The translations under genes and the position numbers were made by a program. Below the pieces are notes generated by a model. It was not told the DNA's origin. It did no database searches and worked only from the letters and a program-made list of their open reading frames with translations. A stretch of DNA of 64,000 nucleotides from Pseudomonadota bacterium (GTDB lineage Bacteria > Pseudomonadota > Gammaproteobacteria > Steroidobacterales > Steroidobacteraceae). This document shows positions 1-64,000 of this stretch, one piece after another. The stretch lies in contig JANXQL010000156.1 of assembly GCA_025356815.1 (NCBI GenBank), positions 1-64,000 on the forward strand, written 5' to 3'. Every line of letters begins with the position of its first letter. The stretch's first letter is position 1.

Positions 1-191
1 CGGTTCATGCGTCCGTCGCCATCGTCGAACACCCGGTAGGTGAGCAGCCGCTCCAGCAGCCGGTCGGCCTCGGCCTCGGTGTCGCCCGCCTGGACGCCCA
101 GCAACACGAGTAGCCCTGGCCCGATCTCGCCAACGGGCTCGGTGTCGACCCGAACGGCGGCGCTGCTCACGCGCTGCAGGAGGCCGATCAT
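1..191 (-). CDS. dtd: D-aminoacyl-tRNA deacylase, N-terminal part (runs off left edge)
   Basis: Manual reverse-strand translation [63 protein letters not shown] matches the Dtd N-terminus; absent from ORF track because it lacks a stop in the window. Confidence 0.9.
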
Positions 192-584
192 GGCCCTGAA
201 CTCTGGCATGAAACCACTTTATTACATAAAATTCGCATTAATATGACTCGTAATACCACAATATTACATTTATAAAGGATATTCAGATTTTGCATGCCAT
301 AAATATTGAATTTCATTTAGATATGTGGCTATTTTCCATACCCATTCACGTAATTTTACGATTGTGGTGAATGATATGCAAAAAAGCGCCAATTATCGCG
401 AATTATTGATAATAAATAGCGATTAACGCGTCACATTTAGTCCACTCTGCCCACAATAAGCCCGTCGGATCTCGAGGTCGTGTCCCGATCCGCGCGCTCC
501 CATTCCCGCGGACGGACGACCAACCGAGTGCCGTGCGCGCCGAACCGAGGCCGCCCGCCCGTCATACTCGACTAACCTCTCCCA

Positions 585-1709
585 ATGACCAACGCTCCGT
601 CCTCGCACCCGATCGCGCAGCCTCCGCCTACCGCGCTGGACCGGCTGCTGCGCAACCGCGAGGCGTCGTTCTGGGTGCTGCAGGTGCTCGGCTGGAGCGC
701 GTACTTCATCGCCCAGTACGTCTCGGCGCTGTTCTACCCCGAAAAGCTCGGCCCGGACAAACTCCGCGGCTACGTCTGCGTTCTGATCGTCGCGGCACTG
801 ACCGGCCTCATGCTGTCCTCGCTGCTGCGTTACGCCTACCGGCGGATCCGCGACCGGCCCGTCGGCCAGGTCGCCGTCATCGCGTTCGTGCTGATCGAGG
901 TCGCCGCACTCGTCTGGCGGGTGTTCATCAATGGCGCCTACATCGCCTTCATGGACGAACACGAGATGTTCTCCGGCGCCGCCCACATCTTCGCCGGCGC
1001 CCTGATCTCGACCTACCTGCTGATGGCCTGGACCGCGTTCTACTTCGGCACCTATTTCTACGAAGCGGCGCAGCGCGAGCGCGAGGCGACACTGCGCGCG
1101 GTGGCGCTTGCCCAGGAAGCGCAGGTGAAGATGCTGCGCTACCAGCTGAACCCGCACTTCCTGTTCAACACCCTCAACGCGATCTCGACACTGATCCTGG
1201 ATCGGGACAACGACACGGCCAACCACGCAGTGACACGCCTGTCTGCATTCCTGCGCCACACGCTCGACCAGGACCCGATGAAGAAGGTGACGCTCGGCCA
1301 GGAGCTCGAGGCGCTGGACCTGTACCTGAGCATCGAGAAGCTGCGCTTCGGCCCGCGCCTGCGCCTCGAGCGGGACATCGATGCAGGGGCGCTCACGGCG
1401 CTCGTTCCTTCGCTGCTGTTGCAGCCGCTGGTCGAGAACGCGCTCAAGTACGCGATCGCGCCGTCCGAGACCGGCGGCAGGCTGCACATCGGTGCACGCC
1501 TGATCGGGCAGCGCCTGCTGCTGCACGTCGCCGACGACGGGCCGGGGCTCGCCGACGAAGCGCTGTTCACGGCAGGCCGCGGCGTGGGCCTGCGCAACAC
1601 ACGCGAGCGCCTCGCCGTCCTGTATGGCGAGCGCGCGCGCTTTGCCGGCCACAACACGAGCCCGGGGCTGCGCACCGATATCGAGATCCCGGCGGAGTTC
1701 GCCTCATGA
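585..1709 (+). CDS. LytS/AlgZ-type sensor histidine kinase (His_kinase + HATPase)
   Basis: ORF; multiple TM segments then YQLNPHFLFNTLNAISTLI phospho-acceptor region and HATPase motifs. Confidence 0.9.
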   Translation: MTNAPSSHPIAQPPPTALDRLLRNREASFWVLQVLGWSAYFIAQYVSALFYPEKLGPDKLRGYVCVLIVAALTGLMLSSLLRYAYRRIRDRPVGQVAVIAFVLIEVAALVWRVFINGAYIAFMDEHEMFSGAAHIFAGALISTYLLMAWTAFYFGTYFYEAAQREREATLRAVALAQEAQVKMLRYQLNPHFLFNTLNAISTLILDRDNDTANHAVTRLSAFLRHTLDQDPMKKVTLGQELEALDLYLSIEKLRFGPRLRLERDIDAGALTALVPSLLLQPLVENALKYAIAPSETGGRLHIGARLIGQRLLLHVADDGPGLADEALFTAGRGVGLRNTRERLAVLYGERARFAGHNTSPGLRTDIEIPAEFAS

Positions 1710-2536
1710 CCCGCATCCGCACGCTGCTCGTCGACGATGAACGCCTCGCACGGCGGGGACTGGAGCTCCGGCTCGCCGCCGCCCCGGACTTCGAGATCGT
1801 CGGCGAGTGCGAGAACGGCCGCGAGGCGATCGAGCAGGTCACCCGGCTCGCGCCTGACGTGATGTTCCTCGACATCCAGATGCCGGGGCTCAGTGGCTTC
1901 GATGTGCTCGCGGCGCTTCCGCAGGACACGATGCCGGTGGTCGTGTTCGTCACGGCCTTCGACAAGTACGCGCTCGACGCCTTCGCGGCACGCGCGCTGG
2001 ATTACCTGCTCAAGCCCGTCGACGACGAGCGCCTGGGAAACGCGCTGGAGCGCATTCGCGCTCAGATGCGGGCGCGCGCGACGCTGTCGCAGCATGAAAA
2101 GATGCTCGCGCTGCTCGCCGACGTGAAGGGCGCAGGCGAGCTCGAGCCCGAGGAGCTGCTGGCACGCATGGCTTCGCCCGCGACCCGCTATCCGGAGATC
2201 GTCGCGATCCGCACCGGGCGGGACGTGGTGCGCGTGCGCTCCGCCGAGATCGACTGGATCGACGCGGCGGGCGACTACATGTGCATCCATGCCAGCGGCC
2301 AGACGCACGTGCTGCGGGCGACCATGAAGCAGCTGGAGAGCGCTCTCGACCCCGCCGTGTTCCAGCGCGTGCACCGTTCCGCGATCGTGAACCTCGCCCG
2401 GGTGCGCAAGCTGCGCCCGCACGCCAATGGCGAGTACTTCCTGACGCTCGCAGGTGGCCAGGAGCTGAAGCTGTCGCGCACGCACCGCGACAAGGTCGAA
2501 CTGCTGCTGGACGGCGCGCTGCGAAGCGGCGGCTGA
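1706..2536 (+). CDS. LytTR-family response regulator
   Basis: ATGA overlap with the kinase; receiver domain TLLVDDERLARRGL...DVMFLDIQMPGLSG and C-terminal LytTR domain (HRSAIVNLARV). Confidence 0.9.
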   Translation: MTRIRTLLVDDERLARRGLELRLAAAPDFEIVGECENGREAIEQVTRLAPDVMFLDIQMPGLSGFDVLAALPQDTMPVVVFVTAFDKYALDAFAARALDYLLKPVDDERLGNALERIRAQMRARATLSQHEKMLALLADVKGAGELEPEELLARMASPATRYPEIVAIRTGRDVVRVRSAEIDWIDAAGDYMCIHASGQTHVLRATMKQLESALDPAVFQRVHRSAIVNLARVRKLRPHANGEYFLTLAGGQELKLSRTHRDKVELLLDGALRSGG

Positions 2537-2607
2537 GGACGCAGGCGCTGGTCCTGCTAAAATCGCCCGCGCGCCTCTCCGGCGCCGTTCTGACGCGGGT
2601 GATTCCC

Positions 2608-4131
2608 ATGGCCGTGATACGCGAAGACGATCTCATCCAGAGCGTGGCGGACGCGCTGCAGTACATCTCGTACTACCACGCGCCGGACTTCATCGCGGCG
2701 ATGGGTCGCGCCTACGAGGCCGAGACCAGCCCCGCCGCGCGCGACGCGATCGCGCAGATCCTGACCAACTCGCGGATGTGCGCGCAGGGCCACCGACCGA
2801 TCTGTCAGGACACAGGCATCGTCGTCGTGTTCGTCAAGATCGGCATGAACGTCCGCTGGGACGCGAAGCGCACGCTCGACGAGATGATCAACGAAGGCGT
2901 GCGCCGCGCCTACCTGCTGCCCGACAACAAGCTGCGCGCCTCGATCGTCGCGGACCCGGCCGGCAAGCGGCCGAACACGCGCGACAACACGCCGGCGGTG
3001 GTGCACGTCGAGATGGTCGCGGGCGAGGGCGTGGACATCACCGTGGCTGCAAAGGGCGGCGGCAGCGAGAACAAGTCGATGTTCGAGATGCTCAACCCGT
3101 CCGACTCCGTCGCCGACTGGGTGCTGGCGCAGGTGCCGCACATGGGCGCCGGCTGGTGTCCGCCGGGGATGCTGGGCATCGGCATCGGTGGCAGCGCCGA
3201 GAAGGCGCTGCTGCTGGCGAAGCAATCGCTGATGGCGCCGATCGACATGCAGGAGCTGAAGGCGCGCGGGCCGCACAATCGCCTCGAGGAGCTGCGCATC
3301 GAGATCCACGATCGCGTCAACGCACTGTGCATCGGCGCACAAGGTCTCGGCGGGCTGACCACGGTGCTCGACATCAAGATCCTGGATTACCCGACGCACG
3401 CCGCTTCGCTGCCAGTGGCCGTCATTCCCAACTGTGCCGCGACCCGCCACGTGCACTTTCACCTCGACGGCACCGGCCCCGCCCGCCTCGACCCGCCGGA
3501 CCTCGCCAGCTGGCCGAAGATCGACTGGGCGCCGGACGCAGGCACCCGCCGCGTTGACCTCGACCATCTGACCCGCGCCGAGGTCGCCGCCTGGAAGCCG
3601 GGTGAGCGACTGCTGCTCAACGGCAGGTTCCTCACCGGACGCGATGCGGCACACAAGCGCATCTGCGCGCTGCTCGAGGCCGGCGAGCCGCTGCCGGCGG
3701 GGCTGTCGTTCAAGGACCGGGTCATCTACTACGTAGGTCCGGTGGACCCGGTCGGCGACGAAGTCGTGGGACCGGCGGGACCTACGACCGCCAGCCGCAT
3801 GGACCGCTTCACCGAGACGATGCTCGCGAAGGGGGGCCTGCTCGCGATGGTCGGCAAGGCCGACCGCGGCCCGGAGGCGATCGCGGCGATCCGCCGCCAC
3901 CAGAGCGCCTACCTGATCGCGGTCGGCGGCGCGGCGTACCTGGTATCCAGGGCCATCCGTGCCAGCCGCATCGTCGCCTTCGCGGATCTCGGCATGGAGG
4001 CGGTGTACGAGTTCGAGGTCCACGACATGCCGGTCACGGTCGCGATCGATTCGCACGGGGAGTCGGTGCACGAGACGGGGCCCAGGCGGCTGATGGCGAG
4101 TCTCGCCGGGATCCCGGTGCGCGTCGAGTGA
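2608..4131 (+). CDS. Class I (Fe-S) fumarate hydratase
   Basis: MAVIREDDLIQSVADALQYISYYHAPDF...; GRVIYYVGPVDPVGDEVVGPAGPTTASRMD-type motif of class I fumarases. Confidence 0.93.
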   Translation: MAVIREDDLIQSVADALQYISYYHAPDFIAAMGRAYEAETSPAARDAIAQILTNSRMCAQGHRPICQDTGIVVVFVKIGMNVRWDAKRTLDEMINEGVRRAYLLPDNKLRASIVADPAGKRPNTRDNTPAVVHVEMVAGEGVDITVAAKGGGSENKSMFEMLNPSDSVADWVLAQVPHMGAGWCPPGMLGIGIGGSAEKALLLAKQSLMAPIDMQELKARGPHNRLEELRIEIHDRVNALCIGAQGLGGLTTVLDIKILDYPTHAASLPVAVIPNCAATRHVHFHLDGTGPARLDPPDLASWPKIDWAPDAGTRRVDLDHLTRAEVAAWKPGERLLLNGRFLTGRDAAHKRICALLEAGEPLPAGLSFKDRVIYYVGPVDPVGDEVVGPAGPTTASRMDRFTETMLAKGGLLAMVGKADRGPEAIAAIRRHQSAYLIAVGGAAYLVSRAIRASRIVAFADLGMEAVYEFEVHDMPVTVAIDSHGESVHETGPRRLMASLAGIPVRVE

Positions 4132-4158
4132 CGAGGGGCACGCGGCCCGCCGCGCGGG

Positions 4159-5610
4159 TCAGTGCCGCCAGAATGCCGGGGTGAACAGGACGGCGACCGT
4201 GAACACCTCGAGCCGGCCGATCAGCATCGCGCCGATCGAGACCCACTTCGCGGCTTCCGGCAGGTGCTGGTAGGTGTCCGCCACCCGGCCGAGGCCGGGC
4301 CCGGTGTTGTTGATGCAGGCCGCGACCGCGGACCAGGCGCTGACCTGGTCGACGCCGGTTGCCATCATCAGCAGCATCATGACGCCGAACAGCAGCAGGT
4401 ACATCGCGAAGAAGCCGGTGACGGCCGCGAGCACCCGCCCGGCAACCGGCTTGTCGGCGAACTTGACCGGCAGCGTCGCGCTCGGATGCACCAGCCGCAG
4501 CATCTCGCGTTGCGCCTGCCTGAGCACCAGTTGCCAGCGGATCACCTTCATGCCGCCTGCGGTGGAGCCCGCGCAGCCGCCGACAAAGGTCGTCAGCATC
4601 AGCAGCGCCGGCAACATGCCCGGCCAGTTCGCAAACGGCGTGGAAACGAAGCCGGTGGTCGACTGCATCGACACCACGGTCACCGCGCCAAAGCGAAACG
4701 CGTCGGCGGGCGACGCATAGCTGCCTGTGGCCAGCAGGTAGCCGGACACCAGCACGATCAGTCCCAGCGTGATGTACAGGTAGGCGCGGAACTGCGGGTC
4801 GCTGAAGTACGACCACGCGTCCCTGGTGCGCAACGCGAAGAAGTGCAGCGCAAAGTTGACACCACCGAAGAACATGAACACGACCGCGACCATGTCGATC
4901 GCAGCCGAGTTGAAGTGCTCGAGTCCCTCGTCATAGGGTGAGAACCCGCCGGTCGAGACGGTCGAGAAGGCGTGCGAAAGCGCATCGAACAGGTCCATGC
5001 CGGCGAGCGCGTAGGCAGCGGTGCAGGCGATCGTCATCAGCGCGTAGACGCCCGACAGCGCGCGCGCGGTCTGCGCGATGCGCGGCGTAAGCTTCTCGTC
5101 CTTGACCGGGCCCGGCGTGTCGCCCTTGTACAGCTGCATGCCGCCGATGCCGAGCACCGGGAACAGCGCGACCGCCAGCACGATCACGCTGATGCCGCCG
5201 AGCCATTGTTCCTGCTGGCGGTACCACAGCAGCGAGCGCGGCAGCGAGTCGAGCCCCGTGATCACGCTCGCACTGGTGGTGGTGATGCCGGCCACCGACT
5301 CGAACACGGCGTCGGTGAAGCCCAGTCGCGGCAAGTCGCCGAGCAGCAGCGGCAACGCGCCTGCGAGGCTCAGCACCACCCAGAACAGCGCCACGACCAT
5401 GAAGCCATCGCGCAGGCGCAGGTCGCGCTCGACGCCACGCACGGGCAACCACAGCGCGAGTCCCGCGACCGCGAGGATCCCGGACGACTGCAGGAACGGC
5501 AGCCACAACGCGTCGCCGTAGTAGAGCGATACGGCGACCGGGGGCAGCATCGTCAGGCTGAACATCGTGACGACGAGGCCGAGGATGCGCTGGACCAGCG
5601 TGAGGTGCAT
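4159..5610 (-). CDS. trkH: TrkH-family potassium uptake protein
   Basis: ORF 483 aa, many TM segments; TTTSASVITGLDSLPRSLLWYRQQEQWLGG, STVSTGGFSPYD, GGCAGSTAGGMKVIR selectivity-loop motifs. Confidence 0.93.
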   Translation of the reverse strand: MHLTLVQRILGLVVTMFSLTMLPPVAVSLYYGDALWLPFLQSSGILAVAGLALWLPVRGVERDLRLRDGFMVVALFWVVLSLAGALPLLLGDLPRLGFTDAVFESVAGITTTSASVITGLDSLPRSLLWYRQQEQWLGGISVIVLAVALFPVLGIGGMQLYKGDTPGPVKDEKLTPRIAQTARALSGVYALMTIACTAAYALAGMDLFDALSHAFSTVSTGGFSPYDEGLEHFNSAAIDMVAVVFMFFGGVNFALHFFALRTRDAWSYFSDPQFRAYLYITLGLIVLVSGYLLATGSYASPADAFRFGAVTVVSMQSTTGFVSTPFANWPGMLPALLMLTTFVGGCAGSTAGGMKVIRWQLVLRQAQREMLRLVHPSATLPVKFADKPVAGRVLAAVTGFFAMYLLLFGVMMLLMMATGVDQVSAWSAVAACINNTGPGLGRVADTYQHLPEAAKWVSIGAMLIGRLEVFTVAVLFTPAFWRH

Positions 5611-5620
5611 GCGCGCGCGC

Positions 5621-7000
5621 TTAGATGAACGAGACGCCGGCCTGGAACAGCTTCTCGACGGCCTCGACGTGCCGGCGATCGGTCAGGAACAGGATCACGT
5701 GGTCGCCCTCGTCGATCTGTGTGTCGTGGTGTGCCATGAGCACCTCGTCGCCGCGCACGATCGCGCCGATGGTCGTGCCCTCCGGCAGCCTGATCGCCTC
5801 GACCGTGCGTCCCACGACCTGCGAGGTCTCGCTGTCGCCGTGCGCGACCGCCTCGATCGCCTCGGCCGCCCCCCGGCGCAGCGAATGCACCCGGGCGACG
5901 TCGCCGCGGCGCACGTGCGCGAGCAGCGAGCCGATCGTGATGGTCTGTGGCGAGATCGCGATGTCGATTCGATCGCCCTCCATGAGCTCCGCGTAGGAGG
6001 GGCGGTTGATCAGCGCCATGACCTTGTGGCAGCCGAGGCGCTTCGCCAGCATCGAAGACAAGATGTTGGCCTCCTCGGCGTTGGTGACCGCCACGAAGGC
6101 GTCGGCGCTGTCGACGTTCTCCTCCAGCAGCAGCTCCTCGTCGGCCGCGTCACCCTGCAGCACGAGAGTATTGCGCAGCACCTCGGAGGCGTATCGAGCG
6201 CGCTTCGGGTCGCGCTCGATCAGCTTGACCTGGTTGCGACCCTCGAGCACCTGTGCGAGGCGAATGCCGATATTGCCGGCGCCGGCGATGATCAGGCGCT
6301 TCATCGGCGCGTCGAGCTTCCTCAGCTCGCTCATCACGGTGCGGATATCCTCGCGCGCGGCCAGGAAGAACACCTCGTCGCCGGGCTCGATGACCGTGCT
6401 GCCCAGCGGCTTGATGCTGCGGCCCTTGCGGTAGATCGCCGCGACCCGGGTCTCGACCCGCGGGATGTGCTGGCGCAGCGCCGACAGCGGCTGGCCGACC
6501 AGCAGGCCACCCTCGATCGCGCGCACGCTCACCAGGCGCACGTGGCCGTCGGCGAAATCGAGCACCTGCAGCGCGCCGGGATGCTGGATCAGCTGCTCGA
6601 CGTAGTCGGTGACCAGCTGCTCGGGGCTGATCCAGGTGTCGACCGCGAAGCCGACGCTTTCGGAGAACAGCTCCGGCCGGCCGGTGAAGGCCGAGCCGCG
6701 GATGCGGGCGATCTTGGTCGGGGTCTTGAACAGGGTCCAGGCCACGTGGCACGCGACCATGTTGACCTCGTCGCTGTTGGTCAGCGCGACGAGCAGGTTC
6801 GCGTCGGCGCAGCCGGCGGCCTCCAGCACGGCGGGGCTCGCCGCATTGCCGCTGACGGTGCGCACGTCGAGGCGGTCCTGCAGCTCGCGCAGCACGGCGT
6901 CGTCCGAGTCGACGACGGTGACCTCGTTGGCCTCTTCCCGGGACAGGTGGTAGGCGGCGGTGCGACCGACCTGGCCGGCGCCCAGAATGATGATTTTCAA
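5621..7000 (-). CDS. trkA: Trk system potassium transporter TrkA
   Basis: KIIILGAGQVGRTAAYHLSREEANEVTVVD; two RCK/TrkA_N domains; TTG start. Confidence 0.94.
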   Translation of the reverse strand: MKIIILGAGQVGRTAAYHLSREEANEVTVVDSDDAVLRELQDRLDVRTVSGNAASPAVLEAAGCADANLLVALTNSDEVNMVACHVAWTLFKTPTKIARIRGSAFTGRPELFSESVGFAVDTWISPEQLVTDYVEQLIQHPGALQVLDFADGHVRLVSVRAIEGGLLVGQPLSALRQHIPRVETRVAAIYRKGRSIKPLGSTVIEPGDEVFFLAAREDIRTVMSELRKLDAPMKRLIIAGAGNIGIRLAQVLEGRNQVKLIERDPKRARYASEVLRNTLVLQGDAADEELLLEENVDSADAFVAVTNAEEANILSSMLAKRLGCHKVMALINRPSYAELMEGDRIDIAISPQTITIGSLLAHVRRGDVARVHSLRRGAAEAIEAVAHGDSETSQVVGRTVEAIRLPEGTTIGAIVRGDEVLMAHHDTQIDEGDHVILFLTDRRHVEAVEKLFQAGVSFI

Positions 7001-7084
7001 GTGACCACGCGCGATCTAGTCCTGGGCGCGCAGTCTAGCAGGACGCCGCCGGGCGCAGGCTGCCGGGCCCGCGCGCGGGGGCCT

Positions 7085-9349
7085 CTAGATCGGCTCGAGG
7101 TTCGCGTACTGCAGCATCAGCACCTTGCGACCGGAGTGCTCGAAATTGACCTCGACCTGCGCCCCCTGGCCGTTGCCGTCCACCCGCAGCACCACGCCCT
7201 CGCCGAACCGACCGTGGCGGACCCGCTGGCCGAGCTTCATGCCGGCGCCGCCGCTCGGCGGCTCGACATAGCGGCCGGGGTCCTTGGCGCCTTGGTAGGC
7301 GCCGGCGCGGCTGCCGCTGGACGCGCCCCCGGCGCGGCTGCCATAGCCGCTCGCACCTGCGCCATGCCCGGACGAGGAGGAGCTGCCATACAGCGGCCGC
7401 GACACCTGCACCCGCGGGCGCACTTCCTCGATCAGTTCCGTCGGGATCTCGCTGATGAACCGCGACGGCGTGCCGTACTGGTCCACGCCGTGCAGCCGGC
7501 GCTGCTCGGCATAGGTCAGATAGAGCCTGTGCATGGCGCGCGTGACACCGACGTAGGCGAGTCGTCTCTCCTCCTCGAGCCCGCCGATGTCGTTGATCGA
7601 GCGCTGGTGGGGGAACAGCCCATCCTCGAGGCCGACCAGGCAGACGATCGGGAACTCCAGGCCCTTGGCCGAGTGCAGCGTCATCATCTGCACGCTGTCC
7701 TCCCACTCGCTCGCCTGGCCCTCGCCGCTCTCGAGCACGGCATGCGCGAGGAACTCGTCAAGCTCGCCAAGCTCGGACGTCTCCTCGCGCGTGAAGCCAC
7801 GAGCGGCCGAGACGAGCTCCTCGAGGTTCTCGACGCGCGCCTCGCCTCGCTCGCCCTTTTCCTTGCGGAAGTGGTCCAGCAGACCGGAGCCCGCGATCAC
7901 GCGGTCGACCTGCTCGTGCAGGGGCAGACCTGCGGTCTCGCGCGCGAGCTTCTCGATCAGCGCGAGAAATGCATGCAGCGCGGCGGCGCCCTTGGGGCCG
8001 AGGATACCGGCGCTGATCGCGGTCGCCGAGGCCTCCCACAGCGACAGTGCCTGGGCCTTGCCGGTATCGCGCACGATATCCAGACTCTTCGCGCCGATGC
8101 CGCGGGTCGGCAGGTTGACGACGCGCTCGAACGAGCCATCGTCGCGGCGGTTGGAGACGAGGCGCAGGTAGGCGAGGGCATCCTTGATTTCAGCGCGCTC
8201 GAAGAACCGCAGGCCGCCGTAGACGCGATACGGGATACGGGCGGCGATCAACGCTTCTTCTATCACGCGCGACTGGGCGTTCGAGCGGTACAGCACGGCG
8301 CAGTCCTGCCGCCGTGCACCCAGGCGCGTCGACTCTAGGATTCGCTCGACGACGAAGTTCGCCTCGTCACGCTCGTTGAACGCGGCGTAGGTGCGGATCG
8401 GCTCGCCCTTCACGCCGTCTGTCCACAGCGTCTTGCCCATGCGGCCGCTGTTGTTGGCGATCAGCGCGTTGGCGGCGTTGAGGATCGTGCCGGTCGAGCG
8501 GTAGTTCTGCTCGAGGCGATACACCGTCGTGCCAGGGAAATCGCGCTGATAGCGCTGGATGTTCTCGACGCGGGCGCCGCGCCAGCCGTAGATCGACTGG
8601 TCGTCGTCGCCGACCACGAAGGGCAGGCTCTCCCGTCCGGCGAGCAGCCGCACCCACTGGTACTGGATCGAGTTGGTATCCTGGAATTCGTCCACCAGCA
8701 CGTGGCGGAAGCGCCGCTGGTAGTGGGCGAGCAGGTCCGCATGATCGCGCCAAAGCTCGAACGAGCGCAGCAACAGCTCGGCGAAGTCGATGACGCCGGC
8801 GCGCTGGCAGGCCTCCTCGTAGGCGGCATAGACGCGGATCATCGTACGCCGCGTCGGGTCGCCGTCGTCGGCGAGCGTCTTCGGCCGGCGGCCCTCGTCC
8901 TTCTGGCCGTTGATGAAGTACTGCAGATCCTTCGGCACCCAGCGCGTGTCGTCCAGCTCCAGCGCCTTGACGACCTTCTTGACGACCCGCAGCTGGTCGT
9001 CGGAGTCCAGGATCTGGAACGTCTGCGGCAGACCCGCCTCGCGCCAATGCAGTCGCAGCAGGCGGTGTGCGAGCCCGTGGAACGTGCCCACCCATAGCGC
9101 GCCGCCCGGCAGCCCGAGCAGGTTCTCGATGCGGCCGCGCATCTCGGCGGCGGCCTTGTTGGTGAATGTGACCGCCAGCACCGAGTGTGGCGAGACGCCT
9201 TCCTGCGATATCAGCCAGGCGATCCGGCTGACGAGCACGCGGGTCTTGCCGCTGCCGGCCCCGGCCAGCACGAGGATGGGACCGGGCAGTGCGGAGACAG
9301 CCGCACGCTGCGCCTCGTTGAGGTGCTTGAGTAGGTCTTCGGGTTGCAC
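7085..9349 (-). CDS. uvrD: UvrD/Rep-family DNA helicase
   Basis: LNEAQRAAVSALPGPILVLAGAGSGKTRVLVSRIAWL; VDEFQDTNSIQYQW; GWRGARVENI; MTLHSAKGLEFPIV. Confidence 0.94.
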   Translation of the reverse strand: MQPEDLLKHLNEAQRAAVSALPGPILVLAGAGSGKTRVLVSRIAWLISQEGVSPHSVLAVTFTNKAAAEMRGRIENLLGLPGGALWVGTFHGLAHRLLRLHWREAGLPQTFQILDSDDQLRVVKKVVKALELDDTRWVPKDLQYFINGQKDEGRRPKTLADDGDPTRRTMIRVYAAYEEACQRAGVIDFAELLLRSFELWRDHADLLAHYQRRFRHVLVDEFQDTNSIQYQWVRLLAGRESLPFVVGDDDQSIYGWRGARVENIQRYQRDFPGTTVYRLEQNYRSTGTILNAANALIANNSGRMGKTLWTDGVKGEPIRTYAAFNERDEANFVVERILESTRLGARRQDCAVLYRSNAQSRVIEEALIAARIPYRVYGGLRFFERAEIKDALAYLRLVSNRRDDGSFERVVNLPTRGIGAKSLDIVRDTGKAQALSLWEASATAISAGILGPKGAAALHAFLALIEKLARETAGLPLHEQVDRVIAGSGLLDHFRKEKGERGEARVENLEELVSAARGFTREETSELGELDEFLAHAVLESGEGQASEWEDSVQMMTLHSAKGLEFPIVCLVGLEDGLFPHQRSINDIGGLEEERRLAYVGVTRAMHRLYLTYAEQRRLHGVDQYGTPSRFISEIPTELIEEVRPRVQVSRPLYGSSSSSGHGAGASGYGSRAGGASSGSRAGAYQGAKDPGRYVEPPSGGAGMKLGQRVRHGRFGEGVVLRVDGNGQGAQVEVNFEHSGRKVLMLQYANLEPI

Positions 9350-9359
9350 GGGCGCGATT

Positions 9360-10442
9360 CTATCGACTCGCGAGCGACTCGTCTGCGAAGCGTACGAAGG
9401 CGACGACCAGCGAGATCACCACCGGGCCCAGGAACATGCCCACCATGCCGAACGCGGCCAGCCCGCCGAGCACGCCGACGAATACCGCAAGCGTCGGCAC
9501 CTCGGTGCGGCCCGCGATCAGCAGAGGCCTGAGCAGGTTGTCCGCCAGTCCCACGATCAGTGCGCCCCACAGCAGCAGGAACGTGCCGGCGGCCGGATGA
9601 TCGGTGGCGTACAGCCACGCCGCGCCCGGTCCCCAGACGAAGGCGGTGCCGCCGATCGGCAGCACCGAGACGATCGCGCCGAGCACGCCGAACACGATCG
9701 GCGACGGCAGGCCGGCGAGCGCGAAGCCGATCGCGAGCGACACACCCTGCACCATCGAGGTGACCAGCGTGCCGAACACCACCGCACGCGTGACCTCGCC
9801 GACGTGGTGCATCAGCCGCTGCTTGCGACGACCGCCGACCGGGATCATGCCCAGTACCGCCAGCAGCATCCTGCGGCCGTCGCGCAGGAAGAAGAACAGC
9901 AGGAACAACGTCATCAAGAAGCTGATGATCGTGCTGAACGCGCCGAAGAACGCGCGGCCACCGAAGGCCCCGAGCAGTCGCAGCAGCTGCTCGGCCCCGG
10001 CTACCGACCAGCCGCGCAGCTGGTCGATGGTGACCGGCAGGTGGTGCTGGAGCCAGACGAGCGCGCGCTGCGCGACCGGCAGCGCCACCAGGTCGTCGAT
10101 GCTGCCGATCTGCAGCCGCGTGACCAGGCTCTGCAGGGAGACGACCAGCAGCGCGGCCTGCGCCGCGAACGCAGCGCCGACCGCCATCAGTGGGCCGGTC
10201 AGCATCACGAAGCACAGCGCCGTCAGCAGGCCCGCGATCAGGCCCTGGCGCGACTTGAGCCGACGCTCGAGGCGCAGCTGCAACGGATGCATCAGGTAGG
10301 CGATCACGATCGCCCAGGCGAGCGGGGCGAGGAAGGGCTGGATGACCTTGTACAGGAGGACCGCGAGCAGGGCAGTCACACAGAGGCCGAACACCCGGCG
10401 GTAGAATGACAGCGCGGCTTCGTGCTCGTTGGCGGGGTCCAT
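9360..10442 (-). CDS. AI-2E family transporter (UPF0118 membrane protein)
   Basis: ORF with multiple TM segments typical of the family; ATG at 10442. Confidence 0.85.
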   Translation of the reverse strand: MDPANEHEAALSFYRRVFGLCVTALLAVLLYKVIQPFLAPLAWAIVIAYLMHPLQLRLERRLKSRQGLIAGLLTALCFVMLTGPLMAVGAAFAAQAALLVVSLQSLVTRLQIGSIDDLVALPVAQRALVWLQHHLPVTIDQLRGWSVAGAEQLLRLLGAFGGRAFFGAFSTIISFLMTLFLLFFFLRDGRRMLLAVLGMIPVGGRRKQRLMHHVGEVTRAVVFGTLVTSMVQGVSLAIGFALAGLPSPIVFGVLGAIVSVLPIGGTAFVWGPGAAWLYATDHPAAGTFLLLWGALIVGLADNLLRPLLIAGRTEVPTLAVFVGVLGGLAAFGMVGMFLGPVVISLVVAFVRFADESLASR

Positions 10443-10471
10443 AGGCAATTCTAGTCCCAGAGGCGGTACCA

Positions 10472-12292
10472 GTGTCGAAGCAGTCCCTGCAGTCGGTCCG
10501 AAAGGTCCTGGTGATCAGCTGCCGCAGCTCCTCGGTCAAGGTGGCGGTCGTGGACGTGGCGGGCGTGCATCGACACGACGTGATGGTGGACGGTCTGGGC
10601 GGGCTCGCCCAACTGTGGGTCGAGGGCGTCGCGCGGCCGGTCGACGTGACCGGTGTCGGCGCCGCCGTGCATCTGATCCTGGACGAGCTCGCCGCCCGCG
10701 GCGTGCAGGGACCGGACCTCGAGGCCGTCGGCCACCGCATCGTGCACGGCGGCGACGCCTACAGCGTACCGGTGCTTGCCGACGCCACGGTCGAGGCGGC
10801 GATCGCCGCCCTCGGCCGGCTCGTGCCGCTGCACAATCCGGCCTCGGTCGAGGGCCTGCAGGTGGCGCGTGCGCGTCTGCCGGCGCTGCCGCATGTCGCC
10901 GTGTTCGACACCGCCTTCCATGCGACGTTGCCGCGACGGGCGCGCGAGTACGCGCTGCCGCGCGAGCTCAGCGAGCGCCTCGGCCTGCGCCGCTACGGCT
11001 TCCATGGCCTGAGCCACGACGCCGCGACCGCCGCCGCTGCGAGCTGGCTCGGCGCCGACCGCGCCAGCCTGCGCATTGTCAGCTGCCACCTCGGTGCCGG
11101 CGCGAGCGTCACCGCGGTGGAGTACGGCCGCAGCGTCGATACCAGCATGGGCATGACCCCGCTCGAGGGGCTGGTCATGGCGACCCGCGCCGGCGACCTC
11201 GACGCCGGCGTGCTGCTCGAGCTCTTGCGCGCCGGCCATACGCTCGACGATCTCGACCGGCTGCTGCACCACGACGCGGGCATGCTCGGGCTGACCGGCA
11301 CTGCCGACATGCGCGCGATCGAGCGCCGCGCACGCGAGGGCGATGCCGAGTGCCGGCTGGCGCTGCAGATCTACGCGCACCGGGTCCAGAAGTACATCGG
11401 CGCCGCCGCGGCCGCGATGGGCGGCGCCGACGCAATCGTGTTCACCGGCGGCGTGGGGGAGCACAGTGCGACGCTGCGCCACCGGATCGTCGAGCGACTG
11501 GGTTTTCTCGGCGCGCAGATCGACGAGGATCGCAACCGCGCCGCCGTGGTGGACGCCGCGATCCGCGTGGCGCAGGTGTCGGTGGAGCACGGTCGCTGCC
11601 CGGTGCTGGTCGTGGCGGGCAACGTCGATGGCGAGATCGCCGCCGCTGCGCGGCGCGTGGTCGAGGGCGTGCACGGCGCCGCAAGCGCAGCGCCGATCCC
11701 GATTGCAGTGTCCGCCCGGCACGTGCACCTGACCCGCGCCAGCGTCGAGCGGCTGTTCGGACCCGGACACCGGCTCAGCGTCGCGCGGATGATCTCCCAG
11801 CCGGGGCAGTTCGCGGCGGTGGAGACGGTGGCGCTGGTCGGACCCGCCGGACGGCTCGAGCAGGTCCGGGTGGTCGGTCCCGAGCGCTCGGCAGACCAGG
11901 TCGAGATTTCGCGCACCGACGAGTTCGTGCTCGGCGTCGACGCGCCGGTGCGCGAGTCGGGCGACCTTGCGCGCACCCCGGGCGTGAGGATCGAGGGGCC
12001 GGCGGGGACCGTGGTGATGACCCAGGGCGTGATCTGCGCGCTGCGCCACATCCACATGCGGCCCATCGACGCCGCCGTGTTCGGGGTCGTCGACGGCGAC
12101 CGGGTGGACGTGCGCGTCGGCGAGGGCGGGCGTGAGCTCACCTTCGGTGACGTCAAGGTGCGCGTCCGGGAGGACTTCCGGCTCGAGATGCACGTCGATA
12201 CCGACGAGGCCAACGCCGCCGGCATCGGCACCGGCGCCACCGGCGTGCTGGAGGGGGCAGACCGCCACGCCCGCATCGTCACCCGCCGCTGA
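10472..12292 (+). CDS. Fusion protein: acetate/propionate kinase domain + PduL-type phosphotransacylase domain
   Basis: N-terminal AckA motifs (VGHRIVHGG, FDTAFHATLP, RYGFHGLSHD, SCHLGAGASV, FTGGVGEHS) followed in the same ORF by PduL motifs (PIAVSARHVHLTR, DQVEISRTDEFVLG, CALRHIHM, EMHVDTDEANAA). Confidence 0.92.
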   Translation: MSKQSLQSVRKVLVISCRSSSVKVAVVDVAGVHRHDVMVDGLGGLAQLWVEGVARPVDVTGVGAAVHLILDELAARGVQGPDLEAVGHRIVHGGDAYSVPVLADATVEAAIAALGRLVPLHNPASVEGLQVARARLPALPHVAVFDTAFHATLPRRAREYALPRELSERLGLRRYGFHGLSHDAATAAAASWLGADRASLRIVSCHLGAGASVTAVEYGRSVDTSMGMTPLEGLVMATRAGDLDAGVLLELLRAGHTLDDLDRLLHHDAGMLGLTGTADMRAIERRAREGDAECRLALQIYAHRVQKYIGAAAAAMGGADAIVFTGGVGEHSATLRHRIVERLGFLGAQIDEDRNRAAVVDAAIRVAQVSVEHGRCPVLVVAGNVDGEIAAAARRVVEGVHGAASAAPIPIAVSARHVHLTRASVERLFGPGHRLSVARMISQPGQFAAVETVALVGPAGRLEQVRVVGPERSADQVEISRTDEFVLGVDAPVRESGDLARTPGVRIEGPAGTVVMTQGVICALRHIHMRPIDAAVFGVVDGDRVDVRVGEGGRELTFGDVKVRVREDFRLEMHVDTDEANAAGIGTGATGVLEGADRHARIVTRR

Positions 12293-12466
12293 TGCGCCGC
12301 GCTTGTATCAACCTGACGAAGTTCACGAGGCCGACTGGCCGCGGCAGCTCGAAAGACTTGAGCCCGAAGCGGTCCCCCAGCCGTGCACGGCGAGGCTTGC
12401 CATGACCATCCCCCTGATCGACCGGCTCATCGACGCGCCCGCCGCCCGGCGGCGGGGGCTGGCCGC

Positions 12467-13237
12467 TTGAGCCTGCATCGCGACAGCCAAGGCCTTGGCC
12501 CCGACGTCGCCCTGCTGCACGGCTGGGGACTGCACGGCGGTATCTTCGACTCGCTCGCCGCGCACCTGTCCGCGAGTCGGCGCGTGCACGTGCCGGACCT
12601 GCCCGGCCACGGCCGTTCGCCGTGGGCGAAGGGCGCCGCCGACCTCGAGGGCATGGCGCGGCTGGTGGCCGCCCACGTGCCACAGCGCTGCGCGCTGGTC
12701 GGCTGGTCGCTGGGCGGCATGGTCGCGGCGCGGATCGCGACGCTGTACCCCGAGCGCGTGTCCAGCCTCGTGCTGATCGCGACCGGGCCTTGCGGTGCGC
12801 GCCGTCGCGACTGGCCACACGGCCCGGAGGACTCGCTGCTGGCGGGACTCGCGCAGCGGCTCGAGCGCGACTGGAAGGCCACCGTGCAGGAGTTTCTCGG
12901 GCTCGAGGTACGTGGTGACGACAACCCACTGGCGACGCTGCGCGAGCTCAAGCGCTGTGTGCAGGACGGCGGCGCGCCCAGCACGCTCGCGCTCGCCGCG
13001 GGGCTCGCGATGCTGCGTGGCGTGGACCTGCGGCCGGAGCTGCCCGCGATCCGCACCCGCACGCTGGTCATCGCCGGCGAGTACGATCGACTCACGCCGC
13101 CGGCCGCGGCGCGGGCCCTCGCCGAGCTCGTGCCGGGCGCCCGCTTCGAGCAGGTGGCGCGCGCGGCGCACGCGCCGTTCCTGTCGCATCGCGAGCAGGT
13201 GGAGCGACTGATCGGGGACTTCCTCGCCGGGGAATGA
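12467..13237 (+). CDS. bioH: Pimeloyl-[acyl-carrier protein] methyl ester esterase
   Basis: alpha/beta hydrolase: VALLHGWGLHGGIFDSLAAHL, GWSLGGMVA, HAPFLSHREQV; TTG start likely; followed immediately by bioC. Confidence 0.85.
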   Translation: MSLHRDSQGLGPDVALLHGWGLHGGIFDSLAAHLSASRRVHVPDLPGHGRSPWAKGAADLEGMARLVAAHVPQRCALVGWSLGGMVAARIATLYPERVSSLVLIATGPCGARRRDWPHGPEDSLLAGLAQRLERDWKATVQEFLGLEVRGDDNPLATLRELKRCVQDGGAPSTLALAAGLAMLRGVDLRPELPAIRTRTLVIAGEYDRLTPPAAARALAELVPGARFEQVARAAHAPFLSHREQVERLIGDFLAGE

Positions 13238-14121
13238 TGGCCGAGCTGCTTCGTCTTGATCCGCGCGCCGTCAGGCGCGCCTTCGACCGCGCCGCGTCGT
13301 CCGTGGACGACTGCGACGTGGTCGGCGCGCGCGCGCGCGCGCAGATGCTGTCCCGCCTCGAGGGCCTGCCACTGTCGCCCACGGTCGTGCTCGACCTGGC
13401 TTGCGGCACCGGCCAGGCGACGCGGGCGCTGCGCGATCGCTACCGGCGCGCCCGGGTGCTCGCGCTGGACTTGTCGACACCGATGCTCGCGGCGGCCGGC
13501 CGCCGCGCGTCGTGGCGGCGCAGCTTCGACCTCATTCGCGCCGATCCATGCCGGCTGCCGCTGCGGGACGGGTCGGTCGACCTTGTGTTCGCGAACCTGG
13601 CGTTGCCCTGGGCCACGGATCCCGACGGCATGCTCGCCGAGGTGCGCCGGGTGCTGCGCCCGCGCGGCTACCTGTCGTTCTCGGCGTTCGGTCCCGATAC
13701 GCTGCGCGAGCTGCGCGAGGCCTGGGCCGCCGCGGACGAGGCGCCGCACGTGCACCGCTTCGCCGACATGCATGACGTGGGCGATGCGCTGGTGCGGGGG
13801 GGCTTCGTCGGTCCGGTGATGGACGTGGAGCGACTGACGGTCACCTATGGCTCGCTCGAGGGGCTGTATCGCGACCTGCGCGCGGTGGGGGGTGGGAACG
13901 CGCTCGAGGCGCGTCGCCGCACGCTGACCGGCGCCGGCCGGCGGCGCTGTGCCGAGGCGTACTACGAGGCACGGCGCGACGCCGACGGCCGGTTGCCTGC
14001 GACCTGCGAGCTGGTCTACGGCCAGGCCTGGTGCCCGGATGGCGGCGCCGCGGCGCGCGGCGGGCGCGAGACGGTGGTGCCGCTGACGCGCCTCGGCCGG
14101 CGCGGCGCGCCGTCGGCGTGA
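13234..14121 (+). CDS. bioC: Malonyl-ACP O-methyltransferase
   Basis: SAM-MTase motif VLDLACGTGQATRALRDRY; RVLRPRGYLSFSAFGPDTLRELREAW; overlaps bioH end. Confidence 0.88.
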   Translation: MMAELLRLDPRAVRRAFDRAASSVDDCDVVGARARAQMLSRLEGLPLSPTVVLDLACGTGQATRALRDRYRRARVLALDLSTPMLAAAGRRASWRRSFDLIRADPCRLPLRDGSVDLVFANLALPWATDPDGMLAEVRRVLRPRGYLSFSAFGPDTLRELREAWAAADEAPHVHRFADMHDVGDALVRGGFVGPVMDVERLTVTYGSLEGLYRDLRAVGGGNALEARRRTLTGAGRRRCAEAYYEARRDADGRLPATCELVYGQAWCPDGGAAARGGRETVVPLTRLGRRGAPSA

Positions 14122-14598
14122 CCTGGGTCGCCCGCGGCGCGATCCGCCCCCCGCCCCGAGTCCCTGCTGCCGGCGCCGTGCCCGGGCGTGCCTGCGCCAC
14201 CGATCCGCCGGACGTGGGTTGCGCGGCGATCCGGCTGGATCGGGCCGTGCGGGCGGACCGAGCGCGCCGGCATTGACGCTCAAATCGTTGTAATCGCGGG
14301 GGTTTCGTCGCACTGCAGCACGTTCTGCGAGCCTTGCGAGCGGCGCCCGGGCGGGGGTCGCGGCGGCGCTAGCCCGATGACTGGCAAAGCAATTCCTGTT
14401 TTCCCGACACAGGACGAGGGGTACACTGCGCCGCCCCCGGAGGCCGCCGCCCGCGCCGACTGCAGTTCGCGTCGCCGAGGTGGCCTGCGGCAGTGGCGAC
14501 CGTGCCCGTGGCGGACGACGCGCCGCGGCCCCGGGGTCGAGCGGCCGTTGCACCGGTCCGGGTTGGATACGGAATTAGAAGACAGTGAAGGGGCTTCG

Positions 14599-15441
14599 AT
14601 GTTGAACCGCAAAGTGTTTAGCGCGCTCGGGGGGCTCCTCGCCGCGGTGCCTGCGCTCGCCTACGACAGCAGCTACAACATGCCGACCGGCGTCACCGCC
14701 ATCGCGCGCGAGGTGCACGGGCTGCACATGCAGATCTTCTGGATCTGCGTCGTGATCGCGGTCGCGGTGTTTGGCGTGATGATCTACTCGATCGTGGCGT
14801 TCCGTAAGTCCAGCGGCGCGGTTGCCGACAGGACCCTGCTGCACTCGACCAAGGTCGAGGTCATCTGGACCGTGATCCCCGTCGCGATCCTGATCTTCAT
14901 GGCCGTCCCCGCCGCGAAGACGCTTGTGAAGATGGAAGACACCCGCAATGCGGAGCTGTCGGTCAAGGTCACCGGCTACCAGTGGAAGTGGCAGTACGAG
15001 TACCTAGGCAAGGGCGTCTCGTTCTACTCGTCGCTCGCCACCGAATCCAACTACGCCCGCCAGCTGAACTCCGGCGTCGACGTGACGACCGTGAAGGACT
15101 ACCTGCTCGATGTCGACAATGAGTTCGTCGTCCCGGTCGACACCAAGATCCGCCTGCTGCTGACCGGCAACGACGTCATCCACGCCTGGTGGGTGCCCGA
15201 TTTCGCGGTCAAGAAGGACGCCATCCCCGGCTTCATCAACGAGGCTTGGTTCAAGGCCGACAGGCTCGGCCGGTACACCGGCCAGTGCGCGGAGCTGTGC
15301 GGCCGCGACCACGGCTTCATGCCGATCGTCGTCAAGGTCGTGTCGAAGGAAGACTTCGCCAAGTGGCTCGCTGCCCAGCAGGACGCCGCCAAGGCCGCCA
15401 CGACGACTGCGCCCGCGACCCCCGTCGCGGCGGCGCTCTGA
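14599..15441 (+). CDS. coxB: Cytochrome c oxidase subunit II
   Basis: Signal peptide/TM; YQWKWQYEY; CuA motif GQCAELCGRDHGFMPIVV. Confidence 0.93.
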   Translation: MLNRKVFSALGGLLAAVPALAYDSSYNMPTGVTAIAREVHGLHMQIFWICVVIAVAVFGVMIYSIVAFRKSSGAVADRTLLHSTKVEVIWTVIPVAILIFMAVPAAKTLVKMEDTRNAELSVKVTGYQWKWQYEYLGKGVSFYSSLATESNYARQLNSGVDVTTVKDYLLDVDNEFVVPVDTKIRLLLTGNDVIHAWWVPDFAVKKDAIPGFINEAWFKADRLGRYTGQCAELCGRDHGFMPIVVKVVSKEDFAKWLAAQQDAAKAATTTAPATPVAAAL

Positions 15442-15465
15442 CCGGATTCGAGGAGCTCGAGAAAA

Positions 15466-17043
15466 ATGGCACACGCTGACACCCACTCCGACCATCACGA
15501 TCACAAGCCGTCGGGCATCGGTCGCTGGCTCTTCGCGACCAATCACAAAGACATCGGGACCATGTACCTGCTGTTCGCGCTGGTCATGTTCTTCCTCGGC
15601 GGTGCGATGGCGCTCGGTATTCGTCTGGAGCTGTTCAAGCCCGGCATGCAGTTCTTCGACCCGGGTTTCTACAACTCGCTGGTCACCAGCCACGCGCTGG
15701 TCATGATCTTCGGCGCGGTGATGCCGGCGTTCGTGGGACTCGCCAACTGGATGATCCCGCTGCAGATCGGCGCGCCGGACATGGCGCTGCCGCGCATGAA
15801 CAACTACAGCTTCTGGATCCTGCCGTTCGCGTTCACGCTGCTGCTGTCGTCGTTCTTCACCGCCGGCGGTGGCCCGGCCGGTGGCTGGACGCTGTACCCG
15901 CCGCTGTCGCTGCAGGCCGGTGACAGCTTCCCGCTGACCATCTTCGCGATCCACATGATGGGCGCGTCGTCGATCATGGGCGCGATCAACGTCATCGTGA
16001 CGATCCTGAACATGCGCGCGCCCGGCATGTCGCTGCTGAAGCTGCCGCTGTTCTGCTGGACATGGCTGATCACCGCCTACCTGCTGATCGCGGTGATGCC
16101 GGTTCTCGCCGGCGCCGTGACGATGCTGCTGACCGATCACTACTTCGGCACCAGCTTCTTCAACCCGGCCGGTGGCGGCGATCCGGTGATGTTCCAGCAC
16201 ATCTTCTGGTTCTTCGGCCACCCCGAGGTCTACATCCTGATCCTGCCGGCGTTCGGCATCGTCTCGGAGATCATCCCGACCTTCTCGCGCAAGCCCCTGT
16301 TCGGCTACGACGCGATGGTCTACGCGACCGCTTCGATCGCGTTCCTGTCGTTCATCGTCTGGGCGCACCACATGTTCACCGTGGGCATGCCGCTGTCGGG
16401 CCAGATGTTCTTCATGATGAGTACCATGCTGATCGCGGTGCCGACCGGCGTGAAGGTGTTCAACTGGACGACGACGATGTGGAAGGGCTCGCTGTCGTTC
16501 GAGCCGCCGATGCTGTTCGCGCTCGCGTTCCTGTTCCTGTTCACGATCGGCGGCTTCTCGGGCCTGATGCTCGCGATTGCGCCGGCGGACTTCCAGTACC
16601 AGGACACCTACTTCGTCGTTGCGCACTTCCACTACGTGCTCGTGCCAGGTGCCGTGTTCGCCATCATGGCGGGCGTCTACTACTGGTTGCCGAAGTGGAC
16701 CGGCCACATGTACAGCATGTCGCTCGCCAAGTGGCACTTCTGGCTGTCGACCGTCTCGGTGAACGTGCTGTTCTTCCCGCAGCACTTCCTGGGACTTGCC
16801 GGCATGCCGCGCCGCATCCCCGACTACAGCACCCAGTTCACCGACTGGAACATGGTGTCGTCGGTCGGCGGCTTCGTGTTCGGCTTCTCGCAGATCCTGT
16901 TCGCCGTCGTGGTCTGGCAGTGCGCCCGTGGCGGCGCCAAGGCGACCGACAGGGTCTGGGATGCGGACCCGACGGGCCTTGAGTGGACGCTGCCGTCGCC
17001 GGCGCCGTACCACTCGTTCGAGACCGCGCCTGAGATCCACTAG
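15466..17043 (+). CDS. coxA: Cytochrome c oxidase subunit I
   Basis: [61 protein letters not shown]. Confidence 0.96.
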
Positions 17044-17055
17044 CAGGACGCCGCG

Positions 17056-17190
17056 ATGACCGACAAGACACTCTCTGCCGCCGAACAGCGCGCCCGCAGC
17101 AACCGCCGGCTGACGCTGGCGCTGTTCCTGATCGCGGCGGGCGTCTATGTCGCCTTCATCGCCTCGTCGATGCTGCACTCGCGGAGCTGA
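17056..17190 (+). CDS. 44-aa single-TM small protein in cox operon
   Basis: Manual translation [44 protein letters not shown], tightly packed between coxA and ctaG; below ORF track length cutoff. Confidence 0.75.
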
Positions 17191-17192
17191 GG

Positions 17193-17738
17193 ATGTCCGG
17201 GCGACGCCACCGTTCGCTGGTCGGCAGGCTGCTGCTGTTCACGGTCGGCAGCTTCGCGTTCGGCTTCGCGCTGGTGCCGCTGTACAGCGTGCTGTGCAGG
17301 GTCTGGGACACCGGTAACCGCTGGTACGGCACCCAGACCGCGCAGGCCGCGGTGATCGAGCGCCCGGACGCCGATCGCGTCGTGACCATCGAGTTCATCG
17401 CCAGCGTGCCGCACGCTGGCGACTGGGAGTTCGCGCCGCACGCGACCTCGATGCAGGTGCATCCGGGCAAGCTGTACGAGGCCGATTTCCACGCCCGCAA
17501 CCTCACCGCTACCGCGGTCGTGGCGCAGGCCGTGCCGAGCATCGCGCCGTCGTCGGTCGCCCGATACTTCAAGAAGACTGAGTGCTTCTGCTTCAAGCCG
17601 CAGAACTTCGCCGCCGGCGAGTCGCGCGAGATGCCGGTGCGCTTCATCGTCGACCCCTCGCTGCCGCCGGATGTCGACCGCATCACCCTGTCGTATTCGT
17701 TTTTCGACCTGCCGCGGACCGCCACGGCAGGGCAGTGA
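17193..17738 (+). CDS. ctaG: Cytochrome c oxidase assembly protein (Cox11/CtaG)
   Basis: [44 protein letters not shown]. Confidence 0.94.
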
Positions 17739-17771
17739 TTTAAGCCTTAACCCGACTCTCCAGGAACGCCC

Positions 17772-18668
17772 ATGGCACACGCCCATCCCGCGCCCGCTGC
17801 TGACAAGTACTACGTCCCGCACGCGAGCCCGTGGCCGATCTTCGGCTCGCTCGCGCTGTTCATCCTGATGGTGGGTGCCGCCCTGACCGTCGACCACGCC
17901 AGCGGCGGGCCGATGGTGCTGTCGGCCGGCTTCGTGCTGCTGCTCGTGCTCTTCTTCGGCTGGTTCCGCACCGTCATCGGCGAGAACCAGGCGGGAATCT
18001 ACAACCTCGGCGTCGACCGTTCGTTCCGCATGGGCATGAGCTGGTTCATCTTTTCCGAGGTGATGTTCTTCGCCGCCTTCTTCGGCGCGCTGTTCTACGC
18101 ACGCCAGCTCGCGCTGCCGTGGCTGGCGGGCGAGGGCGCCAAGCACATGACCAACGTCATGCTGTGGGGCCACTTCGAGGGCGGCTGGCCCACCAACGGG
18201 CCGATGCAGCTGGGGCCGAAGGGCGAGGGCAGCACGTTCGAGACGATCCCGGCGCTCGGCGTGCCGCTGCTGAACACATTGCTGCTGCTGTCGTCCGGCG
18301 TCACCGTCACGATCGCCCACCATGCCCTGCGCGCGGGCAAGCGCGGCGTGCTGAAGGCCTCGCTCGCGGCGACCTTCATCCTCGGCTTCGTGTTCGTCTA
18401 CTTCCAGGCCTCCGAATATCACCACGCCTACACGGAGCTCGGGCTCACGCTCGGCACCGGCATCTACGGCTCGACGTTCTTCATGCTGACGGGCTTCCAT
18501 GGCCTGCACGTGACCATCGGCGCAATCATGCTGCTGGTGATCTGGCTGCGCGTCATGAGCGGCCACTTCACGCCCGAGCGTCACTTCGCGTTCGAGGGCG
18601 TGGCCTGGTACTGGCACTTCGTCGACGTCGTATGGCTCGGCCTGTACCTGTTCGTGTACTGGCTCTGA
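17772..18668 (+). CDS. coxC: Cytochrome c oxidase subunit III
   Basis: HASPWPIFGSLALF; GMSWFIFSEVMFFAAFFGALFYAR; GFHGLHVTIGAIML; WYWHFVDVVWLGLYLFVYWL. Confidence 0.95.
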   Translation: MAHAHPAPAADKYYVPHASPWPIFGSLALFILMVGAALTVDHASGGPMVLSAGFVLLLVLFFGWFRTVIGENQAGIYNLGVDRSFRMGMSWFIFSEVMFFAAFFGALFYARQLALPWLAGEGAKHMTNVMLWGHFEGGWPTNGPMQLGPKGEGSTFETIPALGVPLLNTLLLLSSGVTVTIAHHALRAGKRGVLKASLAATFILGFVFVYFQASEYHHAYTELGLTLGTGIYGSTFFMLTGFHGLHVTIGAIMLLVIWLRVMSGHFTPERHFAFEGVAWYWHFVDVVWLGLYLFVYWL

Positions 18669-18695
18669 CGGCCGGCCGCGACGGGATCTGAACGA

Positions 18696-18717
18696 AACGG
18701 CCGCGTCAGCGGCCGTT
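18696..18717. terminator. Bidirectional hairpin between convergent coxC and twin-TM gene
   Basis: AACGGCCGC-GTCA-GCGGCCGTT perfect 9-bp stem. Confidence 0.7.
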
Positions 18718-18743
18718 GTCGTTTGCGGGCCTGGCGGAGCGGT

Positions 18744-18956
18744 CTAGCGGCCGACGCCGTGCGGCGTGATCGAGCCCTGGCGGGCGGCGATGAGCATCAG
18801 CAGCAGGAGCCCCACCGACAGGCCGATGCGCCAGCTCAACGCCCGCACCATCTGGCCGGAGTCGCCCTTGCCGGTGGACATGAAGTACAGCGCGCGACCG
18901 AGACTGATCAGGATCGCGAGCAGGAGACCGACGACGATGAGGCGGAATAGTTCCAC
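18744..18956 (-). CDS. Twin transmembrane protein (DUF2909-like)
   Basis: VELFRLIVVGLLLAILISLGRALYFMSTGKGDSGQMVRALSWRIGLSVGLLLLMLIAARQGSITPHGVGR; typical antisense position in cox operons; GTG start. Confidence 0.75.
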   Translation of the reverse strand: MELFRLIVVGLLLAILISLGRALYFMSTGKGDSGQMVRALSWRIGLSVGLLLLMLIAARQGSITPHGVGR

Positions 18957-18986
18957 GCAGTTCGCTCCGCTGGGGAGCCCAGTATA

Positions 18987-19697
18987 GTGCGATCGCCGTT
19001 TGCAACCCGCGTGTTCGCGCCGCGCCTGCTGCCCACGCTGCTGGCCGGCGTCGCGGTCGTGCTGTTGGCGAGCCTCGGCGTCTGGCAACTCGATCGCGCC
19101 GCCGAGAAGCGCGTGCAGCTGGCGAGCTTCGCGGCGGGGGATGCGCCCGCCGTCACGCTGCCGTCCGCCGCCGAACGACACCCGCGCTACGCCCGCGTCA
19201 GCGTCGCCGGTCACTACCTGCCCGAGCGGCAGTTCCTGCTGGACAACATGACTCATGACGGCGCGGTCGGCTATCGCGTGCTGACGCCGCTGGTCGACGA
19301 TGCCGGCGTCGTCGTGCTCGTCGATCGTGGCTGGCTGCCCGCAGGCCCCAGCCGCGCGCTGCTGCCGCCGGTCGCGGTCGACGCCGGGGCACGGCGCGTC
19401 AGCGGCCGCCTGGCCGAACTGCCGCGCGCCGGCATCCACCTCGATGCCGCCGCGGAGGCGGGCTGGCCACGGCGCATCAGCTATCCGACCCGCGCGGCGC
19501 TCGAGCTTGCCCTGGGTCGGCCGCTGTACCCCGAGATCGTGCTGCTGGACCCCGCGGCCGCCGACGGTTACCTGCGCGACTGGCGCCCCACCGGACCGTC
19601 GCCGGAGCGCCATCTCGGCTACGCGGTGCAGTGGTTTGCCCTGTCGCTGACGCTGCTGGTCCTCTATATCGTCGTCACCCTCAAGCCGCGCGAGTAG
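18987..19697 (+). CDS. SURF1-family cytochrome oxidase biogenesis protein
   Basis: LPTLLAGVAVVLLASLGVWQLDRAAEKR; HYLPERQFLLDNMTHDGAVGYRVLTPL; GYAVQWFALSLTLLVLYIV. Confidence 0.9.
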   Translation: MRSPFATRVFAPRLLPTLLAGVAVVLLASLGVWQLDRAAEKRVQLASFAAGDAPAVTLPSAAERHPRYARVSVAGHYLPERQFLLDNMTHDGAVGYRVLTPLVDDAGVVVLVDRGWLPAGPSRALLPPVAVDAGARRVSGRLAELPRAGIHLDAAAEAGWPRRISYPTRAALELALGRPLYPEIVLLDPAAADGYLRDWRPTGPSPERHLGYAVQWFALSLTLLVLYIVVTLKPRE

Positions 19698-19703
19698 CTC
19701 CCG

Positions 19704-20315
19704 ATGCATGCCCCGCTTCCACAGTCAGCCCAGCGCCGCAACCGCCTACAGCTGCTGCTGCTCGCGCTGATGTTCTTTGGCCCCGTCGTGCTGTCCTTCT
19801 GGCTGTACTACGGCGCGCACTTCCAGACCACCCGCCGGGTCAATCACGGCGAGCTGATCACGCCGGCGCGGCCGCTGCCCGAGCTGAGCCTCGCAACGCC
19901 CGCGGGGAGCCCGACGCCGGCGCACTTCCTGCGCGGCAAGTGGTCGCTGGTCTACGTGACCGGCGAGCGCTGCGACGGGCGCTGCCGGCAGGATCTGGCG
20001 GAGCTACGCAATGTGCGCATGGCCATGGACCGCGAGCGGGACCGGGTCCAGCGCGTGCTGCTCGGCGAGCCGCCATGCTGCGCCGCAGCGGAGCTCGGCG
20101 AGGTGCCGGGGGACCTCATCGTGGCGTGGCTGGATTCGCGCGGTGGGCGCCAGCTCCTGGCGCTGTTGCCCGAGCGCGATGCGGCCGGCCGGGCCGGCCG
20201 CGTCTACGTGGTCGACCCACTGGGCAACCTGATGATGAGCTTTGCGGCGGGCGCCGACCGCAAGGGCCTGAGCAAGGATCTGGAGAAGCTGCTGCGCCTG
20301 TCGCACATCGGCTAG
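19704..20315 (+). CDS. Membrane-anchored thioredoxin-fold/Sco-like protein of cox operon
   Basis: One TM then GKWSLVYVTGERCDGRCRQDLAELRNVRMA ... VYVVDPLGNLMMSF; CxxxC motif. Confidence 0.75.
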   Translation: MHAPLPQSAQRRNRLQLLLLALMFFGPVVLSFWLYYGAHFQTTRRVNHGELITPARPLPELSLATPAGSPTPAHFLRGKWSLVYVTGERCDGRCRQDLAELRNVRMAMDRERDRVQRVLLGEPPCCAAAELGEVPGDLIVAWLDSRGGRQLLALLPERDAAGRAGRVYVVDPLGNLMMSFAAGADRKGLSKDLEKLLRLSHIG

Positions 20316-20528
20316 CTCAGGTCAGCGGCCCGGCGGCCCCGCCGCGTCCGCGATGCGCGGGGAAGTCCGCGAAATCCGTCAATATTCACGACCAGTCGGA
20401 TCGTATTCGCGATAGTCGATGACGCTTTTTGGCATCTCCCGGCGCCGGGATTGCCTATGCTACGGCCTTTGGCCCGGGGCGCCGCGGACGGTGCGCGGGC
20501 GGCATTCGTCGAGCAAGGGGATTCGCAC

Positions 20529-21004
20529 GTGTCCAGCGCAGAGGCCCATGAACAGGCCGCCGTCGAGTCTGCAATCGGTCGTTTCGGTCAGCAGCCCGGG
20601 CCGCTGCTGGTGGTGCTGCATGCGATCCAGGACGCGCTCGGCTACATCCCGCCCGCCGGTATTGCGCGCATCGCCGCCGCGCTGAGCCTGTCCCGGGCCG
20701 AAGTCCACGGCGTCGTGACCTTCTATCACTACTTCCGCCTGCACCCGCCCGGCCGGCACATCGTCCAGGTCTGTCGCGCCGAAGCCTGCCAGGCCCGTGG
20801 TGGCGCTGCCCTCGAGGCGCACGCCAAGGCGCGCCTCGGCGTCGATTTCCACCAGACCACCGCCGACGGCGCGACCACCCTGGAGGCGGTCTACTGCCTC
20901 GGCAACTGCGCGACGGGCCCCGCCGTGCGCATCGACGGCCGCCTGCACAGTGCCGTCACGCCGGCGCGCTTCGACAGGCTTCTGGCCGACCAGGAGTCCA
21001 ACTG

Positions 21005-21005
<1 letters not shown>
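20529..21005 (+). CDS. fdsG: NAD-dependent formate dehydrogenase gamma subunit (NuoE-like)
   Basis: LLVVLHAIQDALGYIPPAGIARIAAALSLSRAEVHGVVTFYHYF; 2Fe-2S Cys; GTG start; ATGA overlap with next gene. Confidence 0.88.
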
Positions 21006-22534
<1,529 letters not shown>

Positions 22535-22564
22535 CACCGACGCACCCACCAGGGAAGCCCCCGC

Positions 22565-25438
22565 ATGTATTCAATCGACCACCACGACCTCGGTACGCCG
22601 CCGGCCACGTCGCAGACGATGGTGAGCATCGAGATCGACGGCCGTCCGTTCTGCGTGCCGGACGGGACCTCAGTGATGCGCGCCGCCGCGCTTGCCGGCG
22701 TCAGCATCCCGAAGCTGTGTGCTACCGACAGCCTGAAGTCGTTCGGCTCGTGCCGGCTGTGCCTGGTCGAGATCGAGGGCCGCAAGGGCTACCCGGCCTC
22801 ATGCACCACGCTGGTGGCCGAGGGCATGAAAGTACGCACCCAGAGCGACAAGCTGCAGCAGCTGCGCAAGGGCGTGGTCGAACTGTACGTCTCCGAGCAC
22901 CCGCTCGAGTGCCAGGGCTGCCCGGCCGACACGCACTGCGAGCTGCAGGACATGGCCGCGAAGCATGGCGTGACCGGCAGTCCCTACATCGCCAGTGATG
23001 CCTGTCCGCCGCGCGTGACCGCCGAGTCGCGCGCGCTCACCTTCGAGGTCGACAGCAGCAATCCGTACTTCAACTTCAACCCCGAGCTGTGCATCGTCTG
23101 CTCGCGCTGCGTGCGCGCCTGTGACGAGACCCAGGGCACACTGGCGCTGACGATCGCGGGCCGTGGCCTCGCCTCGCAGGTCGCCGCCAGCCAGGCCGAG
23201 CCGTTCGTCGAGTCGGAGTGCGTCTCCTGCGGCGCCTGCGTCGAGGCCTGTCCTACCGCCGCGCTGTCGGAGAAGTCGCTGCTGACCGGTGTGAAGCCGA
23301 CCCAGGCGATCACGACCACCTGCGCCTACTGCGGCGTCGGCTGCTCGCTGAAGGCCGAGGTCGCGGACGGCAAGGTCGCGCGCATGGTCCCGAACCGCGA
23401 CGGCCACGCCAATCAGGGCCATGCCTGCGTGAAGGGCCGCTTCGCCTACGGCTACGCGACGCATGCCGACCGCATCAAGACGCCGATGATCCGCGCCAGC
23501 CTGTCCGATCCCTGGCGCGAGGTCTCGTGGGACGAGGCGATCAGGTACGCCGCCAGCGAGTTCAAGCGCATCCAGGCCAAGTACGGCCGCGGCTCGGTCG
23601 GCGGCATCACCTCCTCGCGCTGCACCAACGAGGAAACCTGGCTGGTGCAGAAGCTCGTGCGCGCGGCGTTCGGCAACAACAACGTCGATACCTGCGCGCG
23701 CGTCTGCCACTCGCCGACCGGCTACGGCCTGAAGCAGACCCTCGGTGAGTCCGCGGGCACGCAGGCGTTCACCTCCGTCATGCAGGCCGACGTCGTGCTG
23801 CTGATGGGCGCCAACCCAACCGAGGGCCATCCGGTCTTCGCCTCGCAGCTCAAGCGCGCGCTGCGCGCCGGCGCACAGCTGATCGTCATCGACCCGCGCG
23901 AGATCGCGCTGGTCGACAGTCCGCACATCAAGGCCGCGCATCACCTGCAGCTGCGCCCGGGCACCAACGTCGCGCTGATCAATGCGCTCGCGCACGTCGT
24001 CGTGACCGAGGGCCTCGTCAAGGAGGACTACGTCGCCTCCCGCTGCGACATGGCCTCCTTCGACAAGTGGCGCGAGTTCGTGGCGAAGGAGCGCAACTCG
24101 CCCGAGGCATCCGCGGCCGTGACCGGCGTGCCGGCGGCGACCGTACGCGCAGCGGCGCGCCTGTACGCGACCGTCGCCAACGGCGCGATCTACTACGGCC
24201 TCGGCGTCACCGAGCACAGCCAGGGCAGCACCACCGTGCTTGGCATCGCGAACCTCGCGATGGCCACCGGCAACATCGGCCGCGAGGGCGTGGGCGTCAA
24301 CCCGCTGCGCGGCCAGAACAACGTGCAGGGCTCCTGCGACATGGGCTCGTTCCCGCACGAGCTGCCGGGCTATCGGCACGTGTCGGACAACAGCGTGCGC
24401 GCCTCGTTCGAGTCGGCCTGGGGCGTGACGCTCGAGCACGAGCAGGGCCTGCGTATCCCGAACATGTTCGAGGCGGCGCTCGACGGCACGTTCAAGGGCA
24501 TGTACATCCAGGGCGAGGACCTCGCCCAGTCCGACCCGAACACGCAGCACGTGGTCGCGGCGCTGACCGCGCTCGAGTGCCTGGTGGTGCAGGACATCTT
24601 CATGTGCGAGACCGCGAAGTTCGCGCACGTGCTGCTGCCCGGCTCGTCGTTCCTCGAGAAGGACGGCACGTTCACCAACGCCGAGCGGCGCATCTCGCGA
24701 GTGCGCAAGGTCATGGAACCGCTGGCGGGACTGGCCGACTGGGAGGTCACGATGCGACTCGCCAATGCGCTCGGCCACCCGATGCACTACGACCACCCGT
24801 CACAGATCATGGCCGAGATCGCGAGCCTAATGCCGACGTTCACCGGCGTCAGCTACGACAAGCTCGACCGCCTCGGCAGCATCCAGTGGCCGTGCAACGA
24901 CGCGGCCCCCGAAGGCACGCCGACGATGCACATCGACCAGTTCGTGCGCGGCAAGGGCAAGTTCTTCGTCACCGAGTACGTGCCGACCCGCGAGCGTTCG
25001 ACGTCGCGCTACCCGCTGCTGCTGACCACGGGCCGCGTGCTGTCGCAGTACAACGTCGGCGCACAGACGCGCCGCACTGCCAACAACGTCTGGCACAGCG
25101 AGGATCGCGTCGAGATCCATCCGCACGACGCCGAGAACCGGGGCATCGTCGACGGCGACTGGATCGGCATCACCAGCCGGGCCGGCGAGACGGTGCTGCG
25201 TGCGCAGGTCACCGACCGCGTGCAGCCGGGCGTGATCTACACGACTTTCCACTTCCCGGAATCCGGGGCAAACGTGGTGACCACGGAAAACTCCGACTGG
25301 GCGACCAACTGTCCCGAGTACAAGGTCACCGCCGTCGAGGTCGTCAAGGTGGACAAGCCGCTAGACTGGCAGATCCGCTTCCGCCAGAACCGGGACGAGC
25401 GCCTGCCGTCGCGGCACAAGGCCCCGGCGTCCGTCTGA
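22565..25438 (+). CDS. fdsA: Formate dehydrogenase alpha subunit (molybdopterin, Cys-containing)
   Basis: N-terminal 2Fe-2S and ferredoxin-like clusters, CAYCGVGCSLKAEV, NNVDTCARVCHSPTGYGLKQTLGESAGTQAF, GHPVFASQLKRALRAGAQLIVIDPR. Confidence 0.94.
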   Translation: MYSIDHHDLGTPPATSQTMVSIEIDGRPFCVPDGTSVMRAAALAGVSIPKLCATDSLKSFGSCRLCLVEIEGRKGYPASCTTLVAEGMKVRTQSDKLQQLRKGVVELYVSEHPLECQGCPADTHCELQDMAAKHGVTGSPYIASDACPPRVTAESRALTFEVDSSNPYFNFNPELCIVCSRCVRACDETQGTLALTIAGRGLASQVAASQAEPFVESECVSCGACVEACPTAALSEKSLLTGVKPTQAITTTCAYCGVGCSLKAEVADGKVARMVPNRDGHANQGHACVKGRFAYGYATHADRIKTPMIRASLSDPWREVSWDEAIRYAASEFKRIQAKYGRGSVGGITSSRCTNEETWLVQKLVRAAFGNNNVDTCARVCHSPTGYGLKQTLGESAGTQAFTSVMQADVVLLMGANPTEGHPVFASQLKRALRAGAQLIVIDPREIALVDSPHIKAAHHLQLRPGTNVALINALAHVVVTEGLVKEDYVASRCDMASFDKWREFVAKERNSPEASAAVTGVPAATVRAAARLYATVANGAIYYGLGVTEHSQGSTTVLGIANLAMATGNIGREGVGVNPLRGQNNVQGSCDMGSFPHELPGYRHVSDNSVRASFESAWGVTLEHEQGLRIPNMFEAALDGTFKGMYIQGEDLAQSDPNTQHVVAALTALECLVVQDIFMCETAKFAHVLLPGSSFLEKDGTFTNAERRISRVRKVMEPLAGLADWEVTMRLANALGHPMHYDHPSQIMAEIASLMPTFTGVSYDKLDRLGSIQWPCNDAAPEGTPTMHIDQFVRGKGKFFVTEYVPTRERSTSRYPLLLTTGRVLSQYNVGAQTRRTANNVWHSEDRVEIHPHDAENRGIVDGDWIGITSRAGETVLRAQVTDRVQPGVIYTTFHFPESGANVVTTENSDWATNCPEYKVTAVEVVKVDKPLDWQIRFRQNRDERLPSRHKAPASV

Positions 25439-25472
25439 GCACGGCCGCCGCACGCTCACAGGATTAGTTCAG

Positions 25473-25706
25473 ATGCACGCCGAGCAGCTGGTCCAGATGG
25501 TGAATGACATCAGCGCGTTCTTCGCGCCGGCAAGTCCTGCGGCCGAGGCGGCCGCCGAGGTCGCCGGCCACTTGAAGCACCAGTGGGAGCCGCGGATGCG
25601 GCGCCAGATCGTCGAGATCTGGCGCGCCGGTGAGGGCGACTTCAGCGCCGTCGGCCGCGCCGCCGTCGCGCTGCTGGCGGCCGAGACGCCGCACCCGGCA
25701 GGGTAG
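25473..25706 (+). CDS. fdsD: Formate dehydrogenase delta subunit
   Basis: LVQMVNDISAFFAPASPAAEAAAEVAGHLKHQWEPRMRRQIVE; position downstream of fdsA. Confidence 0.88.
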   Translation: MHAEQLVQMVNDISAFFAPASPAAEAAAEVAGHLKHQWEPRMRRQIVEIWRAGEGDFSAVGRAAVALLAAETPHPAG

Positions 25707-25770
25707 CGTCCGGGGCCTTAATCCGCGAAACTCGCCCCCCCGGTGACGGGCGGCAGCTGGACGGCATCCC

Positions 25771-26832
25771 TTGCAGCATTCGAACTCCCTGACCTGGTTC
25801 CGCCGCGCCGCGCGCCTCGGCGCGCTGCTGGCTGCGATCGTGGTCGTGGTCGGCGCCTGGGTGCGACTGACCGACGCGGGCCTGGGTTGCCCCGACTGGC
25901 CGGGCTGCTACGGGCAGCTGCATCCGGCGCAGGTGCTCGAGCGCCTCGCCGACGCCAACGCCGCCTTCCCGAGCCGGCCATTTGAGTACCAGAAGGCGCT
26001 GCACGAGATGGTGCATCGCTACATCGCCTCGGCGCTCGGGCTGTTGATCATCGGGCTCGCCGGCTTCGCCTGGTGGAACCGCCGCAACCCCGCTCAGCCG
26101 AAGTTGTTGCCGGTCGCGCTGGTCGGCCTGGTCTGCGTGCAGGGCGCGCTGGGCGCGTTCACGGTCACGCTGCTGCTCAAGCCGCTGATCGTCACGCTGC
26201 ACCTGCTCGGCGGGCTGTCGACGCTGGGCCTACTGTGGTGGCTGTCGCTCGAGCCCAGCCGGCGCGACGTCAAGGCGGCCGAGCGGCCGGTGCGCAGGCT
26301 CGCGCTGATCGCGTTCGCGGCGCTGGTCCTGCAGCTGATGCTCGGCGGCTGGACCAGCACCAACTATGCCGCCGTCGCCTGTCCCGACTTCCCGGCCTGC
26401 CAGGGACAGCTGCTGCCGCAGACCGACTTTGCGCACGCGTTCGTGCTGTCGCACGGTCCCGGTGTGGACTATGCCGGCGGCGTCCTCGAGCAGCCGGCCC
26501 GGACAGCGATCCACCTCAGCCACCGGATCTGGGCGCTGGTCGCCGGCAGCCTGCTGCTGCTGCTGTCGATCGCGGCGTTCCGGCGGGCCCAGAACGGTGC
26601 CGTGCGGCTCGCCGCCGTGGCCGTCGCGGCCGCCGTTGCATTGCAGTGGCTGCTCGGCATGAACCTGATCTGGCAGGGATTCCCACTGTGGCTGGGCACC
26701 CTGCACAACGCCGGCGCGGTGCTGCTGCTGCTTGCGACCCTGACGCTGCTGCGACAGCTGTGGCCGGCCGCGAGCGCGATCCGGTTCTCCAGCGCCGACG
26801 GCCGCCGCCAGAGCGCCCGGCCCCTGCGCTGA
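25771..26832 (+). CDS. ctaA: Heme A synthase (COX15/CtaA)
   Basis: GAWVRLTDAGLGCPDWPGCYGQ; HEMVHRYIAS; GGWTSTNYAAVACPDFPACQGQ; HLSHRIWALVAG; LHNAGAVLLL. Confidence 0.93.
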   Translation: MQHSNSLTWFRRAARLGALLAAIVVVVGAWVRLTDAGLGCPDWPGCYGQLHPAQVLERLADANAAFPSRPFEYQKALHEMVHRYIASALGLLIIGLAGFAWWNRRNPAQPKLLPVALVGLVCVQGALGAFTVTLLLKPLIVTLHLLGGLSTLGLLWWLSLEPSRRDVKAAERPVRRLALIAFAALVLQLMLGGWTSTNYAAVACPDFPACQGQLLPQTDFAHAFVLSHGPGVDYAGGVLEQPARTAIHLSHRIWALVAGSLLLLLSIAAFRRAQNGAVRLAAVAVAAAVALQWLLGMNLIWQGFPLWLGTLHNAGAVLLLLATLTLLRQLWPAASAIRFSSADGRRQSARPLR

Positions 26833-26905
26833 GGGCGCTGCCCTTCATGGTAGGCTGCGCCCCCCGCCGGCCGACCCCGGCCTGACTCGGTCCCCCGCCG
26901 CGCCA

Positions 26906-27814
26906 ATGGCCTCCCACCCCGACCTGCCGCCACCGACCGCCGGGCGCCCCGGCTGGCGCGACTTTCTGGAGCTCACCAAGCCCAAGGTCGTGCTGCTGAT
27001 CGCGTTCACCGCGGTGGTCGGCGTGTTGCTGGCAGCGCCGGGCGTGCCGCCGCTGCAGCCGCTCTTGGTGGGTACGCTCGGCATCTGGCTCGCCGCCTCC
27101 TCGGCGGCGGCGATCAACCACGTGATCGACCAGCGCATCGACAGCGAAATGGCGCGCACGCGCCACCGGCCACTGCCGGCCGGCTCGATGGTCGAGTCAC
27201 AGGCGGTCGCGTTCGCGCTCGTGCTCGGCGCGCTGTCGATGGCGCTACTGACGATCTTCGTCAACGCGCTGACGGCGCTGCTGACCTTCGCGAGCCTGAT
27301 CGGCTACGCGATCATCTACACCCTCTGGCTCAAGCGCGCGACGCCGCAGAACATCGTCATCGGCGGTGCCGCGGGCGCCGCGCCGCCGGTACTCGGCTGG
27401 GCGGCGGTCTCCAACACGGTCGACCCGAACGCGCTGCTGCTGTTCCTGATCATCTTCGCGTGGACGCCGCCGCACTTCTGGGCACTGGCGATCGCGCGCC
27501 GGGACGAGTACGCGAAGATCGGCATGCCGATGCTGCCGGTGGCTTACGGCGTACCGCTGACGCGGCTGCACATTCTGCTGTACACGGTGATCCTCACCCT
27601 GGTGACGGTGCTGCCGTGGCTGACCGGCATGTGCGGGCTGATCTACGTAGTGGCGGCGCTGGTTCTGGACATCATGTTCCTGCGGCTCGCCTGGCAGCTG
27701 TACCGCACGCACGCCACGGACCTGCCGATGCGAACGTTCCGCTGGTCGATCAGCTACCTGATGTACCTGTTCGCGGCGCTGCTCGTCGATCACTACATCC
27801 ACGTTCGGATCTGA
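26906..27814 (+). CDS. ctaB: Protoheme IX farnesyltransferase (heme O synthase)
   Basis: ELTKPKVVLLIAFTAVVG; AINHVIDQRIDSEMARTRHRPLPAG; PQNIVIGGAAGAAPPVLGWAAV. Confidence 0.95.
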   Translation: MASHPDLPPPTAGRPGWRDFLELTKPKVVLLIAFTAVVGVLLAAPGVPPLQPLLVGTLGIWLAASSAAAINHVIDQRIDSEMARTRHRPLPAGSMVESQAVAFALVLGALSMALLTIFVNALTALLTFASLIGYAIIYTLWLKRATPQNIVIGGAAGAAPPVLGWAAVSNTVDPNALLLFLIIFAWTPPHFWALAIARRDEYAKIGMPMLPVAYGVPLTRLHILLYTVILTLVTVLPWLTGMCGLIYVVAALVLDIMFLRLAWQLYRTHATDLPMRTFRWSISYLMYLFAALLVDHYIHVRI

Positions 27815-27837
27815 GGATCCAGGCGCAGCCTCGCGTC

Positions 27838-28518
27838 TCAGCGCGCAGCCACCGCGGCGTCCGAGACGAACGGGTTCGAGCGGCGCTCCGCGCCGAAGGT
27901 CGATACGGGCCCGTGACCCGGCAGGAACTGCACCTCGTCGCCGAGCGCGAACAGTTTGTTGCGGATCGAGGCGATCAGCTGCGGGTGGTTGCCGCCGGGA
28001 AAATCGGTGCGGCCGATCGAGCCCTTGAAGATCACATCGCCCACCACCGCGAAGCGGCTCGGCGAATGAAAGAACACGACGTGCCCCGGGGTGTGGCCGG
28101 GGCAGTGATGCACCTCGAACTCGAGCCCGCCGGCAGTGACGCGGTCGCCGTCGACGAGCCAGCGGTCGGGGACGAAGCCGCCTTCGCAGGGGATGCCGAA
28201 CATCCGCCCCTGTTCGGCGAGCTGCTCGATCCAGAACCGGTCACCCTCGTGCGGGCCCTCGATGGGCAGATGCAGCCGTCGCGCAAGCTCGGCAGTCGCA
28301 CCGGCATGGTCGATGTGCGCGTGCGTCAGAAGAATCTTCTCGAGCGTGACGCCGGCCTGCTCGGCTGCGGCAATGATCTGCTCGATATCGCCGCCGGGGT
28401 CCACGACTGCACCGCGCATCGTCGCGGCGTTCCACAGCAGCGAGCAGTTCTGCTGGAACGCGGTCACCGGGATGACGGCAACGCGGAGGGCGGGCGGGGC
28501 GCTGGCGGATGTCTGCAT
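27838..28518 (-). CDS. MBL-fold metallohydrolase (glyoxalase II-like)
   Basis: ILLTHAHIDHAGATAELARR; FEVHHCPGHTPGHVVF; VVGDVIFKGSIGRTDFPGG. Confidence 0.9.
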   Translation of the reverse strand: MQTSASAPPALRVAVIPVTAFQQNCSLLWNAATMRGAVVDPGGDIEQIIAAAEQAGVTLEKILLTHAHIDHAGATAELARRLHLPIEGPHEGDRFWIEQLAEQGRMFGIPCEGGFVPDRWLVDGDRVTAGGLEFEVHHCPGHTPGHVVFFHSPSRFAVVGDVIFKGSIGRTDFPGGNHPQLIASIRNKLFALGDEVQFLPGHGPVSTFGAERRSNPFVSDAAVAAR

Positions 28519-28544
28519 GGGAGGCAAGATGCCAGAGCCCGGCC

Positions 28545-28868
28545 TCAGGCAGAAGCCCCCGGCCTGCGACGAAACGTCGCGAGCAGGCCGCTCAGGCGCG
28601 GCGCCACGGTGCTGACGAGCGGCCACAGCGCAAGCGCCCGCAGCGCAAGCTTTAGCACGTAGCGCGGCCGACCGACCGCGACGAAGCCGGCCACGCCGAT
28701 CAGCAGCGTACGCATCGTGCCGGAGCGGGCGAACGCCATCAGCCGGTCGGCCGTCTTCAGGCGCGCGCCGAGCGCGCGTGCGTCGATGGTCAGCGACGCA
28801 CGCAGTCCCGCGCTGCGCTCGCACAAGAACTCGCGACGGTCGACGATGGCTTGCAGGCGCCGGCTCAC
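28545..28868 (-). CDS. YqjK-like hypothetical protein
   Basis: VSRRLQAIVDRREFLCERSAGLRASLTIDARAL...; GTGA overlap with upstream YqjE-like gene. Confidence 0.65.
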   Translation of the reverse strand: MSRRLQAIVDRREFLCERSAGLRASLTIDARALGARLKTADRLMAFARSGTMRTLLIGVAGFVAVGRPRYVLKLALRALALWPLVSTVAPRLSGLLATFRRRPGASA

Positions 28869-29254
28869 GGCCTCTCCCCGCGCAGTGTCGCGGCATCGCG
28901 GGCGAGCTCGCGGGCGGTCGCGGCAAAGAACCGCGGCCGCTCTGCCAGCAGCCGACGCACGCCGAACCATGCGAACAGCGCGATCAGCGCGAAGCTGGCG
29001 GTGACGCCCCCCGCAGCCAGCAGCCGGTGCTCGTCCCAGAACACGATGACGATCGTGAAGGCCAGCAGCAGGACCGTCAGCGCAGCGAAGAACATCGCGC
29101 CGATCGACCACAGCAGCACGGCACTGATGTATTCGAGCTGCTCCTCGAGCTCGACCGAGACCAGTTGCAGCCGCGTCTGGGCGAGCGCGACGAGTGTTGC
29201 CGCCACGCGCCGCAGCGATGCGATTAGGCCGACCTCAGCCTGTTCGTCGGCCAT
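28865..29254 (-). CDS. Phage holin family / YqjE-like membrane protein
   Basis: [51 protein letters not shown]. Confidence 0.82.
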   Translation of the reverse strand: MADEQAEVGLIASLRRVAATLVALAQTRLQLVSVELEEQLEYISAVLLWSIGAMFFAALTVLLLAFTIVIVFWDEHRLLAAGGVTASFALIALFAWFGVRRLLAERPRFFAATARELARDAATLRGERP

Positions 29255-29256
29255 CG

Positions 29257-29559
29257 TCAGCGCCGTCCCAGCAGCACGCCGATCACCACGCCCGCGGCGG
29301 CGGCAAGGCCGACCGACTGCCAGGGGTTCTCGCGCACGTAGCGGCTCGCGTCCTTGGCAACAGCCTTGGCTTGTGCGCCGAACTCCTGCTCGAGTTCCTC
29401 GAGCCGCGCCCGGGCCTGCTCCATGCCGGCAGCCGCCCGTTCGCGCACGGCGTGCGCGCGCTCGTCGGTCGAATGGACGGTCGCGCTCAGCAGCGCCTCG
29501 GCTTCGGTCACCACGGCGTGCAGGTCATCGATCAGCTGGCGGGTGCTTGTATCGCTCAT
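29257..29559 (-). CDS. DUF883/YqjD-like protein
   Basis: RQLIDDLHAVVTEAEALLSAT ... YVRENPWQSVGLAAAAGVVIGVLLGRR. Confidence 0.88.
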   Translation of the reverse strand: MSDTSTRQLIDDLHAVVTEAEALLSATVHSTDERAHAVRERAAAGMEQARARLEELEQEFGAQAKAVAKDASRYVRENPWQSVGLAAAAGVVIGVLLGRR

Positions 29560-29642
29560 GACGCGGCTCCAGAGTCCGGGGACTGGACCCCGATGCTACC
29601 CCCGCGGGTGCTGCGGCCGCATCCGAACATGCCACGGCCGTC

Positions 29643-30818
29643 CTAGCGCCCCGGCTGGCGTTCCAGCCACTCGCGCAGCAGCACGGCCGCCCGTACCGCC
29701 TCGTCGGCCGACACCGCGAACGACAGGCGGATCGCACCATGGCCGCCGACCGGGTCGAAGTCGACTCCGGGCGCGGCGGCGACGCCGGTGTCCTCCAGTA
29801 GACGCTCGCAGAACGCCAGGCTGTCGTCGGTCAGGTGGGCGACGTTCAGGTACAGGTAGAACGCGCCGTCGGGTGCCACCAGGTCGTCAATGCCTGCCGC
29901 GGCCAGCTGCGTGAGCAGCAGCGCCCGGTTGGCCCGGTACACCTCGACGGTCGCCGCTAGCTCCGCCGGATCGTCGAAGGCTGCCAGCGCCGCGTGTTGC
30001 GCGAGCGCGGACGGCGTCAGGAAGCAGTTGATCACGTAGGCCGACAGGCGCGGCGCGAGCGTCGCCGGCGCCACCATCCAGCCGAGCCGCCAGCCAGGCA
30101 TGCGGAACAGCTTGGAGAAGCTGTTGATGACGACCACGTCGTCATCGACTTCCAGCGCCGACACGGCCCGTTCGCCAAAGCTGATGCCATGGTAGATCTC
30201 GTCGGAGATCAACCTGACGCCGCGCTCGCGGCAGCGCTGCGCGAGTGCCTCGAGCGTGGCGGCATCGAGCATCGCGCCGGTCGGGTTGGCCGGGCTTGCC
30301 ACCAGCAGGCCGTGCAGCGGATCGGGCACCGCGTCGAGATGCGCCACGGTTAGCCGGTAGCCGGAGGCCGCATCGAGATCGATCTCGACCGTCTCGCGCC
30401 CGAGCGCCCGCAGCGCGTTGCGATAGGCCGGGTAGCCGGGTCGGCCCACCGCGATCCGGTCGCCCGGGTGGAACAACGCGGCGAACGCGGCCACGAGGCC
30501 CGCGCTGGCCCCTGCGGTCAGCTGGATGCGCGCCGGGTCGATGTCCAGACCGTAGCTGTCGCGATAGTGGCGGCCGATCCGTTCGATCAGCGCGCGCGAT
30601 TCGAAGTAGCTGTTGGGGTCGTCGGCGAGTGCGCGGGCCGCGGCCGCGCGCACGCCGGGCGGCGTACCCGCCGTCGGCGCGCCGAAGTGCATCGGGATCA
30701 CCGCGCGGCCGGCCTGGCGCAGCTCGGTCGCCCGACGCGCGATGCGACTGGTATAGAACGGCGGCACGTCGACGCCGCGGACGGCGGCGAGGGGACGGCG
30801 GGTGGCAGGAGGGCTCAT
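29643..30818 (-). CDS. Pyridoxal-phosphate-dependent aminotransferase, class I/II
   Basis: VASPANPTGAMLDAATLEAL; LISDEIYHGISFG; VVINSFSKLFRMPGWRLGWMV. Confidence 0.92.
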   Translation of the reverse strand: MSPPATRRPLAAVRGVDVPPFYTSRIARRATELRQAGRAVIPMHFGAPTAGTPPGVRAAAARALADDPNSYFESRALIERIGRHYRDSYGLDIDPARIQLTAGASAGLVAAFAALFHPGDRIAVGRPGYPAYRNALRALGRETVEIDLDAASGYRLTVAHLDAVPDPLHGLLVASPANPTGAMLDAATLEALAQRCRERGVRLISDEIYHGISFGERAVSALEVDDDVVVINSFSKLFRMPGWRLGWMVAPATLAPRLSAYVINCFLTPSALAQHAALAAFDDPAELAATVEVYRANRALLLTQLAAAGIDDLVAPDGAFYLYLNVAHLTDDSLAFCERLLEDTGVAAAPGVDFDPVGGHGAIRLSFAVSADEAVRAAVLLREWLERQPGR

Positions 30819-30932
30819 GACAGGCTCGCGCAGACCGGGGCTCCGATGCTACGGCGCCACTGGCTGCGTGGAAAGCATGCGCCGTGCTATTAACGGTACT
30901 TCGGCCAGACCCGGACCCCGGGCGGAGCGTGC

Positions 30933-31415
30933 ATGGACCTGAACGATCCCGACTTTGACCTTCAGGCGGTGCTTGCCCTCAACCGCGGCAGCGAGGCGCA
31001 CACCTCGAGGCTGGACCGCGCCTCGTTGCAGGCGCTGCTGCAGCAGGCCTGGCACGTCGGCCTGAAGGATGCCGGCCGCAGTGCGCTGCTGATCGCACTC
31101 GAGCAGGGCGCCGACTACCACAGTCCGAACTTCCACTGGTTCCGAGATCGCTACCCGCGCTTCGTCTACGTCGACCGGATCATCGTCGCTGCCGCCGCAC
31201 GCGGCCAGGGGCTGGCGCGCTCGCTGTACGAGGAACTGTTCGGCGTGGCGCGGCGCGCAGGTCACGCGCTGGTCTGCTGCGAGGTGAACCTCGCGCCGCC
31301 GAACCCGGGCTCCCAGCGCTTCCACGAGGCGCTGGGCTTTGCCGAGGTCGGGCGCGGCGCGCCGTACGGCGACAAGAAGCTCGTGCAGTACCTGGTCCGT
31401 CCGCTCGGCGACTGA
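30933..31415 (+). CDS. GNAT-family N-acetyltransferase
   Basis: YVDRIIVAAAARGQGLARSLYEELFGVARRAGHALVCCEVNLAPPNPGSQRFHEALGFAEVG. Confidence 0.85.
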   Translation: MDLNDPDFDLQAVLALNRGSEAHTSRLDRASLQALLQQAWHVGLKDAGRSALLIALEQGADYHSPNFHWFRDRYPRFVYVDRIIVAAAARGQGLARSLYEELFGVARRAGHALVCCEVNLAPPNPGSQRFHEALGFAEVGRGAPYGDKKLVQYLVRPLGD

Positions 31416-31431
31416 GCGCGTGTCCGTGCGT

Positions 31432-31454
31432 GTGACGGGGGCGTTCCCCGTCAC
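31432..31454. terminator. Bidirectional hairpin between convergent GNAT and aldehyde dehydrogenase genes
   Basis: GTGACGGGG-GCGTT-CCCCGTCAC perfect 9-bp stem. Confidence 0.65.
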
Positions 31455-31466
31455 GCGCACCGGGCG

Positions 31467-32969
31467 TCACTCGATGTCGAACTTGACGCCCTGCGCGAGC
31501 GGCAGCGTCGCGGAGTAGTTCACCGTCTGGGTCTGCCGGCGCATGTACGCCTTCCAGGAGTCGGAGCCGGCCTCGCGGCCGCCGCCGGTCTCCTTTTCAC
31601 CGCCGAACGCACCGCCGATCTCGGCACCACTGGGTCCGATGTTGATGTTGGCGATGCCGCAGTCGCTGCCCTCGGCCGACAGGAACAGCTCGGCCTCCGA
31701 CAGGTCCTGCGTGATCAGCGACGACGACAGCCCCTGTGTTACTGCATTGTTGGCGGCGATGGCCTCGTCGATCGAGGCATAGCGGAATACGTATAGGATC
31801 GGCGCGAAGGTCTCCTTCAGCGACGCCTCGATGGGAGAAGCGAGCTCGACCAGCGCCGGGCGCACGTAGTAGCCGCCGCTCATGCCTTCGACGTTGATGC
31901 GCTCGCCGTGATGGACGATGCCACCCGCGGCCTTCGCGGATGCGAGCGCCGCCTGCATCGCCTCGAACGCCGCGCGGTCGATCAGCGGGCCGACCAGGGT
32001 GTCGGCGCCCTGCGGGCTGCCGACCCGCAGGCTGGCGTACGCGCGCTTGAGGCGCGCGAGGATCGCCGCGTAGCGCGACTCATGCACGTACAGGCGGCGC
32101 AGCGTCGTGCAGCGCTGCCCGGCGGTGCCGGCCGCGGCGAAGGTGATTGCGCGCACCGCGAGGTCCTCGCGCGCCGACGGCGTGATGATCATCGCGTTGT
32201 TGCCGCCGAGCTCCAGCAGCGTGCGGCCGAAGCGACCGGCGACCTTGACGCCGACATCGCGGCCCATGCGGGTACTGCCGGTCGCGGAGATCAGCGGCAC
32301 GCGTGTGTCTTCGGCCAGCCATTCGCCGACCGGGCGATCGCCGTGCAGCAGCGCGGACAGCCCCGCAGGGGCGTCGGTGAAGTCGCGGATCACGGACTCG
32401 AGCACGCGGTGCAGCGCGAGCGCGGTCAGCGGTGTCTTCTCGGATGGCTTCCACAACAGCGCGTTGCCGCACACCAGCGCCAGCGCCGCGTTCCAGCACC
32501 ACACCGCCATCGGAAAGTTGAACGCGGTGATGATGCCCACCGTGCCCAGCGGCTGCCAGCGCTCCAGCATGTGGTGGTGCTTGCGCTCGGAGGCGATCGT
32601 CAGCCCGTACAGCTGTCGCGACAGGCCGACCGCGAAGTCACAGATGTCGATGACCTCCTGCACTTCGCCCGCCGCCTCGCTGCCGATCTTGCCGACCTCG
32701 AGCGTGATCAGCTCGGCCAGCGCCGGCTTGTGGCGGCGCACCGCCTCGCCGAACAGGCGCACCAGCTCGCCACGGCGCGGCGCGGGCACGGCGCGCCAGC
32801 TGCGAAACGCCTCGGCCGAGCGGGCCACCGCCGCGTCGTAGTCGGCGCGCGAGACGCGTGCGACGCGGCCGAGGAGGCGCCCGTCAATCGGCGAGCGGCT
32901 CTCCAGCTCGCCGACGGTCAGTGCCGACAGCTCGAAGCCAACCGCTGCGAGGCTCGCAAGCCTGCTCAC
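31467..32969 (-). CDS. Aldehyde dehydrogenase, family 7 (alpha-aminoadipic semialdehyde/piperideine-6-carboxylate dehydrogenase-like)
   Basis: GLTIASERKHHHMLERWQPLGTVGIITAFNFPMAVWCWNAALALVCGNALLWKPSEKTPL; LELGGNNAMII; AGTAGQRCTTLRRLYVHES. Confidence 0.9.
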   Translation of the reverse strand: MSRLASLAAVGFELSALTVGELESRSPIDGRLLGRVARVSRADYDAAVARSAEAFRSWRAVPAPRRGELVRLFGEAVRRHKPALAELITLEVGKIGSEAAGEVQEVIDICDFAVGLSRQLYGLTIASERKHHHMLERWQPLGTVGIITAFNFPMAVWCWNAALALVCGNALLWKPSEKTPLTALALHRVLESVIRDFTDAPAGLSALLHGDRPVGEWLAEDTRVPLISATGSTRMGRDVGVKVAGRFGRTLLELGGNNAMIITPSAREDLAVRAITFAAAGTAGQRCTTLRRLYVHESRYAAILARLKRAYASLRVGSPQGADTLVGPLIDRAAFEAMQAALASAKAAGGIVHHGERINVEGMSGGYYVRPALVELASPIEASLKETFAPILYVFRYASIDEAIAANNAVTQGLSSSLITQDLSEAELFLSAEGSDCGIANINIGPSGAEIGGAFGGEKETGGGREAGSDSWKAYMRRQTQTVNYSATLPLAQGVKFDIE

Positions 32970-34087
32970 GACGCGGCCCGCAGCAGCGCGGCCTCGGCGG
33001 CCGTGGAGCCGGCGTCGGCATAGGCACGGCCGAATCGGTTGGCGAGGAACTCGTCGAGGCGGATGTCCTCCTGACGCACGAAGCCCCGCTGCGGCAGGCG
33101 GCCGGCGACCAGCAGGTCCAGCACGGCGCAGACCGCCGAGGCGGTGGTGGTCTGAATCGCAGTCCACTCGCGGCCGGCGAGCATCTGCGGGTAGACGCTA
33201 TGCGCGTACGACTCCTGCCAGGTACGGCCGTTGCGCTGGCCGGTCGCCGTCACGAAGATCACGACCACGTCCTGGCGCGTGCCGGGAATGGCGTACTCGA
33301 GCACCTCGGCGAGTACCGCGGGACGCTCGCCCAGGCGCAGGTCCTGCAGCAGCAGCTTCATCGCATCGCGATGGCCCGGGTAGCGGATCGTGCGGTAGTT
33401 GAGGCTGCGCACCTTGCCGTCGAGCGTCTCGCACAGCGTGCCCAGGCCGCCGGAGGTGTTGAACGCCTCGTACTGCACGCCGTCGAGCGCGAAGTGCTCG
33501 AGTTCCTCCAGCGGCGGCACGTTCGCGAGCCTGCCGGCGACGATCGCCTCGCATGGCTGGCAGTACTCGTTGATGACGCCGGCGGTGCTCCAGGTCAGGT
33601 TGTAGCCGAGCGCGTTCGACGGGAACTGCGGCAGGGCGCCGACGCGCAGGCGCAGCGTGTCGAGCTTCTCGAAGCGGCGCGCCAGGTCCATGCCGACGAT
33701 CGAGATGAAGCCCGGCGCGAGGCCGCACTGCGGGATCAGCGCGTGCGTCGCTGTCTTGGCCAGCTCCTTGACGGTCTGGGTGGTTTTCACGTCCTCGGTC
33801 AGGTCGAGGTAGTGGATGCGGGCCTCGTGCGCGGCTTCGGCGATCGCGGCGGTGACCGAGTAGGGGGCGGCGCTGACGACGGCGAAGCGGCCCCGCATCG
33901 CGGCGACCAGCGCGTCGTGGTCGGTGACCGAAACCTTGAGCGTGTCGAGGCCCTTGCGGACGGCGATGGCGCCAAGCGCAGTCTCGGACTGGTCGGCGAC
34001 CGTGACGCTGTAGTCGGAGGTGCTGACCAGCAGCTCTGCGATCATCGAGCCGATGTGGCCGGCGCCGGCTACCAGGATGTTCTTCAT
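32966..34087 (-). CDS. Saccharopine dehydrogenase family protein
   Basis: MKNILVAGAGHIGSMIAELLVSTSDYSVTVADQ; YLDLTEDVKTTQTVKELAKTATHALIPQCGLAPGFISIVG. Confidence 0.9.
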   Translation of the reverse strand: MKNILVAGAGHIGSMIAELLVSTSDYSVTVADQSETALGAIAVRKGLDTLKVSVTDHDALVAAMRGRFAVVSAAPYSVTAAIAEAAHEARIHYLDLTEDVKTTQTVKELAKTATHALIPQCGLAPGFISIVGMDLARRFEKLDTLRLRVGALPQFPSNALGYNLTWSTAGVINEYCQPCEAIVAGRLANVPPLEELEHFALDGVQYEAFNTSGGLGTLCETLDGKVRSLNYRTIRYPGHRDAMKLLLQDLRLGERPAVLAEVLEYAIPGTRQDVVVIFVTATGQRNGRTWQESYAHSVYPQMLAGREWTAIQTTTASAVCAVLDLLVAGRLPQRGFVRQEDIRLDEFLANRFGRAYADAGSTAAEAALLRAAS

Positions 34088-34133
34088 GGGCGATGCCCCT
34101 CTGCAAAAAAGTTGCCCAGTGTGGGGCCCCGGA

Positions 34134-34191
34134 TCGTTGATTTGAAGGAGTAAACTAACGACAATGACGGGCTGAATCGTTAATTCAACGA
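34134..34191. promoter_or_regulatory. Candidate Lrp-family operator in divergent promoter
   Basis: Four half-sites TCGTT(34134-34138), AACGA(34157-34161), TCGTT(34177-34181), AACGA(34187-34191). Confidence 0.55.
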
Positions 34192-34205
34192 CGAGAATTT
34201 CCAAA

Positions 34206-34637
34206 ATGACGCCAGAGGACGCCGATGCGCCGCTGCTGAGCCTGCTGCGTGAGAACGCCCGGATGTCGACCGCCGCGCTCGCCCGCCGCCTCGGCGTCGC
34301 CCGCTCGACGGTGCAGAGCCGGCTGGAACGTCTGGAGCGCACCGGCGCGATCCGCGGCTACACCGTGGAACTGGGGCCGGCGCTGCGCGCCCGCCAGGTC
34401 CAGGCACACGCGATGATCGCGGTCGACCCGCCGCAGCAGGCCGCCGTCGAGCGCAAGCTGCGCTCGATGGCGGCGGTCACCACGCTGTTGACCGTCAGCG
34501 GGCAGTACGACCTGATCGCGATGCTGGCGGCGGAGTCGACCGAGGCGCTGGACACTGCGCTCGACGAGCTGCGCGCCTGCGCCGGCGTGAAGTCGACCAC
34601 CACCTCGATCGTGCTGTCGCGCCGCTTCGAGCGCTGA
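34206..34637 (+). CDS. Lrp/AsnC-family transcriptional regulator
   Basis: LLSLLRENARMSTAALARRLGVARSTVQSRLERLERTGAIRGYTVELG. Confidence 0.93.
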   Translation: MTPEDADAPLLSLLRENARMSTAALARRLGVARSTVQSRLERLERTGAIRGYTVELGPALRARQVQAHAMIAVDPPQQAAVERKLRSMAAVTTLLTVSGQYDLIAMLAAESTEALDTALDELRACAGVKSTTTSIVLSRRFER

Positions 34638-34652
34638 CGGCGCACTCAGCGC
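34631..34652. terminator. Hairpin spanning both stop codons of convergent lrp-like and ctlX-like genes
   Basis: GCGCTGA-CGGCGCAC-TCAGCGC, 7-bp perfect stem. Confidence 0.5.
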
Positions 34653-35608
34653 TGCGGCAGGAAGATCTCGGCGAGCATGCAGCGGATGCCGCCGCCGCCG
34701 ACGTGCTCGATCGTCTCGACGGCGCACAGCACGGGCCGGGCATGCTGCTCGAGCAGCACCCGCTGCGCGCGCGTCAGGCTCGCCCACGCACGCCGCGACA
34801 GCGCGACCAGCGGGCCCTGCGCGCCGCCGTCCAGGAACAGCAGGTTGCCGGCAAACTCGCCAACCTGCTCGGCGCTGATGTCCAGCAGCTGCTTTTCGCT
34901 CTGGTCCAGCGCGTCGAACACGCCTCGCAGGCCCGCGCCCGGCGCGATCATGGCGCTTGCGAGCACCGCGATCGACGGGCCGACGCTCATCAGCACGTTG
35001 GTGTGATAGATCTCGCGACCGGCCTGGTCGTGGGCGTTGAACAGCACCGGCGTGTAGCCGAGCGCCGTGCACACGGCCACCACCGCCTCGTCATGGGTGC
35101 GCGCCGAGCGCGACGCATAGGCGAGGCGCGCCTCGCGGTCGAGCACCAGGCTGCCGGTGCCCTCGACGAACTGGCCGCGCTGCTCGAGGCCGCTGAAATC
35201 CAGCGTCTGGGCGACCTGCCAGTGGTGCTCGGCGGCGAGCGAGGCGAGCATGACGGGCCTGCGCTCGCGCCGGCGGTTCGGGACCGCCATGGGGTAGAGC
35301 ACGACGCGGCCGTCGGCGTGGGTCGAGAACCAGTTGTTTGGGAACAGCGCATCGGGCGTCTGCGCGGCCGCCTCCGCGGCCGCGACCACCACCTCGACGC
35401 CGGCGGCCGCGAGCACCTCGACGGCGGCGTCGAACTCGGCCTGCGCGGCGGCCAGCATCGCCGCCCCCGGGGCGTTGACCACGTGCTGAAAGGGGTTGGT
35501 CGCAAGCGTTTCGGGATTGGCGCAGAACGTCGCCGGGCGCACCATCAGCACGGTCCGGGCGCACTGCGCCTCGCCTTGCCGGCGGGACCGGTCGGCGCTC
35601 GCGTTCAT
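34646..35608 (-). CDS. CtlX/amidinotransferase-superfamily hydrolase
   Basis: MVRPATFCANPETLATNPFQ; DALFPNNWFSTHADGRVVLYPM; GGGGIRCMLAEIFLPQR. Confidence 0.85.
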   Translation of the reverse strand: MNASADRSRRQGEAQCARTVLMVRPATFCANPETLATNPFQHVVNAPGAAMLAAAQAEFDAAVEVLAAAGVEVVVAAAEAAAQTPDALFPNNWFSTHADGRVVLYPMAVPNRRRERRPVMLASLAAEHHWQVAQTLDFSGLEQRGQFVEGTGSLVLDREARLAYASRSARTHDEAVVAVCTALGYTPVLFNAHDQAGREIYHTNVLMSVGPSIAVLASAMIAPGAGLRGVFDALDQSEKQLLDISAEQVGEFAGNLLFLDGGAQGPLVALSRRAWASLTRAQRVLLEQHARPVLCAVETIEHVGGGGIRCMLAEIFLPQR

Positions 35609-35789
35609 GCAAACCTCTTTCGACTGATCAAGGACATAGTGTGTCTCCGAACCGTGGCTGCCGGGGGCGGGCGGCGTCGTTCATCATAGCCAAAGCGCCA
35701 GGGTCGTCGCAGCGGGCGGCCGTGGGTGCACGGTTATGACAGTTGCGTTACCGTCTGTCACGGGCCGGATGCCTGCCGGGAGACAGCGA

Positions 35790-37367
35790 ATGGCGAATTC
35801 GATGCACGCGCCGCGCCTAGCCGCCTCCGGCGTTGCGCTGGCACTGCTCGCAGCCTGCGGCGGCGGCGGCGGCGGCGGTGGCAGCAGCAGCGGCCCGACC
35901 ATGACCGGCCCGCCGACCAATCCCATCTGGACCCTCGGCCACTACGAAACACCGGCGACCTTCGCCGGCCGTTGCGCCGCGCCGCGCAGCGGCAACGATC
36001 CGGTCAGCGGCAGTCCCTACGGTGACGTCGCCGGCTCCATCGTGTGGGAGAACCACTGGATCCGCGCCTGGAGCCACGCGTACTACCTGTGGTACGCGGA
36101 ACTGCCGGACCTCGACCCCGCCGCCTACGCGACGACCGCCGCCTATTTCAAGCTCATGAAGACGCCCGCGGTCACGGTGGCCGGCACGCCCAAGGATCAC
36201 TTCCACTTCACCTATGCGACCTCCGCCTGGGAAGCGTTCGCGACCTCCGGCGTACAACTGGGCTATGGCGTCACGTTCGCGTTCATCGCGGTGAAGCCGC
36301 CACGCAAGCTCGTGGTGGCCTACACCGAGGCCAGTTCGCCGGCTGCGAATGCGGGGCTGCTGCGCGGCGACTCGGTGCTGCAGATCGATGGCGTCGACCT
36401 GGTCAATGCCAACGACCAGACCAGCATCGACCGGCTGAACGCGGCGCTGAGCCCGAGCCGGAGCGGCGAGTCGCACACGTTCACGGTCGTGGACCTCGCC
36501 GGCGCCAACCAGCACGTAGTCACCCTCGCCGCGGCGAATGTCACGACCACGCCCGTGCAGAACGTTCGCACGCTGCCGGTGCCGAACGGCGTGGTCGGCT
36601 ACCTGACGTTCAACGACCACATCCAGACCGCCGAGGCGCTGCTGCGCGGCGCCATCAACACGCTCGCGGCCGGCCAGGTCACGGACCTCGTGCTCGACAT
36701 GCGCTACAACGGCGGCGGTCTGCTGAGCATCGCAAGCGAGGTCGGCTACATGGTCGCAGGCCAGGCCCGGACCAACGGCCGCACGTTCGAGCTGATCCAG
36801 TTCAACGACAAGTACCCGACCACCGATCCGATCACCGGCAGCGCGATCACGCCCACGCCGTTCTACTCCAGCGTCAACGGCTCAGCGCTGCCATCGCTGA
36901 ACCTCGGCCGGGTGTTCGTGATCACCGGCAGCGACACCTGCTCCGCCAGCGAGTCCGTCATCAACGGGCTGCGCGGCATCGGCGTGACGGTGGTGCAGAT
37001 CGGCTCGCAGAGCTGCGGCAAGCCCTACGGGTTCTATCCCGAGGACAACTGCGGCACGACCTACTTCTCGATCCAGTTCCGCGGCGTCAACGCGCTCGGC
37101 TTTGGCGACTACCCCGACGGCTTCGTGCCGCAGAACGCGACCCTGCAGAACGGTGGCGTGCCGCTGCCCGGCTGCTCGGTGGCCGACGATTTCGGTCACG
37201 CGCTCGGCGACCCTGCCGAGGCGCGCCTCGCCGCGGCGCTGGAGTACGTGCACAGCAGCGCCTGCCCAAGCCCCAGCGGCCTCGGCGCGCCGCCGGCGCT
37301 TGCGATGGTGACGCACGTCGTGAAGCCGCAGTGGCTGATGAACCGCATCCTGCGTCGGCCGCACTAG
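35790..37367 (+). CDS. S41-family peptidase, PDZ-containing predicted lipoprotein
   Basis: Lipobox ALLAAC followed by Gly tract; PDZ (NAGLLRGDSVLQIDGVDLV); DLVLDMRYNGGGLLSIASEVGYMVAG; TCSASESVINGLRGIGVTVVQIGSQSCGKPYGF. Confidence 0.9.
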   Translation: MANSMHAPRLAASGVALALLAACGGGGGGGGSSSGPTMTGPPTNPIWTLGHYETPATFAGRCAAPRSGNDPVSGSPYGDVAGSIVWENHWIRAWSHAYYLWYAELPDLDPAAYATTAAYFKLMKTPAVTVAGTPKDHFHFTYATSAWEAFATSGVQLGYGVTFAFIAVKPPRKLVVAYTEASSPAANAGLLRGDSVLQIDGVDLVNANDQTSIDRLNAALSPSRSGESHTFTVVDLAGANQHVVTLAAANVTTTPVQNVRTLPVPNGVVGYLTFNDHIQTAEALLRGAINTLAAGQVTDLVLDMRYNGGGLLSIASEVGYMVAGQARTNGRTFELIQFNDKYPTTDPITGSAITPTPFYSSVNGSALPSLNLGRVFVITGSDTCSASESVINGLRGIGVTVVQIGSQSCGKPYGFYPEDNCGTTYFSIQFRGVNALGFGDYPDGFVPQNATLQNGGVPLPGCSVADDFGHALGDPAEARLAAALEYVHSSACPSPSGLGAPPALAMVTHVVKPQWLMNRILRRPH

Positions 37368-37398
37368 CGTACCGCCACTGCAGTTGGAGACAGAGCGA

Positions 37399-37824
37399 AT
37401 GACCTACGATCCGGACAACATCTTCGCGCGCATCGTGCGCGGCGAAATCCCCTGCGTGCGCGTCTACGAGGACGCGGACACCCTCGCGTTCATGGACCTG
37501 ATGCCGCAGAGCGAGGGTCACGCGCTGGTCATTCCGAAAGTCGCCGGCGCAAACCTGCTGGACACGCCGCCGGAATCGGTGGCAGCGGCGATTCGAACCA
37601 CGCAGCGGGTCGCGCGCGCGGTGCAGGGCGCGTTCGCGCCGCCGGGTCTGATCATCACGCAGTTCAATGGCCCGGTCGCCGGCCAGACGGTATTCCACCT
37701 GCACTTCCATGTGATTCCGGTGTACGGCGCCGGCGGGCTGCGGCTGCATGCGCGCGAGATGGCCGCCGCCGACGTGCTCGAGGCCAATGCAGCGAGGATC
37801 CGCGCCGCGCTCGCAGGCGGATGA
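37399..37824 (+). CDS. HIT-family protein
   Basis: IFARIVRGEIPCVRVYEDADTLAFMDLMPQSEGHALVIPK; HLHFHVIPVY. Confidence 0.94.
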   Translation: MTYDPDNIFARIVRGEIPCVRVYEDADTLAFMDLMPQSEGHALVIPKVAGANLLDTPPESVAAAIRTTQRVARAVQGAFAPPGLIITQFNGPVAGQTVFHLHFHVIPVYGAGGLRLHAREMAAADVLEANAARIRAALAGG

Positions 37825-37891
37825 CGCAAGCGTCACCGGAACGTCACGCGCGCGAAATGTCGCCGTCACGCGCCGGGGCGATGCTCGAGGC

Positions 37892-38149
37892 ATGGGCTAC
37901 GAACTCGAGTCAGCGCTCAACCCCGTTGATCGCGTCGACGCGCTCGCGACGCGCTCGCTGCACGCGCGCTGGGACGCCGCCAACCGGCGGCTTGCCGCGG
38001 CACTGCATCACTACCGGGCGCTGCGGGGCCAACTGCAGCCGGGCGATCCGGGCTGGCTCGCGGCGAAACTGCGCATCGCCGAGTCCCGCCAGCGCTGTCG
38101 GGAACTCGCTGACGCACTGGCCGACGGGGAGGCCGTCGAGGCGGGCTGA
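37892..38149 (+). CDS. Hypothetical protein, 85 aa
   Basis: ORF MGYELESALNPVDRVDALATRSLHARWDAANRRLAAALHHYRALRGQ...; helical composition, intergenic position. Confidence 0.5.
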   Translation: MGYELESALNPVDRVDALATRSLHARWDAANRRLAAALHHYRALRGQLQPGDPGWLAAKLRIAESRQRCRELADALADGEAVEAG

Positions 38150-38209
38150 GACTGTGCGCCACACGACGCAGTCGGCGCCGTCGTCCAGCACCTGCGCGAT
38201 CGCCCGCCG

Positions 38210-39091
38210 TCAGGGGCTGCCGAACAGGTAGTCGAGCGCGATTCCGACGAATATCACCAGCCCGAACCACTGGTTGTTGATGAACGCACGCATGCACCGC
38301 GCGCGGTCGCGACGTTGGATCAACCACTGCTGCCAGGCGAACAGCAGTGCGCCCGCCGCAAGCCCGCCACGGTACCAGTGGCCGAGCGACGCCTGCAGCC
38401 CCGCCAGCCACAGCGCGTACAGCACCATCAGCTGCAGCGCGGCGATGATCCAGCGGTCGGCGTCGCCGAAGGTGATCGCGGTCGACTTGATGCCGAGCTT
38501 CAGGTCGTCGTCCCGATCCACCATCGCGTACATCGTGTCGTAGATCACCGTCCAAAGCAGGCCTGCGGCGAACAGCAGCCATCCCAGCCGTGGCACCGCG
38601 TGCGTCTGTGCGACATACGCCATCGGCACCGACCAGGTGAAGGCCGCGCCCAGCCACAGCTGCGGTAGCGGGAAGAAGCGCTTCAGGAACGGGTAGACGA
38701 CCATCAGCACGGCGCCTGCGCAGGCGTACTGCACGGTCAGCCGGTCGAGCGTCAGCACCAGCGCGAACGCGATCAGGGACAGCAACATCCAGATGCCGAT
38801 CGCCTCGGGTCCGGAGACCCGACCGGCGGCCAGCGGCCGCTGCTCGGTGCGCGCGACGTGCGGATCGAATCGCCGGTCGGCGTAGTCGTTGATCGCGCAG
38901 CCGGCCGAGCGGGTCAGCAGCACGCCGAGCATGAACACCACGAACACGTGCTCGTCGGGCCGGCCGCGTGCGGCGATCCACAGCGCCCACAGCGTCGGCC
39001 ACATCAGCAGCCAGATCCCGACCGGTCGGTCCAGGCGCACCAGCTTTGCGTAGTCCGCAAGCGTGGTGCCCAGTAGCCGCAGCGTCGTCAC
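38210..39091 (-). CDS. ubiA: 4-hydroxybenzoate octaprenyltransferase
   Basis: YAKLVRLDRPVGIWLLMWPTLWALWIA; AINDYADRRFDPHVARTEQRPLAAG; VIYDTMYAMVDRDDDLKLGIKSTAI. Confidence 0.95.
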   Translation of the reverse strand: MTTLRLLGTTLADYAKLVRLDRPVGIWLLMWPTLWALWIAARGRPDEHVFVVFMLGVLLTRSAGCAINDYADRRFDPHVARTEQRPLAAGRVSGPEAIGIWMLLSLIAFALVLTLDRLTVQYACAGAVLMVVYPFLKRFFPLPQLWLGAAFTWSVPMAYVAQTHAVPRLGWLLFAAGLLWTVIYDTMYAMVDRDDDLKLGIKSTAITFGDADRWIIAALQLMVLYALWLAGLQASLGHWYRGGLAAGALLFAWQQWLIQRRDRARCMRAFINNQWFGLVIFVGIALDYLFGSP

Positions 39092-39681
39092 CGCGAGACT
39101 TCCGGCAGGAACAGTTCCTGCACCAGCAGGCGCCGACCGCGCAGCGCAAACCACGAGCGGCGTGCCCAGACCACCTCGGGTGTCTCTGCCAGCCGCGCCA
39201 GCGCCTGCGCCGCCAGCGGATGCGACGCCGGCAGGGGGGCGAACTCGAACGGGCCGCGCGTGACCTCGGCGCAGTCGGCCAGCGTCGAGCCGAGCGAGCT
39301 GTCGCCGAGCTCCGCGAGCCACGGGTGCAGCTCGAGCGTGTGGTCGGGGATCAGCGTCTCGGCGTAGACCCAGGGGCGATCGGCCGAGACCAGCTCGATG
39401 CGCCGCGCGAAGCAGCTGTCGGCACGCGCTTCGAGCAGCGCCCGCTGTTCCTGGGTGAGGAACGCGAGGTGCTCCTCGACGACCCGTACCGCAACCGGCG
39501 CGCCGCTTCTGGCGTGGATGCGATCGGTCAACAGCCCAGGCTCGTTGAGCCAGTCGGCGAGACGGGCGGGCAGGCGACCCTCGAGGTCGCGGCCGCGCAT
39601 CCACAGGTCCAGCGGCAGCAGCGAGGCGGCGGAATTGGCGGAGAGTTTCCTCAAGGATCGTCGTCCTTCGGTGCGCGTCAC
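39088..39681 (-). CDS. ubiC: Chorismate--pyruvate lyase
   Basis: Moderate similarity to UbiC (LIPDHTLELHPWLAELGDSSLGSTL; WARRSWFALRGRRLLVQELFLPE) and 4-bp overlap with ubiA. Confidence 0.88.
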   Translation of the reverse strand: MTRTEGRRSLRKLSANSAASLLPLDLWMRGRDLEGRLPARLADWLNEPGLLTDRIHARSGAPVAVRVVEEHLAFLTQEQRALLEARADSCFARRIELVSADRPWVYAETLIPDHTLELHPWLAELGDSSLGSTLADCAEVTRGPFEFAPLPASHPLAAQALARLAETPEVVWARRSWFALRGRRLLVQELFLPEVSR

Positions 39682-41807
39682 ACCTTGCCGTAGCGGTCCC
39701 GCGCGCCGATCCAGCGGCGCAGCAGGGGCCCTATGTTATCGGGATGTCGGTCCAGCATCACTTCTGCCGCCGCCTGCACCTGCGGCAGCAGGTCGGCGTC
39801 GCGGACGAGCTCCGCGACCTTCATCTGCATCAGGCCCGTCTGGCGGGTGCCGAGCAGCTCGCCCGGGCCGCGCAGCTCGAGGTCGCGGCGCGAAACCTCG
39901 AAGCCATCGTTGGTGGTGCGCATCACCTCCAGCCGCGCCCGCGCCAGCGGCGACAGTGGCGCCCGGTACAGCAGCAGGCAGCTGGATTCCGCCGCACCGC
40001 GGCCGACCCGGCCGCGCAGCTGGTGCAGCTGGGCAAGCCCCATCCGCTCGGCGTTCTCGACCACCATCAGGCTCGCATTCGGCACATCTACGCCGACCTC
40101 GATCACGGTCGTCGCGACGAGCAGGTCCAGCTCGCCGCGCTTGAACGCGGCCATCACGGCCTGCTTCTTCGCGCTGGTCAGCCGGCCGTGGGCGAGTCCC
40201 ACCTTCAGGCCCGGCAGGGCGCCTGCGAGCGCGACGTGAGTGGCCTCGGCCGCCTGGAAGTCGAGTTCCTCGGACTCTTCGATCAGGGGGCATACCCAGT
40301 AGGCCTGGCGGCCCGCCCGGCAGGCGGCCTCGATGCGCGCCACGACCTCGTCACGGCGCGAATCCGGCAGCACGACTGTCTTGACCGGCGTGCGGCCCGG
40401 CGGCAGTTCGTCGATGACCGACACGTCGAGGTCGGCGTAGGCGGTCATGGCCAGCGTCCGCGGGATCGGCGTCGCGGTCATGATCAGCTGATGCGGATAG
40501 CGACCGTCACCCAGGCCCTTGTCGCGCAGCGCCATCCGTTGGTGAACGCCGAAGCGGTGCTGCTCGTCGATGATCACCAGCGCGAGGCGCGAGAACTTCA
40601 CGCCCTCCTGGAACAGCGCGTGGGTACCGATCACGACCGGCACGTCGGTGCCTGCGGCGATCGCGTTTAGCGTCAGCTGCCGGGCGCGGCCGGTGAGCTT
40701 GCCCGACAGCAGCGCGACCGGCAGTTGCAGCGGCCTGAGCCAGCGCTCGAAGTTCTGATGGTGCTGCTCGGCCAACAGCTCGGTCGGCGCCATCAGCACC
40801 GCCTGAAAGCCCGCCTCGACCGCAGCCAGCGCGGCGAGCGCCGCGACCACGGTCTTGCCGCAGCCGACGTCGCCCTGCACGAGGCGCAGCATCGGCGCGG
40901 GCCTGACGAGGTCTGCCGTCACCTCGGTGAGCGCCCGCTCCTGCGCAGCGGTCAAGCCAAATGGCAGTGACGCCCGAAAGCGCCGCGCGAGCGCGCCGGG
41001 ACCGACCAGCGGCCAGGCGGGATCGGCCTGGATCTGGCGGCGCAGCAGCCGCAGGCTCAGCTGGTGCGCGAGCAGTTCCTCGAACGCGAGGCGTCGCTGC
41101 GCCGGGTGGCGGCCCTCGGCGAGCGGCGCGAGATCCGCGCCCGGCGGCGGTCGGTGCACGTAGCGCAGCGCCTCGGCGAGTCCCGGCAGTCGCTGGTCCG
41201 CGAGCAGCGCTGGCGGCAGCCAGTCGCGTACCGACTGCGCCTCCGCCTCATCGAGCGCGAGCGCCGTCAGGATGCGCAGCCGGCCCTGCTGCACGCCCTC
41301 GGTCATCGGGTACACAGGCGTCAGGGAGTCCTCGGTCTGCTGTGCATCCACGCCGTCGGCGCGGCGGTACTCGGGGTGCACGATCTCAAGTCCCAGCGTG
41401 CCGCGCCGCGCCTCGCCGTAGCAGCGCAGGCGCACGCCGCGCACCATCTGCGCCTGCTGCTGCGCACTGAAGTAGAAGAACCGCAACGTGAGAAAGCCCG
41501 AGCCGTCGCTGATGCGCACCAACAGCTGGCGGCGCTTGCGCAGCACCACCTCGGCGAGCTGCACCTCGCCCTCGACGACCGCGCGATCACCCGACCTGAG
41601 CGCCCCCAGCGGCAGCACCTGCGTGCGGTCCTCGTAGCGTAGCGGCAGCAGGAACAGCAGGTCCTGCACCGTCTCGACGCCGAGCTTGGCGAGCTTCTGC
41701 GCGAGCGCGTCACCGACGCCCTTCAGCGCGGTGACCGGCCGCAGTTCGGCCTCCGCGCCCGGCGCCCGCGGTGCGGTTCGACCCCGCGGCGGAGGGGCCG
41801 CTCTCAC
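39678..41807 (-). CDS. recG: ATP-dependent DNA helicase RecG
   Basis: [80 protein letters not shown]. Confidence 0.96.
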
Positions 41808-42184
41808 AGCTCCAGGATGCAGTCCGCCTCGACCGCGGCGCCGCGCGGCAGGGACGCGACGCCGACTGCCGCGCGTGCCGGGTACGGCGCGCTGCAGTAC
41901 TCGGCCATCACTTTGTTCACCAGCGCAAAGTGGCCCAGGTCCGTCAGGTAGATGGTCACGCGCACGGCGTCCGCGAGTGAGCCGCCGGCGGCGTTGGCGA
42001 TGGCCTTGAGGTTCTCGAACACGCGCCGCACCTGCGCTTCCATGTCCCCTGCGACCATTTCCTTGGTGGCGGGATCGAGTGGGATCTGGCCCGAGATGTA
42101 GACGGTATTGCCGACGCGAACCGCCTGCGAATAGGTGCCGATCGCGGCCGGGGCCGCATCGGTGGAGATGATGGTGCGTGCCAT
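41804..42184 (-). CDS. ridA: RidA family protein (enamine/imine deaminase)
   Basis: [38 protein letters not shown]. Confidence 0.93.
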
Positions 42185-42259
42185 GGCCTGTGCAAACTCC
42201 GGCTGGACGAAGGCGCGGATTGTCGCACGGGCGAAGGACCCGCGTCCTGCGCCGCCGGT

Positions 42260-44416
42260 TCAGGCGAGCGAGCGCTCGATCTGCATGACCTCGGACATCG
42301 AGCGGATCGCGCGAATCACGCGCGCCAGCTGGGCGCGGTCACGCACCTGCAGCTCGAAGGTGATGGTGGAGGTGTCCGCGTCGCGCTCGACCACCGAGAC
42401 ATGGCCGATGTTGGTGTGGGTCTCGGCAATGGCGGAGGCGACCGCTGCCAGCACGCCGGGGCGGTTCTGCACCTCGACCTTGAGCTCGGAGGCGAAGCTG
42501 CGGGTCGAGTGCTTCTGCCAGGTCACCGGCAGCCACTTTTCCGGCTGCTTGTGCCAGCCCGACAGGTTCGGGCAATTGGCGCGGTGGATCACGACGCCGC
42601 GGCCGGCCGACAAGAACGCGATGATCGGGTCGTAGGGGATCGGGAAGCAGCAGCGGGCGTAGCTCACCACCAGACCTTCGGTGCCGGCGATCGCGAGCGG
42701 CGCGGCGGGCGGTGCGCCGGCCGTCGAGGTCCGGTCAGCGGGCAGCAGGTGGCGCGCGACCAGCGGCGCCAGCCGCTCGCCAAGGCCTACCCGCTCGAAC
42801 AGCTCATCCGGCTCCTTGAAGCCGAGCTCGCGCGTGGCCTCCTGCACCAGGTCCGCATCGATCGCCTTGAGCGCCAGACTGAACTCCGCCAGCGCCTGGT
42901 TGACCAGTCGCTTGCCGAGGTCCACCGCCTCGCTCTTCTTCATCGTCTTGAGGTAGGCGCGGATCGCGGCGCGGGCCTTGGCCGTCACCACGAAGTTCGC
43001 CCAGGCGGGATTCGGCGTCGCGCCCTTGGCGGTGATCACCTCGGCCGTTTGGCCGTTGCGCAGTTGCGTGCGCAGCGGCACGAGGCGCCGGTCGATCTTG
43101 GCGGCGACGCAACGCCTGCCCACCTCGCTGTGCACGGCGTAAGCGAAGTCCACGCAGGTGGAGCCACGCGGCAGGCGCAGGATGTCGCCCTTGGGCGTGA
43201 ACACGTAGACCTTGTCCGGGAACAGGTCGACCTTGACGCTCTCGAAGAACTCTTCGGGGTTGCCGCCGTCCTGCATGTCCATCAGGCCCGCCAGCCACTC
43301 GCGCGCGCGGTCGTGCGAGGTTGCGCCGGCTTCCTCGCCGCTCTTGTACTGCCAGTGCGCGGCGATGCCGTTCTCGGCCAGCCGATGCATGTCCTCAGTG
43401 CGGATCTGCACCTCCAGCGGCACACCATTGGGCCCGAACAGCGTCGTGTGCAGCGACTGGTAGCCGTTGATGCGCGGAATGGCGATGTAGTCCTTGAACC
43501 GGCCGGGCATCGGCCGGTACTGGCCATGTACGACGCCGAGCGTTCGGTAGCAGGCATCGACCGAGTCGACCACTACCCTGATGCCGAACACGTCGATGAC
43601 TTCCGCCAGCGAGACTTTCTTGCGGCGCATCTTCTGGTAGACGCTGTACAGGTGCTTCTCGCGCGTGTCGACCTGGGCCTTGACTCCGGCCTTGTCCAAC
43701 GCAGCGGCGATCGCCTGCTTGATCTTGGGCAGGAACTCCTTCTGGTTGCCGCGCGCCTTCTTCAGCTCGCGCTCGAGCACCTGATAGCGCTGTGGGTAGA
43801 GCGCGTGGAAGCCCAGGTCTTCGAGCTCCAGCTTGATCGAATGGATGCCCAGGCGGTTGGCGATCGGCGCGTAGATCTCCAGCGTCTCCAGCGCGATGCG
43901 GCGGCGCTTGGCGGGCGGCATCGCGCCGAGTGTGCGCATGTTGTGCGTGCGGTCGGCGAGCTTGACCATGATCACGCGGATGTCGCGCACCATGGCGAGG
44001 ATCATCTTGCGGAAGGATTCCGCCTGCGCTTCCTTGCGGCTCTTGAACTGGACCTTGTCGAGCTTGGAGACGCCGTCGACGAGTTCGGCGACCTCGCGGC
44101 CGAAGCGCTCGAGGATCTCGTCCTTGGCGGTCGGCGTGTCCTCGATGACGTCGTGCAGCAGCGCCGCACAGACGGTCTGGCCGTCGAGGTGCAGGTCGGC
44201 GAGGATGCCGGCGACGGCGACCGGGTGGGTGATGTACGCCTCACCGGTGAGGCGCTTCTGGCCCTTGTGGGCCTCGGAGGCGAGTTCGTACGCCTCCTGG
44301 ATCCGTTCCACCTGCTCAGGCGGGAGATAGGACTCCGCCTTAGAGAGCAGCTGCGAGATCCCCGGGGAGCGACGCCCACCCGGCAGGAAGCTCAGCAGGG
44401 AGGACGCGTAATCCAT
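42260..44416 (-). CDS. spoT: Bifunctional (p)ppGpp synthetase/hydrolase
   Basis: HD domain (AYITHPVAVAGILADLHLDGQTVCAALLHDVIEDT), synthetase (RFKDYIAIPRINGYQSLHTTLFGPNGVPLEVQIRT), TGS and ACT domains. Confidence 0.95.
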   Translation of the reverse strand: MDYASSLLSFLPGGRRSPGISQLLSKAESYLPPEQVERIQEAYELASEAHKGQKRLTGEAYITHPVAVAGILADLHLDGQTVCAALLHDVIEDTPTAKDEILERFGREVAELVDGVSKLDKVQFKSRKEAQAESFRKMILAMVRDIRVIMVKLADRTHNMRTLGAMPPAKRRRIALETLEIYAPIANRLGIHSIKLELEDLGFHALYPQRYQVLERELKKARGNQKEFLPKIKQAIAAALDKAGVKAQVDTREKHLYSVYQKMRRKKVSLAEVIDVFGIRVVVDSVDACYRTLGVVHGQYRPMPGRFKDYIAIPRINGYQSLHTTLFGPNGVPLEVQIRTEDMHRLAENGIAAHWQYKSGEEAGATSHDRAREWLAGLMDMQDGGNPEEFFESVKVDLFPDKVYVFTPKGDILRLPRGSTCVDFAYAVHSEVGRRCVAAKIDRRLVPLRTQLRNGQTAEVITAKGATPNPAWANFVVTAKARAAIRAYLKTMKKSEAVDLGKRLVNQALAEFSLALKAIDADLVQEATRELGFKEPDELFERVGLGERLAPLVARHLLPADRTSTAGAPPAAPLAIAGTEGLVVSYARCCFPIPYDPIIAFLSAGRGVVIHRANCPNLSGWHKQPEKWLPVTWQKHSTRSFASELKVEVQNRPGVLAAVASAIAETHTNIGHVSVVERDADTSTITFELQVRDRAQLARVIRAIRSMSEVMQIERSLA

Positions 44417-44452
44417 CGAGGCTCTGGGCTCTGCGGGTGGGCGGTCTCCGCG

Positions 44453-44749
44453 CTAGTCGCCGAGACCGAATTGCGGGGCGCGGAAGTCGGACGGCAGGTC
44501 AAGCGGGCTGCTGTCCTGCGGCATCATCTGCGGCACCGGCTCCGGGTCCGCCTCGAGCAGCAGGGTACGGTCGACCTTGCCCTCGGCGATTTCGCGCAGG
44601 GCGACGACGGTCGGCTTGTCATTCTGCCATTCGACCAGCGCATCGGCGCCGTTGGCGAGCCTGCGGGCGCGCTTGGCTGCGACGAGCACGAGCTCGAACT
44701 GGTTCTCGACGCTCTGCTTCAGGCAGTCTTCGATCGTGATGCGGGCCAT
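44453..44749 (-). CDS. rpoZ: DNA-directed RNA polymerase subunit omega
   Basis: [36 protein letters not shown]; between spoT and gmk. Confidence 0.93.
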
Positions 44750-44834
44750 GCGGACTCTTTACGGAAAAAGCTAACGGGCCTAGGAGGATACACGAAAATG
44801 CCCGTTGCCGGTCAGGGCTGCGCCGGGCGGGAGT

Positions 44835-45467
44835 TCAGCCCAGCAGGCCCGCGACGAAAGCGGCCAGTCCCGGCCGGTCGGCGGCATACGGGGCCGGGTT
44901 GCCGGCGACGATCTGCTGCAGATCTGCGAGCGCCGTCTCGAAGCGGTCGTTGACGATGACGCAGCGAAACTCGTGCCAGTGGGACAGTTCTGTGACCGAG
45001 TCCCGCAGCCGCCGGGCGATCACCTCGTCGCTGTCGGTGGCCCGGCCCCGCAGCCGGGCCTCGAGGGCCGCCCGCGACGGCGGCAGGATGAAGATGTCGA
45101 TCGCCTCGGGCAGGCGGGCGCGCACCTGTCGGGCACCCTGCCAGTCGATCTCCAGCAGCAGGTCCTGACCGCGGTCGAGCGCGGCCTCGACGCCGGCCTG
45201 ACCGGTGCCGTAGAGGTTGTCGAACACGCTCGCGTGCTCGAGAAACGCCCCGGCTGCGATCATCTGCCGGAATGTCTGCGGGTCCGTAAAGTGGTAGTCG
45301 CGACCGTCCTGCTCGGCGGGGCGCGGCGGGCGGGTCGTGTGCGACACCGAGAACGCAAGCGTGGGGGTGCACTGCATCAGCGCGCGTACGAGGCTGGTCT
45401 TGCCGGTGCCCGAGGGAGCGGCGATCACGTACAGGTGGCCGCGGCGGGTCGGGGTGAGAGCGCTCAA
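44835..45467 (-). CDS. gmk: Guanylate kinase
   Basis: GHLYVIAAPSGTGKTSLVRALMQ; FSVSHTTRPPRPAEQDGRDYHF; start uncertain (TTG at 45467 proposed; ORF open further upstream). Confidence 0.9.
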   Translation of the reverse strand: MSALTPTRRGHLYVIAAPSGTGKTSLVRALMQCTPTLAFSVSHTTRPPRPAEQDGRDYHFTDPQTFRQMIAAGAFLEHASVFDNLYGTGQAGVEAALDRGQDLLLEIDWQGARQVRARLPEAIDIFILPPSRAALEARLRGRATDSDEVIARRLRDSVTELSHWHEFRCVIVNDRFETALADLQQIVAGNPAPYAADRPGLAAFVAGLLG

Positions 45468-45709
45468 CGCGTCACCGTGGGGCCCGCGAGCGGTTGAACA
45501 TAAACTGCCTCGACGCGCTGTCTCATCGCTTGAGTCTACGGTCCTGGGTTGGAGCACCGCCTGCAGCCGGCGGGGAGTCGGGGGCGGATGGTACCTCCGA
45601 TTGGCGCCGCGTCGTGCGCTGCGAATCGAGTGGCTCCATGCAGAAATGCCCGCTCGCGGGCTCGGCAACCGGCGGCGGCTGTCGTAATCTCGGCGAACCC
45701 GCAACCACG

Positions 45710-46540
45710 ATGTGCGCCCCCATGCCGCTTGCAGCCTCCACGGTGGCGGACTACCAGCGCGATGGGGCCGTCGTGCTGCGCGGCGTGTTCCGCAACTGGA
45801 TCGAACCGCTTGCCACGGGCGTCGCCGCGCTGATGGCGGATCCCAGCCCGCGCGAGCGCTCGGTACGCCCGGCCGACGGCTCGGCGCCGTTCTTCCAGGA
45901 CCTGTGTAACTGGCAGCGGATCGAGGCGTTCAGGGCCTTCGTGTTCGACTCCCCGGCCGCGCGGCTCGCCGCCGCCCTGATGGAGTCCGACACGGCCCGC
46001 TTCTTCCACGACCACGTGCTGGTCAAGGCGCCCGGCAACAGCACGGTCACACCCTGGCACCAGGACCAGCCGTACTACTGTGTCAGCGGCGAGCGCAGCG
46101 TCAGCTTCTGGGCGCCGCTGGACCCGGTCGATCGCGCCGTGTCGCTGGAATGCGTGCCCGGCTCCCATCTGTGGGGCGGCAAGGGATTCACGCCGCTGCG
46201 CTTCGACGGCAGCCGGCTCTGTGCGCAGCACGACTTCGAGACGATGCCGGAGGTCGACGCGCGCCGGGACGAGCTGCGGGCGTGCGGCTGGGCGTTGCAG
46301 CCGGGTGACGCGATCGCGTTCGACTTTCGCACGCTGCACGGGGCGCCTGGCAACGCCTCGAGCCGATCGCGGCGGGTGTTCACCTCGCGCTGGGTTGGCG
46401 ATGGCGCGCGTTTCGTCCGTCGCGCCACGCAGGGTTCGCCGGCATTTCCGCACGTGCGGCTCGCGGACGGGGCGCCGTTCGATGCACCTGATTTTCCGCT
46501 GGTCTGGCCACGCCCGGCCGCGGGCGGGACGACACCGTGA
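45710..46540 (+). CDS. Phytanoyl-CoA dioxygenase family protein
   Basis: TPWHQDQPYYCVSGERSVSFWAPLDPVDRAVSLECVPGSHLWG; DAIAFDFRTLHGAPGNAS (Fe/2OG ligands HxD...H). Confidence 0.85.
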   Translation: MCAPMPLAASTVADYQRDGAVVLRGVFRNWIEPLATGVAALMADPSPRERSVRPADGSAPFFQDLCNWQRIEAFRAFVFDSPAARLAAALMESDTARFFHDHVLVKAPGNSTVTPWHQDQPYYCVSGERSVSFWAPLDPVDRAVSLECVPGSHLWGGKGFTPLRFDGSRLCAQHDFETMPEVDARRDELRACGWALQPGDAIAFDFRTLHGAPGNASSRSRRVFTSRWVGDGARFVRRATQGSPAFPHVRLADGAPFDAPDFPLVWPRPAAGGTTP

Positions 46541-46550
46541 AGGTCACCCC

Positions 46551-47105
46551 CTGAGCGGCTCCGCTGAACCGCAGGTCCCGGCCACGCCCTGGCCGCGCTA
46601 CTGGGCGCGGTCCCTGGACATCATCGTCAGCACGCTGCTGCTGAGCATCCCCGTCGGTTTGCTGGTCCCCGGCATGCTCGACGCCGGCGGCCCGTTCGAT
46701 GGAATGGTCGGCGGCCTGCTGTACGAGTGGCTGCTGCTGCCGTTGGTCTTCCTGTTCGACGCCGGGATCTACGCGCTGTGCGGCAACACCTTCGGCAAGT
46801 GGCTGGCGGGGCTGCGGGTGCTGGACGCCGATGGCGGCCGGGCTTCCCGGGCCGCGTACCTGCGGCGTAATTTCGGCGTGTACGTGTTCGGCTTGGGCAC
46901 GGGCTTTCCAGTGCTGGTGCTGGTGTGCCTCGTGCGCAGTTACAGCGCGGCGAGCGCTGGCGAGCGGCTGCGTTGGGATGAGCGCAACGACACGCAGTGC
47001 GTTGCTCCCTTCGCGACCCCGGTTCGCCTCTGGCTCGCCGCCGCGCCGGTTGTCGCGACGAGGCTCATCGGCATGGTGTTGCAGTACCTGCCGTTCGGCC
47101 ACTGA
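46551..47105 (+). CDS. RDD-family membrane protein
   Basis: ATPWPRYWARSLDIIVSTLLLSIPVGLLV; GNTFGKWLAGLRVLDADGGR; start codon unclear (no ATG/GTG/TTG at expected site; CTG 46551 is a guess). Confidence 0.7.
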   Translation: MSGSAEPQVPATPWPRYWARSLDIIVSTLLLSIPVGLLVPGMLDAGGPFDGMVGGLLYEWLLLPLVFLFDAGIYALCGNTFGKWLAGLRVLDADGGRASRAAYLRRNFGVYVFGLGTGFPVLVLVCLVRSYSAASAGERLRWDERNDTQCVAPFATPVRLWLAAAPVVATRLIGMVLQYLPFGH

Positions 47106-47146
47106 CGACGCTGCCGGACGCGCTTGTCGTGACGCGCCTGCCGGGG

Positions 47147-48115
47147 CTACCGCTGACGCCGCCCGGACGCCTTGCGCGTCGATGTCTTTGACGGCGGAGT
47201 TGGCGTAACCGCGGCGGCGATGTTTCGCAGTCGCTCGGTCAATCGCGGCGCCGCGAAGTCGATAAACGCGCGCATTTTCAGCGGCACGAGCCGATGACTG
47301 GCATAGATCAGGCTCACGGGAGTGAGTGCGCATTCGTAATCTGCGAGCACGATCTTAAGAAGTGCCGCACGCACGCCCTGCTCGGCCTGATAGCAGGTCG
47401 TCTGCGCCAGTCCCAGTCCCGAGCACGCCGCCGCGATGGCCGACTCGGCACTTGTCGTCGACAGGCGGGTCCGCAGCGCAAAGCTCCGGTCGTGGCCGTG
47501 ATCCCTGAACCACCAGGTGTTTTGCGGGCGCAGCGTTGACCAGACGATGCAATCGTGGCGCCGCAGTTCCTCCGGATGCCTCGGCACGCCGTGTTGCTGG
47601 AGGTACTCCGGGCTCGCGGTGACCATCCGGCGCACATGCCCGAGGGGCCTGGCGATCAGTCTGCTGTCGGCGAGATCGGCGATCCGCAGCGCAAGGTCTA
47701 CCTGCTCCTCCACCAGATCAACGACGCGATCCACCAGCAGCAGGCGCAGGTTTATCTGCGGATAGGCGGCGAGGAATTCGAGCGCTACCGGTTGCAGGTG
47801 CAGCCGCCCGAAGCCCATCGGCGCGGTAATCGTGAGTTCGCCCTTGGGCGCGCGGTACTCGCCCGTCACGGATTCTTCGGCGTCCTTCAGCTCGTCGAGC
47901 AAACGCTGGCAGTTCGCGAAGAAGGCCTGACCAGTCTCGGTGAGTACGACCTGGCGTGTCGATCGGTGCAGCAGCCGCACGCCCAGTGCCGCTTCGAGGT
48001 CCGCCACGCGCCGGCTGATGGTCGGCAGCGGTATTCCCGTTGCACGCGTCGCGGCAGAAAACCCGCCGGCCCGTGCCACGGCGACGAAGGCGGACATGGA
48101 TTCGAGGCGGTCCAT
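47147..48115 (-). CDS. LysR-family transcriptional regulator
   Basis: MDRLESMSAFVAVARAGGFSAATRATGIPLPTISRRVADLEAALGVRLLHRSTRQVVLTETG. Confidence 0.95.
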   Translation of the reverse strand: MDRLESMSAFVAVARAGGFSAATRATGIPLPTISRRVADLEAALGVRLLHRSTRQVVLTETGQAFFANCQRLLDELKDAEESVTGEYRAPKGELTITAPMGFGRLHLQPVALEFLAAYPQINLRLLLVDRVVDLVEEQVDLALRIADLADSRLIARPLGHVRRMVTASPEYLQQHGVPRHPEELRRHDCIVWSTLRPQNTWWFRDHGHDRSFALRTRLSTTSAESAIAAACSGLGLAQTTCYQAEQGVRAALLKIVLADYECALTPVSLIYASHRLVPLKMRAFIDFAAPRLTERLRNIAAAVTPTPPSKTSTRKASGRRQR

Positions 48116-48119
48116 ATAT

Positions 48120-48134
48120 TCTCTAAAATAGAGA
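48120..48134. promoter_or_regulatory. Palindromic LysR-type box adjacent to LysR start
   Basis: TCTCT-AAAAT-AGAGA in LysR/AhpD-like divergent promoter; contains T-N11-A registers. Confidence 0.5.
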
Positions 48135-48241
48135 TAGTGGTTCTCAATCGTACCGTCTTATCTCCTTAAATGAAATTCTACAGACTGCTCTCCACCGGTC
48201 AGTTGACCGGCAGGTTCGAACCCAACGCCAGGAGCACCACC

Positions 48242-48796
48242 ATGTCCCGTCTGCACACGCCCACCACCGTTGAGACCTCCCCCGAAGCTTCCCGCGCCTC
48301 GCTGGCCGCGGTCGCGCGCAGCCTCGGCAGCGTGCCCAATCTGTTCCGGGTCGTCGGTAACAGTCCCGCCGCGCTGAAGGGCTACCTGGGCCTTGGCGGT
48401 GCGCTGGCCGCGTCCAGTCTGGATGCGAAGACCCAGGAGCGGCTGGCGCTCGTCGTCGCCGAATCCAACGACTGCGACTACTGCCTCTCGGCACACACGT
48501 ATCTGGCTCGCAACGTCGCCAGGCTCGACGATGCCGAGATCACCGCCAATCGCAACGGCACGTCGAACGATGTGCAGGCGGCGGCCGCGGTGCGCTTCGC
48601 GGCACAGGTCGTCGCGGCCCGCGGTCACGTGACGGATGAGCAGTTCGGTGCGGTCAAGGCCGCGGGCTTCAGCGACGCTGCGGTGGTCGAGATCGTGCTT
48701 GCCGTCGCGCTGAACACCTTCACCAACTACATCAATGAAGTGGCTGGGACCGAGATCGACTTTCCGGTCGTGGCCGCACGCCGCCTTGCAGCGTGA
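48242..48796 (+). CDS. Carboxymuconolactone decarboxylase/AhpD-like family protein
   Basis: LALVVAESNDCDYCLSAHTYLARNVARLDDAEI (ExxxCxxCxxxH); FTNYINEVAGTEIDFP. Confidence 0.9.
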   Translation: MSRLHTPTTVETSPEASRASLAAVARSLGSVPNLFRVVGNSPAALKGYLGLGGALAASSLDAKTQERLALVVAESNDCDYCLSAHTYLARNVARLDDAEITANRNGTSNDVQAAAAVRFAAQVVAARGHVTDEQFGAVKAAGFSDAAVVEIVLAVALNTFTNYINEVAGTEIDFPVVAARRLAA

Positions 48797-49023
48797 TAGG
48801 CCTAGGATCGGCATCGGGAGCAGGTCATGGATCGTCGCGGCGGCAAGGTCGCCACCGCCACCGGCGGCAATAGCGAGATCATGACCATGCGCCGGCCCGA
48901 CGGCAGCGCGGAGGTCGTCATCGTCGGCGCCGACGCCGCGACAAGGAGAACGGGGCGTCGGGCGATGGGTCGCCCGGCACCTGTTCCCATGCATCTCAGC
49001 CAAAGATCGCAGCGAGCACTCCC

Positions 49024-49635
49024 ATGACCTACTCGAGCGACATCGCCTTCTCGCCCGCCGTCAAGGCGGTTCAGGCACGCAAGGGATCGCGCGCTAACTA
49101 CGCTCGCATGGAGGACGCCGGATCGTGGGAGACGAGAATCTCGCCGGCGCTGAAGACTTTCATCGAGGCGCAGACCAGCGTGTTTCTGGCAACCGCCAAT
49201 TCGCTGGGACAACCGTACGTTCAGCACCGCGGCGGTCCGCCAGGCTTTCTGGCCGCGCTGGACGAGCAGACCATCGGGTTTGTGGATTTCGTCGGTAACC
49301 GGCAGTACATCACGCTTGGCAACCTGTCCGAGAACCCGAAGGCACAGCTGTTTCTGATCGACTACGCGACTCGCAGGCGCGTAAAGATCTGGGGCGAGGC
49401 GCAGGTCGTCGAGAATGATTCCGAGCTTGCCGGGCAGCTCATGCCGGGCGACTACAAGGCACGCGCCTCGCAAGTGATTATGTTCAAGGTCGGCGCCTGG
49501 GACGCCAATTGCCCGCAGCACATTCCGCAGCGTGTGGAGGCGGCCGATGTCGCTGCGATGATCGCGGAGCGTGACCGGACGATCGCGGAGCTCAAGGCGC
49601 AACTCGCGCGCCTGCTCGCGAGTGCTCCGACCTAG
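49024..49635 (+). CDS. Pyridoxamine 5'-phosphate oxidase family protein
   Basis: AQTSVFLATANSLGQPYVQHRGGPPGFLAALDEQTIGFVDFVGNRQYITLGNLSENPKAQLFLIDY. Confidence 0.88.
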   Translation: MTYSSDIAFSPAVKAVQARKGSRANYARMEDAGSWETRISPALKTFIEAQTSVFLATANSLGQPYVQHRGGPPGFLAALDEQTIGFVDFVGNRQYITLGNLSENPKAQLFLIDYATRRRVKIWGEAQVVENDSELAGQLMPGDYKARASQVIMFKVGAWDANCPQHIPQRVEAADVAAMIAERDRTIAELKAQLARLLASAPT

Positions 49636-50078
49636 ACTCACGCTTCTGATCAAGGAAGTGCGCTGCAACACCACGCTCGGCGCTGGCCGTGGCGACAACC
49701 GCGCACACCAGAGCGAATAGCGGCCCAGCGCGCGCAGGTGCACCGGGCCCGGGAATCCTCAGCCGCTCGCAAGGCGCTGGACGTCTCCACATCGCAGCCG
49801 ACTTCATCTCGGGCAGGAGCAGCCCGGCACGGCTTGGCTGCCGCGGGCGTGTTGACGGCCGGATGCGCTGGCCGTTGCGGGCGGTGCGAAGGGCCCTGGT
49901 GCCGAGGCGGCAGGCAATTTTCTGGGCGTCGTGCCGTTGCACCTGGTGCTCGTCAACGGGCTACTCCTGCCCTCGCGTGCCTCGCCAGACGGCGTTGGCT
50001 AAGCGCGGGCCTGCGCTGCGATGACGCGGGGGAGCCTCGCTCGCCGCGCAGTGCGCCCGGCCGACGACCATCTGGCGT

Positions 50079-50804
50079 CTACCCCGGTGTGTGCTGACGC
50101 TCCCACGGCTCGGGCTTGATTCCCCTGATCAGCAGCCACAGACACAACGCCAGCTCCGAGACGAAACCCGGCAACAGCGTCCACGGGAAAGCGCTCGCGG
50201 CGAGTGGCGGCGCAATGATCCCGGCAAAGCTGTTGAACAGGTAGCCCACGCCGGCAACGACCAGCATGACGCCGATCGACCTGGGCAAATAGCCAGATCG
50301 ATAGATCAAGTAGCCCAGGATCCCGCAGCCAACACCAAAGAAGATCAGGCTGATGCCGTAGCCCTCGCCGTGCAACTGCAGCGACAGGTAGGCCAGCGAT
50401 CGCAGTTGTTGCGGATCGAAGGCGCGAAGGTAGCTGGCGCCTCCGAGCAGCACGACCGCCGCGAGCTGGAAGATCCCGGTAAGACCCAGAATGGCGTCGG
50501 CAACAATCCTGAGAAACGCGGCAAGCAGGGCCAGATTTCGATTCACCGGCTTGAGCAGGACATACAGGATCATCGCCACCGCGACATCCAATACGCAATT
50601 GAGCATGTCGGCGGCGAGACCGAGGCGAAACAGTGTGGGGGCGTTGACGATGTTGTCAGCCGTGGCAGCGGCATTTCCGGACACCATGAGCCTGCCGCGG
50701 ACAAAGGCCTCCGCGAACAGCGCCGTCACGATGATGATCAGGTACAGCGCTCCACCTACGCGGGCGTAAGTTTGCGGCGAGGGGCGAGGACTGCGCTGCA
50801 TCAT
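50079..50804 (-). CDS. DUF4386-like membrane protein
   Basis: TYARVGGALYLIIIVTALFAEAFVRGRLMVSGNAAATADNI; multiple TM segments. Confidence 0.8.
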   Translation of the reverse strand: MMQRSPRPSPQTYARVGGALYLIIIVTALFAEAFVRGRLMVSGNAAATADNIVNAPTLFRLGLAADMLNCVLDVAVAMILYVLLKPVNRNLALLAAFLRIVADAILGLTGIFQLAAVVLLGGASYLRAFDPQQLRSLAYLSLQLHGEGYGISLIFFGVGCGILGYLIYRSGYLPRSIGVMLVVAGVGYLFNSFAGIIAPPLAASAFPWTLLPGFVSELALCLWLLIRGIKPEPWERQHTPG

Positions 50805-50954
50805 GTCGAGTCCCTGGCGGAGCGTCCGGGCGGGGGGCTGCGCACCAGCAGGCCGATCCTAAAATAACAGCGGTCGTTGCTTTAGGTCGTGGGTCGACAG
50901 CAGATCAACAGGGGCAGTGGCTGCTCGCAGCCCCGAGCTAGTTTGCGTCACGAG

Positions 50955-51839
50955 CTACTCCAAATTCTGCACCTGCTCGCGCATCTGCTCGATCAGCACC
51001 TTCATGTCGACCGCCGCGCGGGTCGTCTCGGTGTCCTGCGACTTCGACGAAAGCGTGTTCGCCTCGCGGTTGAACTCCTGCATCAGAAAGTCCAGTCGGC
51101 GGCCGGCGGGCTCGGCGCCGGTCAGCGACTTGCCGACCTCGACCACGTGGCTGGTCAGCCGCTCCAGTTCCTCCTCGACGTCCATCCTCGACAGCAGCAG
51201 CGACAGCTCCTGCTCGAGCCGGTCGCGATTAGCCTCGGCGGGTAGCGCCAGCTGCTGGATGCGTTCTGCGACACGGGCGTGGATCCGCGCCTGGACATCC
51301 GGCAATCGCGCGCGCACCACCGCAACCAGCTCCTCGAGTTGGCGACAGCGCGTGGTCAGCATCGTCGCGATCCGTCCGCCCTCGCTGTCGCGGGTCGCGG
51401 CCAGCGCCGCAAGCGTCTCGTTGAGCAGCGCGCCGGAGTCGGCCAGCATCGGCGAGGCGTCGCGCTCGCGGTCGCGCAGCACGCCCGGCCAGCGCATCAG
51501 GTCCAGCGGCGTCGGCTGTGCCAGCGAGCCGCCGTGCTGGGTCGCGCGATTGGTCACCTCGTGGCTGCGTGCGATCAGCTCGTCGAGCAGCGCGGTGTCG
51601 AGTTCCAGTGAGGCCCGACCGCCGCTGCCGCCCCGCAGATACAGCGATGCGTCTACCTTGCCACGACGCACTGCGCCCTGAATGGCTTGGCGCAGATCGC
51701 TCTCGGCGCCGCGCAGTTCCTCGGGGAGCCGCAGGCTGATCTCGAGGTAACGGTGGTTGACCGTGCGCAGCTCCCAAACGAGGGTGCCGTAGTCGCCCGC
51801 ATGTTCGCGGCGGGCGAAGCCTGTCATGCTGCGGATCAT
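50955..51839 (-). CDS. yicC: YicC family endoribonuclease
   Basis: MIRSMTGFARREH...VWELRTVNHRYLEISLRLPEELR; GRRLDFLMQEFNREANTLSSKSQDTE. Confidence 0.94.
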   Translation of the reverse strand: MIRSMTGFARREHAGDYGTLVWELRTVNHRYLEISLRLPEELRGAESDLRQAIQGAVRRGKVDASLYLRGGSGGRASLELDTALLDELIARSHEVTNRATQHGGSLAQPTPLDLMRWPGVLRDRERDASPMLADSGALLNETLAALAATRDSEGGRIATMLTTRCRQLEELVAVVRARLPDVQARIHARVAERIQQLALPAEANRDRLEQELSLLLSRMDVEEELERLTSHVVEVGKSLTGAEPAGRRLDFLMQEFNREANTLSSKSQDTETTRAAVDMKVLIEQMREQVQNLE

Positions 51840-51912
51840 GCTGTGCCGTGTGCTATAAAACCCGCCACACTGTAGCAGCCCCGGCCCTCTGCCGGGGTAG
51901 GGAAAGAGGCCT

Positions 51913-52653
51913 TTGCAGATCGAATCCGCGGAACTGAGCCTGATCGGGCACCGCGAAGACAATCAGGACCGCGTCTGCGTCGTGGTCGGCGAGCATGCCG
52001 CGCTGGTGATCGCGGTCGACGGCATGGGGGGGCATTCGGACGGGGCGAAGGCTGCCGTCACGGCCGTGGCGTCGCTGACCGCGAGTTTCTGGGCGCAACC
52101 GCATCCGCTGATCGACCCGATCGGATTCCTGCACCTGGCGCTTGGCCGGGCGCACGAAGAGGTCGTTGCCCTGGGAGCGAGCCTGCCGCTCGAGCAGCGG
52201 CCGCGCGCAACCTGCGCGATCTGCCTGGTGCAGCAGGGCGCTGCGTACTGGGCACACGTCGGCGACAGCCGCGTCTACCAGGTTCGCGGTGGCAACGTCA
52301 TCGCCCGCACCCGTGACCACAGCCATGTCGAGCAGCTGTTGCGCGACGGCTTGATCACCGAGGCGGAAATGAAGGGCCACCCGCTGCGTAACTACGTCGA
52401 GTGCTGCCTCGGTGGCGACCCGATGCTGACCGAAATGACGATCGGCAGGCGCCAGCCCCTGCAGAAGGGTGACACCTTGCTGACTTGCAGCGACGGCCTC
52501 TGGGCCAACCTCGAGGATGCCGACGTCGGTCGGCCGTGGCGTTCGACGGCGAGCCTGCGCGAGATCCTGAGCGAGCTATGCTCGCAGGCGGTACTGGCCT
52601 CGGCGCCGTACAGCGATAACACGTCCGCCGCGGTCCTCCGCTGGCTGGCCTGA
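51913..52653 (+). CDS. PP2C-family protein serine/threonine phosphatase
   Basis: [58 protein letters not shown] start. Confidence 0.92.
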
Positions 52654-52675
52654 CCCGACAGCGACGGAGAAGAAG

Positions 52676-53398
52676 ATGCGCCCCAGCGGCCGAGACCCCA
52701 ACCAGCTGCGTGAGATCCGGTTCACGCGCCATTTCACCCGCCATGCGGAGGGCTCCGTCCTCGTTGAGTTCGGCGACACTAAGGTGTTGTGCACCGCGAC
52801 GATCGAGAATGGCGTGCCGCACTTCCTGCGCAACAGCGGCACCGGCTGGATCACCGCCGAATACGGCATGCTGCCGCGCTCGACGCACACGCGCTCGGCG
52901 CGCGAGGCGGCCCGCGGCAAGCAGAGCGGGCGCACCCAGGAGATCCAGCGACTGATCGGCCGCAGCTTGCGGGCGATCGTCAACATGAAGGCGCTGGGCG
53001 AGCGCACCGTGACACTCGACTGCGACGTGCTGCAGGCGGACGGCGGCACGCGAACCGCGGCGATTACCGGTTCGTACGTCGCACTCGCCGATGCCGCGGC
53101 CATGCTGGTAAAGCGCGGTGACCTCGCCAAGAACCCGCTGCATGGTCAGGTCGCGGCTGTATCGGTCGGGATCGTCGGCGGCGTGCCGGTGCTCGACCTG
53201 GACTATGCCGAGGACTCGCAGGCCGAGACCGACATGAACGTCGTGATGAACGGCGGCGGCGCCTTCGTCGAGGTGCAGGGCACCGCCGAGGGCCATGCGT
53301 TTCGCCGCAACGAACTCGATGCGCTGCTAAATCTCGCCGCGGGTGGCATTTCCGACCTGATCGCGCGGCAGCTGCAGGCGCTCGACACGCCGGCATAG
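52676..53398 (+). CDS. rph: Ribonuclease PH
   Basis: [72 protein letters not shown]. Confidence 0.97.
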
Positions 53399-53400
53399 CG

Positions 53401-54006
53401 ATGCGCAGTCCGCCGTGGCCGCGGCTCGTCGTCGCGACCGGCAACCCCGGCAAGCTGCGCGAGCTGCGTGAGCTGCTCGCGGGCCTTGCGCTCGAGATCC
53501 TGCCGCAGACCGAACTGGGCGTGCCTTCGCCTCCGGAAACCGAGTCGAGCTTCGTCGGCAACGCGCTGCTCAAGGCGCGCCACGCGGCCCGCCTCACCGG
53601 CGCTGTCGCGGTCGCCGACGATTCGGGGCTTGAGGTCGATGCACTCGGCGGCGCGCCGGGCGTCTGGTCGGCGCGCTACGCCGGTGAAGGAGCGAACGAC
53701 GCGGCCAACAACGCCCGCCTGCTGGAGGCGCTCGCCGACGTGCCCGCGCCGCGCCGCGCGCGCTACCGCGCGGTCGTCGTGTTGGTACGCGGTGCGCACG
53801 ACCCGGCGCCGCTGGTCGCCGAGGGCGTCTGGGAGGGGCGCATCGCGACGGTGCCGCGCGGCAGCGGCGGCTTCGGCTACGACCCGCTGTTCCTGGTCGG
53901 CGACGGCGAGCTAACCGCTGCACAACTACCTGCGGCACTCAAGAACCGCCTCTCCCACCGAGCACAGGCACTCGCCGCGCTGCTCGCGCAGCTGCGCGCG
54001 GCGTGA
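53401..54006 (+). CDS. rdgB: XTP/dITP diphosphatase (RdgB/HAM1)
   Basis: LVVATGNPGKLRELRELLAGL; ADDSGLEVDALGGAPGVWSARYAG; GFGYDPLF. Confidence 0.95.
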   Translation: MRSPPWPRLVVATGNPGKLRELRELLAGLALEILPQTELGVPSPPETESSFVGNALLKARHAARLTGAVAVADDSGLEVDALGGAPGVWSARYAGEGANDAANNARLLEALADVPAPRRARYRAVVVLVRGAHDPAPLVAEGVWEGRIATVPRGSGGFGYDPLFLVGDGELTAAQLPAALKNRLSHRAQALAALLAQLRAA

Positions 54007-55175
54007 GCACCCTCGAGACGCCACCGCTCGCACTTTACGTGCACCTGCCCTGGTGCGTGCGCAAGTGCCCGTACTGCGACTTCAATTCCCACGTCCACAG
54101 GAGCGAGGAGCTCCCCGAGGCCGAATACGTCGCGGCGCTGCTCGCCGACCTCGAGTGCGAGCTGCCGACCATTGCAGGTCGTGTCGTGGAGACCGTGTTC
54201 TTCGGCGGCGGTACGCCCAGTCTGTTCGGGGAACGGAGCATTGCGGCGTTCCTGGACGGCGTCCGCTCGCGCGTCGCGTTCGCGCCCGAGGTCGAGATCA
54301 CGCTCGAGGCCAACCCCGGTACGATCGAGCACGGCCGCTTCGCCGGCTATCGCGACGCGGGCGTGAACCGCATCTCGCTCGGCGCCCAGAGCTTCGGTGA
54401 CCGGCAGCTGCAGCTGCTGGGTCGCATCCACGCCGCCGCGGACACCGGCCGGGCGATTGGCGAGCTGGGCGACGCCCGCCTCAGAAATTTCAATCTCGAC
54501 CTGATGTACGCCCTGCCGGAGCAGGGAGTCGACGGCGCGCTTATCGACATCGAGGCAGCGCTTGCGTTCGCCCCGCCGCACCTGTCGCACTACCAGCTGA
54601 CGCTGGAGCCGGGCACCGTTTACTACACCCGCCCGCCGGTGCTGCCGGACGAGGACCTTACCGAGGCGATCCAGGAGACCTGTCACGCCCGTCTCGCGGC
54701 GGCGGGCTACGATCGCTACGAGGTGTCGGCGTGGGCACGGCCGGGCGCGCAGTGTCGCCACAACCTGAATTACTGGCGCTACGGCGACTACCTCGGGATC
54801 GGCGCCGGTGCACACGGCAAGCTCACCGACGTGCGGGCCGGCACGATCGTGCGCACCGAGAAACCCAAGCAGCCGCGCAGCTATCTTGCCGCCGTCGCCG
54901 CGAGCGGAGTTGTCGGCACGCGCACCAGCGTGCCGGTCGCGACGCGGCCGTTTGAGTTCATGCTCAACGCGCTGCGCCTGCTCGATGGCTTCACGACCGC
55001 GGAGTTCGAGGCCCGTACCGGCGCGCCGCTGGCGTCACAGCATCCCGCCCTGGAGACGGCGCTGGCCCGGGGCCTGCTGGCGCAAGCCGGGGTCCGCTGG
55101 GCGCCCACGGCGCTGGGCATGAGATTTCTCAACGACTTGCAGGGACTGTTCCTGCCGCCCGATCTGGCGCCCTGA
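54003..55175 (+). CDS. hemW: Radical SAM heme chaperone HemW
   Basis: LALYVHLPWCVRKCPYCDFNSH; FFGGGTPSLF; LEANPGTIE; GAQSFGDRQLQLLGRIH. Confidence 0.95.
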   Translation: MSTLETPPLALYVHLPWCVRKCPYCDFNSHVHRSEELPEAEYVAALLADLECELPTIAGRVVETVFFGGGTPSLFGERSIAAFLDGVRSRVAFAPEVEITLEANPGTIEHGRFAGYRDAGVNRISLGAQSFGDRQLQLLGRIHAAADTGRAIGELGDARLRNFNLDLMYALPEQGVDGALIDIEAALAFAPPHLSHYQLTLEPGTVYYTRPPVLPDEDLTEAIQETCHARLAAAGYDRYEVSAWARPGAQCRHNLNYWRYGDYLGIGAGAHGKLTDVRAGTIVRTEKPKQPRSYLAAVAASGVVGTRTSVPVATRPFEFMLNALRLLDGFTTAEFEARTGAPLASQHPALETALARGLLAQAGVRWAPTALGMRFLNDLQGLFLPPDLAP

Positions 55176-55453
55176 GCCGATCGACGGATGTCGCGGACGG
55201 GGCGTCCGGCAACGGCCATCCTGGGCTTGACAACGCGCGGATTATGTCGTTTTCGGGGGCGGACGCCGCCGAACTTGTACACACGCGCGCGGGGGCGGTG
55301 CCAAATAGGTGGACTAACGCGCGATACCTGACCCACCACCTCAAATGAGTGGGTCTAAAGCCATGAATATAAAGAATTAATGTGGGTGATTACTTTTTAA
55401 CCAAAATGACATCTAGGCTATTTCCGCGCAATTCCAATCACTGCGGCGGCACT

Positions 55454-55488
55454 TCATCCACATAGTTATCCACAGGAATTGTGGATAA
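55454..55488. other. Cluster of DnaA-box-like 9-mers
   Basis: TCATCCACA (55454-55462), TTATCCACA (55466-55474), TGTGGATAA (55480-55488, inverted) in AT-rich intergenic DNA. Confidence 0.6.
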
Positions 55489-55691
55489 ATTGGGAGGTCT
55501 TCCAAATGAGTTCGTTACGACTCTAACTTGAGACTTCTGGATGTCTGTTGGCGCTAACTGACGGTGTGCAGGACAGTTTTTGACGTCCCGCAGTGGGATC
55601 CGACAGGCCCGGCCAGGACCACGCCTTGCGCCTGCTGATCTTCGACCCTATACTGCGCGGCCATTTCGTCGACCCACAGTGTGAGCGCCCC

Positions 55692-55913
55692 ATGAAGGCC
55701 GCAATTCATCCCGACTACAAAGCCATGACCGTGACTTGCAGCTGCGGGAACACGTTCGAGACTGGTTCCACGCTGGGTCACGACCTTCAGGTCGAAGTGT
55801 GCTCGGCCTGCCACCCGTTCTACACGGGCAAGCAGAAGATGGTCGACACGGGCGGCCGCGTCGACCGTTTCCGCAAGAAGTACGCGGCCTCCGCCGCCGC
55901 GCCGCGCCAGTAA
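55692..55913 (+). CDS. rpmE: 50S ribosomal protein L31 (Zn-binding type)
   Basis: [64 protein letters not shown]. Confidence 0.96.
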
Positions 55914-55926
55914 GCGGCCGCCTCGT

Positions 55927-55976
55927 GTCCCGCTTCGGCGGGACAACTGCCAAACGCCCGGCTACGCCGGGCGTTT
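55927..55976 (+). terminator. Tandem hairpins downstream of rpmE
   Basis: GTCCCGC-TTCG-GCGGGAC (55927-55944) and AAACGCCCGGC-TAC-GCCGGGCGTTT (55952-55976). Confidence 0.75.
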
Positions 55977-56083
55977 GCATTTCCGGGCCCCGATTTTCCG
56001 TCCCGCTGACGCCGGCGTGCGCCCTGCTGCCTTGATTATTGCGCTGCAGCGTGACAGTCTGCCCGCACCGATGGGGCGCTCCG

Positions 56084-57379
56084 ATGACGACAAGAAAGTT
56101 CACGCTGACTGAAGTTTCGACCGGCAAGACCAGCTCGCTGGATGCCCTGTCTCCTAGCGTCGGATCTGATGTCCTGAACATCGCACCGCTGGCGAAGGAC
56201 CACGGGGTCTACACCTTCGACCCGGGCTTCATGGCGACCGCCGCATGCGAGTCGAAGATCACCTACATCGATGGCGACCAGGGTGTGCTGCTGTACCGCG
56301 GCTACCCGGTCGAGCAGCTCGCGGCCAAGAGTTCGTTCCTCGAAGTCTCCTACCTGCTGATCTACGGCGAACTGCCGGCGCCGGCCCAGCTCGACGAGTT
56401 CCGGCGCAACATCACGCGCCACACGATGCTCAACGAGTCGCTGCTGCGCTTCTACAATGGCTTTCACTACGACGCGCACCCGATGGCGCAGGTATCGGCT
56501 GTGGTCGCCTCGATGGCCGGTTTCTACCACGAGTCGCTGGACATCCACAATCCGCGCCACCGCGAGATCTTCGCGCACCGCATCATCGCGAAGATGCCGA
56601 CGATCTCGGCCGCTGCCTACAAGCACATGCTCGGGCAGCCGTTCGTCTACCCGCAGAATGACCTCGACTACTGCGCGAACCTGCTGAACATGTTCTTCGC
56701 CGTGCCCTGCGAGCACTACCAGGTCGACCCGGTCGCGGCGAAGGCGCTGGATCTGCTGCTGATCCTGCACGCCGATCACGAGCAGAACGCGAGCACCTCG
56801 ACCGTGCGCCTCGCCGGCAGTACCGGCACCAATCCCTACGCCGCCATGGCATCGGGCATCGCGGCGCTGTGGGGCCCCTCGCACGGCGGCGCGAACGAGG
56901 CCGTGCTGCAGATGCTGGAGGAGATCGGCACCGCCGATGCGATCCCGAAGTTCCTCGCCAAGGTGAAGGACAAGAACGAGACGACCAAGCTGATGGGCTT
57001 CGGTCACCGTGTCTACAAGAACTTCGACCCACGCGCCAAGATCATTCGAGAGACCTGCCACCAGGTGCTTGCGAACCTCGGCCGTGTCGACAACCCGCTG
57101 TTCGAGCTCGCGCTCAAGCTCGAGCACATTGCGCTGAACGACGAGTACTTCGTCTCGCGCAAGCTCTACCCGAACGTCGACTTCTACTCTGGCATCATCT
57201 ACAGCGCGCTCGGCATCCCGCGCTCGATGTTCACGGTCATGTTCGCGATCGCTCGGACCGCCGGCTGGGTCGCGCACTGGCAGGAGATGATCTCAGATCC
57301 CGCGATGAAGATCGGTCGACCGCGCCAGCTCTACACCGGCCCGACCGCGCGCGACTACGTCGACATCGAGGCCCGCTGA
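56084..57379 (+). CDS. gltA: Citrate synthase
   Basis: [73 protein letters not shown]. Confidence 0.96.
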
Positions 57380-57435
57380 AAGGCGGGCAGCGCCGGCGCC
57401 GGTAGGCGCCCGCCGCCGACCACAGGTCTGCGCCC

Positions 57436-58317
57436 GTGCGTACCGGCAACATCAGGGCGATCGCCATCATGCTGATCGCGGTTGGCTTCTTCTCAGCGAT
57501 GGACGCAGGTCTCAAGCACCTGTCGACCGGCTATCCCGCGATGCAGATCGCGGCACTGCGATCGGCCGCTTCCATCCCGTTCTTGCTCGCCTCGATCGCC
57601 TGGGCGCGCGCCTGGGGACGGCTGCGCATTGCCAATCCCTGGCTGTACGTCGGCCGCGCGGCGATCGGCGTGCTGATGCTGGTGAGCTTCATCTACTCGG
57701 TGTCGGTGCAGGCGCTGACCGACTCCTACGCGATCTTCATGAGCGCGCCACTGATGGTCGCGATCGTTTCGCGACTCGTGCTCGGCGAGCGGATCCCGGT
57801 GCGTCGCTGGATCGCGATCGTCGTCGGCCTGCTCGGCGTCGTCATCGCATTGAAGCCCAGCGCGGCGCACATGATCTCGCTCGGCGGGCTCGCCGCGTTC
57901 GTCAGTGCCGTCTGCTACGCGGTGGGCGTGCTTGCGATCCGCATGATGAGCCGCACCGATTCCGAACACGCGCTGGTGCTGTGGTACATGGTGATCGTCT
58001 GTATCGCAAGTCTAGCGCTCGCGGCCCCGGACTGGCAGCCCGTGGCCAGCTCGCAGTGGCCGTGGGTCGCGTTCATAGGCCTGACCGGCGCGGTCGGCCA
58101 GTACCTGCTGACGATCGCGTTCCGGCTGGCCCCCGCCTCCAAGGTCGCGCCGTTCGAGTACACCGCGCTGTTGTGGGGGCTGTTGCTCGACTTCTTCGTG
58201 TTCTCGATCAGCCCGCTGCCGCGGGTATTGATCGGCGGCACGATCGTCATCGTCGGTGGCCTGTTTCTCATTTGGGACGAGCACCGTGCCCAGCCGGTGG
58301 TCAGCCCGGCCGGCTGA
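57436..58317 (+). CDS. DMT (EamA) family transporter
   Basis: Ten-TM-like ORF, two EamA repeats (ISLGGLAAFVSAVCYAVGVLAIRMMSRTDSEHALVLWYM; GGTIVIVGGLFLIWDE). Confidence 0.88.
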   Translation: MRTGNIRAIAIMLIAVGFFSAMDAGLKHLSTGYPAMQIAALRSAASIPFLLASIAWARAWGRLRIANPWLYVGRAAIGVLMLVSFIYSVSVQALTDSYAIFMSAPLMVAIVSRLVLGERIPVRRWIAIVVGLLGVVIALKPSAAHMISLGGLAAFVSAVCYAVGVLAIRMMSRTDSEHALVLWYMVIVCIASLALAAPDWQPVASSQWPWVAFIGLTGAVGQYLLTIAFRLAPASKVAPFEYTALLWGLLLDFFVFSISPLPRVLIGGTIVIVGGLFLIWDEHRAQPVVSPAG

Positions 58318-58398
58318 CGGGTACCCGCCTCGCGCCCGGCGCGCTACGATTACAGATGGCGGCGCTTCATGGTCCGCCTGACGCTCAAGGAGAACGCG

Positions 58399-59184
58399 AT
58401 GCAGCCAACCGAGGCCGCGGCCACGACTGACACGACGCTGGTCCGGCGGGAGCGCGACGGCGCCATCGCGCGCCTCACGCTCAACCAGCCCGCCAAATAC
58501 AACCCGCTGTCAGCCGCGACGATCGAGGCGCTGATCGAGGCGCTCGAGGCGCTGGCAAACGACGCCGAGGTGCGGGTGATCGTGCTCGCGGCCGAGGGCA
58601 AGGCGTTCTCCGCCGGCCACGACCTCGGCGAGATGGGCGGGGACTGCCAGCTCGACGGATTCCGTACGCTGTTTGCACGCTGTAGCGAACTGATGATGGC
58701 GGTGCAGCGTCAGCCGCAGCCGGTGATTGCACGGGTGCAGGGTGTCGCGACCGCAGCCGGCTGCCAGCTGGTGGCAATGTGCGACCTCGCGATCGCCAGC
58801 GACAACGCGCGCTTCGCGGTGTCCGGGATCAACCTCGGACTCTTCTGCGCAACGCCGTCGGTGCCGCTGTCGCGCAACATGCACCGCAAGCAGGCGATGG
58901 AGATGCTGCTGACCGGGGAGTTCATCGACGCGGCGACCGCGCGTGAGCGCGGCCTCGTCAACCGGGTCGTGCCGCTCGCAGAGCTCGACGCCGAGGTGGG
59001 GCGGCTGTGCGCATCGATCGAGTCGAAGTCGCCGGCCGCAGTCGCATCTGGCAAGCAGCTGTACTACCGGCAGCTCGAAATGGGCGTCGAGGACGCCTAT
59101 GCGCTTGCCGCCGAGGCGATGGCCTGCAACGCGATCCAGCCCGACGCCCGTCACGGCATCGCGAAATTCACCAAGCGCGGCTGA
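58399..59184 (+). CDS. Enoyl-CoA hydratase/isomerase family protein
   Basis: IARLTLNQPAKYNPLSAATIEALIEAL; VIVLAAEGKAFSAGHDLGEM; PVIARVQGVATAAGCQLVAMCDLAIAS. Confidence 0.93.
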   Translation: MQPTEAAATTDTTLVRRERDGAIARLTLNQPAKYNPLSAATIEALIEALEALANDAEVRVIVLAAEGKAFSAGHDLGEMGGDCQLDGFRTLFARCSELMMAVQRQPQPVIARVQGVATAAGCQLVAMCDLAIASDNARFAVSGINLGLFCATPSVPLSRNMHRKQAMEMLLTGEFIDAATARERGLVNRVVPLAELDAEVGRLCASIESKSPAAVASGKQLYYRQLEMGVEDAYALAAEAMACNAIQPDARHGIAKFTKRG

Positions 59185-59803
59185 CCGGTGCCGGGTCGGC
59201 GCCGACCAGTCCGCGCACTTCCTGCAGCGCCGCACGGCGCATCGGCTTGCCGTCGCTCGGCGACAGCGGTGACTGGCGGATGCCGTCCTTGGGGAACACC
59301 GTCGCCTCGATCGCGAGGTCGTAGACGCTGAACTGCACCACCGGCAGCGCCAGCACGCGCTCGGCGTTCATGCGCACCCGGTGTTCGGCGATGCGGTACT
59401 GGATTCGGTCCTCGAGCAGCGTCAGGCTCACCGCCTCCGGCGAATCGGAGAACACGTGCAGGCTGATCTCCTGGTGCGGCGTAGCGGTGCCGGCCAGCAC
59501 CGGGCCTACCAGCCGCGGCTCGAACGCCGCGAGCATTTCCATCGCATCGAGCGCCACGCGCCGCTGTGCGGCCAGCGTTTCGGCGTGTGTGTCGGCCGCG
59601 AAAAGTCGCTGGTACTCGGCCAGCGCGGCGTCGATCTCGGCGTTCTTGGGCAGGACCGCGTGCTCGGACGCGCCGAGCCGTTCGGCGGCCTTGCGCTTGG
59701 CGAAGCCGTAGTCGTCTACGCCGTGCTCGAACATCAGCCGCGCCGCCTCCTGGGCGAGCGCGCGGCGCAGGTCGTCACCGCGAATGCTGCGCAGCCGGGT
59801 CAT
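59168..59803 (-). CDS. Hypothetical protein (211 aa)
   Basis: Long ORF on coding strand of operon context, MTRLRSIRGDDLRRALAQEAARLMFEHGVDDYGFAKRKAAERLG...; convergent overlap with enoyl-CoA hydratase. Confidence 0.7.
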   Translation of the reverse strand: MTRLRSIRGDDLRRALAQEAARLMFEHGVDDYGFAKRKAAERLGASEHAVLPKNAEIDAALAEYQRLFAADTHAETLAAQRRVALDAMEMLAAFEPRLVGPVLAGTATPHQEISLHVFSDSPEAVSLTLLEDRIQYRIAEHRVRMNAERVLALPVVQFSVYDLAIEATVFPKDGIRQSPLSPSDGKPMRRAALQEVRGLVGADPAPVSRAW

Positions 59804-59878
59804 GTCACACGCTCCAGCGGCCGAGGCGAAATGACTCTAGCACAGCATTCCGTTGCCGCGACCGGCGTCTGCAGGCCT

Positions 59879-62416
59879 TCAGAAGATGGGCTCCTCCGGG
59901 CCGCCGCCGGGCTTGCCGGCCGCGACTCCCGAGCCGTCGCCCGCGACCGCGCCACTCCCCGGCAGCTTGCCGGCGAGGAACAGCTCGAACACGCCGTCTG
60001 GATCATTGCCGCGCGCGATCTCGCCGGTGGCGGGCGCAATGCGCGCGCTGACGATGCCTTCCGGCTGCGGCAGCCGGTGTTCGGGCCGACCCGCGAGGGC
60101 CTCGCCCATGAAGTAGATCCACATCGGCAGTGCCGTGTGGCCGCCTTCCTCGCCGGCACCGAGGGAGCGCTCCTGGTCGAAGCCGACCCACGCAGTGGCG
60201 ACGATGTCGGCGTTGAATCCCGAAAACCAGGTGTCACGGTGTTCATTGGTCGTGCCGGTCTTGCCGGCGATGTCGTCACGCTTGAGCGCGAGTGCGCGGC
60301 GTGCCGTGCCGCGCCGGATCACATCGCGCATCATGTCGGTCATCAGGTAGGCGTTCGCGGCCGATATCACGCGCGGCGCGGGCTTGGACGGCGGCCGCGG
60401 CCCGTTGCCGGCGAGGGTGACGGCGGCTGGCATGGCGATCGGCCCGGTCATAGTTGCGTTGGCGTCGGTGTCGGCGGGCGCCGGCGTCGGTGGTGCCGCC
60501 GGATCCGGCGACAGCGGCGGTTCGATCGCGACGCTGCACTCGAGGCACGCCACGGCCGGGTTCGCGGCCATCAGCACCCGCCCGTCGCCGTCCTCGACCC
60601 GCTCGATCAGATAGGGCGTGACGCGAAAGCCGCTGTTGGCGAATACCGCGTAGCCACTCGCCATCTGCAGCGGCGTCAGCTGCGCGGTGCCCAGTGCCAT
60701 CGTCAGGTTGTGCGGCAGCTCCGCGGGCACGAAGCCGAAGCGGCTGGCATAGTCGATCGCGTAGTCGACGCCCAGCGCGCGCAGCAGCCGTAGCGAGACG
60801 AGGTTGCGCGAGGCCGCGAGCGCGATGCGCAGGCGCGTGGGCCCATAGAAGTGGCGGGCGTCGTTTTCCGGGCGCCACAGGCTCTCCAGTCCCGAGCCCT
60901 CCATCACGATCGGCGCGTCGAGGATCATCGTCGCGGGCGTGTAGCCGCGCTCCAGCGCCGCCGAGTAGATGAACGGCTTGAAGCTCGAGCCCGGCTGGCG
61001 CCGCGCCTGCACCACCCGGTTGAACTTGCTGGCATAGAAGTCGAAGCCGCCGACCAGCGAGGAGATCGCGCCGTCCTGCGGGTCGAGCGAGACGAACGCG
61101 CCCTGCACCTGCGGGATCTGTGCGAGCAGCGCCATGCCGCCGGGCGCGGGCAGCAGGTAGACGACATCGCCGGCGTTGACGACGTCGGCGGCCTGCTTGC
61201 CGACGCCGCCCCTGCGCGCCCAGGCAAGGCCGGTCTCCCAGGGCAGCGTGAAACTGCGGCCGTCCTTGCCCAGCGCGGTGGCCGTCTTGCCGATCGTCGT
61301 GACGATGATCGCCGGCACCAGCCCGCCGACGACGGGGAAGTTGTCGAGCATCTGCACCGCCTCGCGCGAGTCGCGCGGCAGCCGCGCGGCGTGCCCGGGC
61401 GCGCCGCGCCAGCCGTGACGGCGGTCGTACTCGAGCAGCGCCGCGCGCAGCGACCAGTCGGCGGACCGCTGCAGGCGGCTGTCGACGGTGGTGACGACTT
61501 TGTAGCCGGCGCTGTACAGGTTCTCGCCGTACGTCGGGAGGAGCTGTTCGCGCACCATCTCGGCGACATAGGGCGCGTCCACCTCGACCTGCGGGCCGTG
61601 CTCGGTGGTCTCGATTGGCGCCCGATTGGCGGTGTCGAAGTCCGCCCGGCGGATGTAACCCTTGTCGAGCATGCGCCTGAGCACGTAGCTGCGGCGCGCG
61701 CGCGCGCGGTCCGGGTTCGAGATCGGGTTCAGCGTCGAGGGGGCCTTGGGCAGCGCGGCGATCGTCGCGATCTCGGCGAGCGAGAGCTCGCGCAACTGCT
61801 TGCCGTAGTAAACCTCTGCCGCCGCGCCCACGCCATAGGCGCGCTGGCCGAGGAAGATCTTGTTCAGGTACAGCGTCAGGATCTCGCGCTTGGTGAACTC
61901 GTGCTCGATCCGCAGGGCCAGGAAGATCTCGCGCAGCTTGCGACGCAGCTGCTTCTCGGGGCCGAGGAACATGTTGCGGGCGAGCTGCATGGTGATCGTA
62001 CTGCCGCCCTGGCGCGCCTCGTGAGTCGCGGCCGTGACCAGCACCGCGCGCAACAGGCCCGGCGTGTCGATGCCGCCGTGCGAGAAGAAGCGGTCGTCCT
62101 CGGCGGCGATAAAGGCATCGACCACCGGCTGCGGGATGTCCTCGAAGCGCACCGGAATCCGCCGCTGCTCGCCAATCTGCGCCAGCAGCCGGCCGTCGCG
62201 GGAATAGACCCGCAGCGGGACCTGCAGGCGGATGTCGCGCAGCTGGGCGACCTCCGGCAGGCCGGGCGCCAGGTAATAGTAGATCGCCAGCCCCGCGAGG
62301 CCGATGGCCCCGGCCACGCCCACGACGAGTGTGAGTAGCAGGGAGAGCATCCGGATGTGAACCGGCTTCACAGGAATCGGCGCCAAGTATTTGCCTCGTG
62401 TGGATCGATTCTGCAT
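59879..62416 (-). CDS. mrcA: Penicillin-binding protein 1A (transglycosylase/transpeptidase)
   Basis: AAEDDRFFSHGGIDTPGLLRA; QGGSTITMQLARNMFL; LNKIFLGQRAYGVGAAAEVYYGK; RQPGSSFKPFIYSAALERGYTPATMI; GKTGTTNEHRDTWFSGF. Confidence 0.95.
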   Translation of the reverse strand: MQNRSTRGKYLAPIPVKPVHIRMLSLLLTLVVGVAGAIGLAGLAIYYYLAPGLPEVAQLRDIRLQVPLRVYSRDGRLLAQIGEQRRIPVRFEDIPQPVVDAFIAAEDDRFFSHGGIDTPGLLRAVLVTAATHEARQGGSTITMQLARNMFLGPEKQLRRKLREIFLALRIEHEFTKREILTLYLNKIFLGQRAYGVGAAAEVYYGKQLRELSLAEIATIAALPKAPSTLNPISNPDRARARRSYVLRRMLDKGYIRRADFDTANRAPIETTEHGPQVEVDAPYVAEMVREQLLPTYGENLYSAGYKVVTTVDSRLQRSADWSLRAALLEYDRRHGWRGAPGHAARLPRDSREAVQMLDNFPVVGGLVPAIIVTTIGKTATALGKDGRSFTLPWETGLAWARRGGVGKQAADVVNAGDVVYLLPAPGGMALLAQIPQVQGAFVSLDPQDGAISSLVGGFDFYASKFNRVVQARRQPGSSFKPFIYSAALERGYTPATMILDAPIVMEGSGLESLWRPENDARHFYGPTRLRIALAASRNLVSLRLLRALGVDYAIDYASRFGFVPAELPHNLTMALGTAQLTPLQMASGYAVFANSGFRVTPYLIERVEDGDGRVLMAANPAVACLECSVAIEPPLSPDPAAPPTPAPADTDANATMTGPIAMPAAVTLAGNGPRPPSKPAPRVISAANAYLMTDMMRDVIRRGTARRALALKRDDIAGKTGTTNEHRDTWFSGFNADIVATAWVGFDQERSLGAGEEGGHTALPMWIYFMGEALAGRPEHRLPQPEGIVSARIAPATGEIARGNDPDGVFELFLAGKLPGSGAVAGDGSGVAAGKPGGGPEEPIF

Positions 62417-62802
62417 AGTAGCCGCGGCTTGATGGCAAACCCACTGAAAGGTGGCGACGCAAAGCTTCCGGTCTGACGGTCAAGGCGACATTGCAGGTCG
62501 TTCCGGCCCATGACAGCGGGGCTGCCGGTGTGGAGACGAGGCGGCGATGGTCCCCGAGGGGACGCGCCCCATCGACCAGCCACCGTACTCCTGCCCGCGA
62601 ACCGGGCAGGGCGCCGCCGTCGTGCGAGGGGCCAATGGGCCAACCTGAGAACTGCGTCTCGGCGCAACTCCCGATGGAGTGGGAGTCTTCCTAAGCAATA
62701 ACCCGCACGTTCCATTTAACAGTTTGTTGCTATACAGTTGGCTTGGAATCCTAATGCGGATCGGCTGCAAGACGACTTAACGTCTTGCACAGAAAGGGAT
62801 TT

Positions 62803-63891
62803 ATGAAGTTTGCGTGGCCGCAGCTTTCGTTTCCGTTTGGGCAAAAGTACCGGCCCATGATCGGGCTCGACATTACGACGTCATCGATCAAGCTGATCGA
62901 GCTGACTCAGGCGGGCGGTCATTTCCGCGTGGAGGCCTATGCGGCCGAGGCCACCCCGCACAGCGCAATCAATGAAAAAGCCATCGTCGACGCCGATGCC
63001 GTCGGCGAGGCGATCCGTCGCGCCGTCAAGCGCGCCGGCGCCCGTGCCAAGGAGGCCGCCGTCGCGATCTCCGGCGACGCGGCCATCACCAAGGTCATCC
63101 AGATGCCGCGCTCGCTGACCGAGCGCGAGCTGGAGGCCCAGGTCGAGATGCAGGCCGACCAGTACATCCCGTTCCCGAGGGATGAGGTCAGCTACGACTT
63201 CGAGGTGATGGGTCCGTCCGAGAAGGACCCCGACATGCAGGACGTGCTGCTGGTCGCGACCCGCACCGAAAACGTTGAACAGCGTCAGGCAGCGGTCGCC
63301 GCCGCCGGGCTCACCGCCCACATCGTCGACGTCGAGGCGTTCGCGCTGGAAAACGCCTGCCGGCTGATGACCCACCAGATGGTCGACGGCGGCCACGAGC
63401 GGACGATCGCGGTGGTCGATTTCGGCGCCAGCACGACCACCTTCAGCGTGCTGCGCAGCCTGCGCGTGATCTACACGCGCGACTTCGCCTTCGGCGGCCA
63501 GCAGCTGACCGAGGAGATCATGCGCACCTACGGCCTTTCGATGGAGGAGGCCGGCCGCGCCAAGAAGGAGGGCGGACTGCCGTCCAACTTCCAGCCCGAA
63601 GTACTCGACCCGTTCATCGACGACATGACCCAGCAGGTCAGTCGCAGCCTGCAGTTCTACCTCGCCTCCGGCAGTGGTCGCGAGCAGCCCGAGCAGGTGC
63701 TGATCTGTGGTGGCTGCGCCAACATTCCCGGCGTTGCCGACGTGATCGCGAGCCGGGTTGGAATTCCCGCCGAGCGAGGTGACCCGCTCGGCCAGATGAA
63801 GCTCTCGTCGAAGGCCAAGGCGCAGGGCGTCCGCAAGGACGCGACCGCGTTGCTGACGGCGTGCGGACTGGCGTTGCGGAGTTTCGACTGA
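62803..63891 (+). CDS. pilM: Type IV pilus assembly protein PilM
   Basis: PMIGLDITTSSIKLIELTQ; MPRSLTERELEAQVEMQADQYIPFP; VVDFGASTTTFSVL; FGGQQLTEEIMRTYGLSMEEAGRAKKEG. Confidence 0.95.
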   Translation: MKFAWPQLSFPFGQKYRPMIGLDITTSSIKLIELTQAGGHFRVEAYAAEATPHSAINEKAIVDADAVGEAIRRAVKRAGARAKEAAVAISGDAAITKVIQMPRSLTERELEAQVEMQADQYIPFPRDEVSYDFEVMGPSEKDPDMQDVLLVATRTENVEQRQAAVAAAGLTAHIVDVEAFALENACRLMTHQMVDGGHERTIAVVDFGASTTTFSVLRSLRVIYTRDFAFGGQQLTEEIMRTYGLSMEEAGRAKKEGGLPSNFQPEVLDPFIDDMTQQVSRSLQFYLASGSGREQPEQVLICGGCANIPGVADVIASRVGIPAERGDPLGQMKLSSKAKAQGVRKDATALLTACGLALRSFD

Positions 63892-64000
63892 TGCCGCGGA
63901 TTAACCTACTTCCCTGGCGGGCACAGCTGCGTGCGCAGCGGCAGAAGGAATTTGGCCTCGCCGCGCTCGGCGCGCTCCTCGCCGCCGGCGCCGTCACGCT
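63891..64000 (+). CDS. pilN: PilN, N-terminal part (runs off right edge)
   Basis: Manual translation MPRINLLPWRAQLRAQRQKEFGLAALGALLAAGAVTL; TGATG overlap with pilM. Confidence 0.9.
   Translation, partial: MPRINLLPWRAQLRAQRQKEFGLAALGALLAAGAVT

Follow-up and report, generated by a model that had tools for sequence, protein, structure and literature searches.

Does a protein that joins an acetate kinase (AckA) to a PduL-type phosphotransacylase still carry out both reactions? The question is raised by a gene in the 64,000-nucleotide stretch of Steroidobacteraceae DNA analysed here (the window). Profile searches call the window protein bifunctional, and a flux model would credit it with forming ATP as an acetate kinase; should that half be dead, the protein would yield acetyl-CoA rather than ATP and acetate. 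On balance, we think it fairly probable that the window fusion is a PduL-type phosphotransacetylase fed by Xsc or phosphoketolase and burdened with a redundant, decaying kinase half.

Architecture of the fusion gene

The gene lies at 10472-12292 on the forward strand, beginning with GTG at 10472 and ending in a stop codon at 12292, with no internal stop, which confirms the single uninterrupted AckA-PduL frame of 606 aa that an earlier note on this DNA had described. Almost full-length domain matches cover its two halves: PF00871 at aa 11-390 (10502-11641; E 3.7e-108, 362 bits against a cut-off of 22) and PF06130 at aa 410-585 (11699-12226; E 3.6e-71, 239 bits against a cut-off of 25), the latter bearing out by profile what the note had read in the C-terminus. 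Curated NCBIfam models agree, with TIGR00016 scoring 347.5 bits on the AckA half (cut-off 293.4) and NF011652 scoring 243.6 bits on the PduL half (cut-off 209), and the full-length matches to PF00871 and TIGR00016 above curated cut-offs place the kinase half in the acetate kinase family. GC content by codon position is coding-like in both halves (0.80/0.49/0.91 in the kinase half; 0.78/0.48/0.93 in the PduL half). AckA thus precedes PduL in a single frame, the AckA-PduL architecture of Erbilgin et al. 2016, and because other genomes carry homologues fused over their full length, an assembly join is ruled out.

Between the domains runs a linker of about aa 391-409 (11642-11698, forward strand). 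An AlphaFold model of the fusion (mean pLDDT 84, pTM 0.65) contains two confident domains and a linker that falls below 50 at aa 401-405; it predicts no fixed interface between AckA and PduL, whose relative placement is uncertain. The gene is flanked by a divergent membrane-protein ORF, a putative permease (9360-10448, reverse strand), and on the other side by forward-strand ORFs for a bioH-like alpha/beta hydrolase (12383-13237) and a bioC-like methyltransferase (13234-14121), both named from sequence reading; all three are syntenic flanks of the fusion slot.

Residue losses in the kinase half

Kinase residues are numbered here after M. thermophila AckA (MtACK), using a reference sequence that matches the 1g99 alignment over residues 83-399. 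The AckA motifs reported by the earlier note held up as regards the domain but not the catalytic set, which is incomplete. Codon 16 (10517-10519) reads AGC and places Ser at Asn7, where the relatives compared carry AAC or AAT, and codons 385-386 (11624-11629) place Val-Asp at Glu384-Glu385. Both Asn7 and Glu384 are changed in the window only, being kept in 20/20 and 21/21, respectively, of the other Steroidobacteraceae fusions readable at those columns. Glu384 we take to be metal-binding and essential. Alignment and codons also place Arg (codon 18, CGC, 10523-10525) at Gly9 of the PHOSPHATE1 loop, as they do the Val-Asp pair. Ala replaces Asn211 at codon 209 (11096-11098), a change common to several congeneric fusions, and Gly239 at codon 237 (11180-11182), likewise seen in congeners; the weakening of the kinase may therefore have begun earlier. 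Asn7 is listed as a hallmark residue important for MtACK activity, which N211A cuts about six-fold and G239A about 14-fold (PMC4390882).

Judged by these residues, the kinase half has probably lost all or much of its activity, and with N7 and E384 gone, channelling between the two sites, which the earlier note had proposed along with the coupling of both steps, is unlikely in this protein. It is worth noting that the kinase half is not a plain pseudogene: it is full-length and open, with coding-like codon usage and its 362-bit match to PF00871, and it retains S10-S12, K14, R91, H123, D148, H180 and R241. Residual or altered kinase activity may persist, or this half may have taken on a regulatory role.

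The PduL half presents a different picture. The His/Glu motifs previously read there are matched by a full set of metal-ligand positions (H417, H419, E478, H526, H528 and H574), kept together with the phosphate-contact R472 in alignment with 5cuo and other fusions. The alignment with 5cuo, itself a PduL, extends over 175 aa (E 2.2e-47). Combining a full-length domain above cut-off with the dimetal ligands and the phosphate-contact Arg, the phosphotransacylase half looks intact and is predicted to be active. Of the positions that do not vary among 18 other fusions, 94 fall in the kinase half, where the window protein departs at 8, and 60 in the PduL half, where it departs at 0; as one relative (G128) differs at six such kinase positions, none of them catalytic, the count of eight is not itself exceptional, and what matters is the identity of the changed residues.

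Rate tests did not add to this. A codon branch model, in our own two-ratio implementation, gave an omega of 0.23 for the window kinase half against a background of 0.07 (p 0.001), and was discarded because intact control branches (G134, G094 and G020) give similar values. Protein relative rates against the pair G134/G094 (1.65 for the kinase half of the window protein, 0.73 for the PduL half) were likewise dropped, there being no difference against G057/G128 and a like pattern on the control branch G057. With no signal of relaxed selection or half-specific acceleration of the kinase half surviving controls, the case rests on which residues have changed, on losses in relatives and on gene inventory.

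The same slot in congeneric genomes

The chromosomal slot, bounded by uvrD/membrane protein on one side and bioH-bioC-coxB-coxA on the other, was compared across congeneric genomes. Four of them have an intact kinase half: G057, G128, and G094 and G134, the last two with flanking genes matched on only one side of the slot. Elsewhere it has been damaged or removed. The G122 kinase half is full-length yet heavily substituted, including S10R, H123Q and F179A; in G072 an in-frame deletion leaves the initial stretch of AckA fused to PduL; in G105 PduL stands alone, its start 111 bp from the flanking gene, as opposed to 1245 bp, and its GTG preceded by a GGAGG motif. G114, the nearest relative in the set by its flanking genes (trkA 95% and coxA 97% similar to those of the window), holds a pseudogene of which only fragments are left (aa 1-134, 155-190 and 544-606). 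This series shows that in the genus it is the kinase half that tends to disappear, by several different routes.

Such losses weaken channelling as a general reason for keeping the fusion. They also make of the genus a natural series at one locus (intact, point-eroded, deleted, pseudogene), with which the reasons for the making and breaking of such fusions become directly testable.

The remnant in G114 lies at L149:9259-9805. Outside the syntenic slot, G083 carries a stand-alone PduL (L050:8852-9802), among whose neighbours response-regulator-like, cytochrome-oxidase-like and universal-stress-like ORFs can be picked out by eye. Neither G023 nor G041 has a match above cut-off for AckA, PduL or Xsc.

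Metabolic setting of the genome

Whole-genome searches of the window genome, which is 95% complete, found no Pta domain, no second PduL and no PF00936 microcompartment shell gene, extending to the genome the earlier note's remark that no shell gene was visible. The fusion is the sole phosphotransacetylase candidate found. On contig C40 an Xsc exceeding its curated cut-off is preceded by a MocR-type regulator gene and followed directly by a separate acetate kinase, which retains N7 and E384; a phosphoketolase lies on C194. Within the genus, Xsc is above cut-off in 13 of 15 genomes, including every one that bears PduL, and the second AckA directly follows xsc also in G105, G114 and G033, and sits within the xsc cluster in G122, G083 and G152. 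The fusion can adjoin a phosphoketolase in other genera, as at L015 (profile-tested) and L039 (from sequence reading plus an XFP match at G003:C1). This inventory and these neighbourhoods point to acetyl phosphate from Xsc or phosphoketolase as the likely substrate of the fusion. A phosphate acetyltransferase that takes acetyl phosphate formed by Xsc to acetyl-CoA has been described (PMC10356861).

Strong PF01515 matches in relatives were set aside as evidence of Pta, as most of them fall in frames about 780-1060 aa long. These long frames are presumably malic enzymes with a PTA-like domain (MaeB). In G085 a PTA-type domain directly precedes a stand-alone acetate kinase (G085:C24:135875-137710), perhaps forming a second acetyl phosphate system there. 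Near three fusions of other genera (L014, L017 and L039), FixL/FixJ-like two-component and universal-stress-like ORFs were noticed by eye, a setting that might point to low-oxygen regulation.

Fusions and kinase decay beyond the genus

AckA-PduL fusions are not rare. Searching for the architecture across genomes, as the earlier note had suggested, recovered same-length fusions in about 22 of the 200 genomes sampled from Steroidobacteraceae and related ones, mostly in MAGs, in several phyla, under the record labels Myxococcota, Syntrophaceae, Granulosicoccaceae, Azonexaceae, Zoogloea, Magnetominusculus, Anaerolineae, Spirochaetes and Bacteroidota orders. A candidate from Caldalkalibacillus (L081) was rejected, a stop codon separating its two genes.

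Three-domain proteins of about 770 aa, in which a cNMP-binding domain (PF00027) precedes AckA and PduL, occur in Rhodocyclales (L077:5266-7572, L079:4877-7198 and L083:2582-4861), Magnetominusculus (L078:5497-7824) and Anaerolineae (L080:5464-7818). Their kinase loops are damaged and their PduL motifs kept, the three Rhodocyclales genomes sharing in the kinase a change of GSSSLK to G[IV][TS]QIH together with G239P and G331D. A canonical paralogue (L161) is present as well in Magnetominusculus, and a canonical AckA that stands alone (L158) in the Anaerolineae genome. That fusion kinase halves repeatedly became pseudokinases in unrelated bacteria, in the window's genus, Rhodocyclales, Nitrospirota and Chloroflexota, and where kept would serve as non-catalytic sensors of nucleotide or acyl-phosphate controlling PduL, is a broader proposal that we regard as doubtful.

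Competing explanations

Under the explanation we favour, the fusion would descend from a bifunctional AckA-PduL able to send acetyl phosphate either to acetyl-CoA through PduL or to acetate and ATP through AckA, and the window protein would now work only as a PduL-type phosphotransacetylase. Acetyl phosphate arising from Xsc during taurine breakdown and from phosphoketolase would pass to acetyl-CoA by way of the fusion in a genome without Pta, while the kinase half would decay as redundant, its reaction being open to the separate acetate kinase beside xsc. Of 10 genomes with a degraded fusion, 8 have another AckA domain, compared with 5 of the 30 whose fusion is intact (Fisher p 5.6e-4), a hand count assembled post hoc that ignores shared ancestry and mixes kinds of degradation. 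Two genomes speak against redundancy as the cause: G072 has no other AckA and yet lost its kinase half, and G033 keeps both the fusion kinase and another AckA.

Three other explanations must be considered. The view of the earlier note, that the protein is fully bifunctional and hands acetyl phosphate from one active half to the other, could draw on the full length of both domains, on the many kinase residues kept (S10-S12, K14, R91, H123, D148, H180, R241) and on the channelling already proposed for such fusions in the passage on them in Erbilgin et al. 2016 (PMC4784909). The loss of N7 and E384 in the window alone among the family's fusions, the kinase halves lost by relatives and a model with a low-confidence linker, a pTM of 0.65 and no fixed interface predicted nevertheless make it improbable. 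We consider it similarly improbable that the kinase half is a non-catalytic regulator which binds nucleotide, acetate or acetyl phosphate and so controls or scaffolds PduL: that half is wholly or largely missing from G105 and G072, which retain PduL, and the gene is lost in the nearest relative, G114, even though the half is full-length in the window and kinase-damaging changes are common to three Rhodocyclales fusions beside a cNMP-binding domain. The fragments that G114 holds in the same slot are consistent with a gene on its way out, with both halves dispensable and the window copy a recent pseudogene whose frame is still open by chance. With zero invariant PduL positions changed, 606 codons open and no other phosphotransacetylase candidate found in the genome, this is very unlikely.

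Comparison with known systems

Searches of the open-access literature turned up nothing on kinase-dead fusions, on PduL with Xsc or on cNMP-AckA-PduL proteins. The AckA-PduL architecture itself was described by Erbilgin et al. 2016 (PMC4784909), whose passage on fusions places PF06130 in multidomain proteins, most of them annotated as Acks, notes that these have no encapsulation peptides, and suggests that PduL may stand in for Pta there and that fusion may aid substrate channelling. Neither the architecture nor the channelling idea is therefore new, and the damage to the kinase half is the added finding: the window protein shares the joining of Ack to PF06130 but has a kinase half that is probably inactive, and loss of kinase residues is not discussed in that passage.

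Among solved structures, the first half is closest in sequence to acetate kinases and the second to PduL 5cuo. With the PduL phosphate propanoyltransferase (PDB 5cuo/5cup) the window protein has its metal-ligand motifs in common; it differs in being fused to AckA, and in belonging to a genome that, lacking PF00936, shows none of the microcompartment association that is typical of PduL, though not required. Homology to the M. thermophila acetate kinase (PDB 1g99) extends over the whole domain, with R91, H123, D148, H180 and R241 kept and N7, G9, N211, G239, E384 and E385 changed. The cNMP-AckA-PduL proteins (L077-L080, L083) share with the window protein the AckA-PduL core, the damaged kinase and the kept PduL motifs, whereas their additional N-terminal PF00027 domain has no counterpart in it. 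Finally, taurine dissimilation in Roseovarius sp. 217 reportedly proceeds via acetate kinase, according to an account attributed to Baldock in 2007. Acetyl phosphate from Xsc is there handled by a kinase encoded, unlike the fusion, in a separate gene, and the window genome has an xsc-ackA pair of its own.
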